A stretch of DNA of 64,000 nt. Origin: Incurvaria masculella. Lineage: Eukaryota > Arthropoda > Insecta > Lepidoptera > Incurvariidae. Both the position numbers and the translations under genes were made by a program. This document shows positions 1-64,000 of this stretch, piece by piece; the first letter of the stretch is position 1, and each line of letters begins with the position of its first letter. Under the pieces are notes generated by a model. That model was not told the origin of the DNA. It saw only the letters and a program-made list of their open reading frames with translations, and searched no databases. The DNA lies in contig OX335641.1 in NCBI GenBank assembly GCA_946894095.1, forward strand, positions 17,068,501-17,132,500, written 5' to 3'.

Positions 1-287
1 GGTAGGTACGATTGAAGATATAGTACAGATATAGGCCCCGGTAACTAGAAGCTGAAGTTCACCTGACACCTAAGACTATTTTTGGGCCACACGCCCTGAA
101 GGCAAAGTCCGCTAAAAAGTCCACTTTCGAGCGTTAGCGTTATGAGATACAATAAAATTTGGCACAATTTTGTTTGATTCCGTCGTTGTTTCATAGCGCT
201 AACGCTCGAAAGTGGAGTTACGCTTCTGGAGGTCCATATTTCATTTTTTTTTTGCCGTTAAATGCAAATGATAAATGGCTACCAGAC
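1..287. repeat. Gene-free left edge with a 95-bp fold-back repeat (121-215)
   Basis: No coding signal is seen here. Positions 121-145 and 191-215 form an inverted repeat of 25 bases with one mismatch (arm begins CCACTTTCGAGCGTTAGCG), enclosing about 45 bases. The trinucleotide AGT flanks both sides, so a small palindromic MITE is likely. I do not recognise the family. Confidence 0.65.
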
Positions 288-1889
288 CTTAGATGAAAAA
301 GAATGGATACGGTACCTCCATATTGACAACAATTCAATGGCGGTCCACATTTTTAAAAAACTCACACACCTATAATTTTACATGCATACCAAACTCTACT
401 ACGTAAAGGGTAACAGAGCAGGACCAAGCTATACGGAAATGTATCATGCGATAAAGTGACAAATAGTTAGATTTATCTTATCGCGGAAAAATAGAATGAG
501 ACAAAATTTCTGTGAAACTGAATGATTTAAAGCATGAAAAAGAGGGAAGGTGACATTTGCGACGACTGGTCATAGAAATAGTGCAGAAGTCAACCTAATC
601 CATCATGACACATCAACGATGCGCGCATGCTCTACCCTTCGACCAGAATGGCGCGTCAAAACTGAATGATAAAGCAGGCAGGGTTGGCAAAACTGCACAC
701 AAAAAATTTCCATTCAGTCAAAATGATTAGAGCCAGTATTATCATTATTGTTAAGTTAAAAAGGCATTGAATAATATTTTTAAATATGATAACATGCTGC
801 AAATATTTTTTTTGTAGACACACATTGTTTTTGTATGAAGTTAATGGTCCGAGCTATCATTGATTTCACCAGATATATTCGGGCAGGTTTGATTGAGGTT
901 GAAAACGCATTGAATAATCTTTTCGGCAGTTTGCAAGCAGGAAAATGGAAAACATATTTATGGAATAGTTCTTCAAACCATGCCTAAATTAATCATTTTC
1001 CAATACAAATATGTTTTCTTCGACAATATTTAGGATAAATTAAGATTCCAAGTCGAATATACATAATTCCTTTTATTGTTTTATTAACTAGAGATTTGGT
1101 TCACTCCACCTTAAATTTACAAAATATATTTTCTATTTATTTTTTATTTCAACTTAACTTAATTTGAACATATATATGGCTTTTAAAAGTAATTAAAATG
1201 ATATTGATACTAATAAAATGGATTGATACGCGGAACACTGATTTTGCAAAATTGAGATTTCGTCTTCCCTTCGCCGTTATATGAAAACCAGGTGAAGAAC
1301 TAATTATACTCCGTTCCCTGGAAAGCCAGTCGTCTTTATAGGAAAATCCATAAATGCCTCCGATTTCGTTCTTGTGGAAATCTGAAATAATAAACATTTT
1401 TGAAATTCTTATCACGTGTCACCTAATATGTGATTAACTAAACCCAAAATAAAACTAAAAACATATTTTTTTAGACTATTGCTTTGTGAGAGCCCTACAT
1501 AGTTGTTTTAAAATAAAGTTTACTTATAATTAATACTTAAATGACAATCGAAATGAAAATTATTAGCACTAACCTTTTATCTATCTTGTGCCAACCCTAT
1601 TTGCGCCTTTGCTGTACATGAAGCGTTGAGGTCAGCTGAAATAAAAATATACTGAATATACTTGCACTTATACGTGGAATGTGATTCCATTGCTCTTGTT
1701 GTCCTTTATGGTGTTATTTCCACATTTTTCAACAACACAAGACGGCATTTTGTTAATAATTTGAAATTTCGACCAACTGAATTTATGACTGACGTCTGAC
1801 ACCGACTGAGAGCATATGAGCTGACTGAGCGTACTTTTGACGGACCGTAAAATTTTTTTAGTCCCCTATCCATTCCTTTTTCATCTAAG
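288..1889 (-). mobile_element. P-like (THAP) DNA transposon, degraded 1.6-kb copy 1
   Basis: The left end at 288 begins CTTAGATGAAAAAGAATGG. The right end at 1861-1889 is its inverse (reverse complement begins CTTAGATGAAAAAGGAATGG). Both ends match, in opposite orientation, the ends of the 5.1-kb element at 8652-13797. A THAP-type start exon lies just inside the right end on the minus strand. Homology to the longer copy is patchy (for example the stretch at 900-960 matches 13230-13280 inverted), so this is an internally rearranged or deleted member. The sequence AGACCT occurs at both edges (285-290 and 1891-1896), which could be what is left of a target duplication, but it is not clean. No full transposase frame remains. 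Confidence 0.7.
1674..1748 (-). pseudogene. THAP zinc-finger start exon of P-like element 1
   Basis: Read on the minus strand from ATG at 1748, 25 codons are open and end at a GTATAAGT splice donor (1673-1672). The peptide shows the start of a THAP domain: Met-Pro-Ser-Cys, a second cysteine four residues after the first (C4 and C9 in CVVEKCGNN), and the G-I-T-F-H motif at residues 21-25. In THAP proteins these residues begin a C2CH zinc-binding, DNA-binding fold found in P-element transposases and in host proteins derived from them. A possible acceptor (TTTTATTTCAG) follows about 50 bases further on, but I cannot follow a convincing THAP continuation. Both cysteines are kept here, unlike in the copy at 8793. 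Confidence 0.65.
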
Positions 1890-2637
1890 TAGACCTAGCT
1901 TATGGAGTAAGCAGATAAAGATTGCTAGAATCACATCAAAATATTTCAATCGAATAATTTAGTAATATAATATTTAAATATGTTTATCATTTCGTTGTGA
2001 GTTTAGAAAATTAGCACAGCGTTTGGAGCAAGACGTTTGTAGAGATGTTTATATTGAGGCTAGTTTTTTTTTTAAACAAATTTTTATTTGCAATGCACGC
2101 AATTTTAATCCTTACTATATTGAGAATTACGAAGATATTAATTATTCGGAACTTTTTTCCTACTAGCGGCTCAAGTGAGTAGTTGTGGACGCATAATTGA
2201 GACAAACGTGTAAAAAGGGCTACTTTAAGCCCGAGCGTCTTATTCGACGTTCAGCATCTTCAGGATATCAAAAACACGTCCATCGAGGATATTGTAGACA
2301 ACAAACGACATCTATCGTTACACTTACCAACCAACTGTATTTTAACCGACTTCACTTCAAAAAAGGAGGAGGTTCTCAATTCGTCTGTATGTTTTTCAAA
2401 GATACTGTAGTTCTATGAACACCATATAAAACGATTATATTTTTTATATCAATATTCGAAAAGTATTTATTTTTATATTTCAGGCTTCCCGAAAGAAACG
2501 GTTTGATAAAATAAAGTATGATAAAATATACGAAGTACACTTCCCTGATATTATATTACTTGGTGCTTTCCTATGAACTTCCCTTGAACTTAGTGGAAAA
2601 CGCGAACAACTTTAATTATCGATGAACTGGATTCAGA
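1890..2637. other. Gene-free interval, old repeat debris
   Basis: AT-rich sequence with no credible exon. Around 2338-2400 there is a stretch (AACCGACTTCACTTC then a GGAGGAGG run) related to the arm of the fold-back element at 7187-7455, so it is an old repeat fragment. Confidence 0.5.
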
Positions 2638-2638
2638 G

Positions 2639-2990
2639 CCGGTAGTCTCAGTTCTCACCTAAATTGGCGTTTACGTAACTTCGAAGTTCCGTAAAAACGT
2701 CAAAGTCCATACAAGTTTTTACTAGATATTCTGTGGTTTACCTTCTTCAAGCTGTCAAATTCAAACTCGGACTTTCGATTTGTATCAAAACGCGCAATCG
2801 ACGTAAACGGCAACGTCGACGTATTTACGGCAACGTTGAGTAAGCTGTCAAATCAAACTCGGACTCGCAAATGTTAGTTCGCTTAACGCCCACTGCGCGC
2901 GCTCTTCAATTTCTCCATACATTTGAAAACGCCAGTCGATCGATTTGCCGTAACGCCTATTTAGGTGACAACTGGGACTTCGGGTACTGG
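2639..2990. repeat. MITE of about 350 bp with imperfect inverted ends
   Basis: The left end (GTTCTCACCTAAATTGGCGT near 2650) and the right end (reverse complement GTTGTCACCTAAATAGGCGT near 2965) are inverted matches. Inside, a segment containing AAGCTGTCAAAT and AACTCGGACT occurs twice (2748-2776 and 2840-2866), along with ACGGCAACG motifs. No target duplication could be fixed with confidence, and no reading frame is present. Confidence 0.55.
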
Positions 2991-3331
2991 ATAAGCGCCC
3001 CGCCGACAGTTATGGTAAGGCAATGCTCGGATTCCACGTAAACCGTAGGCCCCATTCTTACTTACTAGGTGGTGGTGGAACACTATTGCAAGTGTAAAAT
3101 TATTTTATTCTAAACATATTTCGTTAAGTAATAAATATTCGTAGGCTGATCACATTAGGCTTATTGTTTATTTGTGGTTCTTGGGTTCTTTGCCTTAAAT
3201 TATTCTTCCAAAAAATCTAGTTATTTTAGCATTTAGAACCTAAGAACCTAAAATATCCGCGAAGTTGCTTTGCAGGTTCATTTCACTGAGCAAATCGAAT
3301 CAGCGATATGTAATTTGTGCTGTAACTGTTT

Positions 3332-3339
3332 TATCGATA
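3332..3339 (+). promoter_or_regulatory. TATCGATA palindrome just upstream of an ATG
   Basis: TATCGATA lies four bases before the ATG at 3344. In Drosophila this octamer is the DRE, bound by DREF at promoters of growth genes. The match is exact, but whether it works that way in this species is inference. Its position inside what would be the 5' UTR fits a short-leader promoter. Confidence 0.35.
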
Positions 3340-3343
3340 AAAA

Positions 3344-3427
3344 ATGTCACTAAAGGCCAATTCGTTGCCGTGTGGAGTTCGTCTGACTAAACTGCTCAAG
3401 GCTGACCGCAATGTGCTCGTTGGACAG
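3344..3427 (+). CDS. Candidate first coding exon, unknown gene
   Basis: ATG at 3344 opens 28 codons ending in Gly-Gln exactly at a CAG|GTAATT donor (3427/3428). The peptide (MSLKANSLPCGVRLTKLLKA and eight more residues) is ordinary globular-type sequence, unlike the Arg-rich, simple-sequence translation that follows if the donor is read through to the stop at 3553. A TATCGATA box sits directly upstream. I do not recognise the protein and found no matching downstream exon in the window, so it could be the start of a gene with very long introns or a stranded fragment. Confidence 0.4.
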
Positions 3428-3699
3428 GTAATTTCGCAGATAGACAAATACAGGCGTAAAACCAAATACACGGGCAGGCGCGGCCGGCGGCGGCGGCGGG
3501 CGCACGACGCGACGGGGCCTTCTGTGTCGACGAGTGCTCTGACACGACCGTGACATCGGCTAAATACGGTTCGTCATGTCTTCTCCAGATACTCGAAGGG
3601 GCCTTTATAAGCGTTGTAGATCTCCTACATTAAAATACTTCATTTAACCACATATAGTGGACACATTACTGTGTATTTAAGCGTATTTCATCACGAATG

Positions 3700-3965
3700 C
3701 GAACTACTCCATGGCTCGGAATCCATTTAAAAATGTAGGTCCTCTTTCCCTACAAGGTGGTTGGGTGTAAGCCTACCCAGGTTGGTGATGTCGCATTGGA
3801 TGAAAATATGGCCGAGGCTGCAATAAAAATTGTCCGTATTTTCCATCCAGTTCAATGTAGCCGTGCTCATAAAAGAAAGTTCCTGGAATGGCACGTAATT
3901 CCTCCGGGAATGTGGTGTATTGGGCTAATATCATAACTGTAGGCTTTAATCAATGCCTCCTACTA
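3700..3965 (+). repeat. SINE body, + orientation
   Basis: This is a copy of the window's most abundant SINE body. Landmarks in order are CTCGGAATCCAT, a GTAGGTCCTC segment, GCATTGGATGAA, the line CCATCCAGTTCAATGTAGCC, and the terminal GTGGTGTATTGGGCTAATAT. A second copy lies inverted at 4535-4740, so the two could fold on each other. No tRNA-like head is visible on this copy. Confidence 0.6.
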
Positions 3966-4534
3966 ACACAGTAGGAGAGGAGGAGGGACTGTAGGAGAAT
4001 TCCAAATTATTGGTATACAGCAGGAGAAAAAAAAAATTCGAACCCGGAGAAGGTTCTTGTCGGTAGGCTAGAGGTAATCGTATAATTCTACGCCTAGTTT
4101 TAGTTACCTCCAGATGATAAGTTATCAGCAAATCACGTGTAGTTCAATAGCGTGGAGTTCACCATTTCTTGTTGGTAGTAATTTTAAAATAAAAACATAC
4201 CCGTCAATATTTATCGTCTAAAGAAGAAATACAATCTAACTAAATATAATAACCGTAACCAAAATACTGATGATACACTCCAGCATTCCCTACCACCACG
4301 AAACAGGAATTTTCAGTTACAGTGTAATGAAATGATAATATTTTTTATATCAAAATCCTCGTGTTCAATCAATCAATCATCAATCCTCAGGACAGAAACC
4401 TAGAGTTTTTAGGAAATTCAAACCTTCCTGGACCCGACCGCACCCTGTGTATATTACCCTCGACGATCTAATGCCGAGACGTCGCTTCCTGTGAAGCGTG
4501 ATCGACGCTCAAAACCAAACTGGGCATTGATGGC
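3966..4534. other. Gene-free interval between inverted SINE copies
   Basis: At 3955-4024 there is a segment (AGGAGAATTCCAAATTATTG, TATACAGCAGG) that recurs at 5407-5446, directly before a tRNA-like SINE head. The remainder to 4534 is unrecognised, AT-rich sequence. Confidence 0.45.
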
Positions 4535-4740
4535 TTTTATCAATACTGTCATGATATTAGCCCAACACACTACATGACAACTAGGTGCCATGCTAGGACC
4601 TTCCTTATATTGCACGGCTACATTGAAATAGATGGAAAATATTAATTTGCCATTCGAACATTGTTCCTTCAATGCGATGGTACCAACCCGGGAGAGATTA
4701 ATCTGACTAAAAGTGAGGAAAGGGAACCATATGGTTAGTG
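4535..4740 (-). repeat. SINE body, - orientation
   Basis: Inverse of the copy at 3700-3965. It runs from ATATTAGCCCAACACACTAC through GCACGGCTACATTGAA to CCTTCAATGCGATGGTACCA. Divergence from the other copies is moderate, so this is an older insertion. Confidence 0.6.
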
Positions 4741-5379
4741 TGTGATACTAACAATTGATTCCCAATTCTACACATTAAAAACCATACAAAAATTGCCACT
4801 GCTGATAAAACATATAAACATTTTAGTTTTACAAGTTTTATTTATGACCGGCTATTCTTCCCACGACACTTCGCACTTCCGGAACTGCTCCTACCATCCG
4901 ATCCTCATAGATACGATGAATGCCTGAGAGGAACACAAGATGGGGCGGACAGCGCCAAAACACCCGATATTCAATCATCATCTATTCAACATTGTACAAA
5001 CGCCATCACCCTGACCGCCAAACATTGGACTGTAGACTCCCTAGATTTGTATTAATATTTTTACTTGAGTTTGTTGCAGATACAATACAGATCAGATTGA
5101 TAACATACTCTTCTAGCCTGAAAGTTTTAATTTTGAGGTGTAGCAATATAAAAACTCAATCGCAAGTTGAGTGGTTCGCTATTAGAATAGATTTGTGTTT
5201 GCTACGCAATGGTTTCGTAGCACTGCTACGATTCGAAGCGACACTGCAGCTGCTACGAAATATGTAACTAACAAAATAATTAATATTTACATACTATTTC
5301 GTACTAAGCATGTACGTCGCTTATTCCAAGGAATGTAACATGTATGTATATATAATCGACCGCGAAGCAAGGACACTGT

Positions 5380-5525
5380 GTAGTAGGAGGCATTGATTAC
5401 GGGAAGAGAGACTGTAGGAGAATTCCAAATTATGGGTATACAGCAGGTGGCGAAATTGGTTAGACGCAATACCCGCGAATGGTATGTTTGCTGGTTCGGG
5501 TCCAGCCTTGCAGTATATTCGTAAA
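5380..5525 (+). repeat. tRNA-derived SINE head
   Basis: At 5447-5468 the sequence TGGCGAAATTGGTTAGACGC fits an RNA polymerase III box A, and GGTTCGGGTCC at 5493-5503 fits box B, spaced as in a tRNA. The rest does not form a clean cloverleaf, so this is a tRNA-derived SINE rather than a tRNA gene. The preceding segment is shared with 3990-4024. Confidence 0.55.
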
Positions 5526-6162
5526 GTAGTTATTTTTACAGGGATCTTTCTTTAATTAATGTGTTCTTGTTTCACGGTCGATTATACATACAAAATAATG
5601 ATTATGAGGAAAGACGTATTTACGTCAACGTTGATGTTTTTGAATTGCAAAGTTTTATTTTTAATCAGGAATTTCATAAATTCAACTAATATAATAAGAA
5701 TGTAGAATATACACATTGATTCGAGGAAATTCTAAAAATAACTACAACAAGTAATATTCAAGGCTCGACATGATCAATCAAGCAAACTCGCGTGCAGTGC
5801 ATCTTTTAATCCCGCTACCAACTTCCTACTTCCGACAGTACCTCCGCCCGTAATCAATGTATTCCACTAACACAGTGCCTATTTCATATTCAACATATGT
5901 ATTTCATATTCCTCATACCTATTTCCAGTTATTTTTATTTATAGCGATAGGATCTGGTCAACAGGATTTCAAATTTTCTTTGTTAAAATTAAAATTCGTG
6001 TATGGTGAAGAAATAACAGGAGAACGAATGGAACTAAAAAAATGGCCTTATCACAATTGTGCCGCGGGGGGCGTGTCATCTTGACAGAACCTGCGGCCAT
6101 TTTGGTCTTACGTCGCTAGCTGTCGCGGGCGAGTTTGACGCAAGATCGAATTGTAATTGAAT
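5526..6162. other. Gene-free interval
   Basis: AT-rich, unrecognised sequence. Open frames here are short and lack splice context. The GC content rises just before the THAP-like ATG at 6163. Confidence 0.4.
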
Positions 6163-6239
6163 ATGCCGTCGTGCATTGTAAAATAATGCATAAACAACTC
6201 GACGAGACATACAAAACATTTAGGAATATCATATTACAT
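6163..6239 (+). pseudogene. Broken THAP start exon, second lineage
   Basis: ATG at 6163 is followed by MPSCIVK, a TAA stop, then Cys-Ile-Asn-Asn, a basic stretch, and G-I-S-Y-Y before a strong GTAAGT donor at 6240. The layout matches the start of a THAP zinc finger: Met-Pro-Ser-Cys, a cysteine four residues on, an Asn pair, then Gly-Ile-Ser and an aromatic-His pair that has here become Tyr-Tyr. The in-frame stop and the lost histidine show that it is dead. The sequence differs clearly from the THAP exons at 1674 and 8793, so it came from a different transposon or THAP gene. Confidence 0.55.
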
Positions 6240-6912
6240 GTAAGTATACGCTAAATATTCGAAATAGTGGATATTTCACTTGAAAACATTTCTATGGGGA
6301 TGGTGTTATGCCATCAATCAACACGAACTCAAAATAATCTCAATTCGCTACCTATTTTCATTTCTTTGCAGAAATCCTTTATTTATCCAGAAATAGATAA
6401 TATATAGCATGCAATTGGTATGTCGGTCTGTCTATTGAAATGTCTACTGCTGGATTTATGCCTACCCATAGAAATACTTCTTAAATTATATTTTATGTTA
6501 TTTGCATGAACCAACCTAAAATAAAACTCTTTCTTGAATATACATAAGTCTGAATATGCGCGATAAAATTTTGACCTAATTTTTTTTTTTTTCAAAATAG
6601 TTGTACCTTATATTGATAATATACTGAGTCTAGCATTATGAAATGATATTTGACAAATATTTAAAAGATAATTGCGTATTTGTAGCTAACAGTGCCAACT
6701 TATTTTGGTAAACATTTTGAAAAAATTGGCTTCCATCATTGAGACAAAAACTAAATAAAATCACGCTTATGAAAAGCCATTGAGGACTTGAGTGGGCTCT
6801 GCTTGGAGAACTGAAATAACGCAAGTCTATACGATAATTACGTAAAGTTCAAGGTCAAGATAATTACGTAAAGTTGGTACCTGAAAGGAGTGCGCCTGCA
6901 CCGGAATCACTA
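6240..6912. other. Gene-free interval after the THAP remnant
   Basis: No further exon of the THAP remnant could be recognised. AT-rich DNA; the short direct repeat GATAATTACGTAAAGTT occurs at 6833 and 6860. Confidence 0.4.
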
Positions 6913-7178
6913 ACCAGAGGGTTGGGTTCATGCACCACTTTATTTCTCTTTCTGAGAATCTGATATCCATTTCGTGACGAATTCCATGGTTCGAAATCGA
7001 CATGGGTCGTAAAACTGTAAGTCTCCTTCGCCTGCTAGGGCTTAAGCGCGCCCGGATTGGTCTACCCCGTTGGGCTGCACCCCTGAAGTCATTGATTGCA
7101 ATGAGGCTTTTTAAAAGTGGAAATGGAAGGCGTTATTTGACAGGATTCCTTCAGTGCTCCGAGTAAATTACTGTAGAA
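6913..7178 (+). repeat. SINE copy identical (inverted) to 16375-16640
   Basis: By direct reading all 266 bases match the reverse complement of 16375-16640 with no difference seen. The sequence starts inside a tRNA-like head (CCAGAGGGTTGGGTTCATGC) and runs into a SINE body (CCATGGTTCGAAATCGACAT, TCATTGATTGCAATGAGGC). The head proper is missing or replaced here, whereas the partner has the full box A region. Confidence 0.75.
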
Positions 7179-7186
7179 AAAATTTA

Positions 7187-7455
7187 ACAAAAAAAATAAC
7201 CGACTTCAAAGAAAAAGCACTAAAAAGTAAAAAATAATGTTCATTTTTGTAGTTACGATTTCTGTTATTTTTTGAGTCGGCGTCAGCCGGGCACGCGCTG
7301 CGCCAATCAAGAGAACCTAACCTAACCTAACCTAACCTAACCTAACCTTGGCTGACACCGACTCAAAAAATAACAGAAATCGTAACTACAAAAATGAACA
7401 TTATTTTTTACTTTTTAGTGCTTTTTCTTTGAAGTCGGTTATTTTTTTTGTTATT
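7187..7455. repeat. Large palindrome enclosing a TTAGG-type array
   Basis: Two arms of about 100 bases (7187-7289 and 7350-7455) are near-perfect inverses and begin AATAACCGACTTCAAAG. The unpaired centre holds an array of AACCT units (7314-7348). Fold-back elements of this shape are typical non-autonomous DNA elements. Confidence 0.75.
7314..7348 (-). repeat. Short (TTAGG)n telomere-type array
   Basis: Six to seven tandem AACCT units, which read TTAGG on the minus strand, the ancestral insect telomere repeat. The array is interstitial, inside the loop of a palindrome, so it is not a chromosome end. Confidence 0.75.
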
Positions 7456-7664
7456 TTTTTTTATTTGTTAATTTTTAGTGAATCTTAAGTACACTTACTA
7501 ATTTGAACACGTCCTTTCCAATAAAAAAAGAATCACCGAAATCGGTTGGCGTTATATTGAGTTATTCGTCCATTTGTCGCGCACATCTTAATACAAATTT
7601 AAGACTTTTATGATTTTCTCATGAATTACACAAGGGTGTAACGGTTAAGTAGTAGGAAGAAAGG

Positions 7665-7805
7665 ATGGGACATTGTTCAAGTCAATACAATGATCAAACA
7701 CGTCACTTTGTGTGAAAAGTATGGAAAGAACTCTATGCGGATCACTAAAAGTGACGTGTTTGAACATTGATTAACTTGGCTGTCTCTTCGTGCAACCGGG
7801 GCTAA
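7665..7805. repeat. Palindromic MITE, family A copy 1
   Basis: The centre reads ATGATCAAACACGTCACTTT and then, inverted, AAAGTGACGTGTTTGAACAT. The right end is TCTTCGTGCAACCGGGGCTA. Two more copies are at 43672-43835 and 57654-57812. Confidence 0.65.
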
Positions 7806-8643
7806 GAAGTGTTGCTCTAATGAGCAATATTTTTGTTAATTTTTGCAACCAAATTATTTGTTGGTTATGGTTTGCATAACATCTTTCTAACTCATGTAGT
7901 TCAATGGGTTTGACGGCCGGATTCAGCCAGTATTTATTAGATATTCTTTGACTCAGCACTCGCTGAATACATCATTATATCACGAATGAAGAATGACGAT
8001 CGACCATCTGGTTTATTGAAAAATAATTCTTATCATTATCAATTTACCTACCAATTTGGGAGACTTCAAATTGGATTTTTCTCCGTTTTCATCACTGCGC
8101 TACAAATTTCTACGGCGATATAATGTTGTAAGTTGCGTAGCGTCATTTTTTGTGCGCTCGTTGTATGGACGTTATTTCTCCAGTAATTTCCTCACCTCCA
8201 TGGTATGGGTGTTGTGCTATATGTGGTATTTCCGTAGTCACATTTTTTTTATCGTCACATGACATAATGCGTGACTCTATGTATCAACGGACAGATGAGA
8301 CCAACATCTGTATCCATACAAAATGTACTGAAATTTGTTTTTTACTAAAAATAATCTAAACCGTCCATGAAGCTGCAAAATATTGTTCTGGAGTACTACC
8401 ATGGTAAATTAACTGGCCGGGTGAACAAACAAGTAAGTGAATAAATCTGACGTTTGCTGCATTTCTTACCATGCTAGCTATAAAACGACGTTTCATTCGG
8501 TCAAGTGAACTGAAATTCACCATTGAGCATAGTAAAATGCAACCAAATATCTGACATTTGGTTGACAATCACTCACTTGCTTTGACACACAGTGTATTTG
8601 CTCATTTACCAGAAAAAAAGGTATTTGTCTGGGTTTTTATTTA
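7806..8643. other. Gene-free interval
   Basis: AT-rich sequence with no recognisable coding exon or repeat family; short open frames only. Confidence 0.4.
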
Positions 8644-8792
8644 CCTCCTAACTTAGATGAAAAAGGAATGGATAGGGGACTAAACAAATTTTACGGTCCG
8701 TCAAAAGTAAGCTCAGTCAGCCGATATGCTCTCAGTCGGTGTCAGACGTCAGTGATGAATTCAGTTGGGCGAGATTTCAAAGTATCAACAAA

Positions 8793-8867
8793 ATGTCGTC
8801 TTGTGTTGTTGAAAAATATGGAAATAATGCCATAAAGGACAACAAGAGCAATGGAATCACATTCCAC
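8793..8867 (+). pseudogene. THAP zinc-finger start exon of P-like element 2
   Basis: ATG at 8793 opens 25 codons ending Thr-Phe-His at a GTATAAGT donor (8868). It is the same exon as 1674-1748, but the second zinc-binding cysteine has become tyrosine (CVVEKYGNN), which should break the zinc finger. The preceding 130 bases also match copy 1 and presumably hold the promoter. No later transposase exon is recognisable in the element. Confidence 0.6.
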
Positions 8868-9299
8868 GTATAAGTGCAAGCATATTCAGTATATTTTTAG
8901 TTTAGTTGACCTGAAACCTTTTATGTGTTGTAAAGGCGCAAACAGGGTTGGAACAAGCAAACTTAAACTGTCAGTTCGATTTTTATGTTTGTTTTCATTT
9001 CAGTATTATATATTGAACTAAATTTTATTTTAAAAACAAGTAGGGCTGCCAAAAAACAATAGTCTACGTACTGTTTATTATTTTTTATAATGTCGTTTAG
9101 GATGTTTGTATAATATGTCTTAGTTCTGAGGCTGTGATAAAAAGGTACATCCTTGAAAATGGTCAAAATTGTACATGTGACAGACAGCTCGTTTCCATAA
9201 AGATTAAAATTCTCACGTCGTTTCTTGGCTCAAATGTCCTTTTGTCATTGAATGAGTATTCATTCCTTCAACCTGCTACATTTAATCATAGACTCCATC

Positions 9300-11400
9300 T
9301 TCTTAGGGCTTGTAAACCTCCAGACCCCCCCTTAAAATGATCTCCTAGCCTACATTAGCTTATACATATCTAACCTAAGTTATGTACCTTATATTTCCCT
9401 TGGATACATCCTACATTAATTACCTATTTACCATGTATCCACTCGTCCCATTTGTTCTCCCCATTGGCTCGTGATCGTCCTATATGCTTTCATTATTTAC
9501 ATTACATTACCATTCGTCTAATATATTCCCATTTACTGTTTCCTGATTTGCTCACGTTAAATCTAGTTATTTGACTACATTACTTGCTTAGGTAACATGT
9601 ATTCTCCTGGATATTGTTGTCAAATCCTCATTTGGTGCTACGCCCTCCTCCTGTACCTAGCTGTCTGTCTCTTTCGGTTCTTCTAACCGGTTCCTTTCTC
9701 CCTATCCTAACCTGATACATAATCTCGCTCTCTCTCATACACGCGCTCTCACATACTAACACAAATCTGAATTGATTGGAATAGAGCATTTCAGCATGCC
9801 CAGAACTTCAAAAAAATTTTTACCCCATGGGGTAATGGTGACGCCCCTCACAGTCCAAGGTCCATCCATGGCACTGTTATCCCGCGTCCCCACATGATCG
9901 CCTTCCTGCCTTCAGGCTGTATATGCGACCTCTGCTTCAAAAAGCGGCGGCCAGCCATCCTGAAGATAGAGCCTCTGAACACCAAGGTTCAATTCCCGTG
10001 TAGGGAAATATGAGTTTATGTGGTTCATTATATACCAATTGGGGTATTGGATTTACAACATGACCACTATATATTTTGAGTGTCCACTGACAACGTCAAG
10101 TACGACACATTAGGTATCACAAGAATGTTCGTTTTGTCAGCCGATCAAACGGTGACGGAAAACTACGGCGGGTGACCATAGTTACGAATCTGTCTTGTAC
10201 CAGCCCACATGAATGTAGGACATACCTCAGACCCTCCCATCTGCCATTACTAATGCATGGACATAAGGGTAGTTTCGTGAACTGCTCCGGACGTACCAAA
10301 GCGTAGTCACTTTAAAGATTTTCGCGTCTAGTGACATTAGCCACACGCGTTGCCAAGCCTTTCCTGGACTCAGGGTAGGTCATGAGAGTGTCTCCACATT
10401 TTCACGGTTCCGGCACTTGGCAGATCGTGGTAAAGCCAATAAAGGCTTTCAGAAGAGCTGATAGAAACAGCAGTTCAAGATAAGCGGTTATCCGCAGTCA
10501 TGACAAACCCTCAAGGTTGTCGACTAATTTAAGCAGGGAAACAGGAAGTTGCCTGCGAAATGTACACTGAGGTCAATCCAAGATGGATATGCCTTCAGAT
10601 TTTGTATTTATTAAGATAGTCAACCTGGTCGCCGGTTGTCAAGCGAACCAGGGTATGGCCTCCGCCTTCCTCTCAAGCGAGGTAACATTTTAATATTGGA
10701 ACATGACTCCAAGGTCTAAATGCCAACAATTTAAAATACGGTGTCATAGTGTCATTTATGTTCAGAGAGATTTTTGGTATGTATTGTATTATCGTAGTGT
10801 AGTTTTGTGCGATAATGCCAATACTATATTTTCCTTTCAAGGTTCTCTAGAGTTTGACTGAGTATGAAAGTCTTAATGGGTTCCGGCTCCTTTCAGTATA
10901 AAGGGGTACCGCCCAATCTAACTTGAGGCTCAAATTCAGGATCCGCAGCTTCTCGGAATGTTCGTTAGTGATGCTACATTTACGTTTAAGGTACAATCAA
11001 TCTGGCATGGAACCTCATAGAGATCCCAGACCCGACCGAATGTCCCGTAATGCCTCGTTTTCTGGCTGCACTGCAAACAAAAATCCACATAGCGTGCACA
11101 AATATGTGGATTAGACATGCTTCCCACAACTCAACATCCATCGCCTTAACATTTCTGTGAAGAAATATCGTTTTATTCTTTTGTAGCTAGCTAGATAGAT
11201 TTTATCTAGAAAAAGCGAACCGGTGTACGTGACTGTTCCGTCGCCCCCACTATAGACTCCAGGTCCTACTATTCAACACTGATCCTAGGAATTTAATATC
11301 TTTCTGGTTCAGCGTGCGCTGACGCACTCCCTCATTTCACTCACACCCAAACACTCCTAAGCCCTTCCTAAATATAGTCCATATAAATCAAAGACAGAAA
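9300..11400. other. Unidentified filler inside P-like element 2
   Basis: More GC-rich and lower in A-runs than its surroundings. Seen here: a palindrome ACCCCATGGGGT at 9822, and a box-B-like segment AAGGTTCAATTCCCG at 9982. I recognise no reverse transcriptase, transposase or host exon. It could be the 3' part of a retroelement. Confidence 0.35.
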
Positions 11401-11404
11401 CCCA

Positions 11405-11740
11405 TCCTCCTGTGAGGCGAAATTTTGTTCCACGTAAAACCACAGCCTGTAACCCTCATCCGAGCCATCGGACCTTTAATACCCACGTGAAGCCCCCTCC
11501 TCGAATACTGTACAAATTATTCGAACACAGAAAACCCTCCTCCTGTAGTACAAGATTTTATTCCATGTAAAACCACATCCTGTACCCTCGTCCGAGTCGA
11601 CGAACCATCATTTCACACGCGAGGTCTTTCCTGAATATATTACAAAATATCTGAGCACAAAATAATCCTCCCCCCCCCCACTATAACCAGAGATTTTATT
11701 CCACGTAAAATCTTACCTTGAACTTTATAAAGTCTCTCTT
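11405..11740. repeat. Tandem repeat, about 130-bp unit, 2.5 copies
   Basis: Units start near 11405, 11538 and 11665. Each contains a CCTCCTCC-type start, then ATTTTATTCCACGTAAAACC, then TGTACCCTCGTCCGAG and a CGAACACAG end. Divergence between units is about 20 percent by eye. Confidence 0.65.
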
Positions 11741-12372
11741 CATACAATTCGTAATTCAAAATGCAGTACACCCGCATATCTAATCCTTCATCCAATGCGC
11801 TTGCACATCTAACAGGCCGCGCGAACTTCGATATACAATCAATACATATGTCGTCGGCTCACCCACACGAGGCTCCTCATCGCAGTTTGCTACCGCTTGT
11901 GGTCCCCAACAATATGTACAGACTTACCAAGGTCCAGTGCCGTCCATTCTTTCACTCTATTTTAACAAAAGCTGTTTGCAAATCTACCTACTCTGCAAGA
12001 AAACATAGATTATTTAGCTAACTCATCTCGTTCCTAAATTTGCACTTTTGCTACTTTCTCAAACTCAATAACTCGTTTCAATGTCACCAAATAAAATCTA
12101 AACGAGGGAAAAGACTTTGCAGGTGCAAATTCCTTAGTAAAACACTTCCGCGTATTCAACCTACGTGCCGTAAGCCCTGAATAGAGGCATACTGCCCCAG
12201 AGACTCGCTCGCCACCGACTGACGAGGGACGCGCGCGCCTTTTCTGTTCTAGGCTCTGATCCCCCTCGCCCCTCCCTTGGAATCCCGCCATTTTTCGAGT
12301 GGTCATGCGCACTCTCCCCTCTCCCCCCGCTCATCTTTCCTCCCGGCTCCCCTCTGCCCTGTGATGCGCAGT

Positions 12373-12645
12373 CGCTCAGGGTCATACCCCTCCTCTGTAC
12401 CCGCTCTCCACCCCTCTGCCGGCGTTGGCCTTGGGCGCGTGAGCCGTGTTCTTATTATTTTATTATTATTTACCTGTCGCTAAGCAGAGCATTATTCGAG
12501 TACTTTCGAACGTTGTACCTGCGCGATCGCTCAGGGTCATACCTCCGCCTTTCGGCGCCCCCTCTACCTGCGATGACCTTGATTTTATGTTTAGTCAGAT
12601 GTGCGTAAAACAAAAGTATTATTTTTACTTGTCGCTAAGCAGCAT
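12373..12645. repeat. Imperfect tandem duplication, 155-bp period
   Basis: CGCTCAGGGTCATAC recurs at 12373 and 12528, and TGTCGCTAAGCAG recurs at about 12475 and 12630, both 155 bases apart. The DNA is GC-rich and includes pyrimidine-rich runs. No convincing coding frame. Confidence 0.6.
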
Positions 12646-13805
12646 CGCGACGCAACTTTCATATGCCTATAGGACGCTACTTTGTTGTATTTATATATCA
12701 TGTTTTGAGTGTGGAGGCTGGCCGTCCACAGGCTATTATCGAAAAATATGTAAATGTAAAACTTTATCATATATATAAAACCAATCCGGGGATTAAAGCC
12801 GCCACAAAAGGACAAAAGCGTAATAAACTGAACCTATTTAAAGGAAATAAAATAAAATTAAAAAGAAAGAACTTAGTGGTTTATCAAAATACCATCACAC
12901 ATTTACGGCGAACGGCAATAATCATCAACAGGTTTTACGTAACACTGTACTTACTATTATTTGGACTATTTTTTAGCATCTAAAACGCATTGAACGAAAT
13001 TTTTAAATGCATAAAATGCAAACATGGACAATTCAAGAATAATCAATATTATTTGTTTTGCAATGTTTGACCCATACTTGCAATAAATTAATGATTCCCT
13101 CTTTGTGTTTATTTTATTTTATAATTTCAATATTTACAAATCGTGTATATTCGACTTTATTAATTTATCCTTAATATCGATGATTTTTACTCAGAATAAC
13201 GATGGTTTAATGAATGATTCCATTAATATTTTTTTCATTTTCCCGCTTGCAAATTCGCGAAAAGATTATTTGATGCCTTGTTAACTATACAATCATGGTA
13301 CTACTTGTTCTGACCACTATCACTAAATAGGAACCTTAATATTTTAATGCACAATACAATATATTGTTATTTATTTTCGTGATCATTTTTGGTAACCCTG
13401 CCGTTTTCACTTTCATTTTTCATTTAGTTTTGACGCGCCATTCTGCTCAAAGGGCTTAGGATGCGCGCATCGTTGATGTGTCATGATGGATTAGGATGAA
13501 TTTTGCACTATATCTACGACCAGATGTCACAAATGTCACCATCCCTTTTTCTCACGCTATAACTAATTCAATTTAAGGAAATTGTTGTCTCATTTCATTC
13601 TTCCGCGATTAGATGAATCTATTTGTCACTTTTTCGCATGATGCATTTCCTTATACCTTTGTCCTGCTCTTTTACCCTTTACGTATTAGAGTTTGGTATG
13701 CATGTAAAAGTATAGGTGTGTGAGTTTTTTTAAAAATAGGAACGCTTTTGAACTATCATCAGTGTGGAGGTACCGTATCCATTATTTTTCATCTAAGCCT
13801 CCTAA

Positions 13806-14480
13806 TCTATAAATGCACAGGTCTGCTTGCTTTAAGGAAAACTAGATAAATCATAATTATTTTACAAAAAAAATATTAAAAAATACATAACACGAGCGCA
13901 GACACTACGTACTTTCCAATTCGCGGTAGTGATCCTTGAGTTGACTTCTCACATCCAAACTGTGCTCGTATTTATTTACTTACTTATTTATTTATTTACG
14001 TCTTTACTTGTAATCACAGCGTGGTCTGTGATATTTACAATATGACCCTCCCAAAGTTGCAATATCAGAATATTGGGCGACGTCCATGGGCTTTTGAACT
14101 TTCTTGGGGGCTGCTAAAACTGTGCTTGGCAGCCTAAGTGCTTCTGCACACCATGTTGTACTTTGGGGGAAATACCTCAGTATACAGACCCTACAGATGA
14201 GAGGGTCTGTAAATTTCAAAACTTTTTAGTCCAATGGCTACAGTGACTACCCCAATAAGTCCCAAGAGTCATTACGTGCCTTACTTATCATACTCAGTAC
14301 TGTAGTTTTTAATTACACACACATATTGTACTAGACTTAACCGACCAAAAATATCTCTGGCTGAGTTACAAAACGCTGAGTGGTATGATAGTTCTAAGTA
14401 CAGACCTTGCTGTTCACTGCCTTGCTGAAAAGAATAAAACTTCTCATGCGTGAAATGAAGCCTCAACTATTTTTTCTGCA
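13806..14480. other. Gene-free interval
   Basis: AT-rich DNA including a TTTA/TTTAC simple repeat at about 13972-14000. Nothing else recognised. Confidence 0.4.
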
Positions 14481-14481
14481 G

Positions 14482-14731
14482 CTGAGATCATTCAAGCGTG
14501 ACGCCCTCGAATACACCGGAGGCAAAGAATATATACATTCGGAGGCAAGTCCGCGGCCTACGGACGCGTCTAAGCCGCGTGTGCATCGCTGGCGCCACGC
14601 GCGTGTTCGAGTCGTGCATTCGATTGACCTGTACTCCGCACGCCATATTTGCCATTCAAGCGGCTCGACGGACTCGCTCTCGGAAACCACTGGACTCGGC
14701 AACACTGGTTGACATATTTAGTCGTAAGTGA
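14482..14731 (+). other. Exon-like GC-rich block, unassigned
   Basis: A good acceptor (CTATTTTTTCTGCAG) ends at 14481 and a consensus donor (GTAAGT) starts at 14732. The block is far more GC-rich than its flanks. Only one frame is open from the acceptor, and it meets TGA at 14710-14712 before the donor, so the block could be a non-coding exon, a last coding part followed by an unused donor, or chance. I do not recognise the translation. Confidence 0.25.
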
Positions 14732-15114
14732 GACCATGACCAAGGAAAATTAATACGAACTAGTGTCAAAAGGGACATTTCTTCCATATAAAATATGTCA
14801 AACTGACGCATGGAAGTACCTTCTACTTTTCGCTAGTGTTAGTTTTAGTAACGACCATTGAGCTCATTAAAAAACAACTTATAAATCGCGCACACTAAGC
14901 CGGGGAGCTGTAAACAATAAGCAAATAACATTTAAATTAGAAAAAAAAATATTTTGCCAGACGAAGACTGGCATTACTGACAGACTATTACTGAAAAAAA
15001 AAAAGTATTAAGACATACCGGAAAAAAGATTGACTGAATTAATAATGCATCCAGTTAGTTGGAGACACTTCGTCAGCCTCGGCCGAATAATGGCGCGACA
15101 ATCTTGAAGTTAAG

Positions 15115-15870
15115 TTTTTTTTTTATGTGACTGGACATGGATGGCTAATACCACAAGTTCTGTCATGGTATTAGCCCAACACACCACATGGGAACTAGGT
15201 GCCATGCCAGAACCTTCCTTATATTGCACGGCTACATTGAACTGGATGGAAAACACGGACAATTTTCATTGCCGCTTCGACCATCGTTCATCCAATGCGA
15301 TGGTACCAACCCGGGCGGGATAAACCCTACCACCTAGTAAGTAAGGAAGGGGACCTACAGCTTAACGTGGAATCCGAACCACGGCCAGCCTCTCTCAACG
15401 GTCGAATGGTCACCCATCCAAGACCAGACCGGACCCAGCGTTGCTTAACTTCGGAGAGCGATCGCCGAAGTGTCGCGCCACTGGGCCACCGAGGCTGAAC
15501 AATTGTTTGTTGAATGTATATTGTATATGTGTATATATTGTATATTGAATGTAACATTGGGCGCGGCCGGTTTCTGGATGGCTGACCGTTCGACTGTTGA
15601 TGCTGCCCGTCCTTCGGATTCGAGAGTTTTTCACGTCGAATCCGAACCAATAGAGTTAGATTTGATCCCGCCCGGGTTGTTACTATCGCATCGAATGAAA
15701 GATGTTCCAAGCGGCAATGAAAATCATCCCTGTTTTTTCATCCAGTTCAATATAGCCGTCCTAGGCCCGTCAATAGGAAGATCCTGGCACATCACCCGGT
15801 TTCCATGTGGTGTGTTTGGCTAATGTCATGACGATGGGTGTGGTATTAGCCATCCATGTACAGTTACTTA
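15115..15870. repeat. Two inverted SINE copies forming one large palindrome
   Basis: The outer ends are inverse: TGTGACTGGACATGGATGGC at about 15126 and TATTAGCCATCCATGTACAG at about 15843. Inside lie a minus-strand SINE (15160-15500) and a plus-strand SINE (15565-15830), both with the landmarks CCGGGCGGGAT and ATCCAGTTCAAT. The same outer ends occur singly near 22255, 23290, 23945, 24735, 27860 and 30535. This composite therefore looks like a mobile fold-back unit rather than two chance insertions. Confidence 0.6.
15408..15496 (-). repeat. SINE head with 5S rRNA-like and box-A-like parts
   Basis: On the minus strand, 15496 to 15465 reads GCCTCGGTGGCCCAGTGGCG and on, a tRNA-type box A. From about 15465 to 15408 the text follows the internal promoter of insect 5S rRNA: GAAGTTAAGCAACG, a GGGTCCGGT stretch, and CTTGGATGGGTGACC. 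This is not a 5S gene, because the 5' and 3' parts of 5S are missing. Weaker copies of the same head lie at 23540-23635 and 24245-24315. Confidence 0.65.
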
Positions 15871-16374
15871 AAAAAAGCTATACCGATTGCTGTAATTCCT
15901 ACTTTTTTAAAATAAAATGGGGCCATTTAGCTTCCGTTAAGAGGATAATGAGTTGATCAAGTTCCACATACAATGACTCGTGCCTGTTTCCTCAGTGAAA
16001 TTAAGAAATACATATTTTTCTTAAATTTTGCAGATTAAATATAAATAAGCTACGTGTGTGCGTTTTATTTTTTTTGATATGGAACTTGATCACGTCGATT
16101 AACAGAACAACTAAATATTTCTATACACATGCATATAATAGAATAACAGGTAAATCGGCTCTAGGCGCAGCATATGTCACCGTATTATAGGATTCATAAT
16201 GCAGTGGCGCTGATTTTAAGCCTAACCGTTCATTGAACAGGAATGTTTGATTTATTATTTTTTAATAATAAAAATGACATTGAAAATTTACAAATAATTC
16301 ACTCATACATACAATGTACACGTGCTGAATCAATTGTTGCGACGATTCAGAAAGGAATTCAATGATATCATTAT

Positions 16375-16680
16375 TTCTACAGTAATTTACTCGGAGCACT
16401 GAAGGAATCCTGTCAAATAACGCCTTCCATTTCCACTTTTAAAAAGCCTCATTGCAATCAATGACTTCAGGGGTGCAGCCCAACGGGGTAGACCAATCCG
16501 GGCGCGCTTAAGCCCTAGCAGGCGAAGGAGACTTACAGTTTTACGACCCATGTCGATTTCGAACCATGGAATTCGTCACGAAATGGATATCAGATTCTCA
16601 GAAAGAGAAATAAAGTGGTGCATGAACCCAACCCTCTGGTAAGCAAGGCAAGTTCCCGCGCCACTAGGCTACGAGCCGAT
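16375..16680 (-). repeat. SINE with complete tRNA-like head
   Basis: Minus-strand orientation. The head (16680 to about 16615) has box A (GTAGCCTAGTGGCGCGGG) and a weak box B around GGGTTGGGTTCATGC. The body to 16375 equals 6913-7178 inverted, base for base. Its tail ends near TTTACTGTAGAAA. Confidence 0.7.
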
Positions 16681-17039
16681 CAAATATGAGTTAAATGTAA
16701 TATCGAGTCAAATCACAACCAAAATAGTATTAATTCATTCATATTCATCATATCATCATCAAGTATTCATTCATACATAAATATTGCTTTTTGCGGTTTA
16801 CCAATTCAGGATAATTGTAATAAAAAAAAAGTGCAGAAACTGATTTTAGTTGACTTACAAAAAGTTCCAGTCCAGTTTCAAATTATTTTCAAACAACTTT
16901 AATATGGGGAGCGTAATTTTCCGATGCTTACCAGCTGTCAGCAGTGCATTAGCTTTCTGTTCCGTCTCCGGTACACTGAACTTCAGTTGTTTACATAGCT
17001 CACGGTGGCTGGACACCGCTTTGCGGTCGTCACAGCTCT

Positions 17040-17165
17040 GCGGGTGCGCTTTTTGCGGTGCGCGCGCAAAAAGTGGCGCGCGCACATCGCTTGCGCGCGC
17101 GCGGCGTGGCTAACGAGAGCGCTCGCGTGCGCGGTGCACGTGGCGTGCCGGCGGGACATACATAT
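17040..17165. other. CpG- and GCGC-rich block
   Basis: An island of GCGCGC runs and alternating purine-pyrimidine sequence in AT-rich DNA. Three frames are open over it, as expected for GC-rich DNA with few stops, so I do not call a gene. It could be a promoter or first exon. Confidence 0.3.
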
Positions 17166-17269
17166 GTGCATACATACCGTCACGCTTATATTCATCTAGT
17201 ATTATTCCGGCTGTTAATTCGGTTAGTTTCTTGCATTTACTTCTGGAAGTGAATGTAAAATAGATTATT

Positions 17270-18940
17270 TTGTTTCAGGAAAAATATGTGCCAGAACAAT
17301 TCACTAAGTAAAGTTATGCAACATGATAGTAGTGGTTCTCTGAGCTGCAGACGTCGCGAGTCTGTCTTTTTGAACGTTTGACATTTAAAACAAAAAACAA
17401 AATTTTGATTAATATTTTACCTGGCTCTACTAAAAAAAACTACATATATGTCGAACCTGCTTGAAAAATTTAAAGAGAATCGGTTGAAAAATGCAACTTG
17501 TAGAAGATGCGCGCCTTTATCAAAAGTATTCCGCCATTTTGAAAAATTTTCAAAAACTAGCTAGTTTCGAAAACATTCGAAATATCGAATCGGCTTACAG
17601 ATTTTACAAACATAAAATGTGAACTATAGAGCAGATCAACCAGACAGACATACCAACATTTTAACATTTTTCCAAATTACTTCGCCAATTTTAAAATTAT
17701 TCAAAAACTGCCTCGACTAAAAATGATTTTCAAACAACGAGCCTGCTTACAAAATTTCACACGAATCGGTTGAGAAATGAAACCTGTATAGGAGAACAGC
17801 CGGACATACAAAAACATTTTTGTCCAACCTTGAAACGGAGACTGCGCTCGCGTGGTCAATTACTTTGAATGCTTTTCGTACAGTGTACGAACGGCATCAA
17901 ACCTAGACCCCAGACATTGGACTTTGACCCACATACGTTTTCCTTGCAAATGCCAAAGCCTACTGTGGCGTTGAGGGTGGTGCGCTCTGTAGTTCAAGTT
18001 TCACACGGAACCCTCGGTTTGCGAGTCTGACTCACGCTTGCCCAGACTACTTTGGTTTGCATGTATATACTGTAACCTAGAATATCACATGCTCTCTTCG
18101 TCACAAAGTTTTGCTATTTCAATCCGCAATGCAATCAATGTAGTTAATTATTTAACGTGCATACTAACTGATGCACGTATTATATATTCTTTGCTGATGC
18201 TATGCTGTAGGCATGGTGGCTGGAGTTGAGAACCTAATGAAAGCAACCCGCCGCGGCTTCGCACGGGATCCTCTAATTAACTATAGCGATGATTTTTGGT
18301 GAATGGATGATTTTTAAAACTTTAATACGCCACAGAATCCCGCAATCTGCCTATCTACTCAGGAAAGCGAAAACGAGTTAGTCACAGATGAAAGTGAGAC
18401 GCTCTCGCCGGACATCATCAAACATCAAATGTTATATTAGTGTCGTCGCACTCTAATTAGAATAATTATAAAAGGACAACAATAGGGTGACTCGTAACTG
18501 TCATTTCATGAGTACGAAAGTACGTGGAACTCACCGGTGACACGCATTGAGAATCTCATGAGTAGGCAGACACCCTGTCATCTCATAGTAGTGCACGCTG
18601 CCGAAGTATGGGATGACAGTTCGTAAAATATGACGAGACGAAGAGAAATTCGTTCGTGCAAACCCTGCGGGTTGAATGTGATTTGCTCGCAAATAAAAAA
18701 ATAAAATAAACATCGCAAATATTTCGCGGATCTGCTTGACGGGATCATAGGCGCGCATGCTAGGTCTGTGGACTGGAGAGAGGAATGTGGTAGAGTCTGT
18801 CAAGCCAGTCGTGAATATTGAAGTGGGGAATTTTATCTTGATGCCAACATAATTTTCGAGAATTTTACGAAACAAGTAAAGTAAAGGAGCATCGTAAAGC
18901 AATTAATGCGACTATGAACATCATCGCGATCGCAGCAGGT
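17270..18940. other. Gene-free interval with old repeats
   Basis: Two diverged copies of a motif with AATCGGTTGARAAATG lie at about 17470 and 17765, as in old retroelement 3' regions. At 18500-18600 a stretch with CATGAGTACGAAAGTACG, CACCGGTGA and ATCTCATGAGTAG recurs inverted or rearranged at 35395-35480, which marks it as a repeat family. No exon recognised. Confidence 0.4.
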
Positions 18941-18944
18941 AATT

Positions 18945-18977
18945 GAGGAGTGACTTTTCAAACGGACTTATTTCCAC
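18945..18977 (+). repeat. Left terminal inverted repeat of the DDD transposon
   Basis: 33 bases starting GAGGAGTGACTTTTCAAAC and ending CTTATTTCCAC. The inner half contains the unit CAAACGGACTTATTTCCA, repeated elsewhere near both ends. Two differences from the right repeat fall at positions 20 and 22. Confidence 0.9.
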
Positions 18978-19235
18978 TTTTGAAAAAAATCGAGTTGAGT
19001 ATAGGAAAATTATTATATTGTTGAATTCCACCGGCACACAAAACATTACTGAGCAAAACGATTTATTTCCAGTCTAAATTCAACTATCAAAACGATTTTC
19101 CTGAACAAACTGGCTTATTTCCGAACTAATCCAATAGAATAATTTCGGACTTGAGCATCTCAAGTCAAAAAGTCTTATTTCCCATACAATATGAGCATAT
19201 GTATAACCTGTTCGTTACAAAGGAGCTTAATTCGA
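18959..19235 (+). repeat. Left subterminal repeats (CAAACGGACTTATTTCC-like)
   Basis: Copies lie at 18959-18976 (in the terminal repeat), 19053-19070, 19105-19122 and 19164-19183, with a weaker one at 19214-19233. All are in the same orientation, about 50-90 bases apart. Such arrays commonly serve as transposase binding sites in DNA transposons; that role is inferred here. Confidence 0.6.
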
Positions 19236-19437
19236 TTTTAATACAAAACTTGGCTGTCAGTTGAGATATTACTTATATGATGACCCATTTAAAATACGGT
19301 CAACTAAAATATGGTTTGCTTGCTTGAGTAGCTGTCAATGTCAAAGACGAATACTGGCGTCAATTTATTAATAATCTGTCACAGTTATCGACAAATCGAT
19401 CTGCTACCTATTTCATCTCTGTAAAAATAATAAAATT

Positions 19438-21713
19438 ATGTCCGAGAGACGTGTTGAAGAGATAAACCCTGGGGGGCGGCGTCGACCAAAGCAGGCCAAG
19501 CGAACAAAGGAGTAAGTACCCATCTTATAATACCAATGAACTTCTATGCGGGACATTTCTCAATAGGTAGTCGAAAAATATTTCGACTTTGACTTCAAAA
19601 ACATCTTTCCTTTACCTTTTCTTATTATATCGCGTTTTCATCAATGCGAATATAGGTGATATTGTTTCCTTTATATGCTGCGCTGCATGTATGTGAGTAT
19701 ATAGCTGTGTAGTGATGGCTCTTATCGTTAATGTTCACCTGGCTCGTGAGTTAGTTTTTTCTTTGCTACTATGATTTTAGTAACAATATAAATGCGGGAA
19801 TGCGAGACAGACGTTCGAGATTATTTTATAATTTTGCAATGTGGGATTACAACTACAGGACTGTCCGATTCCGGGATGATTGGCGGCCTAGCCCGTACTA
19901 TTTTTATTTATAGCCGGTCAGGGTGTGTTCATTCTTGTTGAAAATGCTTACTAATATGTTTTTGTATTGTTACAGTTATTCAGACAAGAACCCACTTGGC
20001 TTAGGGTTTCAAGCACCCTGCAAACATGGATCTAAAAGTAAATTTAAGTGCGCTTCATTCACATTGGGATCAATAATAAAGAACAGAAAACTGTTTTATA
20101 GGAACACACGTAAATTGCACCAAGATATATACCTAGCAAGATTGATGGCCCCCTACGAGCCACAAAATAAAAAGAAAACAAACGTTAACATAAAAAACCG
20201 AAACGTAAGCTGTTCCTACAACCTGTACACTAGGAAAAAAACTGCAAAAGTCGTATGTAAAAAATTCTTTATGTCGGTGTTTTCTGTGGGTGAAAAAAGA
20301 TTAAACAGGATAAATAGAACTACCATAGCTGGTAATATTCCAGAAGAAAAAAGAGGTGGGGACCGATATGGTAATAAAAATAAAGATAAAAAAGACTCAC
20401 TGCGAAACTTTCTCAACAATCTACCGGCTCGAGAGAGCCACTACAATCGCTCAAAATCCAAGCGTATCTATTTGTCCAGTGAATTAACAGCAAAAAAACT
20501 CCTCAATATCTACAACGATACACATCCCCAACTCAATGTAAAAAAAACAATGTTCTACAAGATCTTTCATCGAGAATACAACATTGGATTTTCGAGCCCA
20601 GCCAGTGACATTTGTAGTGCATGCATTCTTTTGTTGAACAAAATAAAGATAGAAAAAAATTTAGAAAAAAAACAAGAGCTCATCACTTTGAAGAGAGTAC
20701 ACAAACTGCGCGCAAAAGCGTTTAATGATCTTATGAAGATAACATTAGAGGAAGAGCTGTCTTATTGTTTTGACTTGCAACAAGTCCAGCCTTTACCGCG
20801 GACTCCTATACAAGACGCATTCTATGCAAGACAGGTAGCTCTATACAACTTCTGTGTTGTATGCCTAACATCCAGAATGCCAACGTTTTATACGTGGGAT
20901 CAAACCAAGGCGGCAAGAGGTGCAACGGAGATTGGTTCAGCTTTATATGACTTCCTCACACAATTGACAATACCAGAAAATATTCGCACAATCAGATTCT
21001 TCTGTGATGGATGTGGAGGACAAAATAAAAATAAGCATGTCATCCACATTCTGATGTATTGGCTAAAAAATAAGTCTCCAGCTCATGTCCATCAAATAAG
21101 TCTTATATTCCCCGTACGAGGTCATAGTTTTTTACCAGCCGACAGAGTATTTGGACGGATTGAAAAAGACCTAAGAAAACGACCAATAATTACAACAATT
21201 CAGGAATACCATGACATATTTGAAAAGCATGGCCAAGTTAAACTGCTAGAAAGAGACTGGAATTTGATAAATATAAAAAGCTTGGAAAACAATCTAAACA
21301 AGCTTGACGGAATCCAAAAAATGAAAAGGATTTATATAAGAAAAGTCCAACGGAGAAATCGAACTACAGGTTGCACCGTTACAGGTTTTGAAAACTTTAG
21401 ATTTAATGGTAATGAGACTCCAGAAACACTGCTCAAAAGAGGAAAAAGGATTCCTTGTACCATCGAAGAATTACCGCCTGCATTTCATCCACTTAAAGAA
21501 AATATGAAGAAAGATGTACGGTCGCTACTCATCAAACAGTTCGGAGAAAATTGGGAGGATTTAGAGGAACTAGCGTGGTACAAACTCCTAATGCAGGGAG
21601 TGCCGGACCAAAATAATCTCGAAGAAGTGGACGAGCGAAATAACGAAATCCAGGCAGACTCAGAAGAAGCATGTTTATGTAACGAGGAAGACATTGGTGA
21701 TATTAGGGTGTAA
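19438..21713 (+). CDS. Two-exon DDD transposase-like protein, 603 aa
   Basis: Exon 1 is 19438-19511 (MSERRVEEINPGGRRRPKQA and on, basic). A GTAAGT donor follows, and exon 2 is 19976-21713 after a TTGTATTGTTACAG acceptor. The split codon GA|T keeps the frame, so the real start is 19438 and not the GTG open frame at 19923. The N-terminal third is basic with spaced cysteines (C40, C50). A D-I-C-S-A-C pair follows (C238, C241), then F-D-L-Q-Q (D291), Y-T-W-D (D333), C-D-G-C-G-G-Q-N-K-N (D369) and G-H-S-F-L-P-A-D-R-V-F-G-R-I-E (H408, D414, E421). D291, D369 and D414 are the best candidates for an RNase H-fold DDD triad. The Cys-Gly-Gln-Asn-Lys-Asn block recurs in a large set of uncharacterised insect proteins (I think the DUF7869 type). 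The tail is acidic. AATAAA overlaps the stop (21712-21717). It lies between matching terminal repeats, so it is most likely the transposase. Confidence 0.85.
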
Positions 21714-21863
21714 TAAAATATGAAAAGTGTGTGTAGTATAAAAATTAAATATAATGACCAAAGTTTTGTATTTTTATTTCTCTGAATACTATAAAGTTAT
21801 AAATTTATTGTCTTATGAAATTTCCAGTTATCTTTATCAAACTGTCAAATTCCATTAATGTCC

Positions 21864-21944
21864 ATTACAAACGGGCTTATTTCCATTTTGTCCGTGACAA
21901 ACGGACTTATTTTCTGATGTCCTCGGCAAACGGGCTTATTTTCA
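21864..21944 (+). repeat. Right subterminal repeats, 30-bp spacing
   Basis: Three direct copies of CAAACGGRCTTATTT at about 21868, 21898 and 21928, spaced 30 and 30 bases. They point the same way as the left-end copies, that is opposite to the right terminal repeat itself. Confidence 0.7.
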
Positions 21945-22108
21945 AATTTTTTTATTTTTTTTTAAATTGCGTGATAACAAAAAAAATAATACAAATATAT
22001 TTTCTAGCACTCGTAACAACACAGAAAATGATTATGTTTTTTTAGTTTTCATAATAAATTCCTTAGTCTTGCTTTAGGTTTTTTGCGATTTCTGAAAATT
22101 TTGTTAAT

Positions 22109-22141
22109 GTGGAAATAAGCCTGTTTGAAAAGTCACTCCTC
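22109..22141 (-). repeat. Right terminal inverted repeat of the DDD transposon
   Basis: Inverse of 18945-18977 with two differences. It begins GTGGAAATAAGCCTG and ends AGTCACTCCTC, followed by AATT. Confidence 0.9.
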
Positions 22142-22145
22142 AATT

Positions 22146-23285
22146 GTTATTCCCATTTAGACCTTCGGAAACATGTGTCTGTTTAACAAAAAAGCATGTG
22201 TCGCCAGAACCTTTCTGCACTTGCACTGCAATATGCCTGTGGTATAAATTGTGTAGTATTGGCCATCCATGTCAGGTCGCATAAAAAAACATAGTAAGTA
22301 AGTAACGTAGGGATCTTAAGTTTTACGTGGACCCCAACCCACAGCCAGCCTCAAAATCGAAAACGGTAACCGATCCCGAACCAGACTGCTGCCAAAGATG
22401 CTATACGTTGATATTGATATAAGAAATTAACACTCACTACTACACTACACGCCTCAAAGTAATATGCATTATCGATCTCAAGTAATATGCATTATATCCC
22501 TCTGGTCTCACCTCTGGTGATTTAGCGGGTTGCCAAGTGTCCTAATGTTGCGGGAAATACCAAACCATAATTCGGTACAATTTTCGTGCTTTTCCGAAGA
22601 TAATCGACTGAATGAGCTTTTTTTTGCTCATTCGAAATTCTCATTGAAAACTTGGAGAGCTGGGCGGCGATCTTCCATAGGCCTAGGGCATCAAAGGTTA
22701 ACTTCAGCCCTGGTCACATCACAGTTTGCCTAACAGTTCCAACATTTGTTTTATTTTGACTGTAATATTGTATGAATGCAGTTGTGCGGGAATTCGCTTT
22801 TCAGTGTTTTCGTCCCAGTTCAATGTTGCCGTGCTCAAGGCCACAGCACAGCAGATGTGATGCTATAATATAAAGCAAACCGTATTAACAAAACCTAAAA
22901 ACGATTAGGAGAAACCATGACGTCACTAAATACGCATGCGCCACAGAAAGCGTCTGTACAGTCGGCCTGACGATGCATGCTCCGTGGTTCGATAGCACGA
23001 TCGTAGGCAAGGTGTGACGTCATGAAGGCTGGTGTGACGGGAACGGGAATGCGGTCGGATGTGGCGCGCGTTCGCGGCGTGACTCACGTGCGTTGCGCGC
23101 GCACTGACTCAGCGAGCTCGGCTGGTGCCGTCGTGTGCCGTGGGCCAGTTGCCGAGAACTCCACACTGAGGAGGAACATAGTAAGGTGCGATTCAAGACG
23201 TCGGAGTCAGCCTGTGCGTCCGCTTTTGTTCGATTTTGGTTGGCTTGAACAGTTTTTTTCCTTTTCGGTCTTTTTAGGGTTATTT
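22146..23285. other. Gene-free interval with SINE pieces and a CpG-rich block
   Basis: A fragment of the fold-back SINE family lies at 22250-22400 (TTGGCCATCCATGTCAGG, CAGACTGCTGCCAAAG). At 22980-23190 the DNA is rich in CpG and contains a possible non-coding first exon ending AACATA|GTAAGG at 23180, but no credible reading frame. Confidence 0.35.
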
Positions 23286-23286
23286 T

Positions 23287-23645
23287 GATGTAACTGGACT
23301 TGGCTGGCTACCGTCAGTTATTAGCCTAACACACCACATAGGAACTAGGTCAGGATGCTATTATATTGCTCGGCTACATTGAACTGGATGCAAAACACGG
23401 ACAATTTTCATTGCCGCTTCGACCATAGTTCATTTAATGCGATGGTACCAATCCGGGCGGGATTAACCCTACCACCTAGTAAGTGAGGAAGGGGACCTAC
23501 AGTTTTACGTGGAATCCGAATCACGGCCAGCCTCAACGGTTGAAAATGGTCACCCATGCAGAAACCAAATCCGCTCAGAGGTGTTTACCCAGCTTATCGA
23601 ATCGGAAGGCGTCGCACCATTGGGCTACCGAGGTTGAAAAAAACA
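23287..23645 (-). repeat. SINE with 5S-like head, minus strand
   Basis: Starts GTAACTGGACTTGGCTGGCT (fold-back family end) and continues with ATTAGCCTAACACACCACAT, CATTGAACTGGATGCAAAAC and GCGATGGTACCAATCCGGGC, finishing with a degraded 5S/box A head at 23540-23635 (CATTGGGCTACCGAGG). Confidence 0.6.
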
Positions 23646-23929
23646 GCGAAAAAAGGGTCTGGCTCTGGTCCGTCCGTCTGTCTGTTTTGTCTTTAAATGT
23701 TCTTCTATGAAAGGTTATTTTCAAAAAAAATATGAATACAGGTAAACTTATGTAGTTGTGCACCAACTAATTACTTCTGCTCAATTGTTACGTAATATAA
23801 TGTTTAATAAAAAGCTAGATTTTTTAAGTGCTAATTTTATATGAAACTATAAAATAATCATCAGACGAGGGCGAATCATTTCCACGCCCAGCAGTGACGG
23901 AACCGTAAGCACGTGAACACATTCACGTT

Positions 23930-24330
23930 TGGCCGGATTTTACATGCATAACTTGGCATGTATGGCTAATACCATACCTACTATATTATCACGATACCAT
24001 ATGATGATAACGTATGGTATTAGCCGATACACCGCATTGGATATAGGTCCCATGCCAGGATATTACTTTTATTGCACGGCTATACATAGAACTCGATGGA
24101 AAACACGACAATATTCATTGCCGCTTCGACATATTTCGTTCGTTCGATGTGATGGAACCAACCCGGGCGGGATTACCTAGTAAGTAAGGAAGGAGACCTA
24201 CAGTTTTACGTGGCATCCGAACCATGGCCAGCTTGAGCAGTCGAACGGTAATAGAAACCAATCGCACCCAGGCTTGCTTAACCTCGGTGATCATACGCCT
24301 AGTCGTTTAGCTCCAATGATGTGCCTTGGA
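23930..24330 (-). repeat. SINE with 5S-like head, minus strand, rearranged
   Basis: Body landmarks at 24005-24180 and a 5S-like head at 24245-24315 (GGCTTGCTTAACCTCGGTGATC, the closest of the copies to 5S in the CGGTGATC part). More diverged than 15115-15500. Confidence 0.55.
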
Positions 24331-25585
24331 TAATCTGTATCGAAAAATGAACAATTTTCACAAAATAAAAATTGTTGTACAACACAATGTTAAAGGTTGT
24401 AATGACAATATTTAGCTTTCGATATTTGTTTATTTCAAATCTCAAGTTTATTCCCAACAAACAGCGTTGCTATGGCGACGCTTTATTGAAATTATACAAT
24501 TTAAAATGTGTAAAGGCGGAAGGCCTGTTATAGTATTCTTAAGAGCACTCATTAGCCGGGCCGATTTTTTTATTTGGTTTTAGTAATTAGTAATTACGTC
24601 CCTTTTCAAAATCAAGTAATAAATTAGGCAGATAAGCATGTCATCACTTGGTTCAGTGAGGTCATCGGCCATTCACCTGCAGTATAGCACCTAGTTCCCG
24701 TGTGGGGTGTTAGGCTAACATGATGACGGTCGGTTTGGTATTAGCTTTCCATCTCCAGTTGCACAAACAAAAGTTTCCTAATGTAAACGCGGCTTAACTC
24801 TAAGTACCAGTTGCAGATAGAGACATCTACGATAGGATTATGTTAACATTTGATTTAAATCGTCACTTTCCGTAGAGCGTTTGCAACCAATAAGCTTCCT
24901 TCAACACTTGACACAAAAAGTCATGTGTTTTACTTTGAAGTAATTTTAACTTTGACGTCTCATTCTGCAACCGGGCCAGCATTTATTAAATATTCTTTGA
25001 ACGGCCGAAGAATATAGCGGGCCTAAGTAAGTAAGTGGGGGCTACGCGACCCGAGGAGTGAGTCAGGTGAGTAAAACTAGGGAAAAAACCATTAATCGTA
25101 CGATACCTTTGCATCACCGTTATTGATTTGACGTTACCTGTCACAATAGTCCTTTTTATAGTTAGCAAGTTGGTGAAAGTATGGTGTTGAAGAACTGCAA
25201 ACCCTTTAAAGCTTTTTTCAAGGAAAATGTTGGTTCCCAACATATGTAGACTTAGAATTACACACAGAGCGTTCACTGAGGAATGAGACCAAAAATTTAA
25301 AAATGTTCTTATTTTTGGTTGAGAGGATTGGAGGTCGCATCGCGAATCCTGACGATGTCCACAGTGTGGTGGAAACGTCGAGCTCAATAAGTAAGCTGAA
25401 CACTTTTTATCCGTAAACATAAAATAATATGTCGAACAGCAGTGAAAATCTAAACAAACATACCCCTAAGTAGCTTCAAAATAATAATCTGAAGTTATGT
25501 TTCAAGTTTTACTTTGAAATAATAAGGAAAAGGTAAGAATGATGATTGACCAAGAATCAGTGGGTCACCTCATATTTACAAAACC
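24331..25585. other. Gene-free interval, repeat debris
   Basis: A single SINE end lies at 24660-24770. At 25330-25395 the text GATGTCCACAGTGTGGTGGAAACGTCGAGCT resembles the 3' region of a retroelement and shares the AAACGTCGAGC core with 48390. No exon recognised. Confidence 0.4.
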
Positions 25586-25589
25586 GGCC

Positions 25590-25874
25590 AATTGCAAGTC
25601 GAACTCGAACACGAAGGGTTCCGTACCATCGTACAAGATTTAACACGAAAAAAACGTTTCTGTATGGGACCCCCCTTTAAATTTTATATTTTTTTTATTT
25701 TACCTATTTGTTGTTATAGCGGCAAAATAAATACAAACTCTGTGAAAATTTCAGCTGCCTACCTATTACGGTTCATGAGATACAGCCCTGTGACAGACGG
25801 ACGGACGGACGGACGGACAGCGGAGGCTTAGTAATAGGGTTCCTTTTTCGCCCTTTGGGTACGGAACCCTAAAA
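25590..25874. repeat. Repeat family B copy 1 with (GACG)n
   Basis: Landmarks are CGAACACGAAGGGTTCCGTACC at the left, GAAAATTTCAGCTGCCTACC in the middle, a GACGGACG microsatellite at 25795-25818, and GGGTACGGAACCCTAAAAA at the right. Left and right edges share an inverted AGGGTTCCGTACC. Other copies: 39838-40113, 40950-41250 and 50398-50593. Confidence 0.7.
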
Positions 25875-26987
25875 ATGGTATTTATCCGGGTAACGCCCGT
25901 GAGCATGGTAGGATGGGAGGAGCGATCTATGGTTATTCATTCATTCGTATGGCGGCGGCAGCGTAGCCCGAGTTAGTGGAAAACGTCTTACTTTAGTTAG
26001 TTCGCTTACGAATTCGTGATAATTAGCTTTCTGTGAAGTTCTTATGCGTTCTTTGTTGGAGCTCGAGAAAATCAATAGTAAGCGAATTCGTAAACGAGCT
26101 CACTCGTCGGCGCTGCCGATTTTGTATGTGAAAGCGGCTACGCCGCCCCATACAACCGACTTTCGGTTGAAATTTCCGTTCTTCCGTGTTTGCTGGGTCA
26201 CCACGGCCTTAATACATGATTTCTTTGAGGAAAACTTGATTGTAAAGTCATGAAGATTTTACAAAAGAATGCATAACGATTTTTGCATGGGGTTCCAAAC
26301 CATCGTTCGACCAGCAGTCTCAACGAAACGTGAACGTGAAACGAACGTCCAATGCGATGGTACTAATCAAACATACGCAGAGTACTAATCAAACATACGC
26401 AGAGTACTAAACGTTGAACATTACTCCCCCACTAAAGCGTACTAAAGTTTCTTTGTTCGTTTGAATTCGGATTGATAATGTGTATTTACTATTGAGGTAA
26501 AGGTCTTTGCACTGGTGCCCTCCGTGCGGGTGACGCACGCATTGGGCGTCTGCGGCCTACGTAGCTACCGAGATCGTTCACAGTGACTGACGACACTGAC
26601 GTACAAAGAACCCTTCCAATCACTCTACTATGCGATAACAACTATATTTATACCTAGGAGAGAAATGAGAGATTTATTTTATTCAAGGAGATCGTATATT
26701 TTGGAGGGGTATGTACTATTGGGTTCCTTTGGTACTAACTCCGTATGCCCTTTGTTCTCACTTCTCCATCGATACGGATAAAGATAGTGGTATGACGTTT
26801 GAGATACATAGTTCCCTTGTACGTGGTCCAATTATAAATTATATGTAAGTAATAATATAAAAAACACAATGTACGTAAACTGTAGGTAATTGTATAGTTA
26901 TCTAATTGTATGTACATCTATTTTATCTTACATTAATATTTATATAATTTAAATGAATCAATAATTTATGAAATAAATATTTATTAC
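25875..26987. other. Gene-free interval
   Basis: The direct repeat AGTACTAATCAAACATACGC lies at about 26358 and 26382. Otherwise unrecognised. Confidence 0.4.
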
Positions 26988-27170
26988 CTTTGCTCGTGTA
27001 ATTGTATGGACCTTTACAGGCGACGACACGGGGTACCGCGACACGTCGCTGGCGGCATTATGGTACAGATTAGGAAGAACGTTAGAAAATGTTTTGTTCT
27101 TTGCTACAGACGTACGGCCAAGTACGTCGAAAAGGAATAGACTAGAGAGTTCCACATCAGTTAAATCAAA
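26988..27170 (-). CDS. Candidate internal coding exon, unknown gene
   Basis: On the minus strand an AG at 27172-27171 is followed by 61 uninterrupted codons (first residues FDLTDVELSSLFLFDVLGRT) ending in Ala-Lys at a GTAATA donor (26987). The exon is exactly a multiple of three and has no simple-sequence bias. The polypyrimidine tract is weak and no partner exon was found. It could be a host exon or part of an unrecognised retroelement protein. Confidence 0.35.
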
Positions 27171-27855
27171 CTAGCGATGCGATAATCGATAATCGGGTTT
27201 ACGTAGTTTTACGAAGAAATACAAAAATCAAATTTATTTAAACAATTACCGATCGTGAGATATTATTATGTTTTTGTAGCTATATACTAAAAAAATACTT
27301 TTAAATGAAAAAAAACCTTACAACAAGTAATTCACTCGCGCAATAGACAAGACTACATGTTCGATTTATGGCATTAACTTATTCATGCAAGTGTTCGACT
27401 ATCTATCTACCGTTGGTATATTTTTTAATTTTTTTGGGTACAGGCAATATTTAGTTGGTTGAGATGGTGTTAATGAGGTTTTGAAAACGTGTGATGCCAT
27501 GCTGCTACCCCTAATTTCCCCAGGTTGATTTGGTCTGGAAATATCAGACAATAAAAAGAGCTTTTTCGTGGTATGCATGAGTTCCGTAGCCTTTTCTCAC
27601 GTATGATTCAGAAAGATAAATCTATAAAATTGTTTCTGGCATATAAACACAGCTCAAAATATAATTTTGTCCACTTGTACTAAAATAACCATCGCACAGA
27701 TGGCAGCTATAACTGCCTGGCTCATAGTTTCAGAGAGAGATCCTATGCCACTTTGTTCAGAACAAATACGAACTCGAAATCGAGGTAACAAAACCAGTCA
27801 AGGAGTTATGGTACCTACCACTCCAAAACAGTTATTTTCGCCTCATGTCTTTTTT
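27171..27855. other. Gene-free interval
   Basis: AT-rich, nothing recognised. Confidence 0.4.
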
Positions 27856-27856
27856 A

Positions 27857-28200
27857 TGTAACTGGTATTATGTAAACATGTATTGCTAAAACCACACCCA
27901 CCGTCATGACATTAGCCCAACACACCGCATTCCTGAAGGGCTCAGGTGCCATGCCAAGAACTTCCATTTAAGAGCACAGAGGAAAGAAAACACGGAGACA
28001 CTTTCGACCATATTTTCGTTCAATGCTTGAATGAATGTCATTTGTACCATGTTCATTATGTATGCATGTGTTAAAGCAGGCAGTCTCACCAATTTTCTTC
28101 TCATTCTTTTATTCTCTTCCAATGAGATGGTACAAACCCGGGAAGGGGACCTACAGTTTTACATAGATTCCGAACCATGGAACAAGTCGCGTTCATCTAA
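27857..28200 (-). repeat. SINE body, minus strand
   Basis: Begins TTATGTAACTGGTATTATGT (fold-back end), then CATGACATTAGCCCAACACA, a GTGCCATGCC block, TTCCAATGAGATGGTACAAA and GGGGACCTACAGTTTTACAT. Its middle (about 28030-28100) carries an insertion. Confidence 0.55.
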
Positions 28201-28324
28201 ATGTGATGAATTAATTTGAAAGCTAAGCAACCATAATTTTATGTGCATTCGTTCTTGTTATTATTTATTGGTCAATTCTAAATACATTTTAACTGATATT
28301 GAAAATAGTACCAAACTACACTTT

Positions 28325-28705
28325 CCAAAGAAACCTTGCTGCGTTCCCCCTCTGCACGGCCAGGCTGATGCGCTGAAGGAGAAACGACCCGGCTCGACTG
28401 TCTCCGGACGATTCGCGCAGCCTGTTACTCAGCTCGCTCAACAATTGTTTTCCGGCTGCTCAAACGGGCCCTAGCGTCTCTATTGCGAAAGGGATAAAGA
28501 TATAATATTGGCTAATCATTGCCTGGTACTTGGATATTTTGACTCTTGCTTCTGTCTCACTAGCGGACCCCGCGATCCCTGCGGTTGACCCGACGACGTG
28601 CGAAGCCGCAAGAGTATCGACGCAGGTAGCGTCCCATACGAGAACCCTACCGTGTGACCAGGGATCACGGTCATCCCGTCTGGGCGCTTGAATTCTTGCA
28701 ATTGA
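28325..28705 (-). pseudogene. LINE reverse-transcriptase C-terminal fragment with one in-frame stop
   Basis: The minus-strand frame has Trp-Ser-His-Gly-Arg-Val-Leu-Val-Trp-Asp, then Asp-Thr-Leu-Ala-Ala-Ser-His, Phe-Ala-Ile-Glu-Thr-Leu-Gly-Pro, a TGA stop (around 28474), and in the same frame a segment ending with R-I-S-L-A-V-Q-R-G-N-A. This block is known from the C-terminal end of some non-LTR retrotransposon proteins in invertebrates. Apart from the single stop the frame is remarkably intact. The rest of the LINE is absent. Confidence 0.7.
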
Positions 28706-28779
28706 ATTGTCCACTTTTCTCCTTAATTAAGCCATACATTCGTAAATCCCTCCGATACGAGTGAACTCGATGCAAAGTA

Positions 28780-29420
28780 GGTATGATAAAGGACATTGAA
28801 AGAAGAGTGAGTGCTGGAAATCGAGTAAACAGGGCAAGGAAAGCCGCTATGAAATTCAAAAGCAGGAGATTCAAAACTGTCTACTGATGCCTACACTAAG
28901 GTGAAACTTGGGCATGGCAGAAGAAACCCGAATGTAGAATAAATGCAGTACAAATGCATTGCTTTAGGAAAGTATGGAGAGTTAAGGTCGGCCCGCAAGC
29001 ATCACAAAATTTCGCCTCCCATACAAACGTAGTTTACTAATAATTTGAAAACAACTGTGTTTTTTCGGTAAATGTATTCTGGTTCAAACTACAGAGAAAA
29101 CAAAATTCGTATGAAGATTTTACTTTTGATTTCATTTCATTCGGTTTGAATTTTTCAAAAACACAAAAGCGTGCAGACACAGATATTTGTTACTTGACAT
29201 TAGATATTAAATATCAATTTAATTGGAATAGCGGGAGAGAATTACTGGGTAGAGAGCAGTGTCAATTGAAAAATGATGTTGTGGTGAGAATCGAGAAGGG
29301 AGTGTTAAGATGGTTTACACATATGAAACGAATGAATGACGAAGTAAATTTACAGAGCAGAAGAGGGGGAAGTATCGTGCACGGGCGGCCTAGGAAAACC
29401 TACCGCGCCCAAAGCGATGT
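28780..29420 (+). pseudogene. Degraded LINE ORF2 C-terminal region
   Basis: In + strand frames with shifts: D-I-E-R-R-V-S-A-G-N-R-V-N near 28795; G-E-T-W-A-W-Q-K-K with C-R-I-N-A-V near 28900-28945; V-V-V-R-I-E-K-G-V-L-R-W-F-T-H-M-K-R-M-N near 29280-29335; and G-R-P-R-K-T near 29385. This order is the end of a LINE endonuclease/reverse-transcriptase protein common in moths. About 200 bases between the second and third blocks are foreign. Dead copy. Confidence 0.7.
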
Positions 29421-29769
29421 AATACGTCGTAAGGTACATAGCATATGTACTCGTAGAGCATGCATAAAAAGATGATGTCTTTATTAGATGAGGTGTGCTG
29501 TGAGGGTACCGTATGACGCTACCAACCCCTCCGGGAAAGCGGCGGGAAGGTATGTATGTATGGATGTATGCATACGAGTGAATTTTGCGAGTTATCAAGA
29601 GACTGTTCACTTTGAGGGCAGGTTGACACGCGCGACCCTTCGACCCCGGAGTGTCCACAATGAGAAGTCAAGGGCTGCCGCTGCGCCCACGTCCGGGCCC
29701 TGTTTCATGGAACTTGTCACGTTTGTTAAGCGCGGGAGTTTATATATTTTTTATGTTATTTTATGTTTG

Positions 29770-30050
29770 CGAGGCTCGTAGCTTAGTGGCACCGGGAATT
29801 GCTTTGCATGCCAGAGGTCTGGGATCAAATCTCCGCCCTGATCAAGGCACCAGTTTAATTATCTTTCTGAGTTTGATCTGTGCATTTCGGAATTCATGTA
29901 AAACTGTAGGTTATAGGGTTGTAGGGTTAGGCCCCCTAATAGGTGGTAGGGTTGAGCCCGCCCAGGTAGATGAAAAATATGATCCAACTGCAATGAAAAA
30001 TTGTCCGTTTTATCCTTCCAGTTCAATGTAGCCGTGTTGATAAAGAGAAG
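29770..30050 (+). repeat. SINE with tRNA-derived head
   Basis: Head at 29772-29840: box A TAGCTTAGTGGC and box B GGTCTGGGATCAAATC. The body follows: CATGTAAAACTGTAGG, a GTGGTAGGGTTGAGCCCGCC segment and TCCAGTTCAATGTAGCCGTG. The body is the same as in copies that carry the 5S-like head. Confidence 0.7.
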
Positions 30051-32330
30051 GTCCGGGCTTGGTATCTAATGGGAAAGAGAACTGCTTATTTATCACGACA
30101 GGTGGCGTCCAAGCGAGCTTACCTAAAATATCTATCAAAGCTGTCAGATACCATACAAATTAAAACAGAATAAGATTTGAAAATCTTATTTACTCAAATC
30201 TATGTTATTGAAATGACAACATTTTCTCAAAGTTATTCCGAAAATAAATTCTTCCAAATTATGCTAATCAAAAGGAGTCGGACGGAAAAGGAGGAGAACA
30301 TTTGTTTAAAGACAAACAAAAGCTCTTCTTTTCCTCTAAAGCTTATTCTAACTGCATCATGGAAGTACTCGTACATCTAGTTATCATCTGAAAAACTCAT
30401 AAATCAAACTTGACAGTAATGACAGTTTTGACGTTTTTAAGGTGATGTCGCTCGTGCGATATCTACTCTTTGAGTTTTCTTCCCCATTCCTTCGGGAATG
30501 CGGTGTGTTAAGCTAATATCATGACGGTGGCTAATAAGCCATTGATTTCCAATTACATAAAACCAAATTTAGCGCGGCATATGGCGTACGCCAGGACCTC
30601 ACATAAGAGGTGCCCGACGAAGCCATAGTTCGGGCTTTCGAAGATTCGCGTGGGCTTCGAAAAACCATGCAGACCTGCCAGGCATGGAGGTGAAGAAATA
30701 ACCACCTCCATGCTGCCAGGTGTTTCTTCAGACCGTTTTTAAAGGCTAGGGTCCTTTTGCACTTTTGGGGGGAATACCTACTGACATGTACACCCTTACC
30801 CCAAACTGACATCGATCAAAGTGACAGCTTTCGTAAACAACAAGGTGTGTGTGCAACCACCTCATTTCACGCTCTGTACATAAATGCACTGCAGGGCTAG
30901 GGCTACGTGACAGGTTTTGGATACACTTTATAACTTTAAAGACTGTTCGTGAAACATGTAGGTCCTCAAGAGGTCTGTGGAACGGTGCAGCAGCGTCGGG
31001 GTGCGACGCGCGGGGAAGTCAACGTCCCGGTGACTTTGAAGGTGAATTCGTCGAGCGGTCAACCGATGTCTCGCGTTAGGTAGGTCGGACCACGCATTCC
31101 GATACTCTTGGATTCGAGAATCAAGCCATGCCAATAAGCTGCGCGTTTGTTGAATATGATCTCGGAGGCAAAAGGGCGGGTTTACGTGGTACCAACGCTC
31201 TTAGCAGGTCCAATTTCACTCATGTTAGCAGGTCACATTCGCTGTGTCTTTCCCTGAAGTGCGATATTATCTTCGCTTGAATTTTGTTCTAAAATATAAA
31301 AATCTACCTCTACAGTCGGTGTGTTGTTCAGAAGGTTTTTCAGAATGGCGTCTTCATCCATCCTAATGCTGTCGACAGAAGATGTAGACATATCATAGAA
31401 GGGAGTAATGATCATAATAGACTACACTACTTAATTTTTTTTAGGTTAGAACTGCTTAATATGATTGTCATATATTATAACCACAATTGCCCACTTGCTA
31501 ACTATAGAACAATGAAATAAAACTAATACATACTTGAAAATAACTGCTGTAGAAGTGACGCTCCATCTTTGACACCTTACGATAATGATTTTAAAACTTT
31601 CCGTGAAAGGAACACAGCACTCCCACCATTGTGAAATGTGGTCGCTGTCAAAATTGACATTTAAAAGTGGTAAAATAGCTAGACCATGGAGGTGAAGCCT
31701 CCATGAGCTAGACTAGGCAAATATGCAATTATTGATTTATGTGAATATTAGACTAAATACTTCTGTCCACGGAAGGATGCTTGTACATGTAACAGGAGGT
31801 AATGTTAAATTATGCGTTTATTTTAGAAAAAAAAAATCTCAATATTTTTTTTAATTAAGAGAATATATATAAATAGCCCGAAGATGACTTTAGTTTTAAA
31901 TAAAATTTTTTATATTTTTTTGTTTGCTTCAAACGTATGTACCCATGACCCAAACAGTCTACAGTTAAGAATTTACTTTTTTAATACATATAATGTTTTT
32001 TCTTTCTACATATATTACAGAATAGTTAGTGCACGCTTAAAACTAAAACAGAATCGTAGTTTCGAACGTTTGAACTGTTTATATAATTATATATTGCACA
32101 TGAAAAAAAATTTGCCCTAATGACCCTAATACACCAAAACTAAGGCAGTGAAATCCAGATAAATAACATACTTACCTACCTAAAAACAAATGCAGCACCT
32201 AATTACGCAATAGTTACTTATAAAGATATGCTCCGTAGTGACAATATGTAGGTAAGTTTATTTGCTGGTTGCCAAGGCTGAAAGAGTAAGAATGATAGCG
32301 TGCTGATATAAATATGAGTAACCTTTGCCA
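30051..32330. other. Gene-free interval
   Basis: A SINE end is at 30475-30560 (GGTGTGTTAAGCTAATATCA, CCAATTACATAAAACC). Motifs with AAATAACCACCTCCATG (30695) and CCATGGAGGTGAAGCCTCCA (31684) belong to another repeat family also touching 36540. 31800-32240 is AT-rich with no signal. Open frames here are short and unsupported. Confidence 0.4.
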
Positions 32331-32332
32331 CT

Positions 32333-32565
32333 ACCTACTTCTTCTTCTTCTTCTTCAGCCATTTGTTGTCCACTGCTGGACGTAGGCCTCCCCCAGACTT
32401 CGCCAAGTTGTCCGGTCTCCTGTTTTTTTTCGCCAGTTGTCACCTGATGTTTGACGTATATCGTCTGACCAACGTGCTGGCGGTTTGCCGACGCTTCTTT
32501 TCCCTGAGTAGGGTCTCCACATCAAGACTTCAGTGCTCCATCTGTGGTCGTCTCTGCGACATACC
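32333..32565 (-). pseudogene. LINE 3' end: protein tail plus (GAA)n tail
   Basis: The minus-strand frame near 32550-32360 contains W-S-T-E-V-L-M-W-R-P, G-K-R-S-V-G-K-P-P-A-R-W, and with one frame change R-S-L-G-E-A-Y-V-Q-Q-W. This is the well-known C-terminal tail of a moth LINE of the RTE kind. The 3' end is the CTTCTT run at 32338-32356, which is a (GAA)n microsatellite tail on the minus strand. Confidence 0.7.
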
Positions 32566-32999
32566 TTCTTACTGGGTAAAACTTTCTTGTAAAAAAACAT
32601 GTAAACTTTTGATTCATGCGTCGACGTGCAACTTACTCAACTCATGCAAGAATCACATGGGGCTCCACACCTCAAGGGTTTCTACAGCAATCACAGCAAA
32701 GACTTATTGGCTATTAATCTCTTTGTATGCGATGGCATGAGATCGAAGATCCGTGTTACATATGTTTAGTTATCCGAGTGTGAAGATGAAACTTTTTTAT
32801 TCCTCGTCACGAGTTGTTTAGGTGATGGCATCGTATTGAAAGTCGTATAACATATTTATTCACCAAATCGAAAAAGGCTGCATGAAGTAATGAAAAAAAA
32901 GGAATGAAAGAAAATGTGTAGCATGAAAAAAACATTTACATAACTTTATTATTATTATTTGAAGTTGGACTGCGGTCTTTTTAGCCTGGCTGTTATTGC

Positions 33000-33320
33000 G
33001 ACCTTCCAAATATTTTGTTACGTTTCCCTTCTTGCAGTTCACCCTCAATTCCTGCCTCCTTCAGGAAGTGCAGGATTTTTTGAGGTGTGATGAATTGATG
33101 TCACCGAATTTGGTGTTTGTCAAGGTTACTGTGGCCTGTTAGAGCTGATTTCGGCTTAGGTTGATTAGCTCGAATGCCCTTTTCTGGGAAAATTCCGTTA
33201 TAAGGGCCTTAGCGTGCTTCAATCCTGGCTTGTTTTTCCAATGGCACCGGCATCATTCATCGGCATTTTCGTTGCCGTCGATTCCTGAGTGACCTGGTGC
33301 CCATCTCAGAATAACGTCAT
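33000..33320 (-). pseudogene. LINE RNase H-domain fragment
   Basis: The minus-strand reading near 33318-33260 gives L-R-W-A-P-G-H-S-G-I-D-G-N-E-N-A-D-E, the end of an RNase H domain as found in I, R1 and related LINEs, followed by a stop and diverged sequence to about 33000. Not functional. Confidence 0.6.
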
Positions 33321-33321
33321 G

Positions 33322-33358
33322 CATTCCCCCCAGCACATTCAGCGTGCTGGGGGGAATG
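33322..33358. repeat. 15-bp perfect GC-rich hairpin
   Basis: CATTCCCCCCAGCAC pairs with GTGCTGGGGGGAATG across a 7-base loop (ATTCAGC). It directly abuts the RNase H fragment. It could be the end of an element or a remnant of a fold-back insertion. Confidence 0.7.
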
Positions 33359-33467
33359 TAGTGTAGGGTAAACTTTTCAGACCTTAGTACTTTTAATAAT
33401 ATAAACCTTTATTTCAGACAAATTTCACATAGTTATTAAACACAAAAGTATTTGACTTAATCTGTTT

Positions 33468-33585
33468 TCACCACCTCCAGTTACCTGAAATCCGATAAGT
33501 AACTTTCGGTTACGATGTAATATAGTGTAACCGAAAGGTAACTTTGGGATTTTTGTAGCTGGAGGTGGTGGAAACGGGCATTAGT
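33468..33585. repeat. Palindromic MITE, family C copy 1
   Basis: Left TTTCACCACCTCCAGTTACC and right (inverse) GGTGGTGGAAACGGGC. The core has CTTTCGGTTAC in both orientations. Copy 2 is at 47268-47385. Confidence 0.65.
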
Positions 33586-33827
33586 CAACATCGATAGCAC
33601 CGTCTGTTTGCCCTTTGTTGGCAAAGTCCTCTTTCAAGCTCTTCCATGCTGTTTTGTCCATTGCGTTCTCGTCCATGTTATTCCTGCCTCTGCTCTTATC
33701 TCATCTTCCCATCTTTTGAATTGTCTCCCTATTTTTTAGGTATTTGTGAGAACAATCAATTAAGTACTTTTAACAATTGCTAGAGATAGCATTGAATTCG
33801 TTTCGTCTCGACTTTCCTACTTGGTAC

Positions 33828-34456
33828 TAGTGATGGGTCATTTCGAGTCCACCCATTCCCGAGAACCCGCCTCCTCTGCTTAAATGACTCCTTTTACCAC
33901 TCCTCACTAAATTTACCTACTCCGATTTCCATTTCCACTTCTCAAAATAATTCCTTCTTTTGACTTCGGACTCGTGTTAAGCCCACTCCGGAATAATCCA
34001 CTCCAAAATGTATACCAGGCCACTCCGGAATGTCTAACGCTAGGGTAATTCCGGATTTACCGGACCAATTTTTTTTTTAAATTATTAAATGTTAAAATAA
34101 ATCACTCACAGGCAAACTCGAGTTTAGTTTTTTGGAGGTGAGTGATTCAGGGGTTGACCATTTCGGAGTATACATACTGATTGACTGATCAGATTATTGA
34201 ATAGGCCTTTCCTGATTGGGTTACTCCGGAGTGGGTTAATAACCTTTCCGGAGTGGGTAACTCCGTGGTTGACTTATAGCCATTCTGGAGTGGGTAAGCA
34301 TTCCGCATTGTCTTTATACCCATTACGGAGTAGAGGGTATATAGTTTTTACGGGTTCCCGGAGTACCGTCGCACCCTTCATTCCGGAGGTTATTTCAGAC
34401 TTGTCGAGAAGGAATGTGAATGAATTCCTTTTCAGAGCCGGAATGCCCCATCGCTA
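33828..34456. mobile_element. hAT-like MITE, 629 bp, with 8-bp target duplication
   Basis: Begins TAGTGATGGGTCATT and ends with the near-inverse AATGCCCCATCGCTA. Outside are CTTGGTAC (33820-33827) and CTTGATAC (34457-34464), an 8-bp duplication with one mismatch. TAGTGATGGG-type ends and 8-bp duplications are typical of hAT elements. The interior is an imperfect palindrome full of ACTCCGGA and CCGGAGTGGGTAA motifs, with no transposase. Confidence 0.7.
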
Positions 34457-34464
34457 CTTGATAC

Positions 34465-34765
34465 AGCCGCTAGATTGCCTCCACGCGCATGATCCAGAAC
34501 CGCATGCGATGACCAAAAAAGTGCACCACCGACGCACGAGTCGCCATCTCGGCCGCGCGGCCAACGATCCCGGCTCAGCGATCATGGATCGGCAAAAACC
34601 TGCTTCCGGAGTTCTGCTCCGCCGCAAGAAGTGTATTGCCGCTTTTTCCCGCTTTTAATTAGTCATGACGAGCGGCGAGCGGAGCGGGACGGGACGGAGG
34701 CCCGCACGCGACTGCGCTTGCGCTAACTCCGTCGCCACATCCACATTGCACCGTTGCATCTCTGA
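34465..34765. other. GC-rich unassigned block
   Basis: Higher GC with GAGCGGAGCGGGACGGGACG at 34679-34698. No splice-framed exon recognised. A promoter or CpG block is possible. Confidence 0.3.
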
Positions 34766-34775
34766 TGTTCCGGGA

Positions 34776-35308
34776 GGTCACGACATTTTTTACTACGATA
34801 AGGTAAATGACTGAATTTGGGTTCACCGGTTAGAGAGACCAACCCTTTGATGCTACATATGTCGGGCTGCCTGCGCCAAGTGGTTGCGTTAGCTAGATCG
34901 GCTATACAAAATAGATGTTGTTATGTAAATGCTAATGAATTTATTGATTGTCTGGACATATTTATAACTATTTATTATATGTCAATAACCAGTCGGTTTT
35001 TTAATTAAATAAAAAATATACCTAAAATCTGTGACCTAAATAGTTTATAACTACGAAATGCTACCAACGATTTGTTCAGTTTTGGTATTACAGAGCAAGT
35101 ATGTTGTACTGATACTTTCATGCTGCGTTATTTGTCTGAGTATTGTTTTTTTTTTGTAATGATAACTACATACATTTTCGGGGCCTTATCTAGGTAACGC
35201 AATCACTTGGCGCAGGCATACCGACACATTTAGCTTCAGAGGGTTGGTCTTTATCCTGTGAATCCAGTTTAAACCATTTACGTTATCGTTACCATTTTTG
35301 TCGCGACC
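34776..35308. repeat. Fold-back MITE, family D copy 1
   Basis: The ends are inverse (GGTCACGACATTTTT at the left; right end reverse complement GGTCGCGACAAAAATGGTAA). Inner arms are also inverse: CTGCGCCAAGTGGTTGCGTT at 34870 and AACGCAATCACTTGGCGCAG at 35197. The centre is AT-rich. Copy 2 is at 40349-40918. Confidence 0.7.
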
Positions 35309-38190
35309 TCTTAGTCTATGAGGGGTAGATCACACGCGCGGGAAAGCCGAAAAGTGATTTTCCGTTTTTTTTGTTAAGGCTTCTCTTTGTCACAATACTT
35401 TCGTACTCATGAAATGACAGCTACGGATGTAGTTCTGTGACTCACCGGTGATTCACCGGTGAGAATCTCATGAGTAGACCTGCAGATCTTCCCTTTATGA
35501 GTACGGCTACATTGAACTGCGATGCATATCCATTACATACAATGCGATGATACCAAGCAGACAGGGGAAGGGGACCTTAAATTTTACATGGATATCGAAC
35601 CATGGAACAGCTCACATTCGTGACAACATACACTATTCAACTCAGAAAGTGGCGCATGAACAGGGAGGTGATTGTATCCATGGCCTCAGGCATTAGAAGC
35701 AAGACCCCGCACCCCTGAGCAAAGAGTTGCTGACGATATGGGTGGAAACATTTACAATTATTTAAAACATATTTCTACAGATACATTTCCATTAAAATAT
35801 TCCTGAACTAACATTTATTTTTACAAAGTCTTCAATATGAATGAGTAACATTGAGATGTACTTATTACCTCAATGATAAGTAACGACATCCTTGAAGAGG
35901 TTCAACATATTTTAGAGATTTCAGTGTCATAAATTGTGAAAGATTAAAGCTCCGTTTCAATAAACACATAGATCGTGTTGTTAGAAAAACTCTAAAATAT
36001 CATACTTCTAAGGATTTTGAGAGTCCAAATAACAAATATACTTATTTAATTCACTGTACAGAAGCAAACACTGATAATCGCAAGTATGAAATCCTAATTA
36101 CAAAATTGACACTGATTTAAAGAGGATTGGTCGGTTTTTTTGCGATGCGTGCCATTTAGTACTTAGTGGTTTATCAAAAGCGCTTCCGCCATAAAATGAC
36201 AAATTTTGAATGCAGATTTTTGGAAACTTTTACTGCATAAAATACTTCAACAGAGACTCGATTGCTGTGAATTACTATGCTTTGAATGAAATGAACACTC
36301 CGTCCGTAGGCTAAGAATGCAAAATTATCAAATGTTTAATATTCTGGTAATAGGACCTTAATATGTTTTCTTCTTGTTTTTCTTTCAGACCCTCTCTGTG
36401 GCAACTGGTCTCATCCGAAGAGTTCGGAAAAGTCGCTGCGCTTCTATTCTCTTTCTACTCTATTCTGTTTCTACGGTCTCATCTGAGATTCATTCTGTCA
36501 GAGTCAAGTCTTGACAGATTTGCTCATTGTCGCTTTTTCATGCATGTAGTCCATGGAGGCGAGTTATTTCTCCAACTCCATGATGTAGTCACAGGTAAAG
36601 CTATTTTTTTACAAACAGTTCAATTGTGTTAACGCTTCAAAAACAATCGAAATCTTGCATGATATTATAAAAAGAAAACTAAACCTCAGGTAGGTTTAGT
36701 TTTCTTACTTCTTAAGATCAGTTTTTACATACTATCGGGGTCTACTGAATATTGGTAAATTGTGCTAATATAGTAAATTAGTCAACATTATTTATTACTA
36801 GCTGCGGTACCCGGCTCTGCTCGGGTTAATGTCGGGCTGAATTATTTCATGGATAAAAAGTTGCCCAAAGGGCTGGTTAAACAGGTTGGTCCAAGAGAAT
36901 GTATACAACTACCAAATTGATCAAGTTCGTAAGATTGAATGAGAAATATCCAATCATTCCCATTTAGAGCTTTAGAAACATTTGGTGGCTATTTTTCAAA
37001 AAACTATTAAAATCATGTATCGCCAGAACTTTGCTGTACTTGTACTGCTATATTACATACCTAGTAAGTAAGTAACGAAGGGGATCTTAAGTTCCACTTA
37101 AATAAAAGCTAACACAGCTTGTATGAGAAAAACACAAAGTTGGTGGAAAACAAGTCAATGTGGCATCGTGATCATTATAACCCTTACAATAATAAAAAAC
37201 AATAGAATAATAAGAACACTTTAAATTTATAAAATAACACTAAACAGTAAAATAATTCATAACTCATGTACAAAATACCTACATAAAAAGATAATGTGGA
37301 CAATTTAAACAAAAAAAAAATTCCTTTGAGTAGGCAAGAGCGGAAATAATTGACTGACTGATTTATTGGTATTGTATCCAATTATTGATTTAATAACCTA
37401 TGAAGAACGCTAATTCATTTACGCCGATTATTTCTTCAATAATTATTTCTAATCATATATTATAATTAAAGTATAATAATAAATCGAACATTTCTAAAAG
37501 TGGGTTGAAAAAAAACGTGTTTACAAATATGTTTCACGTAAAAAATGCAGCCAAACATGAACGCAGCCTAATGCAGTGTAGCCAGCTCCGTTAGTGAAAA
37601 GCTAGATCTAGCTCTAAAACCAAGTAATTTCTTGCAAATTTGGGTCCTCTTGGGGGGTGAATGCTGACACTTTGTTACTATTTAATGAAAGCTACTCTAA
37701 GCTAATCTTTTCACACAAGTCAACCTAGTATTGTCCTTTTATAATAGTTCTAATTAAATTTGTTTGTCAAACTGTCTACATTCGCACATGGCCGACGAAG
37801 GAGCGATTGTTACGTCACACGTGTAGGTATCATTGTTTTAGAGATGTTTGAGGTCTTTCAATTATAACGCGTTTCAATAGTCCCCGGTCTACCCTACATA
37901 ACATAGGTATCGCGAAAGGAACTTCGTTATTAACAGTTGTCCTACGACACCTCTCGCATTTTTTTGACATTCGTTTACATAGTTTTCCGTGACAACAATA
38001 AACTGAAAAGTATATTTTAATGTGGATTTTTTTATTTGAGCAGATTAGTAAAGGCACAACACTAGCAACATCGGTTGTCAGTTGTCACTGTCAGTGTCAG
38101 TTACTGCAATCAAAGGTCTTTTCTTTCTATAAAAAACAGCGCAAAAATAAAAGCAATCCAAATATTTTGATTTAGGTGTAGCGAGCTGAG
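35309..38190. other. Gene-free interval before the ribonuclease gene
   Basis: 35395-35480: rearranged copy of the repeat seen at 18500-18600. 35490-35720: diverged SINE, minus strand. 36363-36595: a block with a good acceptor (TTTTTCTTTCAG) and donor (CACAG|GTAAAG) but no recognisable protein, perhaps a MITE. 36672-36706: hairpin. 36790-36860: Helitron-type fragment with CCCGGCTCTGCTCGGG. 37150-38000 is AT-rich. 38060-38100 has several TCAGT motifs that could be the initiator of the ribonuclease promoter. Confidence 0.4.
36672..36706. repeat. 15-bp perfect AT-rich hairpin
   Basis: AAGAAAACTAAACCT and its inverse AGGTTTAGTTTTCTT enclose CAGGT. Isolated, with no associated gene. Confidence 0.65.
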
Positions 38191-41100
38191 ATGGCGAAAA
38201 TGGAGTGGGCATGGCTACCGTTTTTGACGGTCTCGTTTGCACTCATTGTATGGTGAGTTAAAGTCTGTTACTCAAGCCAGCTGCTTGGTAGATACTCTTC
38301 CAAATTCATGGAGGTATTCGTGACCTACATTTACATCATATTACATCTGTTGCTGATTCTTTGTGCATAAAGTAGTGTAATTATTGTTGCACAATATTTC
38401 ACTGAAAATTATAATAATATCGCTCATGTGTAATGTGATGATTTCTAGGATGAACTAAATCTCAAGATCGGGTTCGATACCAGGTGGCTGCACCATTGTC
38501 TGTCGTGTTAAGAGTTTGATAAGTGCATAAGGCATAAGGGGTTATCTGCGGTTTTTTGCCAAAATGACTTTGGTCAATAGAAAAATAAAAAAATTACAAA
38601 GTTGATGAGACACTAATGGGCTCAAGTCTTCCGGCGGTCAAATTTGAGATTACTTCCATATATTTTATGTCAAAATTGACAGTCGGAAGCCTTGAGAATC
38701 ATCTCAAGACCCAAGAAACAACAAATTGACAAACAAAACTGATAGATGGAAAGAAAAGCTTGTAGAAGGTTCGCCTATGGTTGAAACTTTAACGGGCGGT
38801 AGATGAACCAATTTTATTAAGAGCTTAAAACATTAGAATCATATCCCTGGAATGCTCGTGTCTAGACTAGGTATTTCATGAAATAATTCATAATTTGCAA
38901 TTACTGCTCAATATACAGTTATTAAAGCTTTGATCTTGCATTTTCAGTCATCTGGCCTCTGTTTAAGAAATAATGAGCATTTCAAATCACCTTAAATTAT
39001 CCTGTTCGAATTTTAGTTACAAGGTATTCCTTTGTTGTGTGTTTATCTTAGGCAGAAATCGATTATTTAACAAAAAAACTACTTATTACAGCCACATTCT
39101 AGTGTGTTAAAATTACTAGTTTACTTTTCTGTAACTGGAAACACCTCTTTTCTAGTGTTAAGAGTGCAGAGCAGCACTCTTCGTACGTCACAGAATGGGA
39201 CATGCTCATCTTCACCCAGCACTGGCCGATCACCGTCTGCCAGGAATGGAAGGAGACCAGCGAGAGCCACACTTGCTCATTCCCGACACCACAGGACACA
39301 TGGACTATCCACGGAATCTGGCCCACAAAGGCTGGCACCTCATTCGGTCCGCAGTACTGCAATAGGACGTGGCACTTCGACCCCGAGCAGGTCAAGTCCA
39401 TAGAGACTACTCTCAATCAGATGTGGATCAACATTGAGAAAGGTATATTTTGTTTCAAAACATGCCTGCTATGCGTATTTGTTCGTTTATACATTTATTT
39501 TTCCCAATTAGGTGTATACACACTCTTGCATTTGACAATTTACAAGACAGTGAGATTACCGAGGACCAAGAAGAATCGAAAAGAAACTTCACCTGTAGTC
39601 GTAAAATAAATATATTTACACCTACATAGCTATTAACCCTTATTTACACAGGCGGCACAAAAGTGCCAGAACCAAGACCAACGTCGTTACATGAGCGGCA
39701 TTTAAGTGCCGTTTCGTATTTTCATTCTGCGGAAAAGACAAATCCACTGTGGCAACTCAATACCATAGATTTGTTATACATAATTTTATTGAAAATTGTA
39801 TGTAGGTAGATTTATAATAATAATGATAAAGACAAGTGTTAGTCGGACTCGCACACAAAGGGTTTCGTACCACCGTACAAGATTTAACACAAAAAAAACA
39901 CGTTTCCTTTTTATTTTTATTTTTTACACCCTTTAATTTTTATTATTTTTTTATTTTACCTATTGTTATAGCGGCAAAATAAATACACACTCTGTGAAAA
40001 TTTCAGCTGCTATTACGGTTCATGAGATCTAGCCCTGTGACAGACGGACGGACGGACCGACGGCGGAGGCTTAGTAATAGGGTTTTCACCCTTTGGGTAC
40101 AGAACCCTAAAAATTGTCTGCTCGATCTATATTTTATATCTATGCGAATTTTAGGAAGTTGCTTTCATACTACCACCAATTTTAGACATATGTAGATTCT
40201 TAAAATAATATTCAGAATGTAAAATCTCAAAATTAAAACTTTTAGAGCATGTAAACAGTTATCACCGTAGTATGGGGAATTGATAGGGTAATGACTCTTA
40301 ATTTCAAGTAACATTTCCGACCCACTTGATCAGACTATAGACTAGGAGGTCGCGACAAAAATGGTAACGATAACGTAAATGGCTGAAACTGCGTTCACGG
40401 GCTAAGGACCAACCCTTTGAAGCTAGATGTGTCAGTCTGCCTATTCCAAGTGGTTGCGTTAATAAGATAAGGCGCCTGAAAAAGTAGGTATGGTGACAAA
40501 AAATAAATATGATAAGGTAAATGGATGCAAATGACGTAGCATGAAAGTATCAGTACATACTTGGTTAGCAATACAAAAACTGAACAAATCTTTGGTTGCA
40601 TTTCGTAGTTATAGGCGATTTAGGTTACAGATGTAACTTTAGGTATATTTAAGTATTTAATTTAAAAATCGACTTTTTATTGTTGTATAATTAATAAGTA
40701 TCAATGTTTCTAAATAATCAGTATATTCAAAAGCATGTACATATCAACATCTAATTTATATAGCCAATCTAGATAATGCAACCACTTGGCACAGGCAGTC
40801 TTACACATTTAGCTTGGTATCTTGCTCACATTTAGCTTGGATATATTTTAGGTTGGTATCTAACCTGTGAACCCAAATTCAGCCATTTACATTATCGTGA
40901 CCAAAAATGTCGTGACCTTCCGGAATACCAGGAAGATAGACTATAAAAACCGGCCAAGTGCGAGTCGGACTCGCACACGAAGGGTTCCGCACCATCGCAC
41001 AAGATTAAAAAAAAATATGTTTTTTGTATGGGGGGCCTTTAATTATTATTATTTTATAATGTTACCTATTTGCTGTTATAGCAGCAAAAGAAATACATAA

Positions 41101-43329
41101 TCTGTGAAAATTTCAGCTTCCTATCTGTTACGGTTCATGAGATACGGCTCTGTGACAGACGGACGGACGGACGGACGGAAGGACGGACGGACAGCGGAGG
41201 CTTAGTAATAGGGTTCCGTTTTTACCCTTTAGGTACGGAACCCTAAAAATGAATATGTATTGCTTAGCTTTTACTATAGATAGTTATATAAAAATGTAAT
41301 GTGGCTACTTTCAATAAAAGAGATGCAAACTGCGTACCATTAAATACCACAAACTAAGACGGCCGATCAAACTGACCACCAATATACTTTATTGTCAAAA
41401 ACATCTGTGAGACCGAGCCCTGCAACATATTTCCTGAACTGCTGTTTTATCACTGTTTGCAACCGTTTGGTACATACATTTTTACTTTAAAATATTTTTA
41501 TTTTATTTATTTATTTATATTCATAATCATACACAATACAGTATTCACATTTAACTATATCTAAGGGGATTAATACAATTCCAATAGACCGTTTGGCCCG
41601 TGGTGAAATGGTTTGCTAGGAATAAACATTTTGATTAAGTTAAGAGTGCGTCTTCTGTATATTATGTATGAAATAAGTAATATATAAATAAAAAATTCGA
41701 TTATAATATTAGATAAAGAGTAAACTAAGTAACATTAAATAAGTATTTTGATAGTGTAAGTCAAGGTGTTAGTGTAATTATGTGTTTTTATTGTAATATA
41801 AAATTAAGGGCTTCTTCACACTCTTGTCTCCCTGCATCAATAAGCTAGCAATGGAGAATTTGTTTCCCCTTATTGTTAGATTTTTAAAATAATTTAATCA
41901 AATTTATCTGAACTTGTTTGTACACCGTGTCCTAACTCTCCAAACCAACATGTAAAAGTAACATTTTAAAGGTATGCGTGAAGAAACAAATATACAAAAT
42001 TTGACTCAAACTCTCATTGACTTAGGGTTCTGATAAAAATAAGCACTTTGATGCCAAATTGGGTTTTGTTATTTTTATCATTATACACCTATAAACCCAT
42101 CCTTTTTCAACCATCGCTCAACGCAGAACAGCCAAGAAATGCACCCATTCACTGTCCACATTCCCTAAATAAGAACCAACCTATCCTCTAGATCCTTTTT
42201 CTATAGCATAGGTGAACTATGGAGCAGAGTCTGCTGAGATATATCCCAATCATTTAGATCGGTACATTCGGTTTGACCAAGGTTAAGGAAAAAAGTTATT
42301 CCAGAAGTGTAAATTACCTTCTCTAATGCGGTCAGGACTAATCAAGCTAACGATTAGAATATTGTTTACAGAAACTTCAACTTATGCCCTGTGGGCCCAC
42401 GAGTGGAACAAGCACGGAACCTGCGCAGCTGTTCTGACCCCCCTCGCCACACAACTGCAGTACTTTTCCCGTGGCATCACCTGGCTCAAGCAGTACAACA
42501 TGACGGAGATTCTCGACGAAGCCGGCATCTTGCCCTCACTAGAGAAACAGTATGACATAGCCGACATATACAAAGCGGTGACCAACAAGCTTGGGGTGGC
42601 GCCCATCATCGAGTGTCGCAAGGACCATGGATACAGCTACATATTCGAGATGAGAATCTGCTTCAGCAAGGCCTTGGAGTTGGTGGGCTGCGAGGGGACT
42701 TCAACGGTGCAGTCCGTACAGGTTCGTGGTTGTCTTAAACTGGGTTTATCCATGGGTAGATAACTAGTGATAATGGAGAAAATCTGTAAATCAGTTTGTC
42801 AGAAGTGGAAGACAAGATGGTCGAGATCGATGGTAGATTTTGTGTATTTTAAAAGAACAGAAATCCATCAATATTTTTACTTTTTTTTTTCTCCCAGTAT
42901 AGTTTGCTACATATGTTGTGAGAGCATTACAAGGCACTTTGGAATATTTGTGTCTCGTACATTAGTATCGTCGGTAGGTTTATACTCTCCTAACAGCCAC
43001 TTCCCGTTCAGCTACCAACGGGATTGCACTGTACTTTACGTGTCTCTGAGACGACTCCCTGTGTAGAGGGCATAAGGGCTTTCCACCACTTCTATGCTGA
43101 AAGTCCCTGTTGACATATTTTTCAGGTTTATATTCATAAAGACTTGGTTTTTCTGTTGTAAATGTGACATAAAATGCTCTTTCAGATCGGAGACAAGCAG
43201 ATTATAACAAACTGCGACACCAAAATGGGAGTTTTCTACCCTCCGACTCTGCCGACTCATCCCACTCCCAACTTTGCCATAGTTCAACTCTACCGACTGG
43301 TGACCTGGCTGCAGTGGTTCACGCAGTGA
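38191..43329 (+). CDS. RNASET2: Ribonuclease T2, secreted or lysosomal, 4 exons, 280 aa
   Basis: Coding exons: 38191-38252, 39156-39442, 42372-42721 and 43186-43329 (stop TGA). All junctions have GT-AG sites and matching phases (TG|T, G|AA, then a codon boundary). The first exon encodes a signal peptide (hydrophobic core around residues 8-20). The enzyme cuts RNA at 3' sides through a 2',3'-cyclic phosphate intermediate. Both active-site blocks of the family are present: CAS I as W-T-I-H-G-I-W-P (H73) and CAS II as H-E-W-N-K-H-G-T-C (H126, E127, H131). Many cysteines fit disulfides, and N90-R-T is a glycosylation site. The length is normal for animal T2 enzymes, which work in lysosomes or outside the cell. 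Intron 2 carries repeat family B (twice) and MITE family D. No truncation or missing residue seen. Confidence 0.93.
39838..40113. repeat. Repeat family B copy 2, in intron 2 of the ribonuclease gene
   Basis: Same landmarks as 25590-25874: GTCGGACTCGCACACAAAGG at the left, GACGGACGGACGGACC at 40043, and GGTACAGAACCCTAAAAA at the right. Confidence 0.7.
40349..40918. repeat. Fold-back MITE, family D copy 2, in intron 2 of the ribonuclease gene
   Basis: Left GGTCGCGACAAAAATGGTAA and right inverse TGACCAAAAATGTCGTGACC. Inner parts CCAAGTGGTTGCGTT and AATGCAACCACTTGGC are inverse. Same design and size as 34776-35308. Confidence 0.7.
40950..41250. repeat. Repeat family B copy 3 with long (GACG)n, in intron 2 of the ribonuclease gene
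   Basis: Best-preserved copy: starts AACCGGCCAAGTGCGAGTCG and ends GGTACGGAACCCTAAAAA. The GACG microsatellite at 41156-41190 is the longest of the four. Confidence 0.75.
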
Positions 43330-45001
43330 ACAGCAATTCGATTCCATGATAGTTCCGGTGGCGTCCCATACACCACATTGGAAGCATTTTTCGGGCTCTT
43401 ATGAAATGTACCATGTGGTTTGCCAAGTTAATATAGGATCTTGAATTGGGGGATATCCTCACAGGAAATCTGACACCAACATTATTTTCGTAATTCAGAA
43501 ATTTTGGACTGGTAACTGAATAATGGTCTGATTCTAAAAAAAGAACAAGGAGCTTAGATTGAATGCGTTCAAGATATTGATAAAGTTCTAGTTAATGTTC
43601 TTGCCTTTTCAGTTTTTCAATATCATATTCAATGTTACCATTTTATTAGATTGGTAAATTATCTGGACTAAGGGCCGAGTGCACGAAAGAACAAAAAATG
43701 AAAATCAACGTCAAAGTATGATCAAACACGTCACTTTGTGTGGACAGTATGGAAGGAACTCTATGCGCTTCACTAAAAGTGACATGTTTGAACATTGATT
43801 AACTCAGCCGTTTCTTCGTGCAACCGGGGCTAAGAGTAAATTATGTGGAATACAAGCCATCATCAGGCATTTTCTTCCTCATTGAGTAACGTAGTGTAGG
43901 TCCTCTGGACATGATATTTTAATGAAGACTGCAAAAATCTAGTAGGTCTCTTATTGTTACATACATATACCTACTGAAATATTTCTCTATTGATGATAAA
44001 TTAATGTATGTTACATTTTCTTGGTAACCCTCTTGACCATACAGGGGGTAAACAATGGTAAGTACATCGTTCAAACCACGTTCCCTGCATCAGATATAGA
44101 ACACATTGTGTTTTTTTTTAATTTAAGAGTAATTGATAATTTACATTATTAATTTAACGACACTATTCTGAGATCCACAGCACTTTTTCACTGAACTTTT
44201 TTTCTTGAAAATTTCAAGATTTATTCTCATTGTAAAACATTATAGCTTGTTTACACCCTGTGGTAGGTATTATTATATACCCAGGTATTATTATGATTTT
44301 CGCCTTTTTCTTGAGGGCGAAAAATTTCCCATAGCTTTTCCAGCCGATATTGGCCAAACCAAAGAATTAAAAAAAATTAAAACAGTTAAAAGCCATTTGA
44401 TGAGTCCGTCCTTTTTTTTTCTTTTATCTCTACCTATTTCTTTATGGTCACTATATATCATCTTTCTTATTAAGACTGGAATAGCCTTATTGGTAATAGG
44501 AATGAAGATTATGATCTATGTCGAGACATTTTTGACTAGGTTTAGGGCATTGTACTTAATGTTACTCTACATAAAATCGTCTGAAATGTCTATTGAACTC
44601 TATTGAGTTGGCTATAATGTAAGGCTAAATTGTCTTCCCCTATAAATTCTTGGATCTGTTCCAAAATATTCCGTCTTCCTTGTCGAAACGAATGCTTCGT
44701 TACAGTAGCCATCATCAAACCCCTAATTGGTTTGGTTCATTAACTGTTTTATCGAATTTTGCATTGTGTTTGAAAGAAAGTGTTTAGTATTTTTTTTTTG
44801 TTAAGCAAATTATATTAGCTAGAATGTAATATTCGAGTAATTTTTTAACTGTTGCGAAGCATGAACTATTAAAATAGTATTCTAAAAATTGTAAGCAAAT
44901 CTTCTATAGTCTTGGACGCTCCCCAGCGGGAGTAAACTGAGAGAAAACATCACCGTCATGCGTCATTGGCGCCGTCATTGGCAGGTGGATGAGTACATTA
45001 A
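43330..45001. other. Gene-free interval with MITE family A copy 2 (43672-43835)
   Basis: 43330 on holds the 3' region of the ribonuclease gene. 43672-43835 is a palindromic MITE (GGGCCGAGTGCACGAAAGAA to TTCTTCGTGCAACCGGGGC). 43840-45001 is AT-rich with no exon recognised; it should be searched for the missing last exon of the UBXN1-like gene (minus strand). Confidence 0.5.
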
Positions 45002-45512
45002 GGTGATGACGATTGACGGGAATGACTCATCGTTTTGTTGCTCTCTGGCACTGTCTCTGTTTTAAAGAAAAAGACAGTTCTCGTGATGAAGAGGATGCAA
45101 CACGTCCACAAAGCAAAAAATGTGCATAGTGTTTGATTCGGTTAGATTTATAAGAAAAAATATTATAAAACGCTATATATTACAAATAGCTTTCAGACGC
45201 TGTAGTAAAAAATCAATCAAAAACTAAATTTACTTTGAATCTTCATGGAACAAGCAAGGTCTGATGGCTAAAATTGTTTTGTTTTATCATTTAATAATCC
45301 ACGACCATCTCATCATATAAAACACGTGAAAATTTCGAACTTTCGGACCTTATAATTTAGAAACCATATACAATTTCACAATGGTAATGGTCATCAAACA
45401 TAATGTTTGATCAAATAAAGCCAATTTGAGTATAATTTTGGATCTCCGACAAGAAATGTGCGCATGATCTTCTTTCCATGTTTGTATGAGGAGTTGAGCG
45501 GGAAGGCCCACC
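45002..45512. mobile_element. TTAA-target MITE copy 1
   Basis: Flanked by TTAA at 44998-45001 and 45513-45516. The right end GGGAAGGCCCACC matches the family; the left end (GGTGATGACGATTGACGGG) is diverged. The interior matches the copies at 49811 and 59022 in order, for example AAGACAG, GATGCAACACGTCCACAAAG and CGAACTTTCGGACCTTATAA. Oldest-looking of the three. Confidence 0.7.
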
Positions 45513-45516
45513 TTAA

Positions 45517-47720
45517 GAAATGGACTCGCCTGGCTGACACACTTACCTACGATTTTTTAATGCATATATTTCACATAACTTTGAATATAAAATAAAATAC
45601 CTTTAACGGAAAAAATGTTAGAAGCTTCGCTTCGGTCAGGCGTACCAGTCTTTGCCACTTTTGAAAAAATAATAATGGTAAGAATACAGTTTGGTAAATT
45701 GAATTGAGATTCTTATTTAAAGGTAGGTAAATGTTAAACAATAAAAAAAATATAGTCATTAGCAATGATTGTATATTTCTCAATCATATTGCATTAACCT
45801 GGTGGGGTATAAGTGGAAAATGCCCGATATTGAACTGATAGCATGCAGGGTCGAGTTTGTAACAGGGGTAAATAAATAATAACAGAGTAAGGCTTTTTGC
45901 TGGTTTTCAGAAATAATTGAGGTTTAAGCTATGAATTGTAACAGCATAGTAGCAGTTAACATAATGGAACATTTCGAGTACAAATCAAGAAGTTTCATAA
46001 AAATACCCAACTACTTTAAGTGGAAAACTGCAGAAGAAAAGATTAAGCATGGTTATTAATTTTTTTGGTGCACTTGTGGTATCAATTTTATCTGCTGAAT
46101 TCTGTAATGTTAATTTATGAATTCTTTACAAATTATGATCACATGTTTATATTACAATGCAAGGAAGGTACTTTCCCTAGCTGTTAATATAAATTAGAAC
46201 AAAAGGAGGGGGGTTCAATGCCCTTCCATAATGCGGTGCCCTAAAAGCAATGGGGGGGGGGGGGTTATCAAACTTCTCCCCCCCCACCCCCCACCCCAAA
46301 TGCTCAGTTTGCTTGATGTTTCGAGGCATTATATGATTGCCATTTCATCATTTTTCCATTTTATAGCAATCCCTATTTTGCACTAAGCCCACGTACCTTT
46401 GGCTTGTTCTAAGTACCAGTTTTTTTTTAATAATATAATTGGCTATGGATTCCAGGTCCTTTAGCCATTAAGTACCAGATGCATTAGCATGTTCGCTATT
46501 AGCAATAAGGCCCTTTTCCCCAATGATTTCTACATCGAATCGAGTCTCCTACAAGCTTAATACATCTTTCAAGGGTTCTATCATGGTACATTATATCACT
46601 GTGTGATCCAGTGAGTAATAAATTGAGGACTTTTTTTATAAATGTAACTAAATAAAGAATAAACTAAACAACCAATAAAGTTAAATACTTATTCGCTCCT
46701 TCATCAATCACATCAATTTATCACTCTTTTCTGGATCAACCGCTGATATAATGGACCTGGAAGTCATTGCGTAGTCAGAACCTATATCCCAAATGTACTG
46801 TAGGCTAATGGACTATATGTACATACATACATGTAAATAAAAAATATAAAGTTCATATTTGAACAGATGTCTATGTACCAATTATGGAAGGATCTAGAGA
46901 TTTTAAATAATTCTTCATATTTGAACCGAATGTGAACAGAAGTCTATGTACCAATTATGAAAAGATCTATCCATTTTAAATGAATGTTAAATCATATCCT
47001 AGATTAAGGTTTTCAAGTAATGCAAAATTATTTACATATTTGCACTGTTTGGTTGTTTTTATAATAAAATACATAATAGCACCCGTTACACTCATGTAAA
47101 CCAAATAGGTGATACCATTAACATGTACTATCCGGAATAATTTTAATATAACAATATCTTACCTCTTTTTATGCTTTTCTTACTCCCCAGTGTAATGAAT
47201 AAATGCCAGATTGTGTCTAATGCTGAGATTCATAGACATTACTAGTACTTGGCTAACACCCGGTTTCACCACCTCCAGCTACACAAATCCCAAAGTTACC
47301 TTTCGGTTACACCATACAAATACAATGCAACCGAATTTTAACTATCGGATTTCAGGTAGCTGGATGTGGTGAAAGCGGGGGTAAGTATTTCTTCAGACTG
47401 TCAGTTTTGACACAAACAAAAGTCGAGTTTGACAGTCGGAAGCCATACTTTGGCTAATAAAACAAATGCATATCGCCAATAATGAGCACATGTATTGAGA
47501 ATTAAATAAAGCTTGCGAACTTTTCTTCATTGTCCTTTGGATATAATTATAACTGCAGACGGAACTAAACCTGAAACAAATAAGTTAAGTTAGGTAAGTT
47601 TTGTAGGACAACAAAATAAGTACTTTGTAATTTCAATTTAAATAATCCAACTCAACCACATTGAAAGATTTTTTTTTTTAACAAAGTGCTAAAAAGTTCT
47701 CATTTTGTAAATTTTTTCAA
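45517..47720. other. Gene-free interval
   Basis: 46252-46264 is a run of 13 G followed at 46278-46297 by C-rich runs, which could pair or form a G-quadruplex. 46855-46985 holds a tandem duplication of about 70 bases (GTCTATGTACCAATTATG twice). 47268-47385 is MITE family C copy 2 (ACCACCTCCAGCTAC and inverse GTAGCTGGATGTGGT). The rest is AT-rich. Confidence 0.45.
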
Positions 47721-47789
47721 ATGAAACGCTTATTTTTTTCAACTGCTGTAGTTAAAAAAAATATGATTTTTCTTATTTGGTTTTCCAAA

Positions 47790-48530
47790 TCACGTAATTT
47801 CATAAGACAAAACCATTGCAAAACTGAAACATATTACAACACCATTGCATACAACCCACAATATGATCTCTATATGGATCGAATTGAAAAAATACAGCAC
47901 AAATTCCTCAAATCTCTCTATTATAGGACTGGACACGATTTTTTTTTAATTACAATACCTCTGCATTACTTTACACTATACCGTCTTTGCAAAGCTGACA
48001 TCATCTCAATGATGCAGCTTTTCTGTGGTTAACGTGAACTCTCCATCTTTATTAGAGAGAATTTATTTTAAAGTAATTGACTAAACTCAATAATGACCTG
48101 TTTTATATCCCCGCATGCCACACAAATTATGCTCAAAACACTTTTGTTAGACGAGCAAGTATAACCAATATTAATATTTTAAAACTTACGCGGGACATAA
48201 CTATAATATTTAGTTTAACGGCTTACCGGCTCACACGAAATTCGGACCGCAGCTAATCCTCAAGAAAATGTACGAGTGTTGCCATGGACGCTGAGAAGTG
48301 AAGCAAAACGCCGGGTAGCCAGTAACGTGCCTACCTCCGTCGCGACAGGCACGTTCTCCTAAAGATGGAGCCCATGTGAGGCTCCGAAACGTCGAGCAGC
48401 ACGTCCTGCTCCTCACACGCGCGGTAAGCCGTCAAACTAAATATTATAACTATAACCAATATTTATTTGAAGTAGATTTATTTTCTAACTCATTATTAAC
48501 ATTAGGAAGAAAACCATAAACATTATAATA
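47790..48530 (+). pseudogene. LINE (CR1/Jockey-like) C-terminal fragment, split by an insertion
   Basis: The + frame near 47850-47935 reads N-P-Q-Y-D-L-Y-M-D-R-I-E-K-I-Q-H-K-F-L-K-S-L-Y-Y, the stretch after the reverse-transcriptase core of Jockey/CR1-type LINEs. Weaker continuation runs to 48160 and again from 48464. A 278-bp element lies in between. Several stops and shifts; dead. Confidence 0.6.
48173..48450. mobile_element. 278-bp insertion with 13-bp target duplication and inverted ends
   Basis: TATAACCAATATT occurs on both sides (48160-48172 and 48451-48463), a length typical of LINE-driven insertion. Within it, ATAATATTTAGTTTAACGGC and its inverse near the right end form arms of about 35 bases. 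The middle holds GATGGAGCCCATGTGAGGCT and CCGAAACGTCGAGC. I do not know the family name. Confidence 0.6.
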
Positions 48531-49135
48531 GATACTTGTTGATTTATGTTCTATCTTTAATATGTCTTTCTTTTCTTTTACTCACTTGTATTTAAACTAT
48601 CTTACCACATCAAAACTTCATCAAAATGTCCTCTCAATAAATAATTAATTATGCATGTAAAAATTGGGATAATCTCATTTATAATTTTATTTTTTTGTAT
48701 GACTATTAAAAAAAATACACCACAGGAGAAATGTTTGGCTGCTGTGTCGGGGTATCCAGCGGTTCAGTAAAGTCAACCTTGTCTCGCTCAATGGTGTTTT
48801 AGGCTAAAACGAAAACCTAACACCACTAAAGGTTTGGATATCCTCACAATGTTTTCCTTTACATTTATAAACATGGTGTTAAAATATAAAAGAACACTAA
48901 AGTGGAGTTCAGATTCAGATCAAAAAGGAATATGTGCCATCTTGCACGCCTATTATGAGACCTTCCTACATTTTCTAAAACTACCGTTCCACTTAAACGT
49001 AAAAATGGCCATCTTTCTATTATTATGTGCACACATTGTCCATACAGTGGAGTCACAATGACGACCACATGCCACTTCTAATAGGCTAGAAATGTCCCGT
49101 TGAAAATTCGGGATGAATGCCAAAAATCCACCGAC

Positions 49136-52100
49136 CTAAAACCTCTAGCGGCGTATCATAGTCCTCGACCGTGAATATTTTCTTGGGAAAAGTGGTCATC
49201 ATCTTGAAGGCGCCCTCCGCCGCGAACTCGCGCGCGTTCATCTCGAGGTAGAGCCGCACGGCGGCGAGCTGCTCCTTCGCATTGAACGTGTGCGCGAGCG
49301 AGCGGCCGTCCGGCAGGCGCAGCTGGATGCGGGCCTGCTCGTAGGAGGGCTTCGCGGGGGACGGCTGCGCAAGAGCCGGCACGGCGGCGGCGGCGGGGGC
49401 GGCAGCAGCCGGCGCCGCCTCCGCGGGCTGGCCACCGCTCGCCGCGAGTCTAAAACGTAAATAACATTTCACGATGGCGCGTTGTGTATCCATATTAATG
49501 CTAGATACCTCTATCGACCGACTTTTTCGACTATCCGACCTAGGGCTAGTCCACATTAGGTTGGCTAGTCGAGGTTCTACTGTGTAGTTAACATTCTATC
49601 ACTGAATAGCTAGAAAACAGTTAATTGTAGATAAAAAAAAAATCAAATTTGTGCATCCTATTATTGGTTGGTGACCATTTTAAAATTAAAATACATCCAC
49701 CCCTTATTTTTCACCTGAAGAAGAAAGAAGAAAGAGCAAGACGGAATGAGTAAGACGGGTTCGGTTTTGCTTTCAGTGCTCTCTCGACATGTTCCTGACC
49801 ACAATGTTAAGGTGGCCCAACCCGGCGGGACTAACTCATTCGCGGGCACTGTACAAAACCGTGCTGTTGCGCTCTGGGACCTTCTCCGTTTCAAATAAAA
49901 AGACAGGCTCCGTGATGAGTAAGATGCAACATGTCCACAAAAAAGACAATGTTCATAGTGTATGATTTGGTAACATTTACGAAAATTTTAATTACAAAAC
50001 GACTTATAGCTAAATGTAAACCACGACCGCTGTAGTCAAAAATCTAACAAAAACCAAATAGATTATAAATCTTGATTAAATAAGCTATGTCTGATGACTA
50101 ATCTTTCTAAGATGTTCTTACTTTATCATTGCGTAATTCACCTCCAAAGTTATTGTATAAAACCCGCGAAAAATTCGAACTTTCGGACCTTATAACTTGC
50201 AATGCCAATGGTCATCAGACATCTAGTTCGATCAAATAAAGCTATTTTGAGCAAAATTTGGGATCTCTGATAAGAAATATGGGCGTGATCTTCTTTCCCC
50301 GGGGAGTTGAGCGGGATGGGCCACCTTAACCAGAGATGGTGCTCTCTAGCCTTAGTGTGTTAGCCATGGTATAAATCATCCAAGTCCAGTTCAATAAAAA
50401 AACCGGCCAAGTGTGAGTCAGACTCGCACACAAAGGGTTTCGTGTCATCTTACATGATTTAATAAAGATAAATACACAATTTGTGACCATTTGAACTGTA
50501 TACCTATTACGGTTCATGAGATACAGACGGGCTGACAGCGGAGGCTTAGGAACAGGGTCCCGTTGGCACCTTTTGGGTACGGAATCCTAAAAAAGAGTGG
50601 CGCCCACCTCCTGGCCTGCTTGTCGGCCTCGATCTGCCGTCGCACGCGCTCGCGGGCCTGCTGCTCCTCGAGCTTGTCGCGCCGCCGCTGCTCCAGCATC
50701 TTGTGCACCTCCTGCTCCTGCAGCCTGAGCTTCGCGTCCTGCATGTCGCGCCCCGACTTGATGCGCAGCTTCTCGCGCTCCAGAGCCTCCGCCTGCGACA
50801 TTCACCGTTGAATGTGACGTCCCGCTGGGCGTTGATAAAGATGAGCCCACACAATCGCTGTCTTATTCCTCCCCATCCTACCTTTGTATATCCGGAGCAC
50901 CCGCCGCAAAAAATCAGAGCACCCACTTTTGGTTGACATTAGGCTTTTGAGAACGAACCGTTTCTCAAGCTCATATTTCTTCCTCAGGAACTTTCTGCTG
51001 GCGGGTGCCTTTCCTCATATCTGTAACCTGGAAGTCTTCAAGCGTAATTTGGACAAGCTCGATAGCTCAGCGATAGTCCACAAATCCGCTGGTATGGTGC
51101 CTCGCTGAGCGTGGTTTCGCGAGGCGAGGTGTATTTGGCTTTTCTGAGCACCTTTGGTCCTCAGCAGAGGTACCGGTTTTTGATAAAAAAATACCCACTC
51201 GGGCCCTGTCAGCACTGAAGCTCAGTTTGAGCGTAGGGCAATGGAATCCAGAGTTATACTACTATAGAGATACTTAACAACATTATAAATTGGTTTAGTG
51301 GTGAGCAGGGGGGTTAATATGAGAAAAGTCGGAGAAAAAAAGGAGTGTTTTTCAATGGACTTTAATAGTGGCCTATATATAAGGTCGGGGAAAAAGTCTT
51401 TTCGCATTATAGTATGTATGAACTTGTAATAAAATCTCTTTGGCTATACTATTTGTATCTGGCTGGTTTTGGTATCATTGAAAGTTTAAATTTTAAAGAA
51501 CATAATTCCAAATTAAAATTAGGAAAATGTGTGATTCTCATTTGTTTTTCGTACTGTCAAAATGAGTGAATCTAATGAAGAAATTCGATACATTTTAAAA
51601 TTTTACTACAAAAAAGGTAAAAATGCAACGCAAGCCGCGAAAAAAATTTGCGATGTTTATGGACCTAGTGCAGTGTCTGTGAGAGTAGCACAAATTTGGT
51701 TTAAGCGTTTTCAATCCGGAAATTTTGATGTCAAAGATGCACGTCGCTCTGGTCGCCCTATTACGGATAAAATGGATGCCATTTTTGAAAAAGTGGAGCA
51801 AGATCGGCATATCAGTAGTTACGACGTAGCTGAAGAACTAGGAATTGATCACAAAACAGTTTTGGCGCATTTGAAAAAAACTGGGTACACAAAAAAGCTC
51901 GATATTTGGGTACCTCACGAGCTCACTGAAAGAAACCTAATGAACCGTGTACTCATTTGTGATTCTTTATTACGACGTAATGAAACCGAACCATTTTTGA
52001 AGAAGCTGATAACTGGTGATGAAAAGTGGATCACGTACGACAAGAACGTGCGAAAAAGGTCGTGGTCAAAGGCCGGTCAAGCTTCACAGACTGTGGCGAA

Positions 52101-55100
52101 ACCCGGGTTAACTCGCAACAAGGTGATGCTGTGTGTGTGGTGGGATTGGAAGGGCATTATTCATTATGAGCTGTTACCACCAGGCAGGACCATCGATTCT
52201 GAACTCTACTGCGAACAACTGATGAGATTAAAGCAAGAAGTTGAGAGAAAGCGGCCGGAATTAATCAACAGAAGGGGTGTGGTTTTTCATCATGATAACG
52301 CTAGACCTCACACATCTTTAGCCACTCAGCAAAAACTAAGAGAGTTTGGCTGGGAGGTGTTAATGCATCCGCCGTATAGTCCTGACCTTGCACCTTCAGA
52401 TTTCCACCTGTTTAGGTCTCTTCAGAATTCTTTAGGCAGTGTCAGGTTAACATCACGAGAGGACTGCCAAAACCACTTGTCGCGGTATATTGATCAGAAG
52501 TCCCAATATTTCTATAGCAATGGGATCATGTCCCTACCTACAAGATGGCAAAAAGTTATCGAACAAAATGGTACCTACATACTTTAGTTAAATGTAAATA
52601 AACCATATTAAAAAATGTTTTGAATTTTCTTAAAAAATGCGAAGAAACTTTTTCCCCAACCTAATATATAGAAGTTTGAAAAGTAATGATACGCAAAGAG
52701 GGTGAATGCGACAATGGGTATATTATGGAGAGAAAGTACCTTTTCTTTCTCCTCCCGCTCTCGTCTCTTTTCCTTCATACGCTCCTCGAGTCGCGCGAGC
52801 TGCTCTTTCTTCTCCTCCTCGCTGAGCGGTTTCTTCTCCTCGGTGGACTCTGAGAAACTGCTGTGGCCCGACTTGGCCGCGTGGAACTCTACCTCGTCCT
52901 GGCTCTGTGGTGTCACATTGAGTCAATCAATCTATCTATACCATTATATAAAGAGGAAAGGTTTGATTGTTTGTGTATTTGAACTGAATAGGCTCCGAAA
53001 CTACTGAACGGATTTTAAAAAAATATTTCATCGTTGAAAAGCTACAGTCTATCCGAGTAACATAGGCTATATTTTATTTAAAAAAAATTAGGGATCTTTA
53101 CCAAAACTCCGATAACGTAACCCAAGGTGAAAAAAATTATCAAGAATGTTCCTTACATCGCGAGCCCGGCGAAAACTATTCACGATAGAACAAAATGATG
53201 TACTACAATTTTATAGAACACATCAGTATCTACAAAAAATGTCACAACAGCATACATCTGACTATTATAGTTAAGTCACAATAAGTGTGCATTTAATATA
53301 AAATAAAAATTTAAATACCGCCGTTAGAAAAGGCTCTTTATTTGTACCTAGGAATTAATCCTTATAAAAATAAATAAATTATTATTTAAGACTGCTTCAA
53401 TACCTTTATATAACTCTTTGAATTATTAGATTCGGACATTCCATTCGAAATATATCACAAGTTTAAAAATTAGAAAAAACTCTGCTCGGCTAGCTATGCG
53501 TTTTATTTGTAGGCGTCACTCAGGGGTACGGGAGCCGACTCCCCGCCAAGGCCACAAAATAAACTTGCCACGCGGCACATTCCCGCAGTCTCCTACGCAG
53601 CGGTCTTGTGCGGAATTCAAAAAATTGTCGCTTGATAATATTTGGTCGCTTGATGATAAATAGTTTAGTAGGTAACTAAACGCATTCAAAAAGATCTTTT
53701 CAAAACTAGACCTTGTTAATATGACCTAATATATGTTGTACATTTAGTTATCCTAATAACTAAGTGACTTAAATCGTTTTTAAGATTTTCGATTAAATCT
53801 TTTTTAGTTGTAGGTTATAGTAGTAGTTGTAGGCTAATAACAATTAAGCTAATTATTTAGTGCAAAATAAAACAACATCAAATATTGTTTACGGGAGGCT
53901 TTAACTGAATAAATTAATTAATGGCTTTTGTTTTGTGGTTATGACCTTTTTACAATAATTAATAGTATGAAAAATACATCAAAAGTAAAATATACAAAAA
54001 AAATATATCTATAAAAACCAATATTAATTAAAAAAATAATAAAACATACAAAAAACATTATATTCACAAACAAATTCAAATAATATCTAAGTTTTTTTTT
54101 ATTTCAAATATTTCAGTGTAGGTATATGCTCTTTTTTTAGAAACTCTACGTAAAAAGGGTTTATTTGTGTATCATTGTGTCAAAATAATATTTTTTTAAA
54201 TTATATTATGCCCGTGCAAAGCCGGGACGGGCTGCTAGTTAATAATAATTTTCGCGTATTTTGGATTTTATTTATCCCCGGCTCCGCTCGGGTCAATCTC
54301 ATTTTGGACAAACTTTTTCTGGATAAAAAGTATCCTATGTGTTAATCCAGGTAATAAACTATCCATGTGGCAAATTTTTATTCAAATGCGTTAAGGCGCT
54401 TTTGCGTGATTGAGTAACAAATTCAAAACGTGCAAACTTTTACATTTTATAATATTAGTAGGATGCAGGCATGCTTTTGACTTGACTCTTGATGTGCAAC
54501 CTACCTTCTTTATTTGAACATCAATCTGCCCAGGAAATTATTCTACATATAAAGTACTGATCTTATGTGTGGTGAAGGACTCTTGGTGCTCTGTAGTGAA
54601 ATCGTAAATTGTTCCAACTCATGAGCCAGTGAGCCGATATATTTTTTATTGAATTTTCATATTAAATTATTTATAACTAAGACTTCAAAATGCAACTAAT
54701 TAAGTAATATTACCTTGAATACATTGCAGAAATATATACAGCTTGTCTTTAGATTTTTATATCATAAGTGAATAATATGTTGTATTTTTTCAATGGAAAC
54801 TCCATTAAGATTTTCTCTTTTGTATATGAAATAAACGTGCTTCTAATATACATATATCTATTATGATCTATTTCTAGATATTGCTGTTCCAAGCTGAAAT
54901 TAATATTTTTTTATTTTACTTTTGTTTACATTTTCGGCATAACTCTTAAAAAATTCTGCAGAGAAGAAGTACCTTAAACAGTTTCCCGCACTCATCACAT
55001 TTGAGAGACTTGGCAACGGCGTCCTCCGCCGCCTCCCCACTGGTAGACTCGGCGGGGGCGGCGGCAGCAGTGCTCGAAGAGCCCACCGCGCCCGAGCCCT

Positions 55101-57215
55101 CTGCGCTGGACCCAACTGCGCCGCCGCTCGGCACCACCTCATCTGCGTGCGCCAGGAGCCACTCCATGGCAGGTTCCACACCTTTGTTGTTAGTGACTGC
55201 GAGCGCACGCTCCCTACGGTGAATTGTCTTTATATAATTATGATATACCATTATTTTTTAATGATAAGTCCAGAGGTTCGGCGGGTATTTTATGTGACAT
55301 GACGGCCTATAGATTCCACACCAATAACCGTTCTCTTCTGCCGTTTTAAAAGTGCATTTAATTTTATATTTATTTATTAACTAACTTTTTCTTAATAAAA
55401 TTATCTATCGTCGATAACCAATAACATATTGAAGACTGGATGAACGCATAGATTAGCAGATATTGAAACAAAAATGAGAACTAAAATAGAAAAAATCTAG
55501 GTGTGTTCCTTTCTTACCATTTTACCTAATAATTTTAGCTCAGACACTAATTAGCTAAAATTATTTACTACAGTAGAATTCATTTACAACGACTTCGCTT
55601 GTAACGACTAACCGGTTTTAACGACGATAATGTTTACTCAAGTTAGGTTTCATAGTTAGTAGTAGTGAGATAATATAACCGTTTAGTGCGACTTCGGTTT
55701 AAGCGACCAACTGCTTATAGCGACCATTAATTATGATAATACGTCCGGTTAAAACGACGCGCAATGTTTTGTTTACATAACCTATACACCAATACCTCGG
55801 CGCTCCAACTTCACCCCGCCTAATCACAGTTAGCCTGGTTTTCACCAAGTGCTGATTTATTTTAATCTACACTTAAAGGCCTTTATTACCAAAGTGCTGA
55901 TTATCTTGTATTGGTATCGATTGCGAGTTGCTAAGAAAGGCCCTTTAATGTGAGGATTAAACTAATCACGACTTGGTGGAAGAGACCCATAGCCTGGTTT
56001 TCACTAAGTGTCGATTTATTTTAATGAACAGTTAAAGGGCCTGTAAAGAGATGATTATCTTGTACTGGTATTGATTGCAAGCTGCTAAGAAAGGCCCTTA
56101 ATATGTGGTGATTAAGCTAATCAGCAGTAGGTGAAAAGGGCCCTTAGTGTTGTATGTAATTTATCTCTTTGTATTACAGTACATTATGTACCTATGTTTG
56201 TAATTTGGAATGTGTAAGAACCATTAAAATAAAGCATCCAACAAAATGTTTTATTCATCTAAATAGGAATATCAAACATTCGCAATTATAACACATACAT
56301 ATTTATTCGTAAGTTAAGTACACATGTACTTAAGAAAGAATCCTGCCGTTTTGTACGTCATCCGGTTAGTATGACATTGTATCGCCGGTCCCTTGAAGGT
56401 CGTTATATCCGGATTTCCGTTGTCATAACATGAAAAATCTTTTACTAATTAGCTTATAAACAAAGTTGTGTGCATAGATATTGCAGTTTAAAAAAATCTA
56501 TGAATCGGAGATAGGTATCTTTCTTTGATATTTTTTTTTTTTTATTTAGAGCATAAAGAGTTACTTTAAAGTACAATGTGATTAAAAAAACAATAGGATA
56601 GGATCACCGCCACTTTGAATGTCAAACTGCTAAAACCCTCACTTCAGTACTTTGCCGCGGTGTTGCCGCATACTTCCCCTCGCAAATTCGAGTGAAGTTA
56701 GTCACGAGCCCCGTCCTATTCTTATTTGAATCGCATTGTATATTGATATCAATTAGAGTAGTTACCTAATATTAAAATATTTAGTTTTTCGTAAACATTT
56801 ATTTTATTTTTTAATCAACAAAATAATAAAATTACTTTTAAAAACAAAATTACATTTTTACAGATTTTTTTACGTTGCACAAATGGTCCTCAATTGCCAA
56901 GAATGGTAAAATTGCGTGGGATACAAAATGCAACGTTTGTGCTTTGATTTGGTTAGTGTTGCTCTGCGAACAGTTTGCACATGTAATTTGATGAAATTCT
57001 AATGGAAAGACCACGAATTTTGGAAGAATTACTCTTAAGTAACAGTTACTCAACCAGGGCTACTTACTATTTAAGTCAAGGATCGTCATAACTTGATCGC
57101 GGTCGTTTCCTGGCCACAGGCAGAAAAAAGAATAAATTAGGATTGATAGTGCAAAAACTTACGCTTTCTCCCTAGTGAAGCCCATTTCCATGAGGGTCTC
57201 AACTTCGCGCGACAT
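49136..57215 (-). CDS. UBXN1: UBXN1-like p97 adaptor (UBA, zinc finger, UBX), 5 exons, 3' end missing
   Basis: Minus-strand exons: 57215-57163, 55213-54973, 52898-52740, 50792-50608 and 49449-49136; every junction is GT-AG with matching phase. 317 residues are covered. Residues 1-45 form a UBA domain (M-G-F at 11-13) that binds ubiquitin. An Ala/Ser-rich linker follows. Cys90, Cys93, His104 and His110 make a C2H2 finger split by intron 2. Residues 111-213 are a charged coiled coil. An Ala/Pro linker leads to a UBX domain from 249, with F300-P301-K302 at the usual Phe-Pro-Arg loop that docks on the p97/VCP ATPase. Such proteins link ubiquitinated clients to p97. The last exon, perhaps 10-20 residues after Leu317 and starting in phase 1, was not found; reading through the exon 5 donor gives an unrelated tail. 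Introns 2-4 are full of transposons. Confidence 0.9.
49811..50325. mobile_element. TTAA-target MITE copy 2, in intron 4 of the UBXN1-like gene
   Basis: TTAA at 49807-49810 and 50326-50329. Terminal inverted repeats GGTGGCCCAACCCGG at the left and GGGATGGGCCACC at the right. A TTAA target is the hallmark of piggyBac-type transposition. No coding capacity. Confidence 0.8.
50398..50593. repeat. Repeat family B copy 4, short, next to a splice donor
   Basis: Starts AAACCGGCCAAGTGTGAGTC and ends GGTACGGAATCCTAAAAA. Its right end lies 14 bases from the exon 4 donor of the UBXN1-like gene (donor at 50607-50606 on the minus strand). The (GACG)n part is almost lost. Confidence 0.65.
51380..52664 (+). 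mobile_element. Full-length mariner element, 1285 bp, antisense in intron 3 of the UBXN1-like gene
   Basis: Ends: TAAGGTCGGGGAAAAAGTC at the left, and at the right an inverse reading TTAGGTTGGGGAAAAAGTT; 25 of the first 29 positions agree. TA flanks both ends (51378-51379 and 52665-52666). The transposase frame is complete. Confidence 0.92.
51562..52587 (+). CDS. Mariner transposase, 341 aa, apparently intact
   Basis: A single uninterrupted frame of the normal length for the family. The N-terminal half has two helix-turn-helix units that bind the element ends (about residues 5-55 and 75-110), then the W-V-P-H-E-L motif (116-121). The catalytic triad is D153 (in T-G-D-E-K-W), D245 (in H-H-D-N-A-R-P-H) and D280 (in Y-S-P-D-L-A-P-S-D), with exactly 34 residues between the last two, the D,D34D signature of mariner. 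It cuts and pastes DNA at TA dinucleotides. Such frames are often mis-annotated as SETMAR in insect genomes. All key residues are present, so the protein could be active. Confidence 0.95.
   Translation: MSESNEEIRYILKFYYKKGKNATQAAKKICDVYGPSAVSVRVAQIWFKRFQSGNFDVKDARRSGRPITDKMDAIFEKVEQDRHISSYDVAEELGIDHKTVLAHLKKTGYTKKLDIWVPHELTERNLMNRVLICDSLLRRNETEPFLKKLITGDEKWITYDKNVRKRSWSKAGQASQTVAKPGLTRNKVMLCVWWDWKGIIHYELLPPGRTIDSELYCEQLMRLKQEVERKRPELINRRGVVFHHDNARPHTSLATQQKLREFGWEVLMHPPYSPDLAPSDFHLFRSLQNSLGSVRLTSREDCQNHLSRYIDQKSQYFYSNGIMSLPTRWQKVIEQNGTYIL
52935..54239 (+). mobile_element. Non-autonomous Helitron, 1.3 kb, in intron 2 of the UBXN1-like gene
   Basis: Begins TCTATACCATTATATAAAGA, typical for a Helitron 5' end in moths. 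It ends with a GC hairpin (CCCGTGC, GCCGGGACGGGC) followed by CTAGT. The insertion lies between A (52934) and T (54240), as Helitrons do. No Rep/helicase gene. The left end is only 34 bases from the exon 3 acceptor of the host gene (52899-52900, minus strand). Confidence 0.75.
54240..54972. other. Intron 2 remainder with a second Helitron-type fragment
   Basis: 54270-54440 matches a repeat with CCCCGGCTCCGCTCGGGTCA and GGATAAAAAGTATCCTATGTG, also present at 36800. The rest is AT-rich intron. Confidence 0.5.
55568..56430. repeat. pogo/Tigger-like remnant interrupted by tandem MITEs
   Basis: The left part starts CAGTAGAATTCATTTACAAC with repeated ACGACTT and TTTTAACGACG motifs. The right part ends near CTTGAAGGTCGTTATATCCG. 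CAGTAGAA-type ends with ACGAC repeats resemble pogo-class elements. The middle (55833-56150) is another repeat. Confidence 0.4.
55833..56150. repeat. Two tandem copies of a palindromic MITE
   Basis: Copy 1 is 55833-55985 and copy 2 is 55989-56150. Each begins AGCCTGGTTTTCACYAAGTG and ends in the near-inverse (ACTTGGTGGAAGAG or AGTAGGTGAAAAGG). Inner TGCTAAGAAAGGCCCTT is shared. Confidence 0.65.
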
Positions 57216-57653
57216 GTCGTCTGTAGATCGGAACGTTGAGTATAATATGGCGTTAAATACTCAGTGTGTAAAACCAATAAGTTTTTACGAACTAATACGC
57301 CGGTAACAAAATACTACACTCAAAAATCTCATGCCGGTGCTAAATTCACGAACAACAGATTTTATTAGGACCATCACTGTGATATGTCATTTCATTGTTC
57401 TGTCATTTCTTTTTTTTTTGTATATTTTACAATCGGAAAGGCAAGAGCTTTCGCTATACATCTATCGCTTTACAGAATAAGTATACCTAGTGGCTTTGTA
57501 GTTAGCATTCTACATATATTCATCATTATAGTTAGCAGTACAGTACTGTCGGTACTATCGTTTCCACCCCATAATCTGCGTTCCAACTCGAAAAGGAGGT
57601 ATGAATTTTTTTGGGTATAGCTTTTGTTGTGTAGATTCACTTTGCCAGACTTA

Positions 57654-57812
57654 GCCCCGGTTGCACGAAGAGACGGCTGAGTTAATCAATGTTCAAACAC
57701 GTCACTTGTATGATCGGCATAGAGTTCCTTCCATACTGTCCACACAAAGTGAAATGTTTGATCATACTTTGACGTTGATTTTGATTTTTTGTCTTTTCGT
57801 GTACTCGGCCCT
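57654..57812. repeat. Palindromic MITE, family A copy 3
   Basis: CCCCGGTTGCACGAAGAGAC at the left, TTTTCGTGTACTCGGCCC at the right. Lies between the two divergent genes, 440 bases upstream of the UBXN1-like start codon. Confidence 0.65.
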
Positions 57813-57879
57813 TAAGCAATTCGAATAATTCAAGGTGACATCAAATATGGCGCCCGAAAATTTTGCAATTTTGTTTTGA

Positions 57880-58055
57880 AGCAATTTTGTTTTACATGGA
57901 TTCCGAACAATGGAGCAGCTCGCATTCGTGACAAAATGCACTTATTCAACTCGTAATGAGAAAGAAAAAGGTGCATGAACGGAACAAGGAATTAAACCCA
58001 GACCTCTGGTATGATAGGCAAGTCCCCGCACCACTAGGCCACGAGTCGTTAAAAA
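57880..58055 (-). repeat. SINE with tRNA-derived head, minus strand
   Basis: Head (58050-57990 on the minus strand): box A GTGGCCTAGTGGTGCGGGG and box B GGTCTGGGTTTAATTCC. Body GTCACGAATGCGAGCTGCTCC, ending abruptly at 57890. Confidence 0.7.
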
Positions 58056-58198
58056 GGAGTAATAATATGAAGTCAGTTTATGCATAAAACCAATAGAGAA
58101 ATGTTTATTACTTAACTAAGACTCCAGTATTAGACATCTAAACATCTTTCGCTGGTTACTCCAGTAACCTTTTTTTTTGCAGGTGGTGAATCGAACTA

Positions 58199-61100
58199 AT
58201 GAAGATGTCAACCAGTGAGGGAGAAGAACAGTGCTTTGTAAGTGTGATATATTTTAAGACGGATAAAAGTCCTGCTCAAAATATTGATTCAATAATATCA
58301 AAGAGCAAACTGCGAAACGACGACATTTATGAAACTTTTTTTTTACATTTACATTTTCTTACATTTCACAGCCTACCCTAACTTAGTTTTATGCTGCCAC
58401 CAGACCTGTGCCACAAGCCATATCTCAAAGACGTGTGTATATAAACCGTACCGTGCCTTAAAAAGATGTCTGCCTAAAAAACGTAAGCTAAGTATCAAAA
58501 ACATTCAAAACAGTTTATTCATACCTCCAAATAAGGTTACCCTATTTTTAGGCCTTTGGCACCCAGACTACTAGTGATTGTTCCCAAAAGCATAATTGAT
58601 TGCGGATTTCAAGGCACAATGTGCTGTACTAGCCCCCTTAGCGTCATAAGACTACTGCCTGGTGAGGTCAAATGGGCCACATACCCAGACCGAGCGTGAA
58701 CGTGCGTACACGTCTGGTGTGATATTAAGAGTCTGCAGATTGGGACAGAATGCGAGAACACTTATCCTCCTTCCCTTGGAAACAGCTCTGTTTCAGCGCT
58801 ATTAAACCGTAGAGCTATGCTAATTCCGCTTATAAAGTGTTCCAGGGAGCTATGAAACTATTTATTCCTGGCCTCACTATATCCCTCGGTGGTACAAGGC
58901 AACGATGGTCCAATGTGGAATGCGCGGTCGCCTGTTCAATTAAGAATGCGGCCCACAGTGCATGGTCTCTTGCGCGAACACGATGTAACTCAGACGTAAA
59001 AGCGCCTATACAGGGCCTTAAGGTGGCCCAACCCGGCGGGACCAACTCATTCGCGGGCACGGTACAAAACCGTACTGTTGCGCTCTGGGCCCTTCTATGT
59101 TTCAAAAAAAAAGACAGGCTCCGTGATGAGGAAGATGCAACATGTCCACAAAAAATACAATGTGCATAGTGTATGATTTGGTAAGGTTTACGAAAATTGT
59201 AATAATAAAACGACTTATAGCTAAAAGTAAACCACGACCGCTGTAGTAAAAAATCTAATAAAAACCAAATAGATTGTAAATCTTTTTTAAATAAGCTATG
59301 TCTGATGACTAATCTTTTTAAGATGTTCTTACTTTATCATAGCGTAATCCACCTTCAAAGTTATTGTATAAAACGCGCGAAAAATTCGAACTTTCGGACC
59401 TTATAACTTAGAAACCAAACACAATTTTACAATACCAATGGTCATCAGACATCTAATTCGATCAAATAAAGCTATTTTGAGCATAATTTTGGAACCCTGA
59501 CAAGAAATATGGGCGTGATCTTCTTTCCCATTTTGTATGGGGAGTTGAGCGGGATGGGCCGCCTTAACGTAACCTCCAGATCCAGTTAGAGTTTTTTGCA
59601 AAACCGAAGTTAGGGCAGATCGGCAGAATTGGCGAGAAATTGATCAGCAACCCCTGGTCTCTCACCAAATCTGTCAAATTTCTGCCGGACCTCCTTTCCA
59701 CCATTGCAGCAGCCTAACTGATCAACCGCATTTTCCGCCAAAGAGTAGGCCAATCTTCTCGTGGGCCTCTTTGCAGCGAACTCTCGCCTGAATGATGGCA
59801 GCTCCACTCCGCTATACATTCCTGGGTGCGAAGCCTCTTTGCCGAGGATACAATTCCTCAAGAGAACTGTACGGCGTGAGCTTTTTGCCCTAGACTCCAG
59901 GAAGGCGAGTAGCCCTGATGGCTGATGGTGTTGAAGAAATGTGCTCAAAAATTAGCTCCGGTCCTTATCCGCCTTTACAAGCGGTAACAAGTTTTCCCCA
60001 TAGCCTAAAATAGAGATTAGGTCGGGAAAGGAAAAATGTATCAAAACATCTTGAGCTAAGTATTTTATGCTCACAACGGGATGCTGGCAAATTGACAGAG
60101 ATCATAAAAAATATAGATGTCACAATATCGCAAACAAAACTGTTTTGAAATGTACAGACAAAACTCGAAAATGAAAAGCTTGCAGCGCAGCGACCCCGGC
60201 CGCATCCTCAACCTCTGCACGAACCTGGTGGACGACTCCACTGCAATACTTCATGCAAAAATCAACGCGTTTGTTAGTTTGCCGCCAAAAGAAATTCTTT
60301 TTTTTATCTAAGGCCGCCATCACAAAATACATATGAACAAATACAATTTTATCCTCCTTATTTCAACTCTCACAAATTAATAAATTTGTTTGAAATATTT
60401 GTATATTTGGCATTGCCGAAGGGGCTTTTCAGTTCTGGCCCTGGTAATTACTCAATTTTTAATGGAGTGTTAATCTTAGATGATAATGCGAGGTGGCTGT
60501 CATTATCTACATAAAAAATGCCCTCGCTATGGACTGTCGTTTACTTAATTAATACCAATTTTGGGGAATGCCACCTAGCGCCTATACTGTGAGACCCGCT
60601 GTCTCCAATTTTAATTAAATTCCAACCCAACCTAAGCGTACATGCCACTTGCAAACATATTCGCAGACGTATTGGAGGGTTGGTGTGGGTGGGAACTGAC
60701 TGGATAAAAGCATTTTTAGAGCAAATTCGCGTGCAGTAATGCGCCGCCGGATTCCTATCCAATTAGGTGGTTGGACCATACTAAAAAAGGTAACAGTGAC
60801 CTTACAGAAAAAATAAGCATTTAATGTTGTATAACTAACACACTTTTGAAATCATTCAATGTGGAAATAACGGAACGCATTGTTTCCTCGCGCCACGTCA
60901 TAGGTAGGTAGTTTCCGTCGTGGGTTATTATTTTGTTTATTTATTTATTTCAAGGCATGTCAGCAGTTTACAAACAAAGCCGACACTAGACTTTACTAGA
61001 CACAGACACACAGGTAAGAAAGGATACTTATTAACTTATTGGACTATGATTATGATACTCTGACTCTTATAAATATTGTATTTACTTTTATTATTTTATT

Positions 61101-61458
61101 TTTATGTTATATTATTAAAAAAATATATAGGATCAAGAGAGTATATCAAATAAATTTGGTTTTCGGGTTCTGTGCACGCGGGCCATGCTTGGCACTCGTC
61201 TGCCGACCGCATGCCACTTCTCCTTCTAAAGAGGAATAATTTATGTCAGAAAATAGAATTTGTCTCCACTTTCGGTGTAACAACATATTGATGTATTATA
61301 CTGTGGTCGCAAGCCGAGAGTAGGTTCCGTTTGCGTTTCAGTTACAGGAAGAGACCGAGTCCGAGTTCGTGTTCCAAGTGGTCGTGATGCCGGGCCGCGG
61401 CGAGTCGTACGTGGAGGCTTTGGGAACCCAGGTGTTGCCCGAGAGGAGGAAACTCTAT
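58199..61458 (+). CDS. PDE2A-like cyclic-nucleotide phosphodiesterase, N-terminal part
   Basis: Three exons on the + strand, all joined at codon boundaries. A start exon (58183-58237; ATG 58199; 13 codons) lies between a TTTTTTTTTGCAG acceptor and a GTAAGT donor. A second exon ends at 60272 and starts at 60117 or 60186, both in frame. A third is 61342-61458, with a GTAAGC donor. The joined text R-I-L-N-L-C-T-N-L, then K-I-N-A-F and L-Q-E-E-T, then E-A-L-G-T-Q-V-L-P-E follows the start of the first GAF domain of PDE2A. PDE2A breaks down cAMP and cGMP and is switched on by cGMP binding to a GAF domain. The identification rests on this segment alone. The catalytic part must lie beyond the window. 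Its start faces that of the UBXN1-like gene 1 kb away, so a shared promoter region is possible. Confidence 0.6.
59022..59563. mobile_element. TTAA-target MITE copy 3, in intron 1 of the PDE2A-like gene
   Basis: TTAA at 59018-59021 and 59564-59567. Ends GGTGGCCCAACCCGG and GGGATGGGCCGCC. Very close to copy 2 by eye across the interior, so both are fairly young. Confidence 0.8.
59568..60110. other. Intron 1 of the PDE2A-like gene, unassigned block
   Basis: 59610-59948 has a 112-codon open frame on the minus strand that I do not recognise; it has no splice context and may be a retroelement fragment. Confidence 0.3.
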
Positions 61459-62180
61459 GTAAGCTGAATACTGTTTTCAGAACTAACTAATGTATTATAA
61501 ATAGATTTAATTCTTTTCCTGAAAGTTTAAGTATTTTTTGTGTAGACATGGGCTGTCCGGACTCTTAAAGTTAAAATCATGTTCATCTATCAGCTCAGTT
61601 TTTGAGATAATGGATGTGTTTAATTTTGTATAAAAATAAAAACATCCTCGAAAAAACTAAATTCAACGCTCACTGAGGGTAGGCGCACATTTACGTATAC
61701 CTATATCGTAAAACTGCGGCTACCCACCCTCACGTAAAATACCAAGAAGCTGACCAGTAAATATAAAAAGCTGATAGATATAAACGGATGGTATATTTAA
61801 ATTCACTGTATCAAAATATCAAAGATCAAAATAAAAAGGAAAAGTGAAAAAAACTTCTGGGAAAATGAAAAAAAAAAGGGAAAATTGTATAGATATGTGT
61901 TATTTACCTGGGAATGATCTAGTAAGCGCTCTGAGAGCTGTTCCCGGAAACTTAGATGCAGAAGGATTTTAGATGGCGCAGCTGGCACTAACGCAAATGC
62001 CTATAACTACGATCAAATTTCGAGTCTTAAGGACCCTCCATGTTTACATTACTAAAACAAGCCTTAAGCTACAAGTCCACATATTTTGTGTATGTAGATA
62101 GTAAGAATATTCCTTAAATTTATTGTTTGTATTTAAATAATCTTCTTGATTATTGTTAAAACAAAAGATATGGGCCATTC
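61459..62180. other. Intron following PDE2A-like exon 3
   Basis: AT-rich; no further GAF exon recognised. Confidence 0.4.
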
Positions 62181-62209
62181 ATTCCGATTAGCCGGCGAAA
62201 ATGGTTTGC

Positions 62210-63925
62210 TCATAATTACGATCGATTTTTGATGATGTCCCCAATTACGATCGCCATCATACCTAATTGCGACCAAAGTTTTAGCTGATCCAAATTTTAA
62301 TATATTAAACATTTAAAAAAGTTTTTAAACGTTTTTGTATGATAAAAATGAGCAGGAATCCCTTAAAACATCCTTTAGCCACAGATTTCTTCAAATGACT
62401 TATTCTGCACCATTAGTACATACAGGGTACCTAAATGCTATAATTATTGGTTTGATGATTTAATATTATTTACAAATGTTTTTTCCAATCCCTTTCATTT
62501 TCGTCAAATCTTTAAAAACGGCATATACATTTTATAGAGAAATCATTATAGATAATACTAGCATATATAACTCTAGAAGTGAGAACGCCCAATCTTGATC
62601 CTGACAGATGTTTAGAGAGATTCCATTTAACCCCTGGTTAAATGGAATGGGCTCACTCCGCCAGGCTGAATCAAAATGCTGCTTTCCAGCCAAACACGCC
62701 GGCGTTATGTGTGTCAGTTGGGCTGCTACTCACCCATGTTAGCGAACGTGGTTGTCGCCGCCAGATACCTACAAAATCTGAAATGACGTCGAAACCTAAA
62801 GCAACATTTTGTGACTGTGACGGGTCGTTAGTCGATATTTTTTGTATGTATGACATAAGTGGATTTCGAACAAGTTTTTAAATTATGAGTAGGTAGGTAT
62901 TAATGTAATTATATTATAAAATTGTTGTTATGATACTTATTTAAATTTAGATTTTGCATGCAGGTATTTACAAAAATGTATGGGGCGGACGATTTTTTTA
63001 ACAAAATGTTTCTTACCTTTTTTGCTCTAAATATACCAAGGAATAACTGGTTAACGTTTGGACCATAGCCTCGTTAACACCCGGTATAGCTTTTTATTGA
63101 GAGGCCTCCTGAGGCCGCTCCACACCCGAGTGGATAAGGCCGTTTAAAATGATTATTGAGTATTAAGTACCAAGGTTTTTTCATTCCGTTTTTTTTTGCA
63201 TGCAAAAGTAATTTTTTATTTATTTTCTATATGAATTATTATTTTAATAATTTCATTTATTTCAACTTCTGGTAGTTAAACTACCTACACTAAGTTACGT
63301 CAAAAACTGAACCGCGGATTCGATTAACTCAGTAAAGAAGAACCCTTATAACTGTTTATCATGCTTATAACTCTCGTTATAACTTTTATTTATAAACAAC
63401 TTAAGAATCAGGATCAAGATCCCATGTTCTAAATATACTCGCAAACATCATTGAGATCGCAATTAAGAGAATACAGTATTTCTTATGTCCCTATTTCCGA
63501 TCACAGGTTTTATTTAAATTACGACGAAAGCGACATGTCTTCATCAAAATTGAGAACATTTTAAATATTCTTAATATATAAACAATACTTGAGTCGATGA
63601 CTCGTGTTTTTAATTCTTATAAACGTCAAATATATGAATGATGAAATTATTGGTCCAAATAATACTTTCGATACTAATTCATTGAATTCAGTCCCATCTT
63701 TCTCGCAATTATTCATTCAAAATCTTATTATTAAGTCGATCGTAATTTGATCCTAACATAATCAAAAGGTGTATTTAATTAAATGTTAAAAAAATACTTG
63801 TAAAAACATTTGGATTTGTGTTGAAAACGGTATTTAAATGATCGATGCTTAATCCCATTTACGATCACTTGGTCGTAAATCGGGACGAAGCTTACACTGA
63901 CTTCCCTAACTACGATCGATTGTTT
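62210..63925. repeat. Repeated ACGATCG-type motifs at both ends of a 1.7-kb block
   Basis: AATTACGATCG occurs at 62213 and 62242, with a variant AATTGCGACC near 62264. At the other end, CGATCGTAATTT (63737), TTTACGATCAC (63858), TCGTAAAT (63872) and ACTACGATCGAT (63909) appear, partly inverted. The middle is AT-rich with no gene. This could be a non-autonomous DNA element with subterminal repeats; the exact ends were not determined. Confidence 0.35.
62620..62648. repeat. 13-bp perfect hairpin
   Basis: ATTCCATTTAACC and its inverse GGTTAAATGGAAT enclose CCT. No associated gene. Confidence 0.6.
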
Positions 63926-64000
63926 TCTTTACTTCCTGACGAAACTAAGCTAAAGACGAGCCGACAAATAAACAAATGAGCCCTCTAAACATACAAGCAA

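Follow-up and report, generated by a model that had tools for sequence, protein, structure and literature searches.

A recently multiplied DNA transposon of Incurvaria masculella and its predicted DDD transposase of the DUF7869 family

Whether an intact gene lying between inverted repeats belongs to its host or to a mobile element is the question raised by positions 18945-22141 of the window, that is, of the whole 64,000-nucleotide stretch of Incurvaria masculella DNA analysed here. A first-pass annotation, made from the letters of the window, had read this locus as a complete and recent DNA transposon whose uncharacterised protein would be a DDD transposase. Our analysis leaves little doubt that it is a complete autonomous cut-and-paste DNA transposon, the product of its single gene being a DDD transposase of 603 aa (Pfam DUF7869). 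Its ends were established as follows.

18941..18944, no strand: left target-site duplication AATT, 4 bp, read in the window and from the copy alignment
18945..18977, + strand: left terminal inverted repeat, 33 bp, starting GAGGAGTGAC and matching the right end at 31 of 33 positions
22109..22141, - strand: right terminal inverted repeat, 33 bp, 31/33, ending GTCACTCCTC; a copy of the subterminal motif lies inside it at 22111-22127 (- strand)
22142..22145, no strand: right target-site duplication AATT, 4 bp, read in the window and from the copy alignment

The window copy is 3197 bp long, and full copies measure 3197-3198 bp. A DNA search of the whole genome (552 Mb, 31 contigs) yielded full copies at nine places distributed over seven contigs; eight are additional to that of the window and bear the same ends. 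The search also returned a 3′ fragment, about 680 bp long, from contig C3. The fragment corresponds to L010:4387-4620, and AGTT follows its end. The exact 19-bp tip occurs 19 times in the genome, accounted for by nine pairs and the fragment. That the element is real follows from this copy number (nine full copies and a fragment); the exact ends given earlier and the expectation of further copies elsewhere were borne out.

The alignment of the nine copies has only five variable columns. Four of these represent a single clustered change that the window copy alone carries, whereas the fifth, at 21281, is a coding substitution common to copies L008 and L009 and is the sole coding difference among the nine. 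When the tip was searched with up to two mismatches, no miniature derivatives or old relics were recognised: three two-mismatch matches were found versus seven in a reversed-pattern control. One further diverged match, 72% identical over 132 bp, was returned by the genome DNA search. Nearly identical copies without near relics indicate a fresh burst, as the claim of a recent element had it, and such a burst is compatible with a recent horizontal arrival. No source species was indicated among the 120 of 569 matches listed: the best-scoring relative shares 57% identity across 96% of the query, and partial matches reach at most 63%. With the private cluster ignored, a single base in 3198 separates 14 of the 36 copy pairs, giving a mean of about 1.2e-4. 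Butterflies mutate at a rate near 3e-9 per site per generation, by which the burst would roughly be of the order of 20,000 generations old.

A perfect 4-bp duplication flanks all nine copies (AATT, AGTT, AAGT, AATT, AAAT, AAAT, AATT, ATAT, and ACTT), the chance of two equal 4-mers 3 kb apart being about 0.5% per site in this window. An uninterrupted target with a single duplication was found for both insertions tested of the nine copies, L008 and L009. The L008 target is present empty at six other places, 100% identical over 272 of 300 query bases, and a single ATAT stands at the exact junction in the four sequences inspected. The frame around this target reads like a BEL/Pao reverse transcriptase in our own reading of the translation. 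For L009, a 300-base query found the empty target three times, with 99% identity in two cases and 95% in the third, and the two sequences inspected carry a single ACTT with a few nearby substitutions. As to the AATT-flanked empty sites for which a search had been suggested, the single-duplication targets found read ATAT and ACTT. These results bear on whether the locus could be a host gene or a segmental duplication flanked by inverted repeats by chance. No support for that explanation was found, and it is contradicted both by the empty sites of two insertions and by the copies themselves, which sit at nine places spread over seven contigs, differ in flanking sequence, and have a separate 4-bp duplication apiece; we consider it practically negligible and continue with the transposon.

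The gene and the residues of its product were assigned as listed below, with conservation counted over 60 aligned relatives.

19438..19511, + strand: exon 1, 24 codons plus 2 bases, ATG at 19438, predicted from the frame and GT..AG
19512..19975, + strand: predicted intron, 464 bp, GT at 19512 and AG ending at 19975
19976..21713, + strand: exon 2 with stop, giving a predicted spliced product of 603 aa, the DUF7869 transposase
20607..20624, + strand: D236-x-C238-x2-C241 motif ahead of the catalytic core, with H267 after it; D236, C238, C241, and H267 each 60/60
20772..20774, + strand: codon of D291, first proposed catalytic residue, in the first core strand; D in 59/60
21006..21008, + strand: codon of D369, second proposed catalytic residue, just past the fourth core strand; D in 60/60
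21141..21143, + strand: codon of D414, third proposed catalytic residue, close to where the last core helix begins; D in 60/60

The reading frame is intact, and the predicted splice joins the two exons into exactly 603 aa, the length given in the first-pass annotation. Relatives P0004 and P0036 have N-termini similar to the predicted exon 1 product, and no second open reading frame of at least 80 aa was found within the element. DUF7869 (PF25273) was the only credible Pfam match, at 36.6 bits against a cut-off of 26, the other row, YokU, having an E value of 0.11 and lying under its own cut-off. All 56 members of alignment A1 matched DUF7869 at E ≤ 0.01, whereas none matched a known transposase family of Pfam at that threshold; three stray families matched one member each. 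Sequence searches of the PDB returned nothing at E ≤ 1 for the window ORF and one match, a solute-binding protein at E 0.63, for profile A2, and the window gave no Rfam match at the gathering threshold.

D291, D369, and D414, which had been proposed beforehand as the catalytic residues, are present in all nine copies, and the one deviating relative of the 60, P0213, has A at D291. As a third catalytic residue, E421 was ruled out, being E in 51, N in 8, and K in 1 of the 60 sequences, compared with D414 in all of them. As for the D236/C238/C241 motif, zinc binding is our guess.

An RNase H-like core resembling those of retroviral integrases and mariner transposases was predicted by AlphaFold, in line with the core expected of such a protein. 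A core of this kind holding three acidic residues is suggested by the predicted fold together with conservation, Foldseek alone being weak: the whole protein had no match at E ≤ 0.001 (the best was IstA at 4e-3), and the nine matches at E ≤ 0.001 obtained with the core alone were all MutSbeta, with TM-scores of 0.24-0.30. VIA-align does no more than re-rank the top 1000 structures from Foldseek. A structure search of the viral library gave nothing at E ≤ 0.001. Taken together, the copies, the duplications, the predicted fold, and the triad support the reading of this DUF7869-type protein as a transposase.

A profile search found DUF7869 matches at no fewer than 105 places of the same genome, the nine window-type copies included, and at none in 14 control genomes. 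By hand count, 25 of the 105 matches listed lie on C20 (17.8 of 552 Mb), which we guess to be the W or another repeat-rich chromosome, and 11 lie on C21, ten of them within its first 1.5 Mb. Inverted repeats and the same 4-bp duplication were also found in six more DUF7869 families of this genome, although their proteins are only 21-32% identical to the window protein, and their tips vary (GAGG, GAAG, GGAC, or CGAG across families). Both ends were obtained at 4 of 7 loci for family Fa, 4 of 5 for Fb, 2 of 8 equal-score rows for the 589-aa family, 2 of about 8 similar rows for the 600-aa family, 2 of 10 equal-score rows for the 826-aa family, and 2 of 5 for the 881-aa family. These loci and the nine window-type copies make up 25 examined copies; outside them stand the 807-aa family, for which one end was obtained, and the families of L023/L024/L026, L033-L035, and L036/L039/L040.

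All 25 copies examined in the seven families carry a perfect 4-bp ANNT duplication, a pattern that makes up 9.8% of the 4-mers of the window. AWWT accounts for 18 of the 25, and for 6 of the 9 in the window family; ANNT is preceded by a pyrimidine at 20 of 25 sites and followed by a purine at 20 of 25. The target choice is based on these 25 sites, every one of which reads ANNT, so a specificity for AATT was ruled out: AATT flanks both window ends, as reported before, but occurs at 3 of the 9 copies and at 6 of the 25 sites. That proteins so divergent share the ANNT duplication indicates that the rule holds across a wide distance.

The homologues examined in this genome are elements present in multiple scattered copies and bounded by inverted repeats of their own, and the DUF7869 class is likely a transposase family, in this genome at least. 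Homologue searches returned 569, 46, and 335 proteins; the listings cover 120, all 46, and 120 of them. Most of those listed name no organism, and all that do name one are from insects (Lepidoptera, Coleoptera, Hemiptera, and Blattodea); one among them, from Nesidiocoris tenuis, is titled 'transposon protein'. Pattern searches matched 17 stretches in viral contigs and 22 in contigs of prokaryote genomes, with 0 confirmed relatives in either.

With so many DUF7869 genes coexisting (at least 105 matches including the nine copies), the gene could be a passenger or encode a dead enzyme, the element being mobilised in trans by some other DUF7869 transposase that the genome encodes. A possible precedent is L056 (2581-5223, - strand), whose 881-aa protein lacks the first catalytic aspartate: Y stands at this position, against D in the 14 other sequences of the alignment. 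L056 is nonetheless 99.9% identical to L057 over the compared stretch, with ATAT duplications at both, and its tip is similar to the one seen in the 807-aa family, so that the 881-aa element may be moved in trans. In the window family, however, one coding substitution, in L008 and L009, separates the nine copies, all of which keep the three aspartates, and the exact tip is found only at these copies and the fragment, tips varying between families. We therefore regard mobilisation in trans as improbable here and retain the reading of an autonomous element.

The regions next to the inverted repeats carry a repeated motif.

18959..19234, + strand: left array, five direct copies of the 17-bp motif CAAACGGGCTTATTTCC with 1-4 mismatches, at 18959, 19054, 19106, 19166, and 19218, by motif search
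21838..21853, + strand: motif changed in the window copy only, present with two mismatches in copy L002, by copy alignment
21868..21943, + strand: right motif array, at 21868, 21898, and 21927, by motif search

Allowing up to five mismatches, the motif was matched 9 times in the element versus a mean of 0.61 (maximum 3) in 100 base shuffles, and 11 times in the remaining 60.8 kb of the window. Of the ten motif copies found in L002, one is disrupted in the window copy by its private cluster, a change at 21838-21853 that could affect the mobility of the window copy. We propose that the motifs are binding sites of the transposase. Clear subterminal arrays were found only in the window family and Fa. 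Repeated 10-mers in the first and last 450 bp, compared among the window, Fa, Fb, 589-aa, and 600-aa families, did not bear out an array common to all: they were repeated 4-5 times in Fa, only three times in Fb and the 589-aa family even with the two ends counted in, and not at all in the 600-aa family.

A plausible mechanism can be outlined. The transposase, presumably active at present, would bind both 33-bp ends along with the subterminal motif copies, and would cleave the GAGG..CCTC tips by means of metal ions that D291, D369, and D414 coordinate. The ends would then be joined to target DNA 4 bp apart, preferably at Y-ANNT-R sites, and host repair would leave the 4-bp duplication.

Elsewhere in the window, 51562-52587 (+ strand) encodes an intact 341-aa mariner transposase (Pfam Transposase_1 and HTH_48), which has 12 other copies, 98-100% identical over at least 1017 of its 1026 bases, and ends resembling mariner inverted repeats by eye. 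ORFs at 39202-39609 and 42326-42763 (+ strand) match the first and second halves of a ribonuclease T2 domain and are likely exons of one gene, and an ORF at 49086-49556 (- strand) has a UBX domain.

For the many insect DUF7869 proteins so far catalogued as unknown, this element supplies a concrete function, exact element ends, a rule for the target, and a testable catalytic triad, and annotation of DUF7869 genes could shift from 'uncharacterised protein' to 'transposase'. The nearly identical intact copies are a practical candidate for a DUF7869 transposition assay, and the element is possibly a new insect gene vector.

Compared with known systems, the element differs from Tc1/mariner elements (Mos1, SETMAR/Metnase), for which the printed target is TA, in its 4-bp ANNT duplication at 25 of 25 sites and in having no Pfam mariner domain. 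Retroviral integrases have E as the third catalytic residue, whereas D stands here; the listed identities to them are 7-15%, and the locus has no retroelement context. Kolobok and piggyBac share the 4-bp duplication, and the tips described for Kolobok, 5′-RR..YY-3′ (PMC9587614), recur in the window element. Both, however, are described as using TTAA, which is found at 0 of 25 sites here, and the C/DxxH motif of Kolobok is absent by eye between D369 and D414. For EnSpm/Mirage/Chapaev/Transib (CMC) transposases, C(2)C and H(3-4)H motifs are described as lying between the second D and the last catalytic residue (PMC12730594); in the window protein no CxxC is seen by eye between D369 and D414, and the conserved CxxC precedes D291.

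In Repbase terms, the element is probably of Sola2 type, as judged from printed descriptions. Repbase holds insect Sola2 entries, and the kind of element is therefore probably already known, even though DUF7869, PF25273, and the motif strings were not found in the literature searched. That absence, together with the lack of any Sola-named protein among the matches listed (120 of 569, 46 of 46, and 120 of 335, most unnamed), would suit a separate superfamily that shares the AT-rich 4-bp duplication and DDD core with Sola by chance, a matter of classification and not of mechanism, which we hold possible but doubtful. Slightly more doubtful still is the fuller version, an undescribed superfamily defined by targets of the form Y-ANNT-R, duplications of 4 bp, and purine-rich tips that begin with G or C, with several families, the window's included, active nearly simultaneously in one genome. 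Against separation, Sola in general is described as mostly 2-9 kb long, with a DDD transposase, 4-bp duplications, and variable inverted repeats (PMC10741241), and the window protein appears to be DDD by conservation. Dictyostelid Sola2 has 12-21 bp inverted repeats and carries Fanzor1, unlike the 33-bp repeats and single gene found here, but its AT-rich 4-bp duplications are AWWT (PMC3627910), the form taken by most of the ANNT duplications of this genome.
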